Shown here in pieces: positions 1 through 64,000 of a stretch of DNA of 64,000 bases (positions within the stretch are counted from its first letter, which is position 1; each line of letters opens with the position of its first letter). A model generated the notes under the pieces. It searched no databases and was not told where the DNA came from. It was given only the letters and a program-made list of their open reading frames with translations. The position numbers were made by a program, and so were the translations under genes. The DNA comes from Acanthosoma haemorrhoidale (Eukaryota; Arthropoda; Insecta; Hemiptera; Acanthosomatidae): the NCBI GenBank assembly GCA_930367205.1, contig OV884009.1:90603189-90667188 (forward strand), given 5' to 3'.

Positions 1-234
1 CTTCCCAACCAATACAATTTACTTTGATAACACGTTTCAATAAGCTTTCATCAAATACTGCGCAAATAAATAATTTGTGTTTGACATTGTATGAGAGTAC
101 TTGCTCGCATATAAGATTAAAAGACAAATTATTTAATACATAGTATTGAATAAAAAACGTAAAAACTACTACCTTAATAAATTATATATTGATACTTTTA
201 TTCATAATTTTTTACATTTAATAATACACTTGTT
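1..234. other. AT-rich flank, nothing recognised
   Basis: No open frame, repeat end or splice-flanked exon is recognisable here. Similarity to the lingerer intron 1/exon 2 region of 55.6-55.9 kb begins only at about 235. Confidence 0.4.
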
Positions 235-477
235 TTTGACTGAAAATGCCATTTTTAATCAACAGGAATAATGACCAAGTCCCAAAATGATGAAATTTAA
301 TGTATTCTAAACTTGCATGATTTAGTATTTCTTTTAAAGCTGTATCTTCAGTTCTGGCGTCATTGAGCTATCCTCAGCTGTTCTGCAGTTGGCTAAAAAA
401 AATAATAAAAAATAATTAGAAGCTAAAACAATATATATAATGATAACAAGTATATAATGATTATTCAGAATAATTAT
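235..477 (-). repeat. Segmental duplicate of the lingerer exon 2 region
   Basis: About 240 bases align with about 55,650-55,885 in the same orientation, including intron sequence on both sides of exon 2. Examples are the shared 'cagcaggaataatgacca' type stretch and the shared run ending 'cagaataattat'. At 478 the two copies part: the 55.9-kb copy goes directly into the PIN-like relic, while this copy has about 1.1 kb of extra sequence first. Confidence 0.75.
317..392 (-). pseudogene. Broken duplicate of lingerer coding exon 2
   Basis: Read on the minus strand, this segment begins after a T-rich acceptor (ttttttag) and encodes the same start as real exon 2 at 55,731-55,811 (residues TAEQLRIAQ). 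It is 76 bp against 81 bp. The 5-bp deletion after the IAQ codons shifts the frame straight into a stop codon. The donor is also lost: real exon 2 ends CAG/GCAAGT, while here the same place reads CATGCAAGT. Flanking intron sequence is also shared with the real copy, so this is a DNA-level duplicate, not a processed retrocopy. It cannot function as the UBA-domain exon. Confidence 0.8.
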
Positions 478-1621
478 TGTCTTACCTTTCCCAGAAAACT
501 GAGCATGTTTACGTAAGTATAAATGCAATATATTTGCAAGAGAAACCTTCTTTTTTAAAGGTTGGAATCATTTTTTTATATTGGATCAACCCTTATCAAA
601 TCAACCAATTTAATTTGAAAAGGTTGCTGACTAAATTAATTTATTTGTTTACTTATGTTCGTAATATACTTTACAATAGGTATTCATTCATTTTTTAGAA
701 GTTCAGTTTGTTGTGAGCAGCCATTTTGTAACAGTGAGTCAGCCTATTTTGCCTTTTATAGAGATTTGCGTTTCGTTGTTCCTTGTTTCCTTAAGCTTCC
801 GTAGTTTCCTTTTTTTTTAAACATATTTAGTTCAAACAAAAACCATTTTAATAGTCCAGTAAAATTAGGTTTTTTTTTTTGATATAATTCAAAAAGTTTT
901 GTAACTTCGTAATATTGTATGGGAGGGTCTATAAATCTCCTGATGTATGGGTGAGGGAGGTAAAACAAGATACATTGTTTTTGTTTATTTGCTAATATCT
1001 TTCAATCTATTGGCCCTATGGGGGAAAAAACTCTCACCAGTAATAAAGGCAATTAAATTATCTACAAAAAAAAAAAGGTTAAATTTATTTTAACTCTAGA
1101 GTACATAGTTTACGAGATAATCGCATTAAAAATTGAAAACATTACATCAGCACCAGAGAGCAGCTCAACAACACTTACATTGTAGCTACTTGACTAAAAT
1201 TTAAAAGAGCGTTAATTAATGTTTTGGGCAGGTGAAATAAACAATGAACAATAACTTCAAGAAATGGCATTTTTTATTAATTAAAATCATAGAGAAATGA
1301 AAAATGCTTAAAATACAATATTATATGAATGGATAATATATTCAAGCCCCCAATCATTTTGAATCACTCTTCAACAGAAAATTTAAAAAAATGTTGATTT
1401 TTATTTCATCTTCCATTAGATGTGTTTTTTTTATCCCCTTAAAAATGACAAACTGATTATTTTCATTATATATTCTCAGTCGAATCTATTTACATCTCTT
1501 TTTTATATCTCCTGTAGCGTCACTACATTATATACAGGTTTGGTTGTTTTTTTTTATAAAAGTTATATAATTCAATACAAGTACAATGATACACATTATA
1601 CTTCACTTGTTTGAAAAGACT
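478..1621. other. Extra sequence in the duplicate, unassigned
   Basis: This stretch has no counterpart in the 55.9-kb copy. It is AT-rich with short homopolymers and no supportable ORF. It is either an insertion into this copy or the ancestral state, deleted from the other copy. The second reading fits the fact that the PIN-like relic runs further at its 3' end here than at 55.9 kb. Confidence 0.35.
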
Positions 1622-2292
1622 CTATAAGGTGATGGGGCTCATCTTTAAATAGGGCCAGCTCCTCAACTGGTGGTGGACTGTTAAAGCCATCTCCATGGCA
1701 GTAGTTGCAGGCGGAAGTGCTTGCGATTCCTGTTTTTTTCTACATCCGCGGCAGTGTTTGTACATTTGTACAACAGGCTAGTTGAACACTGACAGAAGAT
1801 AAGGTTTAATACTGCCTTAGGGATAACAGGGTTATTTTGATAGGCACTGAAGTATAACCGAGCTTACGTTTCCCAACCCTAAATATCACAAGACAGCTCA
1901 TTTCCCTGCCACAGCTGTATCAGATGAAAAGCCCATTATCAGTGTATATAAATATGCATGCGTCCCGTTATATGTGTGCGCCGCTCCTTCTGTGGGAAGT
2001 AGGGATACTAACTCTGGTCTCATGTTTGAAATGGACTTTGTGAAGGTATTAAACCTATGTAAGTTGAGTGGCGTTGTATAATGTGGAGCTCCATATATAT
2101 ATATATTCAAGAATAACTAACGCACTGCCTCTGCCACCTACTGATCAGAAGAGTAAGGGCCAAAAAACACTGAATTTACACAATACAATGACTTATGCCA
2201 CATTAACATTTTGCAGATAGCTACTTCCCCCTTCCTGTAACAAAACAATGTGTCACAGCCAGAGAATGAGAGAGCAAGTAGTATCATATATA
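1622..2292 (-). pseudogene. 3' part of a PIN/XPG-like multi-copy family relic (copy B)
   Basis: Minus-strand translation, across frameshifts, gives blocks such as SFSGCDTLFCYRKGEV, MWHKSLYCVNSVF, IYGAPH, RPELVSLLPTEGAA and a short Cys-containing tail. The same blocks occur in the same order at 55.9-56.4 kb. I recognise this pattern (FSGCDT..YRKGK, LPPTEGAA..QHSYR, FC.C..GC) from a multi-copy uncharacterised invertebrate protein family. Stops and frameshifts show it is dead. The LTR element at 2,293-6,628 splits this copy, whose 5' half resumes at 6,629. Function of the family is not established; a PIN/XPG-type nuclease fold is my inference from the acidic motif seen in copy A. Confidence 0.6.
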
Positions 2293-2534
2293 TGTAAAGA
2301 AAACACATGCTTTTCTTAAGTTTATATTTGCCGCCGCTGAGCATCTAACTATAGACACCAGATGTCAGGTCGGACAGCTGTGATAGACTGTTAACCACAT
2401 GGAAGGATTTTATTTTAATTTAGTTTTCAAAAAGAACCTGAAATACCGATATAAGGACTTTTAATGTCGTTTCTGTTGTATTTTCAGAACCGCATTTCAG
2501 TCTCTATTTCCACTAAAGGTGAAACCTCATTATA
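2293..2534 (+). repeat. 5' LTR
   Basis: Begins TGTAAAGAAAAC and ends about CCTCATTATA. By eye it differs from the 3' LTR at two positions (near 2,305, a versus g; and in 'gcattt' versus 'gctttt'), roughly 0.8%, so insertion is recent. The exact 3' boundary is blurred by the TATA sequence shared with the flank. No clear 18-nt tRNA-complementary primer site starting TGG follows directly. Confidence 0.85.
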
Positions 2535-2913
2535 AAACGACATTATCTGCAACAAATTCAGGAGAGATGGAGAAATTGAGGTTTGATTTTGCTATAAAAC
2601 CAACGGCAGATGGAAAATCAAATGTTATGTGCATTAGTCGATAGCTACGCCTGATGGACGGATTTTTGAAATACCACCCGATTTTCAACTTGCGAATCTA
2701 CATCAAGAAATCACAAACACTCCAAACTATGCCAAGGTAAAAAAATCATTAACTAAAAGACATCAAACAAGAAAAATATGGATAACCTTAACGGGGAATT
2801 TATCAAAAATATACTTAGATAATGAAAATAATTTACAATTTAATGATATCTACCTAGAGGAAAAATCAGATACTTCAGAACATAAACCTAGTGGTCAAAC
2901 ACTAGAAAAACTA

Positions 2914-4620
2914 TTGGAGAAATTTCTTGACAATAAACAAACAAAATCTGAAACAAAAAATTTAGGTAAAATATCAAAAGATTTCATGATAGATAAATTT
3001 TCGGGTAGAAGCCAAAATGCAAACCAGTGGATTGGGGTTTTTAATACAGAATGTCAACGTTTCAAAATCGAAGACGACAAAAAGAAGATTGAAATTTTAA
3101 AACATTTTCTGGAATACTCGGGTATGGAGTGGTACAGCTGCATGTTAATGAAACTTACAGTGGAATCTGAATGGGACACATGGGAAAAAAAAATTTGTGG
3201 GACTTTTGCAAACAAAGGGTGGTCACCCATTAGATATGCTCTCGCCTTTAAATATCAAGGGGGCTCATTGCTTGAATATGCCCTAAAAAAGGAAAAATTA
3301 TTGCTTGAAGTAAGGAAATCAATTGATACTGGGACATGTATAGACCTAATAGCTTTCGGATTACCTAATAATGTGGCTGATAAAATTGACAGAGCACCTT
3401 TAAAAGGAATGGAAGATCTGTACAATGAAATAGGGAAATTAGAACATCTTCTTGAGAAGAATAAATATAGCAAAAAAAGTGTTTTATATTCTGACTCAAA
3501 ATTTAAACATATTGAAGAAAAAAAGCCATGCCAAATATGCGTTGAGAAAAAAGGGAAACGATTTTACCATCCTGAGGAAAATTGTTGGTTTAAAGAGAAA
3601 AATCAAAAAGCAGCTGTGATATCTGTGAATAACTCTGAATTGGAAATTGAACTGAATGAGAAGAATCCAAAAAAACTAGAGGTGCCACCATTGATCAAAG
3701 TCAAATTGCTATTAAATGATACTTTGAAAGTTTCTGGAATTTATGATTCTGGTTCGAATGTGTCATTAATTAATGCGAAATTACTGAAAATAAAGCCAAA
3801 ACAATATACAAGTAATACACAAATAGTAAACTTGAAGACTATCAATGGTGAGAAGAAAACAAAAGGTATGATAACACTAAAAATAAAAATTTACAATATA
3901 GAGAGAGTTATGGATATATTTGTAGTCGATAATGATAACTTTAACTACCATTTTCTAATTGGTTTGGATTGTATCAAACATTTCAAATTGATACAAAATG
4001 AAGAATTAAAAATCATACAATGTAACAACACAGATAGCAAGAAAATGGCTTCAAATGAAGAGGATATAAAAAACAATAACTACAATAAAAATAGCAATTC
4101 GAATTTAACAGGTAATGATTACATTCCTGATAAACTAGGTGAACAAAATGAAGGTTTTGTTTTGTTCAATTCTGAAAAACAAGAAACTAGACACATGGAC
4201 AAATGTGAAATCAATTTCAATGAACATATTAACACAGATGAATTTGAAATTATAGCAGACCATCTAGATTTATACAAAAAAATAGAAATTGACAAGTTGA
4301 TAGAAAAATATAAACCGGTCTTCGCCACAGATAAAATTCAGCAACTAAAAGAACAAGAAAAAAGAAGAGTAAATTGGGTACAAGAAATTGAAAAAGAAAA
4401 TGACCGTTTGATAAGTGAATTTAAAAAGATTCAAGATAACAATGAAATTTTGAAATCCAATATAAAATTAAAAGTAGATAAAATTAATGATCTTGAAAAC
4501 CAAATAATGCAGAGAGTGAGTATACAGATGAATGGGAGCATCAGAGAAAGAGAAGAATCAATAAATCAGTTAGAAGTGGCTGTAAATGAGAAACAACTAT
4601 ACAACTTAGTCTTGTTAGTT
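2914..4620 (+). CDS. Gag-protease polyprotein fused to coiled-coil sequence
   Basis: This 569-residue ORF is the longest in the window. Residues 1-190 are Gag-like (YSGMEWYSCML, QGGSLLEYALKKEKLL blocks). A CCHC-type zinc knuckle follows with C206, C209, a His nine residues later and a final Cys four after that. Around residues 260-360 is a retropepsin-type protease: D278-S-G catalytic triad and the late FLIGLD block near 347-351. At 466-474 the sequence KYKPVFATDK is the usual entry to a gypsy-type reverse transcriptase. From residue 475 (nt 4,336) the polymerase is absent and Lys/Glu-rich coiled coil follows to the stop. Gag coding also runs upstream of this ATG in the same frame and, before a stop at about 2,638, in another frame from an ATG at 2,567. 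The true Gag start is therefore probably 2,567, with one frame break. Confidence 0.85.
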
Positions 4621-6385
4621 TGAATGAAAAGTTAAAAGAAAAAAGTAAAGAGTGTGAAGAAATGTACTCCTCCCTGGAAAAGAAAGCTGAAAGTATTTTT
4701 AATTTGGAAAAACTTCTAAGTAAATGTGCTTCAGAAAATGCTATTTTAGAAAAGGAAGTACAAAGTTTAATAGAACCAGTCCTATTAAATCTTAATAATT
4801 TTAACCATAACATAAGTTTAGAAAATGATGTAAATTATAAACTTCAAATTGAACAACATAATATGATGCTAGATAATCAAGAAGCTAACTTGAAAGAAAA
4901 GATAACTCTTCAGAAAAAAAACTGAAACAAACACAAAATCTGTATCTACTGATTTTGATGAAGAGTTTGAAATAGGGCAAATTATTGAAGGTTCATTAAA
5001 TAATTATTTAGTAAAGATAGAATTATTGAACAGTAAGATAGTAGAGTTAAATTCCCAACTGAAACAGCAAAGTGATAAATTTGATGAAGACTTTAAAAAT
5101 CAAAGCAAATTGATAGAAAGTTTACAGGAAGAATTGGATTTAGCTAATGGATTAAATGCTGAATTAAAAAATAATAATGCTGTAATTCTAAAACAGAAAG
5201 AAGATGCAATGCAGCAGTATAGCCTTATTGAAAAATTGCAAGTTGAATTAAATGAACAAAATAATGTGTTAGAGAACAAAAAAGTATTGTTTTTAAAGGA
5301 CAAAGAAGCACTCGAACAATTACTAGCAATTCATTCAGAAAATGAGGAATCATTTGTTGATCATTTGAGAAAGGAAATTGAAATTCTTCAGAATGAACTG
5401 TGTGAGGAACAAAATTTAAAAATACAAATGCAGAAACAAGTTGAGAAAATGCTTTGTGAATTGCATTGCATCAAGAATGAACTAGCTTCTTCTGAGGAAG
5501 CTAGAGATAACTTACTTGAGCAGAAAATTGAAGCTGAAAAATATAAAGAAGAAATTAAATCCATTACTGAGGAGTTGGAGCATTGCCAAATGAAAATCAA
5601 GACATTAATTCAAGAAAAAGAAAACTCATTGTCAGAGCACTTTAACAATTTGAAATTAGAAAAAGAAATAAATTCACTGATTACAGCTAAATTGGAACAA
5701 ACAAGCCTTGAGTTATTAAATTTAAAGAATGAAAAAGAACTTTTCATGAAGGAATATCATGAAAACATGCAGTCTGAAAGAGAAATGTGCTCTATTCTAA
5801 ATTCTGATTTATTAAAAATGAAGGAAATAAATATAAATCTAGAAAGTGACTTGCAATTCATAAAGAAAGAACTTGGTGAAAAAGAGGCTCAGCTCGAAGA
5901 AATTAAAGCAAATTGGCATTTGGAAAAGGCTGAGCAGTTAGAAGAGGAATGTGAGGTATTAAATGGAGATATTAAGTATCATGAGAATGTAATTGGGGAT
6001 TTGTTTGAAAAAAATAAAGTGCAAGAAGAAAAGTGGATCAGCGAAAAGAAAGAATTGGAAAGGGAATGCTTAAAAAGCAAGGATCTACTTGAAAAAAATT
6101 AATACTCAGGAGAATGTAATTCTTTCATTGCGAACAGAAATAGAAAAGTATGAAAAAATTCTTAAAAAAGTTATGGAAGATAAGAAAGCAGTTGAGTTAG
6201 TAAAATTGGAGCTAGAAGGAAATATTGTTGAGTTAAAAAGAAACCTAAACTCCTTGAAAAATCAAGAAATAAGCTGTGCCGATGGAATCAAACAAGATAT
6301 AAATCACTTGAAATTAGAACTAGTCAGAAAACATAAGATTGAGGTTGTTTTTTTGTTTTTTTTGTTTTTTTCTAAAGGGGGGTAG
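4336..6385 (+). pseudogene. Captured long coiled-coil coding sequence inside the LTR element
   Basis: From 4,336 to about 6,345 the translation is almost pure coiled coil: repeated E/K/L/N/Q heptads with blocks such as LKEQEKRRVNWVQEIEKEN, EKLKEKSKECEEMYSSLEK, ELNSQLKQQSDKF and EIEKYEKILKKVMEDKK. It occurs in four consecutive frames (to 4,620; 4,620-4,925; 4,926-6,102; 6,089-6,385), and coiled-coil character continues across each switch. Two switches lie at A-runs (about 4,913-4,920 and 6,093-6,099), so they may be slippage or sequencing errors. The composition matches long cellular coiled-coil proteins (golgin, CENP-E or kinesin-tail type), not a retroelement enzyme. No introns are evident, which fits capture from an mRNA. 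The parent gene cannot be named from sequence alone. Confidence 0.75.
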
Positions 6386-6386
6386 A
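6374..6386 (+). promoter_or_regulatory. Polypurine tract of the LTR element
   Basis: The run aaaggggggtaga lies directly before the TG that opens the 3' LTR, preceded by a long T-rich stretch. This is the position and composition expected for the plus-strand primer of reverse transcription, and it supports the LTR boundaries chosen. Confidence 0.75.
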
Positions 6387-6628
6387 TGTAAAGAAAACGC
6401 ATGCTTTTCTTAAGTTTATATTTGCCGCCGCTGAGCATCTAACTATAGACACCAGATGTCAGGTCGGACAGCTGTGATAGACTGTTAACCACATGGAAGG
6501 ATTTTATTTTAATTTAGTTTTCAAAAAGAACCTGAAATACCGATATAAGGACTTTTAATGTCGTTTCTGTTGTATTTTCAGAACCGCTTTTCAGTCTCTA
6601 TTTCCACTAAAGGTGAAACCTCATTATA
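6387..6628 (+). repeat. 3' LTR
   Basis: Direct repeat of 2,293-2,534 with about two substitutions. Beyond it the sequence (tatatttgaggccc...) resumes the interrupted PIN-like relic. Confidence 0.88.
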
Positions 6629-7140
6629 TATATATTTGAGGCCCTTCTGCTGCTATTATTGTGATGAAAATACATGAGTTTCTATTTTCCCTTGGCTTGG
6701 TTTGTACTCAGAGTATCTACCTACCAGTCTGAATAATCAGAGTGTCAGCATCATTATGACTTTGCTGACATGAGACTCCTTTGTCATTTAGATTAGAGGA
6801 GAGGATGTGAATCAACTTTTTCTTGTTGTTCTTATTTGAGAGAAACTGATTTTGGCACACTGATGACAGTGTGTTCTTCAAAGTGTTGTCAACTGACGTT
6901 TACATTAAGCACCATCTATTTTGTTCAGCTACTTTGGTGCTATTTAAAGGTTCAGTGTATCCATCGGAAACAATTTTGCAGCTATGGCACAATAGTTTCT
7001 TAATGTAATTTATGTAGGTGTTGCAAATATCTTGTATAGTTGATATTTTCTTCCACACCACCTTATGCAGCAAGGAAGCCACCATCCACATGCATTGTTT
7101 GTTGTTGGAGATCTATTATTTCATTGGACTGAAATAACAC
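6629..7140 (-). pseudogene. 5' part of the PIN/XPG-like family relic (copy B)
   Basis: Aligns with about 56,430-57,010. The minus-strand translation contains [20 protein letters not shown] and KVAEQNRWCLM, matching [17 protein letters not shown] and [11 protein letters not shown] in copy A, plus the upstream LLHKVVWKK block. Frameshifts interrupt it. Together with 1,622-2,292 it forms a single relic opened by the LTR insertion. Confidence 0.65.
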
Positions 7141-10100
7141 CTAAAACATCCTCCCGAGCAATATTGCAAAACTTTAAGAATTATGTCCCAAAATCTGCAT
7201 AATTTTACTGGACTATAAAGAGCATAAAATGTACCATATTTTCTGCCCAGTATAGGCCTCTGCATAATTTTAAATAAACAATCAGTGTCTTGTATTCCTT
7301 TGCTAAATCTTCTTCACCTTCTTTATCTTTTTCCTATTCATCTGTTAAACTTTCTTTATCTTTTTACTCTTTATTTGTCAAACTATCATTGAAAGAAAAA
7401 AAACATTTTTTTTTTACAGATAAACTTATTTTTTACTTTTTAGTCTTAAATCTTGTATGATGTTTTATTTTACTCAGTTTTATTATATTGGATGCAGGGG
7501 ACAGATTTAATGATTTGCAAACTTCACCTACTATATTAAAACTAGTATCTTTGCCTACAAAGGATTTTCCAATATCTTTTTCTGGTTGGTAATCTGTCTC
7601 CATGTCACTTGTTTTTTCTTCTATAACTACACTAAAAAGATTTATATTACATTAAACAGGGGGGATTAAATTAACAGGAACATTTTGCTTTTTTTGTAAA
7701 TGTTCAGGAAATATTTCTCTTAAACCACTTCTTATAGGCTTTTTGTGAAAACTTGAGGACCACTATAGTTGCTTCCCAATATATGATAGTTGCAGATAGT
7801 TTCTACTTCACTTGATAGTTGAAGTTTCAATAATAATAGTTCACTTTCCCCCAATCACTTAGTTTTTATACTTCCTTAGAAGTGATAAGCTGGTAATGAT
7901 AAGCTGGTAATCAGGTTTGTGACACAATTCGCCAGCTAATAATTCTACAGAGCACTCCATAATAGTAATAATTTTGTCACATAACTCAAATTCATACTAC
8001 TTTATCCCACCTCCTGGAATGTTCAATTGTGATTTGATGAACAGTAAGGTTCTGACGTTCACTACAAAACCAACAATACCACCAGAAAAATATGAAGAAA
8101 TTAATCTAGAAGTACAATACCAAAGCGAATCAACTCGTTCTTTCAAGAAATGGGAATCAATGTGAAAAATATCAAGGCTGGCCAAGTCTATAATAATTGA
8201 CTCATTAGGAATTTTATATATGTGGCTAATAAAACCGAAGTTCATTAAATATCTTAAGAGAGACCAAAGCGTTATGTCATTAATATTATTAATCAATGAT
8301 GTTAGAGTCAAATGTTTATTACCTTTTTTAAAAAGAAGAAGAAGGTGGAAAAAAGATGTCATTCATAGATTGATTACTACACAGTGTCACAGCAATCTAT
8401 CATTACAATAAAGTATTTCGCTCCTATACAGTACCAACTAGCAGCCCCAAGAGAACAGAGAGAAAAAAATCATAACATCATAATACACTGAAAAAGAAAA
8501 AGGAAAAACAAAATGACCTTAGCACAGATTTATTATCATTCATTGTTCATTAGGCAGAATTTAAAAAAAAAAAGTACAGATAAACAATAGTACCTGGTAG
8601 TAGTAAGTCCTTCTTACATAAGAAAAATAATATAATACTTTATAATTTACAAATACTTTAATTTTACTAAAAAATATAAATAGATAGTTTATGAAATAAT
8701 ATTTAAAACATATCAAAGGATCATAACACTACAGCAGGTCAGAAAGATTGTGATTCAAGCTAGGTATAACCTATTTCCGAGTGCTTGTCAGATTCAAAAT
8801 TAACTCCAAAATATTACATTGCTGCTGTTATCCACTCAAGCCATTCGGAATCATTTGTGAGAGGAAAGACTTCAGATTACATTCTTTTTATGGTACCAGG
8901 AGCAAAAATAACAGGTCACCAGTAACATATAAGAAAAAAATGGAGCTTGTCCCTGGGATAGATAACAGCCTGTTGCACCATTATGTTTATGGACTGGATG
9001 TCTATGGAATCCATCCACTAACTCTGACTAGTGTGTCATGGCCTCCACGATCACTCTTCACAGTTATAATAGCATTTTGCTACTTTGTTCACTTCCTAAA
9101 TGCTAGTAGGGATCACACCTCACACACTACACCATTCTGGTAACAAAGCCTTTTGGGGACTTTACTCTCTATCATCCTAGTGTTCTTCAGCCTATCCCAA
9201 CCTTATTACTTTTGTAACATCTGGTTCCGTAGAGTTTTTTGTATGTTCTTCCCTCTTGCTCTCGCCAATGCTAGTTCCATCACTGATTCATCTAAGAACT
9301 TGTCTCTTAGAAATTATTAGTGACTTTTTGTTCTCCTTGGTGATTATCTTTGCCTTAAGAGATAAAGGCTTACATCAAGAGGGGACTTATTAATGTCTTA
9401 TTTAATAGTAATTTGGTGTATCCAGACCATCATCTTAGTCCTGATAAACAGAATGCAATAATTTTACATTTTAGTTTGGCTAATATTTCATTGTTAAATG
9501 ATGCGAAAAATCTTTAACAGAATATTTGTTATTTTAAAAAATTTGTGAAAGTTGCTATAACCAAGATGTTACATTCGGTATAATATGATTAATAGGATTT
9601 TTACTATCTTTCCTATGGCATTGTTATTAATAATTTACTCTATCCAATTTTATACCCATGTACCAATGTTTTATGATAAAAAAAGGAGAATTGTGGAAAA
9701 CATTACGTTGTAATTCTCCAAAATTTGTGAGTTTTAGACTAGTTAGTTAGTTTGCTGGCTGTATACTCTTATCTTTTTATAAGTTTTATCTCAATACTAT
9801 TTTTAATGTCATGCAGAATCAATTGCTTTATTTTATTATTAAAAAAAGTTGATGTGCTTAATCGATCCAAGACAGTTGTTTCAATATATTGTTATTATTT
9901 GTTTGTATATTTATATTTGTTAATTGTGTTCAGTCAAAATAATTTATTCTGTATGTAATAGAAAAATTACTATGAAATAAATTTGTGATTTGTACTTGCC
10001 AGAAAATGTTTGCTTAAGTGAAAGCCTCTTATTAAGATGCCCATACAATTCATTCCAGATTGTACAATCTGAATAGTTGACTAGAGGATACCATAATAAT

Positions 10101-12587
10101 ATACTGAATGCCATTCTTTCATCAACAGATGCCCAAACTCACTCTGAGCCGGTTATGACTATAAAGATATCGTATTCGTTTAACATAATGTCTACCATGA
10201 TGTTCTTCTTGGGTTTTCTTTCTCTGTTTTCATTTAGGTTGTCTTCCTCATAAGTCCCTTGATATCAGGCTAGCTTTGGATATATTTACCAACTCACCCA
10301 TTATAATGGGTATTCCGCATGTATCATCAATCACTCACTCAATTGACTTAAAATGAAAACATTTCCAATATTCCAGAATTTTTATTTGGCCTAAATTTAA
10401 TCACACTGTTACAAAATTTTTCCTGTTCCTTCAATCTTATTGTCATGATACTGTTAATGAAAGTCCAAACTTTAATTGTTTCAGCAATATCTTTATCAAA
10501 AATACAACCCTCACCACATCTGAATTTCAAAAAATAAATTTATTACATTTCTATAGCCCAAATGTATGTGATAATATTTTTAAAAAATAAGTATTAAACA
10601 TAATATTTATTGACTATTTATTTTAATGTATGTTATTTCCAACTTAGTGGCACAGAGGTATTAGAAATCTCATGGATGGTCTTTTAGCAATATTATTTAT
10701 ATAATAAAATCTAAAAAAAACAAAAAAACTAGTCAGTTTAAAAACATTGTTCATTTTTTTTTTAATTTTACTTAATTTAAAACCCCTGCTATTCCAGCAT
10801 CTCCATCAAGACATCTAGGATCTTTTTATTATTTTTTACAGTTATGAATTTTTTGACTATATACAATTACATAGGACAACTAATAGGCCACATATTGTTT
10901 TAATAATAGGATCTGGTTAGTAGCTTTTTGGATAATGAAATCGAGGAGGATATCCATGGCACTTTTAGCTATGTCAGGTGCTAACAAGTTGTTACCTATC
11001 ACAAGGTGTTCAATTTGCTTAAAGAGCCACTAGTTTTAACTGAAATATCTGAAGGTATAGCACTTATACTAAGTTTAACACTTAATAAGCAGATATTTCA
11101 GGATGTTGGGAAGTTGATAGATGGTGTCTCAGTGCTGTTTTGGTAATGATGATTGCTATTTCAGGTGGAATATTGGTGAAAATGAATTGACATCAAAAGA
11201 GGTTAGAATGAGATGTTGTTATTATGTGGTGGTTTCTAAGACCTTCATGAGTTGAAAGTAATTTTTCAATTTGTATATGTTATTGTGACTGATCGTATTA
11301 ATGGTAGCAAGTATAAATTTTGAGATTTACTTAAGGAGATTGGATGTTAGGCATTATGCGACTGGTGGTAATGTTGGATTTGTGGAGCTAATAAGCTTTG
11401 AGACATTGAGATTTGTAGGATATTAGCAAGAAATTATCATCTACCATACCAACAGTTAGATTAGATTAACCCAGAGAAATGGGGGGCCGCCTGGTTGATA
11501 AGGAGATAGAGAATACTAGGCTGTTGACTAGAGATATAGATTTTAGGTATGTTTGCTCTGTTTCAGCAGTTATTATTATAGCATAGATGTAAAGGAAATT
11601 TTTGGTTATAGTTTTTATAAGCATATTTTGGGTACCAGTATGTTGCCAGCAATGTTTGTTTTCCTTTTTGTCTTCCTGTGTCTTTGACTACTGTCAGTTC
11701 TTAAAATAGTTTCAGGCACTGGAGTGGATTGTTGCAAATTATGCTTAGAACTAATTGAATTATCTACCTCTTTGATCAGATAAGAGAGGAGGACAGACAC
11801 TTACTATTGTTGTGAAATTGCAAGTTATGTCTGTTCGCTACATATTTGTGTAATCTAAACTGGATATTTCAAGTCAAATAGCCAAGTTGTAATCAGAGTT
11901 TATGAAATGGATAGTATGAACTGTTATGTGAGTCTGCATATGAACCCTTGATATATCAAGAACTTAACTGGAACTATTTAACGGGTAGTGTGGTGATTCA
12001 TTATGAATAAAACCTTATTTAACATGATTTTTAATGGATACTATTTATATTTTTAATAAATACATACAAATAATTCTTAAATGTATTCACAAATTTTGTT
12101 TTATGCCAGTGTATTCTGGCCGGTAAGTTTATATTTAATATTTTTATAGTAGATGTCAGGTGCTTTCCAGATTTACTGCTTATATTTTGCCAAGAGACGC
12201 TTGCTTAATATTACCTTTTTTTGAGCTATTTATGTTATTTATATTAAATATTTGCTAGTAAAACTAAGAGGCTTTTTGCTTGTACACATGTACTAGTCAA
12301 ATTAAGCAAAGAGAAACTTACATGCTGCTGTTACATTTTTTTTTTTGGATCTCTTTGTATTGCTTGTGCCCAGTATTTCCATGGTAAATGTTATGTGAAA
12401 TATTTATGAAGAATACACAGTTGTGTAAAAAGTCTTTAAACAAATTAAATTTTGATAAAAATGATAATTTTTTTAATTTAGAAGTGTTTTTATGTTATTA
12501 GTAGTAAATTTATTAATACTTGCAGAAATCTTAGATGTAATATACTTTTAAATTAACATTGTTTTCAATTAACAATGAGCCAAGAGA
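7141..12587. other. Intergenic, AT-rich, old repeat fragments
   Basis: Apart from the repeat segment at 8,050-8,290, I find no exon with coding character, no RNA gene and no clear element ends. Open frames here (for example 7,974-8,165, 8,781-9,143 and 9,752-9,958 on the plus strand, 11,615-11,800 on the minus strand) have no recognisable domain and low-complexity composition. Confidence 0.4.
8050..8290 (-). repeat. Coding-like repeat fragment, paired with 41,310-41,470
   Basis: Minus-strand translation contains NFGFISHIYKIPNESIIIDL then FHIDSHFLKERVDSLWYCTS. The plus strand at 41,310-41,470 gives the related FGFIGHRC.., [12 protein letters not shown] and a matching region ending in a similar 'ttggtatggtat' stretch. 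Two diverged copies in opposite orientation, with codon-level conservation, indicate an old dispersed element with a coding past. I cannot assign the family. Confidence 0.5.
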
Positions 12588-12884
12588 TCAATGCTTTGTA
12601 TTGTATTGAAACTTCTTTATTGTGATGAAATTACAATCTGCCTTATTAGGCAATAAGTAATTGTGATAAATGTTCTCATTCATACCATACTTACAATTCT
12701 CATTCATACAGCATTTACAAACAGCCCAGAAACCTCCCGAATCCACATGGTTGTCATCTTCCTCACATGCAAAAGAGGAAGCGGAGTCTTGGGAAGTCCA
12801 ACACACTCCTCTGTCAGCTGCATCACCGGATATGAGCCAGTGGAGGCTGACTAAGAGCGCGAGAGCGGCATAAGCTCTGGACAT
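12588..12884 (-). CDS. Small Cys-rich secreted protein (first exon, possibly spliced)
   Basis: The ATG at 12,884 opens a 98-codon frame. Residues 1-23 form a clear signal peptide (MSRAYAALALLVSLHWLISG, then DAA before a likely cleavage). The mature part has Cys at 28, 40, 56, 58 and 59, with a WAVCKCC block. A good donor (GAATT/GTAAGTATGG) lies at 12,695/12,694. Past it, composition turns AT-rich, and an AATAAA (12,616-12,621) falls inside the frame. The real product is therefore probably 63 codons of exon 1 plus an unseen exon. A TATA box and short leader precede it. I do not recognise the family and assign no function. Confidence 0.55.
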   Translation of the reverse strand: MSRAYAALALLVSLHWLISGDAADRGVCWTSQDSASSFACEEDDNHVDSGGFWAVCKCCMNENCKYGMNENIYHNYLLPNKADCNFITIKKFQYNTKH

Positions 12885-12925
12885 GATTAGAGAAACTGGC
12901 CATTGCCAGGACTCCCACTGTCATG

Positions 12926-12933
12926 TATTTATA
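12926..12933 (-). promoter_or_regulatory. TATA box of the Cys-rich gene
   Basis: TATAAATA on the minus strand lies 42 bases upstream of the ATG at 12,884. With initiation about 30 bases downstream, near 12,900 (CCAGTTTC), the 5' leader would be only 10-20 bases. This is the usual architecture of short, strongly regulated secreted-protein genes of insects. Confidence 0.55.
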
Positions 12934-12957
12934 GCAGGTCACGAGGCCACTGCCGTT

Positions 12958-13405
12958 TTAGTCTCTGAGGAGGATTATAGGGATGAGTGAGATACAGTGT
13001 GATGCCTGTGCTATGGAATTGGGGTGGTTGGATGGGTTACTATGGGATTTCATGAACTTGGAAGGGATGAATTCAAGAATGTAAGGTGTATTAAGATCAT
13101 TACGAAGGGTTTTGTTACTGACGTAATAAGGGGCATTTACTATTGTCCTCAGGACTTTTGATTGCAAGGATTGGATACGCTTGATGTTCGACATTTTAGC
13201 TGTCCCACATAGCTCTATTCCGTATGTCCAGATTGGCTTAAGTATAACTTTGTGGATTAGTAATTTCTTTTCTATTGAGAGATGGGATGTCCTTCGAAGT
13301 AGTCTGTACAGTTGTCCAAAGCGTCTGATAAGTTCTTGTCTTTGTAGCCTCGTGTGTGGGTTCAATGTCAGCTATTGTCGAGATGGAAGCCTAAATAATG
13401 ATATA
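12958..13405 (-). mobile_element. 5'-truncated Jockey-type LINE, reverse transcriptase C-terminus
   Basis: A 135-residue minus-strand frame begins NPHTRLQRQELIRRFGQLYR and contains KLLIHKVILKPIWTYGIELCG, NIKRIQSLQSKVLRTIVNAPYY and TLRNDLNTP. These blocks mark the end of Jockey-clade LINE ORF2 proteins (ILKPIWTYGIQLWG, QSKxLRxIxNAPWYVSN). Similarity reaches to about 13,405 upstream. The rest of ORF2 is missing. Its 3' edge is only about 25 bases from the TATA box of the secreted-protein gene on the same strand. Confidence 0.82.
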
Positions 13406-16150
13406 CTTACATTCAATTATTTGATATCAAATAAACTTACTTAATAAGGGCATTAAAGTAAAAAAAAATAAATAAAATAAGTAAAACGACAAAGCTCCCA
13501 GCGACATTCCACAACAAATTCCTGTCCTCAAGTTACCTTTGAACCGCTTATTAAAATATTGGCGATTATTTTCTGGGGTTTTGTTGAATTTGTATATTTG
13601 ATCCAAGAATCAATATTCTCACCATATAAATCGATTTGTAAAATAAAACTAATTTGTGAAGATGACAAAGAGCACAATCTGTGAAGGAACACAGGGGAGA
13701 GTAGGTTTGGGGATGTGAGATTGTTAAATACCTGCATATTAATAAATGATACTCAAAGTAAACAAATTTTAAATAAGTTAGTATAAAGTTATAGCTATAA
13801 CTTATAAGTAGAATGAAGTCATTAACAGCAAAGATGCCATTCGATACATACATAAATAGGATAAACATTTCATTGCAGACATCTTTTTCAATCCTGATGA
13901 TGATTAACGGCGAAACGTTGACTGTTAAATGATATACTGTCAATAATAGAATACTTTGAAGGGGCTAACACTTAAACTAAGAGTGCAAATCCACAAATTG
14001 TAAGTAGGTAACATATAGACACCAAAAAAAAACCTATTAAAATTGGTAGGAACCGCGATTTATGTTGCTGCCTCTGAAAGGTTCAAGAGTTATAATGTTG
14101 TATGTTTGTTGGTTTTCGTGAGGCCAAATAATATAGGCGTCTTTATAAAACATGAGTGTCATTAAATAATTTATTATTTCCTGTTAATAAATAAAAACAT
14201 ATTTTTCTATAATTTTTAGTAGGGTAGCATAACAACTGTACGTGCGTGCATTTAGAGGAGTTAAATGTTGATAGCGGTCATTTCCTCAGCATAGCTCACA
14301 TCCAAGCGAGGATATCATGCTTAGAGTAATTCGATGAACATCCAAGCAGTTCAACTTAAAGAAGTTTGGAGTCCTTCAAATTCTTCTAAAAAAGTATGAA
14401 GATAGTCTTGACCAAAAAGGTCAGTTTTGGGTGATAGATAGTACAAATAAGGACTGAGCCAGTTGTAGTGCTGCAATGGAACAAACAAGCTGCTGAGGAA
14501 ATATTAGGGCAGGACGAAAAAGAAGCTAGATCCCCTTAATTAGATGCAGAGTGTGATGCTGCCAAAAACAGTCCTTAAAAAAGAATGCTCACCAGTCTAA
14601 CAGAAAGAACAGTATATGAATACCGAAATAGTAGAGAGGAAAAGAAGTTTCATCACAGTTAGAAAAGAGCATGAAAAAGTCTACAAATCATTTCAGAGAG
14701 AGGGATGGAAGGAATACACAATGCTCACATTACTTATTTATTGACTAAGTCAGCATAGTAGTATCAATAGAGAAGGAATACAAAACACAATTTCCTCCAG
14801 AAACTTGTAAGTGTGAGAAGGCGAACTATGAGTGAATGTGTTGTGCATGTTCAAGGCCTTCCCATCAAGAAGAGGCGTAAGGCAAAGTGATACCTCTTGT
14901 TAAATTTTCCTCCAATACTCACAAAGAATATGAACTACAGGCACAATTTTTAATAGAGCAGTACAACTCCTTGCATACTCTATTAAAATTAATATTGAAG
15001 GTCACTCATTGCAGTCTTACAGGTTTTTAACTCTTGAGGCTACTGCTGGGTGATGTGGACTTGGCCATAAATGAAAAGTACATAGTAGCAAAACAAGAAC
15101 CCAGGCACCCAAGATCTACCCGAGGAATATTTTTGGTTAATATCAATTTGTGCAGATATCTGAGTTAACAAATGACCTAGATATCTGTGTTTACAAAAAT
15201 GATTATGTCTGCCTTTGCAGCTACTTCGGGCTATAACATCGTTTGAGGAGGCTTGTATCAACATTGTTCTGTTTAAGACACTGATTGGCCCAGTTATTAT
15301 ATTTGATGGGAAACCTGGACGACAACCAAATCCAAGGGAACTGATGTCCAAATATCGGTTCTCTAACGCATATATGGACCTATTTGTTCTGCAGGCAAAT
15401 TGAGATGAAGAAGCAAACGAGTTGTTCAAAGAGCCTGATGTAATGAAACTGGGAAGGCCGAGATGACCAGGCTAGGTAACGGGGAGGAGTGACAATGTGA
15501 TCTCAAAAAACTTACACATAAATGATGCCAGGAATAATGAAATTTGTATGAAGCCAAAGCATGGACACTACAAAACCAAATGTATAAGCTATCCTTATTC
15601 ACAAAAAGGAAGTTCTTATCCTGCATTTAAGGTTTGTTAGGCTAGCTAAACTGAGATGATTTAGTCATCTGACACAAATGAATCACAGTGAAGTTCCAAG
15701 TTAGACAAACTTTACACAATTAACTGTATTTACAGACCGAACCTATGTCGAGATTAAAAGTTAGTTCCCAATGACAATGAATAATCTGAAGCCACATTTA
15801 GCATAGATGACTAGCATAAAAGTATGCAAGAGTTGTTGCACTATTGAAATGAAACCACTTAATTTTCTACCCTACAGATTTATACAAACTGTGGCCAGAT
15901 CTTTCTTTATCTATGCATCCTCCCTCTGAAATTAAATTTATTTTAAGACATCTAAGCACACATACCCTTTCTTCATTAAAACCTTATAGTATCCAGTGTT
16001 GTTTTAATAGTCAACTGTCTTATTTCTGCGTATATTTCAATTCACTTTATTTTGTGTTTATTTTAATTGGACTTAAATCCTAAAAAAAGTATAGATTTAT
16101 AATTAGTAAAAAGTGTCAAGACATTTTCTTCTTTCTTTAGTTTTTTTAGG
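13406..16150. other. Intergenic with degenerate coding-like patches
   Basis: Contains a hammerhead-like motif at 13,894-13,920 and a stretch at 14,280-15,640 of higher GC with short open patches on both strands (for example VIIFDGKPGRQPNPREL, plus strand, near 15,290). I do not recognise this patch; an old mobile element is the likeliest explanation. Confidence 0.3.
13894..13920 (+). repeat. Hammerhead-like core motif
   Basis: CTGATGA, then eleven bases, then CGAAACGTTG: the two conserved strands of a hammerhead ribozyme core in the correct order. The bases between do not form a good stem II, so activity is doubtful. Related motifs occur at 23,761, 24,084 (minus), 27,839 and 33,093. Confidence 0.4.
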
Positions 16151-16538
16151 CCATCTTATGAAGTAATTTTATTAAATATTCTTTCAGTAGGTCCCACTAC
16201 CTAAGAATATGTTATAAATAATGGATATTTGCTATTAGTTGCAGAAAGAAAGTAATAATGAAACACAAATGGAAATTATTTTTGTATTAAACATAATTCA
16301 CAATCTTACGAAAACTATAAATACACAAAACTTGTACGGCATTTATATTCATGCCAATACTTTGATAAATTTAGCTCTCGCTAAAATAACAGATGTTAAT
16401 AGAAGAGCTTTAAAAACCTTATACTACCATAAATAAAATTAAGAAAGTGAATTTACAATTTTTTTTTTAAGCATATTTTATGCTGTTCAAAACGTGGTAT
16501 CCTGTCAATTGCAATAACTATTTTACATGGTTATAATA

Positions 16539-16605
16539 TTTGAAATTATAATCAAATTATACATTAGAGAAGTCAATATTTATACATTTATAATTTGATC
16601 ATAAT
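16539..16605. repeat. AT-rich inverted repeat (hairpin)
   Basis: The arm ATTATAATCAAATTATA is followed, after about 25 bases, by its near-complement TATAATTTGATCATAAT. This gives a stem of about 17 bp with one unpaired base, which could fold in a lingerer 3' UTR if transcription reaches it. Confidence 0.5.
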
Positions 16606-17709
16606 TACAATAAGCTACATCTTTATCTAGTCACCATGAAGTTAATTCTTACATTAAGTCTCTGAAATGAACAAAACAATGACTCAATGGAATCAAAAAA
16701 ATAACATAGATGAACATTTTCAGAACATTCTAAATTTAAAAAGATCAAACGATAAATCACAATTTTCTTTGCTTTCACAGCTAACAAAAATAATAAAGAC
16801 AAATAGGAGATTTTCAGGAAAACTATTTAAGACGCATTATTTCATAATAACGAAAATTCCATGAGAAGAAATACACACAGGCAACCATTTATTGAAAATT
16901 ATATAATTTCTTTGTGCAATAATATTATTGGTAGAGAAATCAAATTTGTCAGCTTGAAATATTAAAACGAGATATTTGGGATATATTCATACAAACTTAC
17001 ATGTTTATTAATTATGTCTTGGCTTTACATTTTTAAGTGATAATAAATTACCTATTCATTAAAAAATACTGCTTTTAAACAACAAATTAACAGATGACAA
17101 TCAAACTGCACCTAGGGCAATAAAAAACCATTATTTTATACATTTTATGTGTTTTTGTTGGTTGAATGGAATATATTAAACCACCATAACCATTCAATAT
17201 ATATAAAAAAAATAAACTCAAACTAAACAAAGAAGATATAAACATAACTGCAGGGTGTTCCAGATACTGTGGTAATTAATAAAATAAAACTATTTTGAGC
17301 TTATAAATTATAAAATAAACAACATAATGTCGAGCAAACTGACAATATCTAGCCACAATTAAAATGTCATTTGAATGTTAAAATATATTTAATATAATAC
17401 AATTGAAATGGTTATATAGTGTCCAATTTGAGCAAACAAAAGGCTAATCATAATCGTATAATCACCTATACTTGGATTGTACAAATAAAGTAAGGGGCTC
17501 ATTACAAATAGATGTATAAACAGATTAAAATAAATATATTTAAATAAAGCACATTAAATATGATCCAGATCACAAAAAATATAATGTAACCAAATGAGCC
17601 AGGCAAATAGTCTTTTGCAACCACTAACTAACAATTAAGGGAGTTATAAGATAAAATTGAAAATTTATTCATGGACATCTTTTAGACATAGTATGCATGT
17701 CTATATACT

Positions 17710-18110
17710 TGCTACATTAATCTGTAATTCGATTGAGTGATGTAAAAAGCCAGTAGGGGGGCTATCAACTGAGCTAAGCAACACGAGGTCCCAATGGGAA
17801 ATTTCTTTAGTTGGTGATTTTGAATAATTAATAAATAAATCCATACAAAAAACAACAACAGCCTAATAGAAATAGTAAAATAGACTGCTATCAAAGGGGA
17901 ATTATTAGTGGCAATAATAACCATGATGTAAATAGTAGTTTTCTGGTTTTAATAAATAAAAATCTATGATATGATAACTCTTATAATTCAATTACAAATA
18001 CATGCTACATTAATCTGTAGTTCGATTAAGTGATTAAAAAAGCAGCTATTTCAAAATATAATAGCCTAACAGAAATTGAGGCAGTATTATTAGCATTAGT
18101 AATTGTTAAA
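17710..18110. repeat. Local direct duplication of about 290-bp period
   Basis: The string gctacattaatctgta(a/g)ttcgatt(g/a)agtga occurs at about 17,711 and 18,003. It is followed in both copies by related cctaa(t/c)agaaat and gaattattag(t/c)..aataat segments. The copies have diverged and the second is shorter. Confidence 0.55.
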
Positions 18111-19203
18111 GAAAAAAAATATAGCAGTAATATGATCCTGTTCCACATTCTTTTAAAAATGTATTTACATATATTTCAGTTTAGGTAAAGCTTTAACTTC
18201 ACATAATATTTATTAAATGTTGATGATGTGGCCTTGAGAGAAATAAGTTTAGCTTGGTTATAAGATCTTAATGGTAACATAAGCCACTAATTATAAAAAA
18301 TACATCCATATACTGAGGTCAGGTGTTCTATCAATAATTAAAAATACTAATAAATAATCAAGAACAGATCAATACTGGCCATAATTAAAAATAAACAAAT
18401 GAAGGAAAACTAATCAAAGATTAAAACTGATAAACCTAACAGGGCATAGAAACGCAAATTTTATTCCTGAAGATTTTTAATGGTAAACCATTAAACCATG
18501 AAAAATGGTTATATGTTATCTAAAATTTAACAAAAAAAATAAAATAAAAAACCTTTAAAAAATTGGAAAAAGTACAAATTTTCCATTTCCATGTAAGTAT
18601 GCCTAAAATGAAAGGTTTCATTCCACTGAAGACCATCATAATAATGGATTTAATAGTTTAATGATAGATTTATATCACAACTTAAATCTTTTTAGACATA
18701 ATCAAATAGCAACAACTGGCATATACAACTTTTTCATAAAAAGACACTGAAATTGACCACTTTATCTGCAACATCCTGTATACACCAAGCATAAAAAAAA
18801 AAAAAAAGATTGTAAGTTAATATAAACTAGTTTACACACTTGAAGTACATGTTAAGGTAGTTAAAACATAGAAAACTGGTGGTTCGGTTTTCAAAATTTT
18901 GAAATAAAACATGCAATTTTTCATGTCACTGAGTTAGGTGTGGCATTTCTATACAAATGGATTATAAAACAATAAATTAAAATAACATACAACTACTGAC
19001 TAATCATTCTGAGAAAAGTATTTCAAATTTAAAGCTATCACTTCTTAACTGTAAATCAGGAAAGTTGACATCAGTTCTGGTTTATAAAAATTTTTTTTTA
19101 TTTTTATTTTTTTACAATATACTGACAATATATTAAACAATTAAAGGGTAGGTATTTACAAGAACTTACTGACTGTTTAAACAATAATTCTAATTAAAAA
19201 AAA

Positions 19204-19308
19204 TTAATTTTGGGTCCAGTAGGTAGAAGTAGAATAATTTGCTTTCGTCATTACTACCTTAGCTTGTTGATTTCCTTGAGATCTTCCACTCATAGCATTT
19301 GATCCATC
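19204..19308 (-). CDS. lig: lingerer coding exon 20 (last), stop TAA
   Basis: 105 bp including stop. [20 protein letters not shown] then [14 protein letters not shown]. It ends with the family's typical basic, Gln-rich and YW-containing C-terminus. The stop is at 19,206-19,204. The acceptor is tttttaag. Confidence 0.9.
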   Translation of the reverse strand, partial: DGSNAMSGRSQGNQQAKVVMTKANYSTSTYWTQN

Positions 19309-22300
19309 CTTAAAAAAACAACACAAAATTAAATTAAATATCATCTGAAAACATTGAAATTTAAATACTGTGGTAGACTAATGGATCACATATAACACAT
19401 AATCATAACAGCTCAGTGTTTTCCTGAAATGATGATAACTTATTTTCGTTAACACATGTATACTGATATATCAGCATAAAACCAAAAGTAGACATTAGTT
19501 GATGCATTAAATTATATTAACATAATAAGATTGTATCTAGTAGTATATTTACTGCATTTGACTAAATAGCAGCACGGCCTTAATATTAAAACCAGTCATT
19601 CATATTTTACTGTGAGACATTTTTATTGTAAATTTATGAATTAATCTTAATAAATAGAAATGATTCTTTAATATAACAAAATTTGATTAACTTCTTTTAG
19701 GATGTTTTCTGCAGTCTCAGTCAAAGTTCAATCAGTTTAGTGATGAGGGAAAATCAGTAGCCACTTGGATAAAGAAGTAGGGAATCTAGCCTAGAAAACT
19801 GAAATAAAGTTTGAGAGGAAACAACTTAGTGCTTCTACTGCTAGGCTCCTTACTGCTATATCCTAATTATGATGGCTTTAATATAATTTTTTTTGTGAAA
19901 ACATAAATCAGGTTTATAGCTATATTTGAGGGGTGAATCTACCCCTACACTAGAGACAAAAAAAAGTGCTTTGCATCATGAAAATAATTAATTTATTTTA
20001 TTTTTCATAAAACCTCTACTTTTTCTTATAATTACTAACGCCAATTTAACAAAAATGACATACAAGACATTAAATTTAAAGAAGTGCCATAAGGTAAAGC
20101 ATATTTTTTTTCTTATTTACGTTATTATTGGTATTACACTTGATTTATTCTGAAAAGTTAATTAAAGTCACGAGAAGAAAAAGCGTTATGGATTTTCCTA
20201 TTCTGCACCTGTGAATTTTTAATCCTTATTCTCTAATATTATCTATATTATAATGGTGGAGTGTTATTGGTATGGTGGAGAGATTATGTTTCGGTTAACT
20301 GATATAGCAGGCTCTAGTTAATCTCTTCCCCAGTTAAGAGGAATTCTCCAGTTCGTCTCTTTTCAGAGATGGAATGGAGACTCTGAAATCCTTCAGCTGT
20401 CTGCTAGTTAACAAATTTGTCTGAAGTCACCTGAGTGAGGAATCTACATCAGTAGAGCCTAACATTTCGGAGCCAGGAGAGTCAACCAAAAGGAGAGGAA
20501 AAGAAGCAATTTAAAGACAATAATATACAAATTTTAAGCCTCTATAACAGGTATAAAAACAAATAAATTAGGAGAAGTAATTAGTGCCGTAGACTAATTT
20601 GAACTGTTTTATTACATTGGAAATAATCTTGCCTAACCTCAGTCCCTAAAACAGTTAACAAGGTGATGAGTCTGTAGATAAAGATAGAAATTCTTTCATG
20701 GGACCTATCTGTACCAACCATATCCACCAAACCCTTTCAAGGAAATATAATTTCCCTTAAATTAAAATCTTCATTTCACTCCTAAAATACTAAATTTCAC
20801 TAATCAAGACTTCAACCACCTAACATACCAAAGATCGCTATGCTCTGATCGCTGCTTTCTTGCTAGACCTCCATAATTGGAACTTAATAGCTCCGTCTAG
20901 TCATCATTCTCATTCTTTATTGAATTCAAATCCTGTCTGTTGTAATCTATAAATCTTCTAAACCTATCATTGGTTCATTACACTTGAGTAAATGAAAGAA
21001 AGAATGGACACGGCTTGGCCTCCACACCCTGGCCTGAACTCTTCTCGGAAATATGGTCATTTAATGCCCATAAGTTGGTTTCCTGCCAATTGTTGGCATG
21101 TGAATAACATTCTCCTTTATTAGTTGAAGTTTTAAGCTTTGTTAATCTGATGTTGAGTAAGTTTTCTTTATATTATATTTTTACAATGCATTGACAATGG
21201 TCGGTCAGTTATGGCAATAAACCAATACAAATATTGATTACTATTTCTTGGCAATTGTTGTTTTTGAAATAAGTAATTATAAAAGTTGAAATTAATGACC
21301 AGTGAAACTATTGTGAAAATTGTTTAAATAAAAATGTTATTTTATTAATAACTGAGATGAGTTTTGTTCTTATTGTCAAAATCATTCTTTTTTTTAATAA
21401 AAGAAAAAATAAATAACAATTTCAAAAGTCATATACCTGACCTGTAAGAAAAAATAACAAAAGATTATTCAGAAGAATACATGTATTTTTCAAATTTGTA
21501 CTAATAAAAGTGGTTCTATGTTTGTCTATAAAAGTTTGTTTATAAGCGAATTTGCTTTACACACATTATTCCTCAAGACTTATCGGGTCCAAATTCAGAA
21601 CAATGATAAATTAGTTAACACAGTGGCCAATTTGTTTTCATTAATAGGGTAAAACAGGAGAAAATTCTGTGATTTTTCTTATTAAAATCTTTGCTTCCAA
21701 GCTTCTTAAAAGAAATTTTTTTTGCATAGCGTTTAAACGAGACGAGACCCGGGATATTTTTCTGCTTGTACTGACTAATCAGTGATTACTGTTTGTGAGA
21801 TACTTTAATCTAAAGTCATCTCCTCGAAACTTCAGATTAAAATATCTTGACAACTATAACCATGAAAAATATAGGATATGAAAAATATAGGATAAATGAT
21901 AAGAATACTCAAAATGTTATCCCACAAAATTGGTATGCAAACGAACACCACAGCTTCACTCATTGAAAAGTTATAATGAAAAACAAAAAAAAAAACACAG
22001 AAACCCAGGGCTATTCTGCTAGTTAATTATATTTGTAATTGCTATTACTAAAAGAAGGTAGATTTTTTATGTTTATTTTTAAATATTAAACAGTCACAAG
22101 TTTATATCTAAAATTTTGAGTTCATTATTTTACATGCCATGTTAATTTGTTACATTTACATGTATTAGTCATAAGTTTAATTTAATCCCCTACATTGGCC
22201 AGGATGTAGCCTAATACTCTTAAATATATTTGTGATTCTTAGAGGACTTGAGTGTTCCAGAATAAAGGTTATTTTTTATTTAATTTTAATTAAGGTGACC

Positions 22301-25300
22301 AGAGTCCTAATACCTATCATACATAGTTTACGAGAAGGCAGAAACAGACAAAGATGTCAAGAAGAGAACTGAAATAGCACAAAGAGGCCTCACACAACTT
22401 AGAAGTTACATAATCTAACAGGAGAGAAAAAGTTATCTATCTACTATTTTTTATATACAATTTATTTCAAAAACACTGCTTGACAACTAATTCTAAACTA
22501 TGAAATTAATCAACTAATTTTAATTGTGTGTATTCTACTGGCTTTTCCAGGGGTGTCCATTTTCATCTATATATTTGTCCTACACTGCAGGAGACTTCTT
22601 CAGAGACCTTTCAAAGAGAGGACGAATATATATATAAGAAAATTGACACCACTGGAAAAGCCAGAAGAAAACATAAAATAATGACAACCCAAGAAAACAG
22701 TTTAAAAACCCCAAGTAATCTCATTTGAAAAAATATGTCTACTCTAACCTTTTCATGCAGTGCCCCCCCCCCCCCCCGCCTAATTAATGGCAGTTCTGGA
22801 CGCATTTTGAAAATAGATTTTTAACATATATATAGGTTATGTGTATATATATCACTTCACACTAATTCTTTTAGGGGTGGGGGTTACTGAAATTCTTAAA
22901 GATAGGTGCAATAAACATGTCTTATAGGGTTAAGATTTCCATGCGGGTGGAAAGCTACTACTACTATGTATATAAAATCAAGATAACTTTACGGAATGCA
23001 ATATAAAATTGTATTTAAAATGAAACTTAAATTGAATGTAATTAATACTTGTCCATAAATAAATTTAAAGAAAATTCAATTATCATTTTTTTTTTAAAAC
23101 CTAAACCAATTCCCTACAAATACATCCACTCAAATTAAAATTTATAATTTAAATTAGACCTGAATATTAAGATTTATTGTTTAATAGTGGGCCTTGGCCA
23201 ATTCCCAATCTTACAGTATAAACATGTAGTATCATGCTATATTATTCAGAATCAAGCTATTTTAAAAAAAATAAAGCTGCTACAATAAATGTGAAAAAAA
23301 AAACAACTTGAGTAAACTAAAATTATTAGGTTAACTAACATCTTTAGTATCATTTGGTTTTCCATGGTTAATATCCTTTAATACTAAAACTTAAGGTTGG
23401 AAAGGTGGGTAATATATCTACATGTTACCACTATAGCAATTTTTAAGCATAGTATATAGAAATTGTTCTGATTTATTTTGAATATATGTGTAGAAAGAAA
23501 TACAAATGCTTCCTTAAGTAACATAAATAAAACGGTTGAAGAGAAATAATTTCCTAAATAAGGTTCATGTTTATTGCCTCTCTTGACTTTTTTACTTATC
23601 TAAATCATTTTCAATGATCAACATTTCACATGTTCCGGCATCTTTTGGGCTTTGAATAATTTGACTGATAACACTAGTCAAAATTTCATTACAAAAATGA
23701 AAATGAAGCTGCCAAATTAAAATGTTGACTATTGTTAACAGTTAAAACCCACTTAAAATACAGAAGATACCTGAATAGGCAAAACGTGGAATGTTGAAAA
23801 TGACTATCTATAAAAAAACAAGAAAGAACTGAAACTTTATTTAGAAAAGTATTTTTATACGTCTTATTATGCCTTCTAATTACTGATTGTGCCTTGTTTT
23901 TTTTTCCCTTCTCAAGATGTTAATAAAATAATATTTAATATTGTTAAAAGAAAAAGAGACACCAATATATTATTATTAACAGTATGAAAATAAAATTTCA
24001 CAAAGGCTAATAGTCTCTTCGTATTCCTTTTTTTTAATATTAATCACACAATTGTCGACGTTTTGCCTATTCTGGCATCTTCTGGGCATCAAATGAAAAC
24101 CTTGTTATACTAATTTACCACATTGATATTTGGTAATATAAAAGTTCCCAATTAGATTTGATGATTGTAATGAATGATTATCATGTTGTTTCATTTTCAG
24201 GTCAGAAGATCCATAAATAATAGAAACATCAACAATTGTGTGATGTAAAGAAGACAAATAACGAAATATGGACACACATTTAGCATTTGTAAAAATTTAT
24301 TTTCATACGGTTAATAATAAAATGATTTTTTTTTTTTTTATGAAATTAATTATCTTACTTGATGAATAGGTTGGTGCATCAAAGTGGTTGCATTATGATG
24401 AGGAGTCATAGCAGGTATAAAAAGATGTTGAGGATAACCTCCACCAGGACCCATGCCAGAATTTTGTGATCCTATGTTAAAGGGGGGTGGTGTCGCACAA
24501 TGGAATCCTTGCTTTTCATAAGACTAAAATAATAAAAAAAAAACAAACAAAAAAACAATGATAGAATATTGAAAGGCTGAGTAACAAGGGAGAAAAAAAA
24601 CAAAAACAAAACAAAAAAAAACAAACAAAAAAAACAAACAGCAAAGCAATAAAAGAAAGCATATGGCCTGAATGTTATGATCATGAAATAGAAACCAATG
24701 AACCATTCAAAACACCTGGCTAGCAATAAATATGGAATTCCACAAACTATGTATTAAAATTTAAACTATATGCACAAAATTAAAATATCAGATTTTGTGA
24801 AAATAGAACTTAATATAAATACATTAATTATGTTAATCGCTAAAGTGTGCCAAAAAAGTACATATTAAAATACTAAATTTATTTAACACAAAGCTGATAA
24901 ATTAAGCAACATATGATGCATTCTGATCATCCCATCCAAATAACTTATTAACGGAAAATGAGCTATTTTCTATTTATCTTATTATGCCAAACATAGACAG
25001 TTTTAGAGGGTTGGGATCAAGGTCAAATTAACTTTGCAGTTTAATGGGAGGAAATACTTCGAACAAATTTCACTATGCATGTACAAAAAATACTAATCTT
25101 AACTCAGTAAACCTACATATTTTGTCAAAACAGAAATAAATGACAACATAATATATAATAATATCATCATTATTTCAATAAATTTGTTACGTTTGATATT
25201 AGTAGTTTTGTAAAGAAATATTATATAGGATTATTGAAGATAACTGAGTTTCCATTTAATAGAAAAACACTAATCAATAAAATAATAATAATACTGGGAG

Positions 25301-28300
25301 GATATAATACTTTTGAATTCCGAGAATTAAAATTTGCCATTTTATAGTCATGTAAAGGAGCTCTACTTCAGTTCTTTTACAGAAGAACAATGTATATTTT
25401 TATTAAGTAATTTTAAATTAAAAATTGAGTAAATTTTATTATTAATTTATATCCAAGGTTGTGTTGTTTTAAAGTACACACACATAGTATAAGCCACCAG
25501 AGTCTAATCAAAAGACCAGGAAATTCCAGAGTAAGATAAATCACTAATAGTAAGATACCTTGGGGAGAAGGGGAAAGCATTATATGTTTGCGATGAGATC
25601 AGTGAATGGAGGACAGACCTGTTTAGGGGGAGACATATGGGAAAGAATCACATGCTGCAAGAATTCCATGTACGACCTGGCTATTCCAGATAGCCCTTTA
25701 TAAGAATTAAGAACCATAACTACAAGACTAAATTATGTAAATTAAACTGGTTTCAAATTAATTAACATTGTTTTAATTAATGGAATTTTAAAAGTACACA
25801 GAATGGACCTAGAGCATCTCGAGTACCATACAATAAAACCATATATAAAAATAAAAATGTTATGTATTGTTTGTGATGGCTAGTTAGTAAAAATTAGAGC
25901 CATATTATAAAAAAATGTATTGATTAAATGAATATTAACATTAATTATTTAAATGGAATAAAAAAATACTGTCATAATATACATACATAGCCCGGTCTTG
26001 AGTATAATTTATTACCTTTTCTTTTTCTTTCATAAACATTATTAAATGATGCTGCCAAATGAGAAAAATAGTTCTATAACTTAGAAGTTAATTATAAATA
26101 AAATTGTGAGAATTGAATTCTAGGCACCAGTAGGATAGGCATGTAATATCAATGAATCGAGTGTGGGATTTTATAAATAAATACTATCATAATAAGCATA
26201 TAGGCAGCACACCCTCTTTCATCTAAACTAATTGAAACAGATAGCATTCGAATCACCAAAATAAAAAAAAAAGTATCAATTTATAATTTTATTCAGATTT
26301 TTTTTTTTGACTCGAGAATAATTTATTATCCTAGTTTCTTTTTATTTCATAAAGATTATTAAATGATAAAAATAGTTCTTAGAAGTTAATTATAAATATA
26401 ACATAACATTGTGAGAATTAAATTCTATTCTAGGCATCATTAGGACAGGCAGGTTATGTCAATGATTGAATGTGGGACCATGAAATAAGACAGAATTTAA
26501 ATAAGAAATAAATTCAATAATACTTTATAGAATAAATTAAAGTGGTGAGAGATTCTTGAATATTAAACAATGAAAACAGCTCTTAATATGTTGACATAAG
26601 AGTCAAATTTAAGGAAATAAGACACCAGACAGTAGCTCTCTCATTTAAGAAAATGCATAAGGGAACAATATACAGTAAAAGCTCTTTAGATCTACTGATT
26701 TATTTAAAAAAAGGAAATATAATTCCTCTTAAACAGCCTTGGGTCTAACTGGATGTCTCAGGTGACTGAATGCATGTCTGGCTGAATGTCAATAGCTTAA
26801 AAAACTCTGAATACTTAGGTTCATCAGAACACGCATTCACTTATAACGCAGCATGGCTACTATATGTACTTGAAAAACTTGCAGACAAAGTTACGAAAAA
26901 AGGGATGAGGGCGATAAACAGATGAAAAATATCTGCTGTTGTTCAAATTGCCTTTAATAGTTTAATCTTGATTTTAAATTTAATGATGTCAATTAAATGG
27001 ATTAATTAGTTGGTAGCATCCTCTCAGAAATTTATAAGAATAAGTCTTTATCTTCATTAAACTATATAGGGATCCCTCATATTAGGTACAGTAAATAGAA
27101 ACCAGATAACCTTTGGACTTTGTAGTTCAGATAATATCATTTTCTAGCCAGTACACTTTATATAGTCATGAAAATTAAAATAAATTTTAATTATTACAAA
27201 TTAACAAAAAAAAAAAAAAATTATTGCTAAAATTGGGACTTGAGATGTCCTCAATATCTAATCAGGTCTAACATCTGAGCTATCATACCTTGAATGATTG
27301 CCTTCCCAATATAAAGTCTTCTTACCCGACTTGATACTGGGGAGGCCCAGTTCGAGTCCCGATTTTGCTAATAATTTTTTCTTTGGTCATTAATTATTAA
27401 TAATTATGAATAAAGACCTGCACCACAATAACAATTCCTTATTTGAAATAGATTTTAGCTATCTCCATTTTAGGAATTGTCCAAGTGAAATATATGGTAG
27501 TTATCTAATAACAAACATTATATAGAATACTTTATTCTCATTTGAAAAGACAATTACTCAGTTCTGTGTGTAGCCTTAAAAATTCACATCAAGGTTTACA
27601 CTCTTTCCTCCCATTATAGTCGCCAAGCCAAGTTAAGTTACTTAATTCCTATTGTATCCGATATAGAATTTTACAGTTGGATTGGTAATTGATTTACACT
27701 TGATCGATAAAAAGTACATGTCTTAACTTGTAAATCATTAAATGTCTTTATCAATATGTTAAGGCTAAGAGGACAGACATTTACAAATATTTGCACAAGG
27801 TACTCTTAATGTTGTCAGCCAACACCTCTATCTATTACCTGATGCAGAAATACATTGTATATGTTAAAACGTCCACAAATAGATCCGATGAAAATAAATA
27901 AATATATAACTGAATAGAAACAAAAATGAGTATTAATTAGATTAAATAAGAATTATAATGGAAAAACGTACAAGATCAGAATAAAATAGAAGTATAATTT
28001 AGATATCTTCCATTAATGAATTAAGAAGTTATTATTTATACAAAATCTTAGCAGATAATAAGAAATGTGTGAATATTATTAGAATATAATGTGTTACCTT
28101 AGAGAGCGCGGAATGAGATTTTGAAGAGTAAATATTTGCAGCTATGTCAGATGTTGTCGAGGGGTTAGCTGTCTGGGTAGGTTGGACTTTCGGGCCAGTT
28201 GAAGTGGATGTCTTAAAATCAGAGCTACCAGTAGTGGTCCCTTGATTGTTTTCATAAATCCCACCATAGTTACCAGAAAAATTATTAGGACCTTTGCCAT

Positions 28301-31300
28301 ACACCCCGCTACTCGTATTTCCATGAGTACTATTTGTACCTCCAGCAGCAACCTTAAAAAATTCAAGAAAAAATAAATGACCAGTATGACCAATAAAAAA
28401 AATTGTAAACAAATTAAAATGGTTGCTTATCTTAACTCCTTCATTTAAAAATTACAATTTGCTCATACAGCAGCAAAATTGTTTCATAAGAGAACATTTA
28501 TGAGTTATAAACGATTCCTGTTAGTCTAATGGCTAACATACATAATTGTACAATTCACATTCATATCTACACATTTTGTCTAGGAACCTCTCCATATCAT
28601 CAAAGCAATTTCCAGTAGATTTTCTACTCTACGATTGTTCTCCTATGTTTATATACTCCAACGAAAGCCAAAATATAATTAGACAAAAACAAACTATGTA
28701 GTTCTGAAATTGGGTAGTTGTTGGAGGGGGGGGGTCCTATACAAATTCCTGAGGGTGGGGGTGAGTTTAAAGAAAAAATATGAAAGTAATTGTTTAACAG
28801 GTAAACTCGCCAACAAGAAAAAATAATGAGGCTTATTCATGTACTCTCACGGAAAATGGCTACTGAAGGAGCAGAACTAGAGTGGCTACTGGTTGGAATT
28901 ATTGTCAGATATGAAATAGGAAAAGCAACTTCTCATTCTACAGCTGCGGTAATATAGGAAGAAATTAACTAACTGGCGTTACTAGTTACTTTGGGACCCC
29001 CAGAGAACAATATTCATTCCATAAAGCAAAGGATAGGAAATGTTGAAATAAAAATGTTTTCTGGTTGAGCAACTATCTTTTTCAGGAAGTATCATTTCCC
29101 TGCATGCTTTCAGTGGATGTGACAGCACTTAGGCCATTTATACAAAGGGCAAATTAGCCATGATAAAACTTTTCAAAAACAACCCTTCGAGATGAGAGAA
29201 GTCATTATGTCTTTTATAAACGTACATCAGCGCCACACTGTTTCTTAATCTGGTGAAAAGATTATATAACATTATAACGAAGGACCAAATTTGCTCCTGA
29301 TACAATCCTAAAATCCATTTTTTGCTGTAGTTCACTGGGTGCTGTGGAAGGTGAGGGTGCCAGAAAGCTGAGATTCCATGCTCAGCTATTTGAGGACTTG
29401 CCATAGAACACGCATCAACACCATGGACCACTCAAAGTTGAAGAATTGGACACTAATTTTGGGGAGGAAGAAAATTACTTTTGATGATGACAGAGGGCAA
29501 GAGACAAGTATGACTCTTTTAAATACCTCCAAAAGAATTGCAAGTAGGCTGATAAAGCGGTAAGATGAACTATGAAAATATTCTTACCATAACCGCTTAA
29601 CCCAATTCTATTACATTGTGTTAAGTTAAAAGATAACTGCTTCAATTTGAGATAAATAAAATTATAAAATATATTATGGACAAACATCAAAAGAGTATAT
29701 ACAGCATACGAAATAAAGAATGTTTTTTTTTGTTACCGGATAAAGTGTAGGAGCTCCATACTGGAAATTCCCAGGAATCATGGCAGACCCTCCATAAAAA
29801 TAGGCATAGGCTGGTGGCATAGCAGTAGGGTTCATCATTGGCTGTTGGTGGGCCTGTGATCCACTCTGTAGCAATATCATTTATCACAATGAAGTTGAAA
29901 ATTAACAAAAACCAAAACAGAATAATATAATGGTGATCTTTTATTTCCCTAAAGCAACTACATAAAATATTTTTTCTTTAGGGAATATCCTTAGTTCAGC
30001 CCTTCTTGCCATTTATTCTCTTTTCTAGGTGTGGGAGTTTCCACTTTTTCTATTTTAGGACAGTTCATAAACAAATTCATTTGTTTGAGTAAGAAAAGCT
30101 GAAGGAGGAACCAATTTGGCTAGCAGACAACATTAATAAAGAATAAATTAGAATATTTTGCTGGGAATATTGATTACTTAAGTTACATTTTAGGGGGAAA
30201 GAATTTGATTTCAATTCAAAAGCACTGAACACAATTAACTGGAAGCCATTTGATGCTAAAGTTGCTCATGGGAACGAAAATGTATTCATTTAACATTAAT
30301 GATTGGTGTTTCCGTCATGAGGTTTTCTTGAAGTTAAATCTTATGCTATATAAATTTAAACTTAATTAATTATCTTAAGAAGTTAGGATGATATTGAATA
30401 TTAATAGAAGAAACACAATAACAAATATTATCTTGATCTTGAAAAATAATAAGTAAAAGTTAACAGGAAACTAGTACAAACTAACCAGTCACCAACTCTC
30501 GAATTAAAGGCTTGGCTTAGGCAGATAAAAGATGTTAAGATTTATATCAAATTTATTAATATACAACATTCAACAGTTTGTATGTCTGCATTATGTCCTG
30601 ATAACAAGAAAAGAAAAGTAGATGTTAAACAAATGTAGCGATGTTAATCAACAAAAGATAGGTACAGAAAAATAAAAAAAAAAAAGTTAATATTGTTTCA
30701 CACTTCAATAGCATCCACCTTTCTTTTCTTGTTATCAAGGCTAATGCCGACATATACAGTATGTCAAAATGTCCATTAATCTTCTGCAAACTATCTAGCC
30801 TGTGCTTATTGTGTCTAAATTAGGGTATGCATGCCTCATTCTATCTTTGGCACAGATTAGTTTTTTATCACAGTTGTAGCAATATTGATTAGGAAGAGAT
30901 AACACATCGAGAGGCTCAGAATCTAAACAAAACTAAGAATTATACGACATTTTAGATACAGCAAGGTTTAGATATAGCTCCCACAAAAACAAAATATTTC
31001 TGGTTTAAATAGAAAATCCCAAGGATTTAGCGATTTACTTCTTCAATGAAAGAACAAAGCTCAACATAAAACCAATTAGAGCCAGCTTAGTTATGACATT
31101 ACAGTAAAATAGGATTAAACAAGAAATGAAAAAAGAACATAAACAATATAATTATTACGAATAAAATTACCTGTTGACTAATACTCGATGCCTGTACTGG
31201 AGACGTGTTGTCAGTTCTAGCAAATCGCCCATCATTCATGTTGTACTGTACCCCATCTCGCGTTGTTGATGTAGGGTACCCCATTTCATAATATCCTGTA

Positions 31301-34300
31301 CTCTGAATAATACAATATACACACTGTTGTAGTACCATCAACTAGGAATTATATTAATTATTGATTGATTTGCGATATTAATAACATAAATTAAATAAAT
31401 TGGGAGTACAACTCATTATTCACAAAATTTAAGCCACCTTAGAAACATCACTAAGAAAAACAACAACATATAATACATGCCATTCGATAGTCCATTGAAT
31501 TGGTAACTTATGTTAACATTTTTATACTTTGAGAACTTATGTTCTCAGAATAAAAAATTTCAACATGAGATACTAATTACATGAAATTTGATCGAGTGAC
31601 AAATAAAATGTTTTTATTGGTGGCTTGGTGAAGTCCTAAGGATGCCTGAAGTTTAGAAAAAAGTTGATAATCGTGTTGCAAGTTTTTACATTTAATATAT
31701 TTTACTAATATAGCTGTTAATTAGGATATAACAAAACAAATTCATGGTGAAGTGAATTATTGTGATGAGTTAATCATTCATAACTCAGAAGATGCATACA
31801 TTAGGATCCAAAGCCAATTTTATGCCTCTCGAATTATTTTAAGGGGACAGCAGTCCCAGAATTAAACAAAAATTATTATAGCACCAAAACTAACTTTAAA
31901 CCTGACTAAATATCCCTGGAATATAGTAACACCCAATGGTGAAGGGTTTTGGAAGGAAATGTACAAAAAATAAACAGTGCAGGTATAACTTTAGGAATGA
32001 TTAGAAACATCTGGGATAATGTAGTACCCAAATTAGTACAATTTATTGTAATGGCTGAATAATTTATAAGTTAATGATGTAATTAAACTTACAATGTGTG
32101 GTGCAAGCCTTTGTTGTTGCATTAACTGAAGGTCCTCATAATACATTGGTGCCTGTTGAAAATAAGGGATTCCACCCTGTCCCATAATATATTGATGTGT
32201 TCCAACTAAAGGAGGTACACCAGGAGGCATATTAGTTACTACTGTACTTTTTCCCACTAGAAAATCACATTTAGAAATTAAAGATATATGTAATATTAAT
32301 ATATTATCTAATGATATTTATTGCCATAGTATTTCGAAAAGGTTATAATGTGATGCATATATTTTGATAAAAGATTATTTGTCCGCTAAAAATTTATGAT
32401 TTCTTGAAATTTTAATTTTTTGTATGATATTTCTACTGGTCTCAAAACCAATGACATTTTTTTTCTAACAAAGTATAATTCTTGCTGAAATTTTAAAAAC
32501 AAAAGAAGTTCAATATGAAACAAATAGTTCATTTTCATTAATAGTACTGAGTGATAACTTTAAATAAAATTGCAGGAACATGAAAGGTAATAAATTGCCT
32601 AATAATAGGTCCTTTTCAGCATGTTTTTCAATAATTTCACGGAAAATTACTGGAGTTAGAATTCAAGTGAACTTACACATGTTAATAAATTCAGTTAATA
32701 AGAGTGAAATTAAAATGATTGCTGCCAATAACAGGTACTTAATTGGTGATTTCATACATAATAACTTGAAAATAAATGAAATAAAAGCCAAAAATTACCC
32801 ATTTGCACCTAATCTTTCCACTAATTTGCATTCATAAATAACATTATGCACAAAATTTACAGAATAACTATACTGTGAGTTCATTGTTAGCCGTGAGTAT
32901 GTAAATGAATTGAAGAATTTGTTGGGAGATCGGCTTAGGTTGATGAAAAAGAGTTGTTTTTAATAACTTTATTGATAGACAATATTTTGACATACTACGT
33001 ATGTCTGCATCAGGCAGGCTTTTGTGTAAGGAGGTCGGTGTTGACTATTTAAGACATTTAGGAGAACCTACGTCACCTTGTCAGGCTAGGACCTGATGCA
33101 ATTAATGGATTAAGAAGGATCTATATCGAAACGTCCATTAACAAACTTGACGAAGAACCTAACAGCTCTTTTTCATCAAACTAAGCCGATATCCCAATAA
33201 ACTCATTATAGTTATTAATGAACCTTTAAACCTTAAAATAAACGAAACCTTTAATGATAAAGGCACTAGAATATTTTATTCCAATAATGTTTCGACTTAA
33301 ACAAAATTGAGTAGAAATATTTTTAAATTAAATATTAATGACTTTTTCAGATAAATAGCTACTTGTTCTGTCAAGTCAATTGAGTTTCGGCTTGCAAATT
33401 TGTGTAAACGTCTTTGTATTTGATGCTTTCAAAATTGACAGGGAAACAAGTAGAACAATAAAGATTTCGAGGCCAAACTATGTGGATATACCACTTCAAA
33501 AGTTTATCGTTGGAATAACATAATACATCAGAATAAAATAAGTATTCCAAATAATACCATATTCATGAGCATTTTTTGATATATGGGCCTGCAGTTTTGG
33601 GAAGTTCTACTTGATGACAATGATTAAAACAAAACCGAAAAAAACCCACAATAAATGATTAAGTACTATAAATTAATTATTAAAAACTGATAATGAAGAG
33701 TAACGGGCCGAATTAACGTTGCCAATTAATTTGGTCATTCTACGCAAGTTTATCACACAGCTATATGGCAGTTTTTATATAAAACAATTTCAACTCAGTT
33801 AATGAAAAAGTGAAACATTTGATTAATGTCTTTAATTAGGCGAAACTGATAAATTTTCAACTAAACTTTTACAGCTAGATTAGGTTTTTATTAATGTGTT
33901 TTTAAGAATGAACAATATTTTCTGACTATTACAGATGAAACTTATCTAAGAATTTGAATAAGTTTCATCCAATTTTGCATAAATAAGTGCAATTTTTGTA
34001 TGGTTATTTTATGTATCATTAAATTTTTGGCCTAGAAGATGCTTGAATACAATGAACATCGACATCAGAGATGTTTGGATTATTAATATAGTTACTTACT
34101 CAAGAGAGTTAAGGCCTATTATTTTCTTCAATACTACTTGTGTCCTGACCTCTCTATTAAGAATACATCTCCCAGAATGGTTAAAAATTAGGTATTTCCT
34201 GGATAAACAACATTTAGGGGGGAAAACAAATTAAAATGAACAGTACTAGCGTAGTAGATTTGCCAAGTTGTTTTACGAAGTGGCTTGTGGAAAGAACAAG

Positions 34301-37300
34301 ATCTTTGATTTTTCTCCTCCAGTAAGCTGCTCCCCTTCTTCCTGCATGAAGCATCTTCAGAGGGGGGAAGTTTAAGGTTGGCTACATTGTGAGCAATGTA
34401 TGTACATTATGTTGAGACATAATGTTTTGTTTTATTCTTTTTGATTTGTTTATTCTATAACTATCACATACAAGATAGAAAGAAGGTGTATTTTAATTAT
34501 TTGGTCAAGAATAAAATCATATATAAAGAAAGCATCTTACATATATATATTTAAAAAAATCATTTTTGCCAGTATAAAAGAAAATATATTTTGGTCAATC
34601 GCTTGCTTAGATAATTGATTGCCTGATAAACAGTGTACTGAACAACTGGATTATAGAAATAAGCAGTTGGGTCAAATGTTTGAATGGTTTTAAGAAATGG
34701 GAATAAGAGTAAAAATTTTGAAAGAGTATTTGTTTGTACAAAAATTATTGCAATAAAAAAAACCCAGAAAATACTTACTGCTAGAAATGCTGGTTGGTTT
34801 TGAAGTCTGGGTTGTTTGAGTACCGGACAACAAAGTAGGTGTAGGATTTATTGAGCCCGAGTGAGTTATTGAACTTAAATTTACGCTCGGCTGAGTGGTC
34901 TCAAACTAGAAAAAGTAATATTATAGTTTTAATCACCAAATATAACTAAAAAATGTAAATAGTTTATAGATGAAATTTTTGTTAAAAAATAATGATAACA
35001 TTGATGCAGTAAATGTTTAGATCACACTGTGTTTGGTTGCATTTTTGATTGTTATATATGGCTGAAAACGTTTCCTTTAATAGAAAATAGTTTGTTGAGG
35101 CTGCTAAAAGACTATTGGTTTAGACCTATATATCAATGATATTATTCTATTTTCAAAAAAAGTGATGGTCTTTGCTGACTCGAATACATAGGTTTTATTT
35201 TTAAGCAGGTGCAGGGCAATCAGCTTATGCCAGTTTATGTATTCTATGATAGTAGTTACAATAATGAATAAAATGACCTGAAAGTTTAAATGTATGGGGA
35301 AAAAAAAAATCAGCTCGGCCTTCATTAATTGACCCACTTCACACTGTGGCTTTTAAGCTTTCTCAAGTCATACCTCAGAAGTTAACATAGAATCGATATT
35401 TATTTTACATAAAAATAAATTAGCAGAAAATTATACCTCTTTGGAGCTTGAAGACGTAGAAGAAACTAACGCTTGTTTATGGTTGTGTTGAACACTACTA
35501 TTGTAAGTCTGATAGGGAGTTGTGTAAGAAGGCGTAGGCAGACCAGACGTGCCATAAACACTTTGGCTACTCGAACCATACTGTTGACTTCCAAGGACAC
35601 TCTGAAAATTGAACAACTTTAAATAAATATCAGTTAGCCACTGTGACAAGGAAAAATTAAAGGGATGAGTTAAATGGGGATGTTTCATGCAAGCATAAGT
35701 GTAAGTCAGAGTGAATTTGTTTGAGGGTTGAATAGTTTGTGCATAACGGACTATTTAGTAAATAAATCAGTAATATACCTCCTCACAAAATTACTGAGCC
35801 TGAAGGGAGAGGTTTTACTTTGAAACTGGCCGTCATCATTATTTTGTATATACAACACAATTCATAAAAAATATCTGAGATTTTAAATGTATATTCTGTT
35901 TCTCAATGCTCTTTCTTATAAAATAGATTTGATTATACTTGTTCTACTTTTTTTTCTTACTACACAGATTTTTTTTAGAGTAAAATGATACTTAATTTGT
36001 TATGATGAACTGTTTTCTTTATAAAATTATATAGTTTATTACTTTGCTTCATTCACACTGAATTGGAGTGGGACATTTTCCATATAAAACATTAAGTGAC
36101 TAATTCCTTGTACACTGGTCTCCCCAGTAACACCAGTCCATCGATATAGTTATTGACAGCAGTACAAATAGGAAATGGTTGATGACTGTGCAGAACTAAA
36201 GGAAACATTTGTAACTATGGTTTTCTTTGATACACTCCTTCAAATTTGAATTTTCAAAAACAAAGTTCCAAGGAAAGAAATGGATTGTTTTCACTTGACA
36301 CACGACTAACCTTTTTGTTAATCTTGGAAAACATTTCAGCTGTAACATTGCTCTACAAAGTGAATGAGTTCACTGTAAGTGGAAATTACATAAAGAAGGA
36401 AACAATTCAATAATAAATACGAAACTCACACCTTGAAGAAACCTTAAAATTAATTCTTAAACATACTGTTTTAATTAGTAATTAATTATAATTAAATTCA
36501 CACTGAATTGGAGTGGGACAATTTAGTGTTCGCGGAAATTTGTTGTGACTAATTGGCATGTGATCATGTAGATAATCAACTAAATATTAGACTCATGGGG
36601 ATTGATATAAATTCCATGTGAGATCGGGACCAGTGGAGTATCAGAAGAAACAATATTGAAATAGAAAGACTGCATTGGGCCGGTCATGTGGCTCGTATGG
36701 AGAAGACAGCCACCCCTTTCCTGAGGTAGCATATAGAATGAAGACATTGAGTCGAGCACCTCTGTGCCTGTAATGAAGTTTTCAGTAATGCAAGTAATCT
36801 GCTTAGTGTTGAAGTATGGAAGACGGCGGTGGGTGAGAAATATAGATGCCTTTATTTATATTATCCGATCAATCTTAATTGTAATCTAAAATTTTTGGAG
36901 ATATCAGCTTTATATAAAAACAATTTGATTTATAAGGCTGTTGTCACAGAAAATGGCTGATTGCTGAAATAGCTAAAGCTTAAAATTTTTGTGGCCACAC
37001 AAAATTGGCTATCCTTCCCAGCAATATAAAGAGACCACTTTTTAATATATCAAAAGATCACTTGCTACCATAAACATCAAATAATATACTGAATTAGATG
37101 GAAGGATACAGTAGATACTAGCTTATTAAAATAATTCTGATTTATTAAACAAATTAAAGACTGAGGGCCCTAAAATTAATAATTGGACCAGGGGGGCTTT
37201 AGCAAAATTATTTGAACCTTTGTTCTAACCAATAATTAAAACATTAGTTGGAAAACTCTAATACTCATCATTTAGTTATTCCGAGTAGTTTTATTCTTTC

Positions 37301-40300
37301 AAAATTATATCTCTAAAATGGAGAATGATTCACATGCATTTTTTACAAAGGAAAATTTAATTAAATGCTGCAAATTTCTTTATTAATTTTTGAGCAGTTT
37401 AGCTGTTAATAGATGGCAAACACCACTGGATGAATCATGAGAATTAGTTGCTCTTCCGTAATTGATAAGCCGTTAGTTTCAAGTAAGGTTTAACAATTTA
37501 TTTAGTTTACATTTGGGCTAACTCTGTAACAGGGTTAGTGATCCTATTAAATTATCACAATAAATATTTTTTCACTTCTTAAATGGCTAACAAAATATGT
37601 GAAATTAATTAATACTAATGAAATAAGTAGTTATAACAGATGACTGATAGTTATAGTACATAATAGACATTTATTTTATATTGATGATAATTGTCTTACT
37701 TGGTAGGAATTGGAAGAATTCGTTAGCATGGGCAATGTTTGAGTTTGTTGTGAAGGATAACTGTTATATTGGTATTGTGGATAAGAACTGCTAATACCAC
37801 CATAGACACCGCCAGTTGATGAAGAGTATGTACTCTGGCTTGAGCTGGTGCTATAGATAATACTACTAGTGGATGTTATCTAAAAAAAAAAACACAAAAA
37901 AACATACAATTAATTCGAGATTTAACTGATTTTAATATTATTCTTATTTATTTACATTTAATAATATAAACATTACATTACCTAAAATAACTTTATATCA
38001 TAAGGCAAATTAGGTCTAAAAAGCATTAATTAAAGTATTTACTTTTTAACATTTCATACCATTAATTAACATAATTTAATATGTCCGCTTTAAAGAACTA
38101 AATTTTATGTACAAATCAATAATACCGCAATATTTGTTAAAATAGCAATGATTGAAGTTTACTTTAGTAACCCATTGCCCTTATATCATTAACTGTAAGA
38201 CCTTTATGAAATCTGAAAGTGTACAAGTTCACCTAGGGATAGATAGAAAGTTTAACAGGATTAATACAGACACAAACAGGAAAATCATGAATGACAATAA
38301 ACAATTGAGCTACATTTGTAGAAGGTTATTCCATTTAATCTACTAATTACCAGCCACGAAAATCTGCCATAGATCACAAAAACATCACTATCCTTTATCT
38401 ACTATTCTCCTAGATTTTACCAAAGCTTTTGACAGGATTGATTACTATGTCTCTGCTATGTGTGGAACAGTGATTCCAGTACTTAATTTCTGAACGATCC
38501 CAAGTCAATAATTAAGTCCCTAATAAACCTCTTTCTTTTACACTACTATCTACCTTAATAAGTTGCTTTAATCTCCCTAACTCTAATCTGAACATATGGG
38601 GCTAACTCCACAACCGAAGTCAATCCTGTTATGTTTTTTCGATGCCTTTGACGACAATATAGTCTGTGGCTGTCACTTTTGTAGACACCTGGAACACTTC
38701 CTACAAGAAAACAAATTTGATGTCCAAAAAGCTTAGGAAAATAACTCTATATTCAGAAGGTATGGAAAATCATTACATATACTGACAAAACTGCATTGAT
38801 TGTAACAGGCCTTAAGCCGATTGATTATTTCTTGTTTTAAATTTTTTGTTTTTTAGTTTAAGATCATAAAATTGCAATTATTTACAAACAACCCAATAAA
38901 TACATTCATTGAGGTGCTTGTTATGCATCTTTTATTTAGTTACAAAATGTTTTTTTTTTGCCAATGGTAACCAACAAATTTCCTTAGAACCCAGATGTAG
39001 CTATTGTAACGTATTTATTACTTATATTGAAAATTCTCTATGGAACAATGAATAAAGCAAATTGAAAGACAGAATTGGTAAACGCAAATTTGGTTTGAAG
39101 GAATCTACATAACAAAACAAAAAAAAAAAAAATTCTTAATAACTAAAATTCATTTAAAGTCCTGGGACGGCTTCCTAGAAAATGGTAACAGTGATTATTA
39201 CTTAAGACCACACTACCCATCCATATTCTGGGAATATAGCCTTCTTATATTTCTTGCAAATTATTTATACTTATCTTGTTTTTACGGATTATTTGACTAT
39301 ACAAGAGGCAACAAGGTAAGCAAAGAAGATAACGCTTAATACCTTGTGGTAATCTTCAGCAGATTAACATGTAAGATTATATGTTAAGACTCACAAAAGG
39401 TATGATGCTTTTAAAAAGATTGGGTTGTAGTACTTCTAACCACACTTAAAAGACTGTATATTAGGTATAGGCAATGGTAAAAAGCTAAGTTTAATAAGGT
39501 ACAGATTACTTAAAACTCCACACCCCACTTTCACTGGTGCAATCAAGTCAATAGAGCAATTGGAATCAGCTGTTGGCTTTAAACCAATGACTGATTGGTA
39601 CAACCAAAAAGTATTACCAGTTGCCTCACTGAACATCTCATAAACAAAATGATTAAAGGGTCACTAAGAGGAAGAATTGGATGAACTAATTTTGTTAAAG
39701 CTGATAGAAGGAATAAAACATCAGGCAACCTCTGCTAGAATGAATTAAGAGCCATTGGACTAGATAGCAGCCTGAGACATTAAGAGTGCGTGTCTTACCC
39801 ACAGGTTTTTATTGTAAGAATGGGCTTACTACCCCTAGTAGAACTATTATAGTGCTCTTAATTTTGATTACCTCATTGCATGGGTGAGATTGTTCATTGA
39901 AGAGGTATAGAATGAACAAAACAGTAGGATAAATATGGAATATCTGGATGAATGAGTGAGTAGACTCGCATCATCTCAATCCCAACGGGAAGATATTATT
40001 TCAACTTTTGGGCCAAGTGCAATGCACATGTGGAAGCGTCAACCTAACAAAAAGTACCCCTACTAAAAACCAGGAGTGAACATGTAATCCTCTTTAAACT
40101 GCAAGCTGTATACAGCCACCTGAAGGGTTACCTCTTCAGATGATATAGGTAAATGTAATAAAGCACAGAAGACAATACATCATATACATGAGGCATGGCT
40201 GTATGATGTGGTGGAATGTGACACAAGGAAGAAAAAGAAAGACAAATGTCTTTCAATTGTAAAAAAAAATGTATGTTTAAGATACATAAGATAATTTTTG

Positions 40301-43300
40301 AGCTGATTTGTTTATTAAGAAAATAAATAAATATAAACTAATAAATATTCTAAATGAAAAACAATAACACATATATAATTCATATTGAAATAAATAACAT
40401 AGCTAATTACCTGCCCCGAAGAGTACGTAGAACTATAAACAGAAGGCGATTGTTGAGCTGTCTTTGAATAAGGGGAAGATTGGTATGTTGGTTCTTGGTA
40501 CAAACTTGAAGTCACATCAGGAACTTTGGAAGTCAAATCACCGATTTGTGATATAGATGCAGCAGCAACATTGTTTCTAACTGGACTGAAACTAGTTTCA
40601 TTCAAAAGAAGCGAATCACTGGTTACACCCTATAAGAAACATTTTCAAAAAAATATAAATATTTCTTAATTCAACTACTGTTTTAAAAGTGATGAATAGT
40701 ATTATCATTAAATTGGATGAATCATATTACAATATAACATAAAATAACTATAACACACATACCATACACTACAATAAAAAAAAAAAAATTAGTTATAACT
40801 CACCGCCTGGTGTGCTAACAGTTTTTCTGAAGAAACTGGAGATGGAGAGTGACGAGGTACGGGAGATGATACTTGAACAGCATCATTGGAATCATTTAAT
40901 TCAAGTGCACCAAACTGTACATCAATAAGTCCTATATTGTTTTCTACTGAATCTGGAGGCATTTCAACAGCTGTTGCTGGAATCTGGAAAAAAAAAGAAA
41001 AAAGAATTATATCAAAAGTTTCTAAGGAAATTTATTTTAATTTGTAAACAAATTTATTCCTGTCATGTGATAATGCAGGTAGGGGTGAAGTGATTTAATT
41101 ACAAATTTGGTTTAAAATACTGAATTTAAGGTTGAGAGGTAAATCCTAGTGCTGGTTAGCACTGGCACCTCTGTGACACCACAAACTAAGGCGACTTCTT
41201 CATAGGGTTTTGCACCATGGATTTTTTTAATTGAATTATATTTGTCTATTAGATTCAGGTCTAGGTCATTTATGACAAGAGACTGTATATAATTTAGCTT
41301 TGGTGCCTTTTGAGATATATAATTAACTTTGGTTTCATTGGGCATAGATGTGTATTATTAATAATGCCTAGGGAGTCAATTGTTAAAGACTTGGATAACC
41401 TTGGCCATTTTTTCACATTGAACCCTAGTTCCAAAAAAAAAAAAGCTCGTTTGGTATGGTATCATCCCTTGAGACCATACTATCACCTGGTAACCTGATA
41501 ATGTTTAATGGTAAGATGTATGTTGGCACAGTCTGAAGGGGATAAGCGAGAGGGAAATATTTACTAATTGAAAATATTTAGTTTTTGGTCAGGTTTTAAT
41601 AACATTGAGGTTATGTGCTTATTTAGACTTAAGTTAATTTTCAAATAATAGTTTCCTAGTGAAGCTGCACCATAGATACCTGATAATTTCATTATAGTGA
41701 TATAGTGATAGGTACTATCTCTTCTTCATTTTCCATCTGTATAGTTTGGCTTTGCAGTTTCCCTCTTTTAATTACAACAGAGGTGCTTTTATTTGAAATG
41801 ACACTTTAAACAATTTCCATAAAAATCCACTGAACATGGCCGAAAACTGTTTCTTGCTAAGGTGAAAAGCCTTGATGTTGCATGCAGTGATGACCTGATT
41901 ATTTGTGAATCTAGTAAGGATTACTATATCCATGCCTTCATGCAACTTAAAACTATTCTCTTTTGTAATGCGCGAGTCCCATATTTCACTATAGATGTGA
42001 TCAATAGCAATATTTAATTGGGATGGCAACATTTAGCCTCCTTGATGAGTTACACCCCTATGCACTTCAATGAAACCAGTTCTTTTTCAACAGTGCAAAT
42101 ATTAATTTTATTCTTAGAAAGAAGTGCTGCGATTATATTTTTTAAATTAGGCAATATACTTTTCCCTTTGCATGGCCTGAATGTTTAATATTACCAACTA
42201 AGATGACTTACAAATATTACTGCTCCATAGAGATAGTATCAGCTCTAATTACAACTTATACTACTAGCTAAAGTGCTTAAAATTATAGATTGATACAACT
42301 TTTGCTTGATTAGAGTGTTTTTTATTCAAACCAGATGCACAACTAACATTCATTGTTTAAGGAAAATATTGGTGCCTTACTTGGAAAACCCGTAACTTAC
42401 TTTTATTACTTATTTTCTCGGGTGATGAAGTTAATGGACAGATACAAGATGAGAAAGGGCAATTTTTTAGGACAAAAGGGGATATTTTTTTGGCTTTTCA
42501 AGTTTTTCCTTAATGCAACATCGCAAACTCATGCATAATAAATAAATAGTGGGGAGTTTGGCTTTGGCATAGATGTTACTGATGCCTGTATTAAGGAACG
42601 AAGTATCATTAGAACATGTTTAATCCTTTGAACATTATCTTACACAAAAATAACTATTTAGCTTCATTTGAGGCCATTCTCTCCCAGTCTACAATTGACC
42701 TTATGTTGACAAAGGCTTATGGATAACTCTACCATTATGGAAGATAAGTTAACATTGTTAGTACCAATGGAAATTAAAGATTATAAGACTTAGGATACAA
42801 GTAAAATAAAGATCAGCACTATTACCATAATATAGAATACCTATTACACCCCCAAAATTAAAATAAACAAGCCATATTACATTAAATATTTTACAATCGT
42901 TAAAATATATTTGCCTAAGATTTACTAGACATAATTAACATTTCTACTGTAATATGCAAAATTTAAGTAGTGATGTCGTTTACCTTTGAAGGTGGTGGAA
43001 TTTTAGGTCTTGGCCTATGCATTCTCATTTCTTGGTTATTGATACCACTCCTGTCAGTCCGTGTCATCATAATTAAATTTGTTGCAATAGGAGATGATCT
43101 TACTCCCATGGGGGGAGTTATTGCTAAAAATAAAATGAATTTGACACATAATGTTTAAAAATGCAGTTTATTTAATTGTACTTAAAATATTCTGATGATG
43201 AGCCTTAGCACGATGGTGGGTACCTTTTATATGCCAAACAGACTAAAGATTTACAAGCCATACATTAAGGTTCATTTAATAGAATATTAAATAAGGATTA

Positions 43301-46300
43301 GGACAAAATCATGTCTGAAATTGTAATTAAAAAAAGTTATAAAGGAAATAAATTGATATTATTTAATACAGTACACATTAAAATGCATCATGCATAGATT
43401 TGCTCAGAATAACAAACATTACGTTAAATAATTCAATTTAAGGATAATACGCTTCATTAGTCAGATATAATAATATACATATAATGTATATGACTATACA
43501 TTAGTCATAAATAAATAGCATCTCACTTGGATCAGATGGTTTTATTATTTACTCTTTGAACATAAAGGATGCGTACGCTTTGAACCCAAAAGACACATAT
43601 TTCTTGTCGAGTCATTCTCTTGAGGCATTTTTAGGATTAATTTGTTTGTAAGGTCACTAGAATGACTTTAAACCAGTTATTTGCTATTTTGTTTTTTGCT
43701 TTAAGCAGTTACAAGAATAAGGATGTGACAATTTTTGTTTAGCTCTGTACATTAAACATGTTAACAAATTTTCTTCAGTAAAACAATAATTGATAGTGAA
43801 ACTTATAAGTCAGATAATCAAATTTAATTAGAATGCAAAAAAGTTAAAACAGGAATTTCAAAAATAAGTTAATCTTCTTTTATATTATAAAAGTTAATAA
43901 TTTCTGTCCCTCATTGTTGCTATTGACATTGTCTTCGATACAGAACAGTAATAACTAGGTTATTTCCAAACCTTAATTTCAGTTTTCTAGACTGTACTCA
44001 GTAATTCTTTACATATACATAAGCATCCACTAGTTATGTGCCAAAAATGTAATGGTCCATTCATCATATATGCTATACATTTGAGAAATGCTAAGTTTTA
44101 ACCTGGATTCTTATTACTAATTGAATTAAACCAAATAAATGGCTACTCCTGCAAACAGTGCTATACTTAAAAAGTAGGTCAGTTCATAAGAACTAAACAA
44201 TCTTGTATTATTTACTTTGTATAATTTAAGTTTTGAACATAGAAGATCATGGATTTTCACATAGACTTACCTTTTTCTGATATCTTAGGATCTTCTTTTT
44301 GTTGACTAGTCATTAACATTGGGGTTCTATCTGATCTTGGAGATATCATGATTAAATTTGATCCCATTGTAGGAGATCTAACACTAACAGGAGAGGTCAT
44401 AACTGAAAATAAAAAATATACCAACTATATGTTAAAAATCAGTGGTATAATCTAGCACAACTTAATTGAAAATGATAAATTTAGCCTTGATAGTGGACAC
44501 CAGTCTTCCCATTCTATGAAAAACGTTCTTACTCTGCAGGAATATATATACATAACTGCCAGTAATTTGTTCCAAACAATCGAGAAAAACAAATTAAGAT
44601 TTCATCTTCATCCAAATAAATTTGGAGCTAATAGCAATTGTAGATTAGAGACAGGGGGGGGGGTTACTTTGTTTATATGTATTTCTGTGATTCTCCATAA
44701 TTGTATTTTCATCAAAAGTTAATTAGTGAAATTCAAGTTCTAGAATAAAGGTTCGAAATTTCATAACAATTGGATAACTTTTACGACCACCATAATGCTA
44801 GATACAGATGAAAGACAACTCTACATGTATGTATGTTACCTGTCAAATTTATTGCATTAGAACCTTGATAGCTTTTATATAATATTAATAAAAAAATAAA
44901 GAGATTTCTTGATACTTAAATGGCGGTTAAGGGGTTCTATAGATATAAGTATAGGAATGACAATTACAACTACCTCAGTAAAGTTATTAAAACAAGAATG
45001 AGAATAGGTACATTATTGAATTGACAATCAAATAAGTTTGACCTGGTCTCAAGAATGATGATGCCATTAGCTACATTCACAATTTAAATATAAATTGTTT
45101 TTATTTATTTTTTATACCCAACACATTTGGCTTTCTGTTCATATAAAATAAAAATTGGAAGGAAACAATTTATCGGTTTATTATGACACCTTCAAAAAGA
45201 AATTTCTATTGAGATCAAGTAAAACAACATTAAAATAATACAATAACAAAACAATTCTGCATTTGGGGGAAAAAATATACTGGAAGGATTTGGACTCGAA
45301 CCTGGTACCTCCCTAAAATCCGATTGGGTGGTCTACCAATTAAGCTAGTCCTGTACGAGTTGAGACCTTGACAATATGAATCTTCTTTGGCTAAACTTTC
45401 ACAATGACTCTTAAGTAATGCACCACCACTGTGGGCCTTAAGAATCAAGTGTAACATGTAAATAATAAAACAAATAATATTACCTGGTTCAGGATGAGTT
45501 CCGTACGGCTTATGAAATGGAATTGAAAGTGAATTCAGTTCAGAATTTTTATTTAGACTATTTCCTATTTTTCCTGAGTTAATATCCACTTGTAATTGAT
45601 TCTTCTGCTGTAAAATAAAAGCATGTGAGTTTAATTTTATTTCATTTTCACAATTATAATTAATAAATCTGAGTAGACTAATGTTTTGAATAAACCTGTA
45701 GCACTGTTAACACGTTCCGTGCGTTGCGGGGTCAATTGACCCCGTGTGGAACTTTCCACTAGTGCTGAGGTAAACTTTCAAAAATGCTCGAACCTGTTTC
45801 AGTTTTTGATTTTTTCAAAGGGTTGAAACTAATATGGCTATATGTTATAAACTTCAATAATCTCTCAAAATAGAACAGGGTTAAATGACCCCGTGCTACT
45901 TTTCTCGAAAAATGACGAGTCACTCACTACCCTCTACTTTTTGGATCAGCAACCACCAATGCATGGCTTATGTTTAACGAATGCACAGGGAAATCCGTAC
46001 CATATCTGCAGTTCAAGGAGGTATTGTCAAAAGCATTAGCCCAGGAAGCAGAACAAGAAGTGTTGGAACGGCCCAGGACACCTAAACGCATCCACACGCT
46101 AGTAGCTCAAGACGTTGAGAGGAAGAGGAAAAAATGTTCAGGGTGCTACGAGAAGCTGAGGAAAACGATGACCTCAAAAGAAGCTGACAAAAAAGTGAAA
46201 AAAGTTCGCACATATTGTGAGGAGTGCTCTACGAAGCCAGCTCTTTGTCTTTCATGCTTTAATGATAAACACGCATCAATGCATTAAACATAATTCATGT

Positions 46301-46496
46301 TGTTTAACCGTTTCAATTATTGTATTTTTTTTTTGTATTCAATTTGTATTTTTTTGCTTTCCTCAACTACAATTTTTTTTTAAAGCAATGTTATAGGTAA
46401 ATTAAATGTAAAAATATCAAAATAAAAATAAAAGTTATTGTAAGTTTTATTAAAAGTTGTCGTGAGTTTTATTTTCCTATAATATGTAAAAGGATA

Positions 46497-46527
<31 letters not shown>

Positions 46528-49500
46528 CCGAACCTCACAAAAAAATTAAACTCATTCCCTGTGTCTAAAATCTCATAAAATTTAATTTCAAGAAGGGAAA
46601 AGGTGTCTTTATTTGAAAACAAAAATAATTTATTTACGAGTACAATTTCCATTAGGTTAATGAACTTTTGAATAAATCAATTAATGTCCTGCTGCTGTGG
46701 TATACTGACCTAAACCTATGAAGCGGGAAAACAATTGATTTTTCCTAAATTAATCAATTTTCAGCAAGCTGAATACGTTTTAACTAAGGAAAGAACACGG
46801 GGCCGATTGACCCTGTGACGCACTTGTGGATAGTTACTGCACGGGGTTAATTGACCCCGTGTCGCACTTGTGGATGATTACGGATTTTTCTATTAGCACT
46901 GAACGTGTTAATACCAGAGAAACAAATCTTAATATAAAAATTTCAATAAAAGCACTACATAAGTTATATAGTAATTTTATTTTATTGTACGAGAACACAG
47001 TTTAAAACATCTCTACATTCATTGGATATTGCCAGCTACCTGTGTAAGAAGTAAGGAAAATTCTGGTGTAAAAAAAGGGGTATTTGTTACTGATAACTAC
47101 TTCAAGCTCCTGTTATGATTGTTTTTATGATCTGCAAAAACTTTCAATTCTCTTGTTCTTGGATTTTTTTAAAAGCTTTTGATCCATCATATTAACTTCT
47201 AAAATGTCCGAAACCTCTCCTTACCCAATAGATTTTTTTTGATATCAGCATTGTATTCATAGAAACCTTTCTCAACCCTATATTTATCTTTGGCTCGTTT
47301 ATTTATTACAGTTTTCTAATGCCAAGAATATAAATATTGGTGTACAAGGGTGGTCTGAAAAGTTTCTGACCTAACAAAGATACAAGACGTTTTTTCAGAA
47401 ATTTTATTTTTATTTTTTATAGTTTCGGACATATAATGGTGTATCCAAGTTTCATCCACAGTAATTAATCGGCGCCAAACCTCGGATTTATTGCACCTAA
47501 ACTGCGCCAACAGAGCATTGGAAATGTTTATTCGAACACGTTTTTGTCTAACGTGAGCAAATGCGGCACCCAACGCGTGGACAGCTTTCTCATCTCTAAA
47601 TGTTGATTTAATATGTGACAAACACGTACTTTTGACATGTTCATAATTTCTGCTATATCTCTCACTTTAATTCAGCGGTTGTTTAGCGCCATTTGGTGAA
47701 CTTTGGCGATGTTTTCGTCGGTAGTTGCAGTTTTTGGACGTCCCGAACGTTCATCGTCTCCCAAGCTCTTACAACCACGTTAAAATTCAGCTGCCCAAAA
47801 TTTCACTGTGGTAAATAATGGTGCAGAGTCCCCATACACAGAATCCAACTCATCTTTGATTTGCGTAGGCGTATTGCCTTTCAAAAACAAATATTTAATG
47901 ACAGCTCGATACTCGATTTTGTCCATTTTCATAAAAACACTCACATCGACTCACTCAAACGACTGTTACACAACAACTGCGCGTCCAAAATGGCTGAAAC
48001 TTTGGTGAGTAACTGTCAACAGATGAACAACGAAATTCACTAGCGTTTATTTACGACTGCTGCTATCTTCAGGTTGAGGTCGGAAACTTTTCAGACCACC
48101 CTCGTATGAAAAGGAGGAAGATAGGTTTAACAACTATTTATTTATTTGGTTAAGTTATTTGATATTCACAATGAGAACAGTTTATTATGTGGTTTAATCA
48201 TAAGAAAACTTACGTCAAAATCATCGGCAGCAACATTGTTACTGCCCACAAGCAGTGAAGTAATGACAGAAGGTGGTGAATTTCCAGAGCCTGAAGACGT
48301 GTAAATCTGACTGTTTGCAAGGGAGCCAGTATATTCTTCGTTATCCCAATCTTCTATAAACAAAATTTACAAGTTTTACAGAACATAATTAGCTTTAAGT
48401 ACAATTTTGTTAAGTGATGTAGGAATTAAAACTGGGGTTTATTATGTATATATAAATAATATGTTGTTATAATCATAAAATAAATCTGTTTATAATAATA
48501 GTCTTGAACATTGTCATAATTGTTAACAGTTTGAAAGTGTAACCTCTCCCTTTCACTGACTTTACTTATTATTAAACAAATAATTTTTATAAGTGATTGA
48601 AAAATAATTAACGATAATTTGCTATTTGTAGAGTTTCTCTACATTTTTTTAAACCTATGTCAGCCAATGAGACCCAAATATACTTATCTACCTCTTCATC
48701 TATCCCTCAGATCTCCTAATTACTTCCTTTAAAATCAAAGACATTAACCTTATTTGCTCAGGACCAAGATGAATAAATTGAATTTAAACCAAATAAAATT
48801 AAAATCAATTATCATAGTTTCCAAACCCTATATCCTTCTACTTTTTACACTGAGTCCTTTCCAATACTCTAGATAAACCCCTGCAATGAAATGAACATGT
48901 TTTTCAAATGACCTGACATTTTATATTTGTTGTATATTATTTTTTTTTCCTTTTTCGTTTTTCTAAAACAACTCCGTAAATGAGTTGAAGGTTTTTGGAA
49001 GGAGATTGGCTTTGCTTGGGTTGATGAAAAAGAGTTATGTTTTTATGAAGTTAATTCATGGACCTGTATCAGGTCTGTGGTGAGGAAGAGGTTGATGTGG
49101 ACTGTTTAATTTAAGACAGTTGGCGAACTGGATATTTATATACATGCATAAATTGGCGAACTTATTTAAAATTACTCGGGGTTAAGAATAAACTCACAGT
49201 ACAATGATCATCTGTTATTATAAAGAGTATGCATAAGCCAGACTTAGGGCCTTGGAATTGACATTTCTGTTAATCTCAATGATAGAAATAAAATCTTTGC
49301 ATGTTAACATTTTTTTTATGGTTATTATTCAAGATATTAAACTTTTAGACAAATGCATGTTTGTCTTAGGATCCCCCACTCAAGTTACTGAAAGGGTATA
49401 TTTGGCTAGCATCTCCCAGTTTACTACTTCTTAATTGATTGATTTATATGCTTATGGGAAAGGCATACCAATTAACTTTCAAATCGTAAGTGCAAACTAT

Positions 49501-52500
49501 CAATTATGCTTTGCCCTTATAAGTTTCTTGTAAACAGTGGTATAATATGTTTTGTTTTTTTAACAAATAATTGTCTTTCAAATTGTTAAAATATAATATT
49601 ATTTTCTTTTGTTTCATTCATTCTAAATCAACAAAGATTTATATTCATAATTCTAATACCTTTCATGAGAAAGATGTATAAATTCAATTCCAAGGATTAA
49701 CATCTATATACACTTTGGAGAAGATGGGGACAGAACATTAAATAGTGATAATTTTATATTTTCTTGCATATCATTATCTCCTACAATTTAGTGTTTAAAA
49801 AAAGTAAATGTCTTCTGTTGTAAAGAATTTTGAGGTGATTATAATTGAATTAAAAAATATTTTCACTAGCTTATGCAAAGGTGTTAATGGTAGGTAGGTT
49901 CTCAAATGTCAGAGAATTAGGTTATGGGATGTGATATTCCTGGGGGAGGGAAGAGTGACATCCAGATTGTATGATAGGGAAATGAGATTGTGGACTGAAA
50001 GGAAAGGTACTGGAAGTTGAAAGGAGGAAATCAGATTAATGGGGGAGACTATGATAAAAACACCACCACCAATGATCTGTTAAGACCGATCCTGACGGAG
50101 AAGGGAATAGTTAGGGAAGGAAACAGAAAATGAGGTGATATCTAGTTTAAGACAAGATTCAGAAACAGCTAATATATGATGCAATTTATCAATGACGAAT
50201 TGGAGGAATTTACTATGATAAGCAGGGAGGGATTGGACAATAACATGGCATGTTTGTAGGACACAACTCATAGATGTATCCTGCTGGATGGAACATTGGT
50301 CTCAAGTTAGAATTACTCCTAAAGAAAAAAAAAAATTACTCCGGGACTAAGTCTCCTATGAATCACAATAGATGACAAATTCACATCTGGTAAATAAAAA
50401 GAACTATAACATTATAATAAAAAAAGGAATGAAAATTTAAAATAGAGTGCAAACCTCTATAGAAATGATAATAATAATTATGAAATAAAAATAAATATTG
50501 TTTGTTCTTTGGAATGATACAGCATAGACAAAAGTCTGTCAATAACAGAAACATGAACATATTGTTAGCGAGTCAGAAAAGCAAACAGGAAAAGTTAGAA
50601 CTTGCAAACAGCTTGTCAGTATATTTTTTCTTCAGCTAAAATACAAATATTCAAGTCATACACAACCTGGTTTAATGAAACCATGCGATTCCTGGTTTAT
50701 TGTGGCCATAATTTTACAAAAACTTTAGGTTGCACAACCAAAACAATGTAAAAAAAAGGAATTTTTAAATTACATTTGTTTTTTCTTGCCTCAGCTCCTA
50801 GGATCTATTCATTGTCAAGAATGCTGTGAAAAATGTGATATTTAGTTTGACCTAGTATTACCACTAATAGTTTTGTTGAAATCGGTGACCCCAACGAACA
50901 CATTTTATGTTTCTTTAATTATTTTTTTCTGAGCCCACCTTACATTTTACAAATTGGTTGGTTTGCATTTAATACATTTAAATTTCATTGGTATTTATTT
51001 TCATTGACCTACTAGTAATTATTAAACAATTGAAACTACTTATTACCTGAATTATCATGGTTTAAATTAGAAGATACGGATCGCTGTGGATCCCATGTAT
51101 CTATAGGCCTTCTAAAAGAAGCTCTTCCTCGTCCAAAACCTCGACTCTGAGGTCTTCCTCTACTACCACGGCCTCTGACTGGACCATTAAGAACTTTACC
51201 TGTTCTTTTGACACGATCATTTGTGTCACTATTTTGGGAATTACTAATTCTTCCACCTAAAAAAAAAAAAAATCTATTTGAAGTATACATATACATTTAT
51301 ATGGAGATAAAATATTGTTATATTATATTATTTTAAATATTGTTATTATTAATATTTTTTGAGGCTTATTACTACTGTAAGAATAATAACGATTATAGGC
51401 ACATCTTGTAAAGAACTGCAACAAACATGCAAGCAGCAAAGCAGAGAGGAAGCTGGTCTCGCAGCTTCCCTATCACAGAGATCGAAGCACAGAGCTGATA
51501 ACTCAATAGTAGCTTGAGAGCTCTAAGAAACCAAAAGGTCTACAGTGCAACCACAGTAGAAAAGGAGGATTACTATGAACATGGTATAAACATATTAATT
51601 AACACACTATTTTTAACTACATAATACTATTGACCGTTTCCATAATCTAATGATTAGCAGGATGACAACAAAGGAACCCAGGTTCAAACACTAGCTTGCC
51701 CTAGGATTTTTTCTTTAGGGAATGAGTCTGGTCCAGGGCAAGTCAGCCTTGAATAAAACAAATCTACTTGAATAAAAAAAAGTGATGAACCCGATTTAAA
51801 AAAAACAAATTTGAGGATGAGAGGTTATACATAGTGCTGATCACACTAGCACCTCAGCACAAACCTACCTACATATAACAAACCTTTGGTCAGCCCTACC
51901 TCTTCATGAGGCTATTAACGCCATGGGTTTATTTATTAATTACTACACAATATTAAGCATTGTTAATTTATAGTAAATTCTTAGTGATGCCTGTTAAAAC
52001 CGCAATAAATGATAAAATAATAAAAAGTGTTGGCAATAAATATATAGTACTACCATGTGTACTTGACCCATCAAAACCCGAAAGGAGACTATCAAAATTT
52101 AATGTTTTTAACACAATTATAGGCTGAGCTACATATATGTTTACAGGCAGAAAAAATTGGCATCTAGGAAGCTGAAAAATTGTCTTTATCCACAATATTA
52201 GCTCTTTAATTTGGACATCCTTCTCCATAGGCACAATGCTAAAAGGCTCAACTGTCAATAATGTGCAGGTCATTCCTACACTATCTGCAAAATACTATAA
52301 GAGGGCTAAAGAATTAACAAATCTGACATTTAGAAATTGACTTTTCAGTTAACAGACAAACAGAACTAATCCTGTTAAACAAGGACATTCCACTAAAATT
52401 TATCAATTCCTACTTTTTCTGTAATCAGCGAATAGGTAACTAGTCATATTTTAAACGCTGAGAGAAAAGAAAGAATACAAAATTCTTAAAACATTGATTT

Positions 52501-55500
52501 GTGTGAATGAACCAAGACAGCACTTATCCTTCATTTAAACTGGATTATTTTTTTGATTGCCAAACAATTAATGAATTCACTAGGTTCCAAACACTGCATG
52601 TCTCCAGTTATGAGCCTCTTTAACAAAGATAAATATATTTGCCTTTAGGATCTACATGGCAATGGTGGTCCTATAATGAACTGATTTGTCCTTAGCATCT
52701 TGTGATGTTCCCTCCCCATTGCCACTTCAAATCTAAAAAGGCTCTAAGGAAGGACATCCCTTGTTCCAGTCCTTTGTAGACCTCCTTATTACTTGCCTTA
52801 TCTTAATCCTTTTAGCCTGATCTTATCCCTAATCCTGACCTTATCTAATCCCATTAAGCTTTAATTCCTACAGACTTCTTTTTATCACTTTCTCAGCAGT
52901 TAAGTTAGTTGATAAAGATCTTATTATTGAATTATTTATATGCCAAGTTTGATAGTCAAGACTTTTTTCTTTAAATTCTATAGTAAAAGGTGAAAGAATT
53001 ATTCACTTTAAAGATGGCCAGAATAGTAATAATATAACCAATCTTTTTTATAATTATTTTTATTTTGTAAGTATTATATGTAATTGTAAATATAATTTAC
53101 CTAACATAACCGTTGCTAAATAGGTGCATTTGACAATTTAGTCCACACAGCAACAAAATAAATAAATTCTTTAAATTTATGGACATCTTAATTTTGAAAA
53201 TATTTCTGTACAATCAGTATTTTGACTAAGCTAATTTTATTATCTTATTGACTTCTTTAATTAAAGGAAATCAGTTAGCCTAGATAAACAATTTCTTCAT
53301 TATTTCTGTTTTCCAGTTAGTTATTAGGCCTCTCTCAAGTTTTATTTCTCCACAGAGTTCCTCCAGCAAGGACCTTAATTATTTTAGGGAACTTATGATC
53401 AACACCATACCATCAGTGAATCTTAGATTCGATAGTTCTACTCCACTAACACCATCCATTAAATATATATACTCAAATTTTAAACATTACCTGAGATCCG
53501 ATCAATCTACATGATTACCAAGGTTAATATGAGAGAAGCATGTTACATTTTTTTGTGATTTACATATTTATTATCTACAATTTAAATTATTGTTTACCTA
53601 AATTTTAAGCTATTAGTAGTTTGTGACAAAGATGATTTGCTGTTATAGTATAGTATTTTATTCTTTCTAGTGAACTAACTAAATTTAAATATTTGTGTTC
53701 TTGTATTGTTCAGTATAGAATTTTCAATTGTATTCTTCCCTTAATGGAGGTGGTAATAAGACCACCCAGAATCCCAACTACTCTATGGTTTTGAATAACC
53801 TATGCTCTACCGTATATGACACTAATTCAATAAACTGATAAATACCTCTTCCTCTACCACGGATATTTCCAGTTTTGCTGCCAACTGTCAGTTTTGAATT
53901 GGCGACTGTATCCCAATTTTCTTCTTCTGCAGGAGCTTCTGGAGGTAAATCTTTGTCTTTTGAGTTTTTATCAGAAGGTCGGTTTTTTTTCTTCTTCGAT
54001 GAAGTTGACCACTCACTCTAATAAGGCAAGTAAAAATACTCATATAATATTCACTCAGGGAATCAGTTTAGTAACTATACCAATGTTTGATGAAAATTTA
54101 CCTCAATTCCTTCCAATAGTAGGTTTACAGCTCGATTAGGGTCATTATCACAGTCATGTAATGCTGTGTAAGCATCATCAATTGATTTTTGTGTAGCATC
54201 CATTACCTGCAATGAATCCAAATATTAATTTATTAGATTTAATAAAAATTTCTGCAACCGAAGTCTAAAAATAAAGATTACTAATTTATAAAGAAAATTG
54301 TGTCAGTGGATGTGCTTCCCAAAGGCTTACGATCGTAAAATAGGTTTAGAAAACCAGTAGTATTCTTATCCAATTTAGTACATATACACTTCACCATCAT
54401 ATGATAAATACAGAGAGGGAATAATTGAGGAAGTCCTTCACATTTTACCCCTCCTTCTTCCCTTAATCCCTATAAGTAGTCAGGTTTTATCAAATTTGGA
54501 ACAAATGCTATTTAATAATCCATCTCAAATTAATTCTTGTTTAGTTGAATTTGCACTAAATTGTTAAAATTACTGGACCTACGGCTAGAAAATAAGTATT
54601 TTGTTAAATATTGGATTATTTTAGAAACAATTTACAAGTGGTGGCATCTCTTATTACATATTTTAGCTCATCAAATTATTTTTTTTTAGATATATAATTG
54701 TATTTTAATTAACAATATTTATTATTACTAGAAATAAGTTGCGGGGCATGATTTTCAGTATTGTTTGTTTGCTATTTTAAATAATACAAATGGTTAGTAC
54801 ATTTACAGGTTTATAAGTTTCGACTTACAGACAAAATGGTTCCTCACAAATGCTGTGGTGGGAGATCGTAAAATAGACAGGCAGGTGTCTAAGAATTTAA
54901 TATCTTAAATATTAACTATATAAAATAATTTTAAAATGTAAGATCTTATTATGCAACTGACATGACCAAACTTTTCTTCAAAAATTATATAAACAACTAC
55001 TAATTACTCATATTAGTCCATTAAAAATTCACGAGTGAGGAAATTATGTGAGCCAAACAGCATCTTTTACACCTGGACCCTGGCAAGCCTTAATTGACTC
55101 GACCAGGGGGTAAGTCTCTTGAGTTAAAACAAAGCAATAAAATGACATGAGGCCAATTTCCCAACAGTTAACAATCAATTTCTGAAGTACTGGATATTGG
55201 TGTTGGGTAATTGAAGACAACAGAATGAAAGAGCAACTCGGAGTACAAAAAGTAGAGGAAGTTCTTGAACAAAATTTAAAATGGTTCGACCATGCATATA
55301 GATAGGATGACAGATGACAAAAAGAGCTAATTGTTTACTGGAGGACAGACTGCCGGGAAGGAGACTAAGGGGGCATCCAAGATCATGCACTCTCGATTGT
55401 TGTAATCAACTAACTAAAATACATACTTTAATATGGACAAGTGTTTGTGTATTTTATATCATGGGGTCAGATATTAATGATACTACCAGGATCTAAAAGA

Positions 55501-58500
55501 TTAACTAGTCCATAAAATGTACCCACATCATTCATGTTTTCACTATGTGTATTTATACAAGGAAAATGAGATTAAATAAATTATAACTTTAAGTGTATTA
55601 ATGACTCCAATGAGGACTTAATAAGTGTGTAATTGGGGCAAACTTGTATTTAAATGAAACTGCCATTTTTAATCAGCAGGAATAATGACCAAGTCTCAAA
55701 ATGATGATCTTTAGTGTATTCTAAACTTGCCTGCTTTAGCTTTTCTTTTAAAGCTGGATCTTCAGTTTTGGTGTCAATGATTTGAGCTATCCTCAGCTGT
55801 TCTGCAGTGGGCTAAAAAAAAAAAGAAAAAAAAATTAGAAATTAAAACAATAATACAGTATATAACGATTATTCAGAATAATTATATACAGGCAATAATA
55901 GTGGCAAGCGGCAGTGCATGTGATTCTTGTTTTTTTGTACATCCACAGTCAGTTGTACACTGACAGAAGATAAGGTTTAATACTGCCTTAGGGGCAACAG
56001 AGTGGTTTTAATAGGCACTAAAGTATGACATAGCTTACGTTTCCTAAACCCAAAGATCAGGAGACAGTTCATTTTCCTGTTACAGCTGTATCTGATGAAA
56101 AGCCTGTATGAGTGTTGCATCGCTACTCCTTCTGTGGGAAGTAGGGATGCTAACTCTGGTCTCATGTTTGAAATGGACTTTGTGAAGGAATCTAATCTAT
56201 TTAACTTGAGTGAAGTAGTATGATGTAGAGCTCCATTTTTATACTCAAGAACAACTTATGCACTGCCTCTGCCACCTAATGATGTGATGAGTTTGGGCTA
56301 CAAAACACTTAATTTACACATACAATGACTTATGTCACGTTAACATTTTCCAGATAGCAACTTTCCCCTTCCTGTAAGAAAATGATGTCACAGCCAGAGA
56401 ATGAAATGAGCAAATTGTATGATATGTTTGTATGCTATTGTTGTGATGAAAATACTTGAGTTTCTACTTTCCTTTGACCTAGTTTGTATAAGTATATATT
56501 TTGATCTCAAGGGGTTAAGGCAGTGAGAAGAACAAGTATATCCACATCCTGTCCAACAATAGAAATATTGTCGCTATCACTTAGAGTATCTATCTAGCAG
56601 TGTGAACAATCTGAGTGTCAGAATCATTATGACTTAGCTGACATGAGACTCCTTTGTCATTTAGTTTAGAGGAGAGGATGTTAATCAACTTTGTTTTGTT
56701 GTTCTTATTTGAGAAAAACTGATTTTGGGGCACACTGATGACAATATGTTCTTTAAAGTGCCTATCAACTGATGTTTTCATTAAGCACCGTCTATTTTGT
56801 TCAGCTACTTTGGTACTGTTTAAAGTGTCAGTGTATCCATCGAAAACAATTTTGCAGCTATGGCACAATAGTGTTTCTCAATGTACTTTATGTAGGTGAT
56901 GCAAATATCTTGTATTAACGATTCCTTCTTCCACACCACCTTATGCATCAGGAAGCCATCAGCCACAATTGTTTGTTGTTGGAGATCTATTATTTCAACC
57001 CATTGTTCAAATATTTGATACAAAGCACTTGGGGAGCCATAGGGGCTGGTAGGTAACCCTTACCTATATGAAAAGAGGTGGAATTAACTCATCCATGTTA
57101 GTGAATAGCTGCTGCCAGGAGCTCTACATGGCCACTTATACAACTAATTCTTATGACACCCTAATATTCCCCCCAATTATCTACTAAACTAAGGAATCAT
57201 AAAAAAAAATTGAATAGGACTTTTTTTTGTGGGAAAATTTATTTTTTCTATTTTTGGTAAGAATATTTTTTTCTGTAGTACCAATAGATTATGAGATATT
57301 AATAAAAAAAAAAAAAAAAAAGGTAACTTCTTTCACCCCCTATCCATTAGGACTTTTGGTATGTTCATTAGTGTCAGTTTATCTATCGAAAAAATTTCTG
57401 TAGCTCTTGTACAATAGTGTTTCGTAACGTACTTTATGTAGATGTTGCAAATATCTTGTTGGTTGAACTAAATATCTTCAAAAACAATGAATCATAAATT
57501 TTAACGCACACCTCGGTAAGATGCTAAATAGGATGACACGCCAATACAAAATGCTCCCTCACAAAAAATCTGGACATTAAACAAAATAATGAATACCTAT
57601 TTTTAACTCTCTGAATATAGTAAAAACATAGGTAAAAAATGAATAAATTTTGTTAGCAACCATCATTGGTCGATTTGTAATGGATTAGCCCTATTCCCAC
57701 ATAAAAATTAGCTTATTGAAGGTTAATAAACTTTTTATATTCAATTAAGAAAAGTATAGTTTGTTAATGTAAATGAATAATATATTTTCAGTGTAGGAGA
57801 ATTTGTTTTATATAAAAATTGGGGCCCCTCTTTCATATACTTTCCTTTGATTTTCTTGGCCATTATAGTAAGTTTGGTTTATGTGTAATTGAATAATTAA
57901 TACAGTTAGACCTGTAGATGATACAAATTACAAAAAGTATTTACAAAAAGTATTGAAATGTCAAGAACTATAAGACTTGATTCTCAGAATACAGGTAATT
58001 GGGTCTCTTTTCATATCAAACAGGATTGTCGTTTTCCAGAAAGCCCTGAAGTAGGATAAGCCAATTTAAGAAAGCTAGATATATTTCTATTTTTAAGAGA
58101 ACATTTATAACTACTTTTCATATAGTAGCCCTCTTGGAATACTAAAGTTTCTATATATAATCGAATACGAAAAAAATAAAAAATAAAATAAATAATGATG
58201 AAGCATATAAAGTACACTTATCATAAAAAAATTAATATTTTATTTTAAACCATGTTGAACAGACAGATTTACAATCCTTAAAATTTTTAATTAAAATGTT
58301 ACATGCACTCAGGTGAAAACTGTGAGGCAGTAAGACACAACACCCTTAAAAAAAAAAAGATCGTGTCCTTAGTGAATGAACAATTAACAAACATGATAAG
58401 TTCATGATGCTTGTGAGGAACAAGAACACTACTGTGATGCGCTGAATTAGGGAAAAACATTATTTTATGTTTGTTTCTGCTGGTTTTTATATTCCTTAAA

Positions 58501-58864
58501 ATTTGTAGTCACTGAATGTATTAAGTGCACTCATTTACGTATACAATTTTGTTTTCCTATATTTCCTTTTGGAAAAATAGGGGTTTGTCTAATACACCTG
58601 ATAAATGCAATATAATTAAAAAAAAAAAAATTGTTTAAAACACATTACACAACAAAACAACACATATAGCAATAGATAAACTGAAAACCTTGCTAGCACA
58701 GAAAAATACATTTTCATTCTTCATAAAAAAAAATAGGCTAACATAATTCTTACCTGAGCTTTATCTAATTGTTTTAATGCATCTTGTTTATTTTCTGCTT
58801 TTGTTTTGGTGGCTTGTGAGTTATCCGCATTCTTAGCCTTACGTACCTTACTTGGTAGACTCAT
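19204..58864 (-). CDS. lig: lingerer / UBAP2L-type ubiquitin-associated protein, 20 coding exons
   Basis: Twenty minus-strand exons with AG acceptors and GT donors (one GC donor) join in one frame to 3,036 nt, 1,011 residues. Coordinates: 58,754-58,864; 55,731-55,811; 54,102-54,206; 53,846-54,017; 51,047-51,256; 48,214-48,353; 45,484-45,607; 44,271-44,402; 42,984-43,123; 40,804-40,983; 40,411-40,629; 37,700-37,879; 35,437-35,601; 34,779-34,905; 32,093-32,256; 31,171-31,302; 29,737-29,865; 28,098-28,352; 24,359-24,523; 19,204-19,308. A UBA domain spans about residues 38-99, an RGG/RG region about 150-200, and EDWDNEE(Y)TGSL lies near 227. The UBAP2 motif ([14 protein letters not shown]) lies in exon 10, [12 protein letters not shown] in exon 15 and [16 protein letters not shown] in exon 19. 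Known roles of the family: cytoplasmic RNA-binding partner of FMR1, Caprin and Rasputin/G3BP in stress granules; in Drosophila, growth control and copulation behaviour. Poorly conserved middle exons could have been missed where phase allows. Confidence 0.93.
21508..22027 (+). mobile_element. Possible non-autonomous Helitron/Helentron-like element
   Basis: Starts near 'ataaaagtggttctatgtt', contains 'cgagacgagacccggg', and ends 'cccagggctattctgctagtt'. Insect Helentron-type short elements typically open with 'ATAAAAG..' plus a TGT-rich run and close with a small GC hairpin followed by CTAGT. No protein is encoded. The ends are my reading, without a second full copy in the window. Confidence 0.35.
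22538..22664. repeat. Foldback/MITE hairpin with arms of about 45 bp
   Basis: The arm beginning ctggcttttccag(g)ggtgtc is matched on the opposite strand by the end of the segment, gacaccactggaaaagccag. Pairing extends inward through the tatata and 'gtcc/gacg' region, leaving a loop of about 35 bases. The whole unit of 127 bases is a near-complete hairpin. Confidence 0.7.
23761..24084. repeat. 324-bp inverted-repeat element with hammerhead-like ends
   Basis: The left end (23,761-23,787) reads cagaagat(a)cc(t)gaatagg onward through caaaacgt. The right end (24,058-24,084) is its reverse complement with two mismatches over 27 bases. Each arm resembles a decayed hammerhead core: CAGAAGA (for CUGAUGA), a GCC/GGC stem II, then AAAAC (for GAAAC). 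Confidence 0.6.
24359..24523 (-). CDS. lig: lingerer coding exon 19
   Basis: 165 bp, phase 0. [24 protein letters not shown]2L has SYDKQGFH.GTPPPF. A His/Pro-rich tail ([20 protein letters not shown]) follows. The minus-strand ORF overlapping this exon in another frame is a shadow. Confidence 0.93.
25985..26490. repeat. Diverged tandem duplication of about 310-bp period
   Basis: Two direct copies (about 25,990-26,185 and 26,305-26,490) share in order: 'ataatttatta', 'tttcataaa.attattaaatga', 'aaaatagttct', 'ttagaagttaattataaat', 'attgtgagaatt.aattcta', 'ggca.ca.taggaca/tggc', 'tcaatga..ga.tgtggga'. Small indels separate them. Confidence 0.7.
27210..27385. repeat. Inverted pair of tRNA-derived SINE-like fragments
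   Basis: The plus strand near 27,340-27,375 has a polymerase III B-box-like 'cagttcgagtcccg' followed by 'attttgctaataattttttc'. The left side (27,210-27,250) carries the reverse complement of that same tail (aaaattattgctaaaattgggact). The two fragments face each other. Confidence 0.5.
27839..27874 (+). repeat. Hammerhead-like motif
   Basis: CTGATGC, then a small A/T hairpin (aatacattgtat), then TTAAAACGTCC. This is a decayed relative of the motif at 13,894 and 33,093. Confidence 0.3.
28098..28352 (-). CDS. lig: lingerer coding exon 18
   Basis: 255 bp, phase 0, 85 residues, the largest coding exon. [20 protein letters not shown], the NYGGIYENN block, then a Thr/Ser-rich run ending [12 protein letters not shown]. 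Family members have a VAAAGGT....GAYG......SYGS.YD segment here. The acceptor tttttaag is an AAG variant. Confidence 0.9.
28353..29736 (-). other. lingerer intron 17
   Basis: Region 29,090-29,570 has higher GC and open patches on both strands (for example [20 protein letters not shown] on the plus strand) that look like worn mobile-element coding sequence, but I cannot name the family. No element ends are visible. Confidence 0.35.
29737..29865 (-). CDS. lig: lingerer coding exon 17
   Basis: 129 bp, phase 0. [20 protein letters not shown] then [18 protein letters not shown]. This is the conserved LNP..LPPGYAYFYGG..M.PG.FQYG.P.IYP block of insect lingerer proteins. Confidence 0.94.
29866..31170 (-). 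other. lingerer intron 16
   Basis: AT-rich. Its only recognisable content is the foldback repeat at 30,560-30,780. Confidence 0.45.
30560..30780. repeat. Foldback element
   Basis: 'tgataacaagaaaagaaa' at about 30,599 is the reverse complement of 'tttcttttcttgttatca' at about 30,721. Outside it, 'tttgtatgtctgcatta' is mirrored by 'taatgccgacatatacagt'. The right end continues 'atgtcaaaatgtcc', like the ends of the element at 32,922-33,196. Confidence 0.55.
31171..31302 (-). CDS. lig: lingerer coding exon 16
   Basis: 132 bp, phase 0. [20 protein letters not shown] then [20 protein letters not shown]. Matches the YY.M.Y....RDG....YS..D.RF.R.D..SP.... pattern of this family. Confidence 0.93.
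31303..32092 (-). other. lingerer intron 15, nothing recognised
   Basis: 790 bases of AT-rich sequence without repeats shared elsewhere in the window or open frames of note. Confidence 0.5.
32093..32256 (-). CDS. lig: lingerer coding exon 15
   Basis: 164 bp, phase 1 to 0. Carries the conserved C-terminal blocks [38 protein letters not shown] and QRLAPHI. Counterparts (PPGVPPLL, Y.YEDLQLLQSRLP) are found in UBAP2L. The donor follows ATT rather than the usual AG. Confidence 0.93.
32257..34778 (-). other. lingerer intron 14
   Basis: Contains the terminal-inverted-repeat element at 32,922-33,196. The rest is AT-rich with no exon or RNA gene visible. Confidence 0.5.
32922..33196. mobile_element. 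275-bp terminal-inverted-repeat element (MITE-like)
   Basis: The left end ttgggagatcggcttaggtt continues with gatgaaaaagagttg. The right end is its reverse complement (ttgggatatcggcttagttt, gatgaaaaagagctg), about 35 bp with few mismatches. Inside are 'tatgtctgcatcaggc', 'cctgatgcaatt' and 'cgaaacgtcc', which resemble hammerhead strands. A single-end relative lies at 48,985-49,130. No coding capacity. Confidence 0.7.
34779..34905 (-). CDS. lig: lingerer coding exon 14
   Basis: 127 bp, phase 0 to 1. [20 protein letters not shown] followed by [20 protein letters not shown]. Ser/Thr-rich linker before the conserved PPGVPPL block of the next exon. Confidence 0.85.
34906..35436 (-). other. lingerer intron 13, nothing recognised
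   Basis: 531 bases, AT-rich. The minus-strand frame at 35,104-35,337 has no recognisable domain. Confidence 0.5.
35437..35601 (-). CDS. lig: lingerer coding exon 13
   Basis: 165 bp, phase 0. [20 protein letters not shown], then [18 protein letters not shown]. Low-complexity Tyr/Gln/Ser sequence continues. Flanked by attttcag and GAG/GTATAA. Confidence 0.87.
35602..37699 (-). other. lingerer intron 12
   Basis: Holds a direct repeat, 'ttcacactgaattggagtgg' at about 36,054 and 36,498, with some similarity continuing downstream, and the LINE scrap at 36,600-36,745. Confidence 0.5.
36600..36745 (+). mobile_element. LINE reverse transcriptase C-terminal scrap
   Basis: The plus-strand frame reads [20 protein letters not shown], the highly characteristic block near the end of many insect non-LTR retrotransposon ORF2 proteins ([11 protein letters not shown]). 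Only about 25 codons are intact; the rest has decayed. Confidence 0.7.
37700..37879 (-). CDS. lig: lingerer coding exon 12
   Basis: 180 bp, phase 0. Ser/Tyr/Gly/Gln-rich: [20 protein letters not shown], then [18 protein letters not shown]. The donor is CAA/GTAAGA and the acceptor a T-run with TAG. Confidence 0.88.
37880..40410 (-). other. lingerer intron 11
   Basis: Carries a decayed LINE at 38,340-38,830. Sequence from 39,150 to 40,250 has higher GC and may be more of the same or another worn element, but no motif is clear enough to name. Confidence 0.4.
38340..38830 (+). mobile_element. Decayed LINE reverse transcriptase fragment
   Basis: At 38,410-38,442 the plus strand encodes [11 protein letters not shown], the RT motif A block (LDFSKAFDRVDH) of non-LTR retrotransposons. 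About 220 bases later, across stops, [10 protein letters not shown] occupies the place of the YxDD-containing motif C. No ends or full ORF remain. Confidence 0.65.
40411..40629 (-). CDS. lig: lingerer coding exon 11
   Basis: 219 bp, phase 0, 73 residues rich in Ser, Tyr, Gln and Pro ([20 protein letters not shown]). This is the start of the prion-like C-terminal half. Donor GGGGCAG/GTAATT. Confidence 0.88.
40804..40983 (-). CDS. lig: lingerer coding exon 10 (UBAP2 motif)
   Basis: 180 bp, phase 0. [20 protein letters not shown] followed by [10 protein letters not shown] is the family signature (UBAP2L: ALAVEMPG..LNLQFGALQF). A Ser/Pro-rich stretch ([18 protein letters not shown]) follows, as usual. 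Confidence 0.94.
41112..41230. repeat. Dispersed repeat related to 51,818-51,930
   Basis: Shared strings in order: 'gttgagaggtaaa/gatgagaggttata', 'tagtgctg.t.(a)gcact(g/a)gcacctc', 'ctaa..c(g)acttcttcata/ctacctcttcatgag' and 'ccatggatt/ccatgggttt'. Same orientation, diverged. Confidence 0.5.
41310..41470 (+). repeat. Coding-like repeat fragment, paired with 8,050-8,290
   Basis: Plus-strand reading gives NFGFIGHRC, then after a frameshift [16 protein letters not shown]. These correspond to NFGFISHIY and PNESIIIDLASLDIFH on the minus strand at 8.1-8.3 kb. An A12 run interrupts it. Confidence 0.5.
42984..43123 (-). CDS. lig: lingerer coding exon 9 (related to exon 8)
   Basis: 140 bp, phase 1 to 0. 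Encodes [20 protein letters not shown], then [19 protein letters not shown] and KIPPPSK. The Lys/Pro-rich end leads into the UBAP2 motif of exon 10, as in vertebrates (KIPALAVEMP). Confidence 0.86.
43124..44270 (-). other. lingerer intron 8, nothing recognised
   Basis: About 1.1 kb between the two related exons 8 and 9. AT-rich; I found no shared intron sequence that would date their duplication. Confidence 0.45.
44271..44402 (-). CDS. lig: lingerer coding exon 8 (related to exon 9)
   Basis: 132 bp, phase 1 at both ends, so it could be skipped without a frame change. Encodes [20 protein letters not shown], then [15 protein letters not shown]. The pattern repeats in exon 9 ([25 protein letters not shown]), which suggests the two exons arose by duplication. 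Confidence 0.8.
44403..45483 (-). other. lingerer intron 7
   Basis: Contains a G10 tract at 44,654-44,663 and the tRNA-derived repeat at 45,281-45,366. Otherwise nothing is recognised. Confidence 0.45.
45281..45366 (-). repeat. tRNA-derived SINE head
   Basis: On the minus strand, A-box-like 'tagcttaattggtaga' is followed about 35 bases later by B-box 'ggttcgagtcc' and then a T-rich tail. T-stem pairing fails after two base pairs and no acceptor stem can be drawn, so this is a SINE or dead tRNA copy rather than a working tRNA gene. Confidence 0.55.
45484..45607 (-). CDS. lig: lingerer coding exon 7
   Basis: 124 bp, phase 0 to 1. Encodes [20 protein letters not shown], then a Ser/Asn-rich stretch and [11 protein letters not shown]. 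Splice sites (ttttacag; CCAG/GTAATA) and phase fit both neighbours. The residues are weakly conserved, so support is mainly from splicing and frame. Confidence 0.72.
45707..46911 (+). mobile_element. Internally deleted piggyBac-like transposon with TTAA ends
   Basis: TTAA duplications at 45,707-45,710 and 46,908-46,911 enclose terminal repeats CACGTTCCGTGC and, inverted, CACGTTCAGTGC. Subterminal regions carry several copies of a CGGGGTCAATTGACCCCG-type palindrome (45,727-45,744; 46,842-46,859; partial ones near 45,875 and 46,796). The 1.2-kb body keeps only the transposase C-terminus. A G19 tract lies at 46,507-46,525. Confidence 0.88.
45931..46287 (+). pseudogene. piggyBac transposase C-terminal fragment
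   Basis: The [20 protein letters not shown] block is the end of the catalytic domain. A linker follows, then the Cys-rich domain with three CxxC-type pairs ([23 protein letters not shown]) that binds transposon ends. The N-terminal two thirds with the catalytic aspartates are absent, so it cannot transpose by itself. Confidence 0.85.
47343..48106 (-). mobile_element. Internally deleted mariner element, TA target duplication
   Basis: TA at 47,343-47,344 and 48,105-48,106 flank inverted repeats: left caagggtggtctgaaaagtt, right (inverted) cgagggtggtctgaaaagtt, extending about 28 bp. At 760 bp it is well short of the usual 1.3 kb. Most of the loss lies after the first catalytic Asp. Confidence 0.92.
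47345..47925 (-). pseudogene. Mariner transposase remnant
   Basis: The minus strand encodes the N-terminal helix-turn-helix part ([36 protein letters not shown]), the [18 protein letters not shown] block and [13 protein letters not shown] with the first Asp of the DD34D triad. At least three in-frame stops interrupt it, and the rest of the catalytic domain is deleted. Confidence 0.88.
48214..48353 (-). CDS. lig: lingerer coding exon 6
   Basis: 140 bp, enters in phase 1 and leaves in phase 0. Begins [24 protein letters not shown]2L has EDWDNEEWTGSL. The donor is GAC/GTAAGT. The second half ([20 protein letters not shown]) is low complexity. Confidence 0.92.
48354..51046 (-). other. lingerer intron 5
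   Basis: The only recognised content is at 48,985-49,130: 'gggttgatgaaaaagagtt' and following sequence resembling one end of the element at 32,922-33,196. The remainder is AT-rich; the stretch 49,860-50,330 has higher purine content but no motif. Confidence 0.45.
48985..49130 (+). repeat. Single-end fragment of the 32,922 element family
   Basis: 'ggagattggctttgcttggg' then 'ttgatgaaaaagagtt' parallels 'ggagatcggcttagg' plus 'ttgatgaaaaagagtt' of the left end at 32,925. 'cctgtatcaggtctg' and 'gaggttgatgtggactgttta' follow, where the other copy has 'ctgcatcaggcagg' and 'gaggtcggtgttgactattta'. Confidence 0.6.
51047..51256 (-). CDS. lig: lingerer coding exon 5 (RGG region)
   Basis: 210 bp, phase 1 to 1. 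Contains [34 protein letters not shown], and ends NLNHDNS. RG/RGR repeats in this family are arginine-methylated and contribute to RNA binding and stress-granule recruitment. Confidence 0.92.
51635..51790 (+). repeat. tRNA-derived SINE
   Basis: A-box-like 'taatctaatgattagcagg' and B-box 'ggttcaaacac' lie about 30 bases apart, as in tRNA-derived polymerase III promoters. A non-tRNA body follows and an A-rich run ends the unit near 51,780. The tRNA cloverleaf is not foldable. Confidence 0.55.
51818..51930. repeat. Dispersed repeat related to 41,112-41,230
   Basis: Direct-orientation relative of the segment in intron 9. It follows closely behind the SINE and may be part of the same composite repeat. 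Confidence 0.5.
53846..54017 (-). CDS. lig: lingerer coding exon 4
   Basis: 172 bp, ends in phase 1. Encodes SEW, a Lys-rich stretch ([13 protein letters not shown]), the EEENWDTV acidic block and the start of the arginine/glycine region (GNIRGRGR). The intron to exon 3 is only 84 bp, the shortest in the gene. Confidence 0.88.
54102..54206 (-). CDS. lig: lingerer coding exon 3 (core of UBA domain)
   Basis: 105 bp, phase 0, residues 65-99: [19 protein letters not shown], then [15 protein letters not shown]. Vertebrate UBAP2L has the matching ALHDCNGDVNRAINVLLEG, so helices 2 and 3 of the UBA are complete. Flanked by attgcag and GAG/GTAAAT. Confidence 0.93.
54207..55730 (-). other. lingerer intron 2 (GC-AG type)
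   Basis: Opens with the GC donor of exon 2 and closes at attgcag before exon 3. Holds the LINE scrap at 55,195-55,405; otherwise AT-rich. Confidence 0.6.
55195..55405 (+). mobile_element. LINE ORF2 C-terminal scrap
   Basis: Plus-strand reading gives [20 protein letters not shown] then WFDHAYR, with DDR and further frames resembling the RIR.ELGVE.I...I....LRW.GHL.RMDD.R end region of RTE/Jockey-type LINEs. Stops and frameshifts are common. Confidence 0.5.
55731..55811 (-). CDS. lig: lingerer coding exon 2 (start of UBA domain), GC donor
   Basis: 81 bp, phase 0 at both ends, residues 38-64, with [12 protein letters not shown] matching the first UBA helix of UBAP2L (TAEQIRLAQMI). The acceptor is a long T-run ending TAG. 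The donor reads CAG/GCAAGT, the consensus of the minor GC-AG intron class. The frame only continues into exon 3 if this site is used. A broken duplicate lies at 317-392. Confidence 0.88.
55890..57030 (-). pseudogene. PIN/XPG-like multi-copy family relic (copy A)
   Basis: Reading down the minus strand: [49 protein letters not shown], a 92-codon block with [20 protein letters not shown] and [12 protein letters not shown], then [48 protein letters not shown] and a Cys-rich [10 protein letters not shown] end. This is most of a protein seen in many copies in invertebrate genomes. The [11 protein letters not shown] acidic motif suggests a PIN/XPG-type nuclease fold (inference). Several frameshifts and stops make it a pseudogene. 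It is only about 80 bases from exon 2 of lingerer. Confidence 0.65.
57370..57465 (-). repeat. Third partial copy of the PIN-like relic
   Basis: 'gtgtcagtttatctatcgaa' through 'atgtagatgttgcaaatatc' aligns with 56,827-56,911 (copy A), covering the YIKYIEKHY to FDGYT region, in the same orientation. Confidence 0.65.
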
Positions 58865-58909
58865 TTTCGGTTTACTGTGTTTCAATTTATGTACAATTAT
58901 ATACAACCC
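58754..58909 (-). CDS. lig: lingerer coding exon 1
   Basis: The acceptor (tttttttcag) is at 58,911-58,910 and the donor CAG/GTAAGA at 58,753. The ATG at 58,864-58,862 has a favourable context (CCGAAAATGAG) and starts 37 residues, [15 protein letters not shown] onward, Lys/Ala-rich and basic as in insect relatives. The 45 bases before the ATG are also open in frame, so an N-terminal extension from an upstream exon is not excluded. Confidence 0.85.
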
Positions 58910-61900
58910 CTGAAAAAAAATATATGAAGAAATCAATGATCATGAATTCAGTATTACTTCATACGTATACTTATAAAAATGTGTGTATTTTATAAATGTT
59001 ACTAAGATATACTTTTTAAATAGGTATGGAGTAGTATATTTTATAAATATAATTACAATTTTCATAATGCGTAATACTCATTGCAGCATGAGAACTGAAT
59101 CATGTTATAAATAAAATTGTTTTTACAATATATATATAATAATATAATTATTATTATAAGAATAATAAGCAACCACTCCTATAACCCTAATGCTCTCAGG
59201 CAAAACTGGAACATGAAAAAACAGTAACACATAGGTTTCGCCCACTATACTCACTGACTATTTCGCTTTAGTAGAGAAGACTGAGCTATATACATTGTGA
59301 CCGCTTAACAAAGCAAGACCTTACTGTTCACTGCTGACTCTCATGAATGATAATATTATCTTACTATACAAAATGACAGCATATTACATTAAAAAAAAAA
59401 AAAAAGGTGTCGGCATGCACCGTCTGAAAAAGTTGTATCTAATAAATTAAGTAGAAAAGTATCAATGCACGTGGGAGTCTAATGCTAGAAGAGCTATTCA
59501 GCTAGTACCTTGATATTTATCCCACACTCTTTAATTTATTTTTACTCTAAATACTGGTTCGTTAGTACTTTATGACAATAGATCGTAAGCCACAACTTCA
59601 AACTTTGACTTTCTTTTCACTAATACCTAAATTTTTTTATTTTTACATATTGTATCAGCACAAATAAAAAATTGACCCATTAACTTTAATTAATATTGGA
59701 CTTCATTATTGCTGATCATCTTGGAAAAATACTGTCGGGTCTGCGCTCTACAAATTTTACCTATTTACATCAACCCTCTAAATTTCCAAGAAAATTACCA
59801 ACTGGTAATAATGAACATTTATCATTTTTTCTTCATTTATGAACCCCTTTCTTTTTGAGAACAGACTTTGGTCGATCTCTATATATAACTATTCTCCAAT
59901 CGCTGCTGAGGTGTTTTTGGAAAGGTCCCACAAACCAAACTCCCTCAAAAGAAATTTCTTTAGTCAAGGAACTTTGGGATATAAGTGAGGACAGTAACTG
60001 CTGTCAGTTCAAGGGTCAAACAAAATATAATATGTATGATTGTTAGAAGGCTTAAATTTGGACCTTCAAACCAGCTACCGTTCCTAAAGCTCATTTCCAT
60101 GTTTTAATGTCGTGACAACTCCATCTGGGTCTACCACTTAAATGTTGGCTCATATCATGTGCTTTGGAGCTCCTCATTCCCCTCAGTAGAATACCTAAAT
60201 TTTAAAGCACCTCATTATGCCTACTATCTATCATTTGAAATCATGACATAAATATCCCTAAATTTAAACATAATTACAATTTTCAAACAACAAGGTAGCA
60301 GTGAAACAGTGTGAAGTTACTTAATTAAGTGGTTCTTTACCTACTTTCATGATTGATTTAACATGGCAGCGGAATGTGAATAACACTAAAAGTCTTCAAA
60401 TTTGATACAAATGGTTATATTTGTTCGGCTGCTAACATGTTTATTAGAACTGGTCAAAGGTAGCATTTGTACAGTTTCGGCAGGAACACATCATAGAGTT
60501 CAGCCAGATATAAAAGAAATGAGTACTTAACCTATTACTGATCTGTAGTTTTCTTGATTTGCATATTTTTTAAATGAGCTCAAAAAAAACAAAATAGATG
60601 CATAACTGAACAAAAGAACACAATCGAAATTGGCAATATTAGATATCGTGGGATTTCTAGTGTCAACTCCTAAAACTTGTTTTTTTTCCCCAAAAAAATC
60701 TTAGAAATTCTTATTGTGTGACTGTCTTTTAAGTATCCTTAACCATGAGATCAAAAATAGAAAATAAAAAGATCAATTGAAATGTTTTTAAAACCACTTC
60801 CGCACCATTGACAAACAGATAAAAGAAAATTCTGCCGTTTCTTATTAAAAATAAGAGTGTCTTGCTTTAGGCTTAGCAATAAAGTCATACAACCAAGTGG
60901 AAAATAAACATAGCCGAGAAGCTACAAAACAGAATTACAATACTCATAATTTCCAGGCTATATAAAAACATCATATCCTAGTCATGATTTGCAACACTAG
61001 TATAAAACTGTTAACACAAGAATCAGCTCACACAAACACAAATTTAGCAATCTATAACATTCAGTAAAAGGTAAAAAAAAGAATTTGGATAGGGATCATG
61101 TATACATGTATGAGTTCACTCATTGATAAAAAACATATACACAGATCATGCCATGTATCACCTTCAGAATCAAATGCCACTACATCCATTTTTAGATATT
61201 TTACAGGAGAGATAAAAACACATGTTCTCTGAGTAGGGTTTGATACGAGAATGAACTTTTAAAAGTTGTAGTTTAATGGGATGGAGCTAATTTTCATAAG
61301 AATTACTCAAGGAGGTTATAGAATAGGTCTAATATTAAAAAAAAATAAATATATTGTTTTTTGATTCAAAAAGCCTAATGTGTAAATAAGTGAAAGTAAA
61401 TATTGGAAACAAGTAATAACATTATAAACAAAGGAACATTCCCAATACTCCTAGCACAATACCATGCATTTCATACTAAACCTTATTTAAAGATATATTG
61501 AAAATACAGTATTTTCAAAACAGTACAATTGCCAGGGCTATGGATTCCCAGCTTAGATTATTTACCCAAATAAAAAATAATTAAGGAAGAATTACAAGAA
61601 ATCAATCGCTAAGAACACAAACTAACCATCCATACTATAATATTTAAAAGTTAAAAAGCAAAGTACAGCTTAAACATCCTTGTATGCTGAACTGTTCAAC
61701 ATCTAATGTCAAATTAATGAAATATACCATTTATAAAAACATTTCAGCCAATTCATATGTAAGAACAGTTTAGCATGAGTGTAAGAAGGAAAAATGAATA
61801 CACTATTACAACCTAGTGAGAAGAAATTAACAAATTCCGATTTAGTAGCAATGATCAGCAACCTATATTACAAAATGATAACTTATCTAAATAATATAAC

Positions 61901-62061
61901 ACTTTTATAATGTTAGGAGTCAATTAAATAAAGTAAACTTAGATCAATGTTACATTTAAAAATTAATATAAACAAAATAATTAAGAAAAAAAACAAAGTT
62001 ATAACAGTCTATTATTTCTTTATAACTTTTTGTTATACTTAAATCCAGTTTTATTTCCTAC
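58910..62061 (-). other. Probable lingerer 5' UTR intron
   Basis: Runs from the donor at 62,061 to the acceptor before coding exon 1. AT-rich; no repeat shared with the window, no exon or RNA gene seen. Confidence 0.4.
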
Positions 62062-62200
62062 CTTGTGACACAGAAATTTGAAACCAACGCTGAATGTGGA
62101 TAGAAATTCAATGGAAGAACTTTCGTAACGAGACTTGGACCAATATATTTTAACAACTACCCGGTTATATACTATCACCATGTGGGAGGGACGCCATTCT
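62062..62200 (-). other. lig: Probable 5' UTR exon of lingerer
   Basis: The minus strand ends GTGTCACAAG/GTAGGAA, a good donor, with higher GC than its surroundings. Near its start is CAGAATGGCGTC, a YY1/Pho-type motif (AAnATGGCG) typically found just downstream of transcription starts. That ATG opens only a ten-codon reading frame. The 5' edge is uncertain: either a transcription start near 62,200 or an acceptor (cctctctgtaacatag) just before it. Confidence 0.45.
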
Positions 62201-62391
62201 GTTCTATGTTACAGAGAGGCAAAAACTTTCAGAGGGAAAATGATCCACTTGGGTTGACCCACCAACATTAAATAAAATTAACTAGTGCGTTTTGCTGGAT
62301 CTAATGTACAGTTAAATTCAATAACACTTTTAAAAAAAATCACACTAGAGATTATATAACCTAATATGATCTAAATAAAAACTGTCCGTAC

Positions 62392-62454
62392 CTGAAGTTT
62401 GTTAAATTCCCTGCCCAACTGAATCACGTCATCAAGTGAACTGTTATCGGTAAG
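62392..62454 (-). other. Candidate small exon upstream of lingerer
   Basis: 63 bases between actgtattcag and CTTCAG/GTACGG, 21 codons, phase 0 at both ends: LTDNSSLDDVIQLGREFNKL then Q. Its GC content is distinctly above the neighbouring intron. If spliced straight to exon 1 it would stay in frame with the lingerer ATG. It may be 5' UTR, an N-terminal extension, or an exon of another minus-strand gene starting beyond the window. Confidence 0.4.
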
Positions 62455-63065
62455 CTGAATACAGTTATATAAATTTGAAGATTTTACCGCAATTAAAAGT
62501 TAACAATTCATGATTATTTTCTTAAAATTGTTTTTTTACTGTAATTCAAAAACTGTTGACATTTATTTTTATACAATAAAATGTTGTCCCAAAGAGGATA
62601 TTTTTATGAAGAAGACCAATACAATTATTCAGTATTAATGTTCAGTGTCAAAGAAAAATTATTTAAAAATAACACCGGCGGGATGGTTAGTTGATCATTG
62701 GCTTCGCTATTTTATTTATTATGAAAAACTTTTTTTTATATTTACCAACAAAAATTTCGTTACCTCAATCATGAACTAAATTGTATTTTTGAAACATTTA
62801 TGGACATAAAGGACGAAAAATGTGATATTGTTCCTTTTCCAAAGAGGGCCCGGGTGTCGCCTCGGGACTCCGGACGAGTTTCTTTGATATATATAAAATG
62901 GAAGTAAAACATCATTAGATATTAATTCTTCTCATATTAGCGTTGCCACCTTTAATGTGGGGGAAACAATGAGACATTTAAATTTTAAACTGTTTCTGAG
63001 CTGTAACTTGAGAAAGTATAAAAGTCAAAGAAGCAAACAGCTTAGGGATACAGATAGATGGGAGA
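62455..63065. other. Upstream region with a 35-bp GC-rich patch
   Basis: Mostly AT-rich, but 62,846-62,881 is very GC-rich (cccgggtgtcgcctcgggac and neighbours), followed by 'tatatataaaa'. No gene is visible. The patch could be a promoter element or the edge of a mobile element. Confidence 0.4.
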
Positions 63066-63797
63066 TGTCGGGTTGTTAGGGGGGACGCACGCCGCGGGGT
63101 GGGGTCTCTACGACCCAGCCGCTGTCCAACGGGCGTCATGAAAGAGATGCAATGGGTAAATCTGTGGTCTTTGACCTTTACTGGCGGCCTAGTTGGCGGG
63201 CAGCTTTATTCGTATTGGTCCGACTCCATAAGATCTTAGAAGGTGTGCTCCGACAGTGCACTATGCTCAGGAGACAAACTAAAACACTAAAGACAAACTT
63301 ACAAACTAAAACCTAAAGACTAAAGCGTTCCTGCATCGACAGCGTCCTGCCATCGACTATGCATGGAATGCGTCCTGCATGAAAGCGCATATGTAAATAC
63401 GCTGAATACAACAGGGTGTTAGGTATTCTTAACTGAATACCACGCTTTCAGTTCCTTTAGAGCAGAAGTCGCATCAATAAACATAGTACCACAATCCGAA
63501 TTCATATGGAGTAGCTTTAATCTTCTGGAAATAAAGCGATGCAACGCTGCTATGAATGCTTCTGTTGATAAGATACTAACTACTTCTAAATGCGGTATTA
63601 TAGTAGTCTAAGTTAAGGCCTGGGCACTGTTGGTACGCAGTCTTAATACCAAAACATCGGGATGTAAACATTCCGAGTGTATGTGTATGGGATTAAGAGC
63701 TATGAATAAAGCAGTCTTATACTATCGCTTGCCCTATTCATTTCTATTACCTCTTTCTCGATCTTTTCTTACTGTTCTAGTTCTCACGAACGTTAAC
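63066..63797 (+). repeat. 5' LTR of the edge element
   Basis: About 730 bp. The start may be TG at 63,066 or TGTTA at 63,074; the end is CGTTAAC next to the primer site. AATAAA signals occur at 63,476, about 63,528 and about 63,705, as expected for an LTR that supplies its own 3' processing. No second LTR is available for comparison. Confidence 0.6.
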
Positions 63798-63815
63798 TGG
63801 TGCCGAAACCCGGGA
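63798..63815 (+). promoter_or_regulatory. Primer-binding site, tRNA-Phe type
   Basis: TGGTGCCGAAACCCGGGA is the reverse complement of the 3' end of animal tRNA-Phe, including its CCA, as I recall that tRNA. It starts directly after the presumed LTR end, fixing the orientation as plus. Confidence 0.8.
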
Positions 63816-64000
63816 AGAATTAAGGAACACAGTTCGGGGAAATTTTGTTGTGGCCCGATTTAGATCGATACACATAGAAGACGATACGACGGAAAGTGGC
63901 GTATTAAGACAGCCCATCTTAAATATCGTTGATGGGACGGAACCTAGGAGAGTGGGCCTGCTACCGGAGACTCACGCAAATGCACTCGCCCTGATGAGGG

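What the first reader, a model, noticed from the sequence alone, without database searches (positions are those of the whole stretch)
2293..6628. LTR retroelement that exchanged its pol gene for a cellular coiled-coil coding sequence
The element has everything a mobile LTR retrotransposon needs in cis (matching LTRs, purine tract, Gag, zinc knuckle, protease). At the exact point where reverse transcriptase should begin (after KYKPVFATDK, about 4,335), the reading frame passes into about 2 kb of long heptad-repeat coiled coil. This resembles the gag-oncogene fusions of transforming retroviruses, but in an insect retrotransposon. The LTR difference of about two in 242 bases means it moved recently, presumably with borrowed enzymes. 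A Gag-coiled-coil fusion could act as a dominant structural protein, or as an intermediate of gene retroposition.
Basis: partly seen in the sequence, partly recalled or inferred. Interest (0 to 1): 0.92.

Follow-up and report, generated by a model that had tools for sequence, protein, structure and literature searches.

The report
Retrotransposon carrying a captured coiled-coil gene
An insect-type LTR retrotransposon copy lacks its reverse transcriptase and integrase genes from an exact point on and carries in their place 2 kb of coiled-coil coding sequence, likely copied from a host gene's messenger RNA by a template-switching accident during what was probably a recent jump.

Summary
The structure is real. 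Two LTRs (2293-~2530, 6387-~6624; 2 differences in 238) enclose gag, protease, 2.0 kb of coiled-coil code and a purine tract, inside a dispersed repeat with an unoccupied relative at 56289-56673. Listed Gag relatives are 49-80% identical; the named ones are insects. All 120 listed relatives of the protease segment carry reverse transcriptase; 117 of 120 go straight on into RT where the window switches (KYKPVFATDK), and no later Pol piece of 40 tested relatives matches the window. The coil is open over 95, 101, 392 and 84 codons with three frame changes and no intron-like gap, sense to the element and open at both ends, like an internal mRNA fragment. Best reading: LTR-mediated retroposition, two template switches into a host mRNA using an intact sister element's enzymes. 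Gene capture of this kind is reported for maize Bs1, mosquito, Drosophila and Plutella. The parent gene was not found and the own-genome search did not complete (18 attempts), so cellular origin remains inferred.

The parts
2293..2530 (+). 5' LTR (3' limit uncertain by up to 4 bases: the match runs to 2534)
   Evidence: direct repeat with 6387-6624, 2 of 238 differ
2567..3700 (+). gag; listed relatives are 363-386 aa; frame broken near its N terminus; short zinc knuckle near the C terminus
   Evidence: 285 homologues at E<=0.01 among 7992 candidates (capped), best 120 listed, 49-80% identity; alignment A1; lengths; frame break seen
3703..4335 (+). protease and the linker up to the start of RT, running on from the Gag frame
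   Evidence: PF00077 20.8 bits, cut-off 20.7; relatives of this segment
4335..4336 (+). 5' switch point, protease-linker to coiled coil; relatives continue here into RT (YDVGTV...)
   Evidence: 75 of 120 alignments end at residue 566-567 of the 2638-4620 frame; 117 of 120 relatives read ..[DENS][KRTQ]-YD.G
4336..4623 (+). coiled coil, first open stretch, 95 codons, in frame with the protease
4590..4925 (+). coiled coil, second open stretch
4906..6102 (+). coiled coil, third open stretch, 398 codons
6074..6340 (+). coiled coil, fourth open stretch; no stop before the return to element sequence
6341..6386 (+). T-rich stretch and purine tract (AAAGGGGGG, 6374-6382); the exact 3' switch point lies at or near its left edge
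   Evidence: read; relatives' DNA not available to set the limit
6387..6624 (+). 3' LTR (match runs to 6628)
1984..2292 (+). left flank, part of a dispersed repeat
   Evidence: 1984-2296 matches 56126-56432 at 85%
6625..7123 (+). right flank, same dispersed repeat
   Evidence: 6706-7123 matches 56579-56997 at 89%; joined flanks align to 56289-56673
56289..56673 (+). related copy of the repeat without the element (unoccupied site)
   Evidence: it lacks about 22 bases next to the insertion point and has about 90 extra bases further right

Best explanation
This is a Ty3/gypsy-type LTR retrotransposon copy in which everything from the start of reverse transcriptase to near the purine tract is missing and 2.0 kb of sense-strand coiled-coil code stands in its place, probably the result of LTR-mediated retroposition of a host mRNA fragment. 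Inferred course: an intact element's particle packaged its own RNA and, by chance, a host mRNA for a long coiled-coil protein. Minus-strand synthesis began on element RNA and passed the 3' LTR and purine tract. It then jumped to the middle of the host mRNA (about 6340) and jumped back to element RNA at the end of the protease-linker segment (4335). It finished on gag and the 5' LTR. The sister element's integrase inserted the chimera into a TA run of a resident repeat. The copy has since picked up small frame changes, or the assembly has indel errors, and as assembled it makes no intact Gag-coil protein. Shown: LTR pair, Gag and protease homology, exact loss of RT onward, coil coding, integration into a repeat. 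Inferred: host origin, mRNA template, template switching, age.
For: Structure: LTRs, gag, protease, purine tract. Relatives: 120 of 120 listed carry PF00078 (131 found); 75 of 120 alignments end at residue 566-567; 117 of 120 have RT sequence (YD.G) right after the switch-point motif, and later Pol pieces of the 40 relatives tested gave 0 hits in the window at E<=0.001. In the nearest one, P0121, RT lies at 285-445, RNase H at 508-637 and integrase at 719-884, the Ty3/gypsy order (order recalled). Coil: 398-codon open run against a null maximum of 136; heptad signal. The pieces overlap at each frame change with no intron-like gap, as a spliced template would give. The coil is sense, open at both ends, with no poly(A) at its 3' end (longest A run 4 in 6290-6345) and no flanking repeat above chance, so it looks like an internal mRNA fragment and not a LINE-type nested insertion. 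One integration: unoccupied related site, LTRs 99.16% identical. Precedent: microsimilarity-driven template switching during LTR reverse transcription (PMC5408686, section 6 read); Plutella Pxyfem (PMC9674220, passages); maize Bs1 (PMC7264820 and PMC13317346, passages).
Against: No parent gene found: coil piece 4924-6099 had no hit at E<=0.001 among 7997 scored candidates (capped list) of about 216-686 aa; a longer parent would lie outside that range. The host genome could not be searched. Without the parent, switch-point microsimilarity and loss of introns are untested; a single long exon would look the same. 44 of 120 alignments run past residue 567, 35 of them to 574-576 and 9 to 595-631. 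In the 5 long over-runs printed (P0123, P0133, P0136, P0202, P0227) the relative's residues there are RT, not coil. Counting the Gag/protease boundary, there are five frame irregularities in 4.3 kb, three of them with A7-A8 runs; this could mean an error-prone assembly. The protease match is barely above its cut-off.
Confidence: 0.76

Rival explanations
1. The coil belongs to the element: an established non-autonomous family whose members all carry Gag, protease and coil and move with the enzymes of a pol-bearing helper.
For: Recent integration with LTRs and purine tract intact; the coil is in frame with the protease at the 5' switch, which has a one in three chance by accident.
Against: No other copy of coil or LTR in the window; no listed relative of the protease segment lacks RT (120 of 120 have PF00078), though candidates were limited to about 364-1157 aa; frames are broken. 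Copy number in the genome is untested.
Confidence: 0.12
2. Post-integration change: a normal element inserted, then a coil retrocopy or genomic segment landed in it and the pol segment was deleted or converted.
For: Any DNA-level rearrangement could give two clean junctions (inference; no call supports it directly).
Against: No match to later Pol pieces of 40 relatives anywhere in the window, no poly(A) at the coil's 3' end, no flanking repeat above chance. LTRs are only 0.8% apart, leaving little time for two events.
Confidence: 0.06
3. Assembly artefact: the coil is a mis-joined piece of a host gene.
For: Several one-base-scale frame changes, three of five at A7-A8 runs, suggest imperfect reads.
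Against: Two independent wrong joins would be needed, one of them exactly at the protease/RT boundary, inside an element bounded by near-identical LTRs in a resident repeat that continues on both sides.
Confidence: 0.05

Closest known systems
Maize Bs1 (pieces of a plasma-membrane ATPase and two other host genes inside an LTR retroelement)
   Same: LTR element holding host coding segments; as I recall it also keeps Gag-type sequence and lacks a working RT (recalled; the passages seen, PMC13317346 and PMC7264820, confirm the captured gene pieces only).
   Different: Plant; three parent genes identified. Here one coil segment at the protease/RT boundary, in an insect-type family, parent unknown.
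LTR-mediated retroposition in metazoans (Tan et al. 2016, not held; seen only as cited in PMC5408686 and PMC9674220)
   Same: Partial host mRNA copied together with an LTR element, explained by template switching; reported in mosquito, zebrafish, chicken and Drosophila.
   Different: Parent and microsimilarity could not be tested here.
Pxyfem in Plutella xylostella (PMC9674220, passages)
   Same: Insect; partial host cDNA joined to gag sequence of LTR retrotransposons, explained by template switching.
   Different: Multicopy, W-linked and functional through small RNAs; LTR retrotransposon remnants only. Here one complete LTR-to-LTR copy seen, no known function.
Acute transforming retroviruses with gag-onc fusions (recalled)
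   Same: Pol replaced by a host coding segment behind gag; depends on a helper.
   Different: Those are infectious and spread. Here no envelope gene was seen, the frames are broken and spread is untested.

Membership tests
Ty3/gypsy (Metaviridae-type) LTR retrotransposon | Pair of LTRs | tested here: met
Ty3/gypsy (Metaviridae-type) LTR retrotransposon | gag and protease homologous to such elements | tested here: met
   the nearest relative P0121 has the RT, RNase H, integrase order
Ty3/gypsy (Metaviridae-type) LTR retrotransposon | RT, RNase H and integrase present | tested here: not met
   later Pol pieces of 40 relatives give 0 hits in the window; of the 120 listed relatives 120 carry RT and 96 the integrase core PF00665. 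It is a defective derivative, not an autonomous member.
Ty3/gypsy (Metaviridae-type) LTR retrotransposon | Purine tract before the 3' LTR | tested here: met
   AAAGGGGGG at 6374-6382
Ty3/gypsy (Metaviridae-type) LTR retrotransposon | tRNA primer site after the 5' LTR | not tested
   no obvious site in 2531-2566 by eye; nothing computed
Ty3/gypsy (Metaviridae-type) LTR retrotransposon | Target-site duplication | tested here: inconclusive
   both flanks are TA repeats, so its length cannot be set
LTR-mediated retrocopy / gene transduction | Foreign coding segment between element sequences inside one LTR pair | tested here: met
LTR-mediated retrocopy / gene transduction | Segment derives from a host gene | tested here: inconclusive
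   no homologue found in a limited length range; own genome search unanswered
LTR-mediated retrocopy / gene transduction | Introns of the parent absent | not tested
   parent unknown; the segment shows no intron-like gap
LTR-mediated retrocopy / gene transduction | Microsimilarity at switch points | not tested
   needs parent and an intact sister element's DNA
Established non-autonomous LTR family | Several copies sharing the replacement | not tested
   one copy in 64 kb; genome not searchable
gag-onc transforming retrovirus | Intact gag-host fusion frame | tested here: not met
   frame changes in gag and in the coil

The most novel reading that the evidence does not exclude
The chimera is an active helper-dependent element: in the living genome its Gag-protease-coil frames are whole (the breaks being read errors), it moves in sister particles, and it spreads a host coiled-coil domain fused to a capsid protein, an insect counterpart of gag-onc retroviruses.
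Probability: 0.06. Interest if true: 0.78.

Novelty: new member of a known kind. Interest (0 to 1): 0.45.

Why it matters
Template switching between LTR element RNA and host mRNA is a proposed route for RNA-based gene duplication in insects. Here both LTRs, both edges of the foreign piece and an unoccupied related site are present in one copy, so switch points and age could be read directly once the parent gene is known. It also shows an exact exchange of the enzyme genes for unrelated code, the same arrangement as in transforming retroviruses (recalled).

Tried and rejected
Coil relatives: no hit at E<=0.001 among 7997 scored candidates; none in viral contigs (13 stretches matched a pattern, 0 confirmed) or in prokaryote genomes (8 matched, 0 confirmed), so no viral or bacterial source was seen at close identity. 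Pfam gave only sub-threshold matches for the coil pieces. PDB gave one chance-level match each for two coil pieces (E 0.012; E 0.099) and none for Gag-protease. Gag in viral contigs: 1 stretch matched, 0 confirmed. A nested LINE-type retrocopy was rejected for lack of poly(A) and flanking repeat. A parent within the window was rejected: the only other tblastn match is 28.6% over 56 aa, E 0.061, at 26644-26811. The look of 1810-1840 recalled an rRNA motif: no rRNA match at E<=1 over 1-7500. In one search the row 'prot_linker' was read in the wrong frame (25 stops) and is not used. A paper search for five terms on an insect Gag/coiled-coil capture gave 0 papers; this does not show absence from print.
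Full report
What was checked. Searches read the stretch directly. Two direct repeats, 2293-2530 and 6387-6624, differ at 2 of 238 positions; the match runs on to 2534 and 6628, and because the target is a TA run the last bases and the duplication length cannot be fixed. Between them lie gag, protease, about 2.0 kb of coiled-coil code, a T-rich stretch and the purine tract AAAGGGGGG (6374-6382).

Integration. The left flank 1984-2296 and the right flank 6706-7123 match one dispersed repeat at 56126-56432 (85%) and 56579-56997 (89%). With the flanks joined, they align with 56289-56673, which lacks the element. So 2293-6624 entered that repeat as one unit. The related copy lacks about 22 bases next to the insertion point and carries about 90 extra bases further right, so it is a relative of the empty site, not the allele itself.

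The element's family. Gag relatives: 285 proteins at E<=0.01 among 7992 scored candidates (capped), best 120 listed, 49-80% identical over about half of the query. The 120 Gag relatives are 363-386 residues long and 83 end in -PKN. The relatives' Pol is a separate protein that begins MPPLI in 26 of 120. In the window the Gag frame runs on into protease, and it is broken near its N terminus. In the nearest Pol relative, P0121, RT, RNase H and integrase follow in that order, which is the Ty3/gypsy order (recalled).

The exchange point. Searching residues 356-661 of the open frame 2638-4620 (protease, linker and first coil stretch) gave 131 proteins at E<=10 among 4510 candidates. 120 were listed; all 120 carry PF00078, reverse transcriptase, and 96 also the integrase core PF00665. 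Candidates were limited to about 364-1157 aa. Of 120 local alignments, 74 end at residue 566 and 1 at 567, the K of KYKPVFATDK; 4 end at 574, 31 at 576, 9 at 595-631 and 1 at 461. In the 10 relatives printed, including 5 of the 9 long over-runs, the residues at or beyond the end are RT. In 117 of 120 relatives the motif is followed directly by YD.G; the other 3 did not fit the pattern and were not looked at. Pieces of Pol after this point from the first 40 relatives gave 0 tblastn hits in the window at E<=0.001. So the break lies where RT begins, and nothing recognisable of RT, RNase H or integrase is left. Near its C terminus Pol reads like YHITKLSPV in 87 of 95 relatives longer than 900 aa.

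The coil. It is open over 95, 101, 392 and 84 codons (pieces as used; the stop-to-stop stretches are longer and overlap), with frame changes within 4590-4623, 4906-4925 and 6074-6102. The longest open run is 398 codons; 500 order-2 Markov sequences reached at most 136. The heptad score was reached by 0, 3, 0 and 4 of 200 shuffles in the four pieces, and by 133 of 200 for Gag as a contrast. The open stretches overlap at each frame change, so no intron-sized gap lies inside. The coil is on the element's sense strand, has no stop before the return to element sequence at about 6340, and no poly(A) there. That is what an internal piece of a longer mRNA would look like. Two of the three coil frame changes and the Gag/protease boundary contain A7-A8 runs, so decay and assembly error cannot be told apart here.

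Parent gene. Not found. One search covered candidates of about 216-686 aa only, viral and prokaryote collections gave nothing, and the window's own genome could not be searched in 18 tries. Cellular origin rests on the coil being long, intron-free code unlike anything seen in the element's family. This is the main weakness.

Mechanism. Reverse transcription of LTR elements in particles that also hold host mRNA can switch templates at short shared words and yield partial host cDNA between element sequences (PMC5408686, section 6 read whole). Such retrocopies are reported for mosquito, zebrafish, chicken and Drosophila (same paper, passage, citing Tan et al. 2016, which I could not open). In Plutella the W-linked Pxyfem repeats are explained the same way, with a shared ATTT at the switch point (PMC9674220, passages). 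Maize Bs1 holds pieces of three host genes (PMC13317346, passages; also PMC7264820, passages). Two switches explain this copy in one cycle, with enzymes from the intact RNA in the same particle. This is inference. The in-frame 5' junction has a one in three chance by accident and is no evidence of selection.

Age. Two LTR differences in 238 are 0.8%; at recalled insect rates this is of the order of a few hundred thousand to a million and a half years. It is an inference.

Verdict. Real, well delimited, probably a recent LTR-mediated retrocopy fragment that stands in place of the enzyme genes; a new member of a known kind. The broken frames argue against a working Gag-coil protein as assembled.

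Noticed in passing
228-7123 and 55642-57466: A dispersed repeat of about 1.8 kb occurs twice in the same orientation, its matching pieces 82-89% identical; the LTR element sits in the first copy.
   Followed up: partly
3656-3690: Relatives' Gag mostly ends in -PKN (83 of 120) and their protease lies on a separate protein; the run of A before CTAG here recalls the A-rich frameshift sites of retroelements (recalled), yet in this copy the Gag frame runs straight on into protease.
   Followed up: partly
2567-3700: Gag is 73-74% identical to copies in a hemipteran (Daktulosphaira) and a moth (Helicoverpa), which seems high for a fast protein and may mean horizontal spread of this family among insects.
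   Followed up: no
12958-13371, 45916-46287, 47316-47666: Fragments that look by recall like a non-LTR reverse transcriptase end, a piggyBac transposase end and a mariner transposase; Pfam gave no match above its cut-offs for any of the three.
   Followed up: partly
26644-26811: Weak coil-like match to the last coil piece, 28.6% over 56 aa, E 0.061; probably chance.
   Followed up: no
7100-7210, minus strand: Sub-threshold match to snoRNA SNORA9, 23 bits against 85 needed, E 0.22; probably chance.
   Followed up: no
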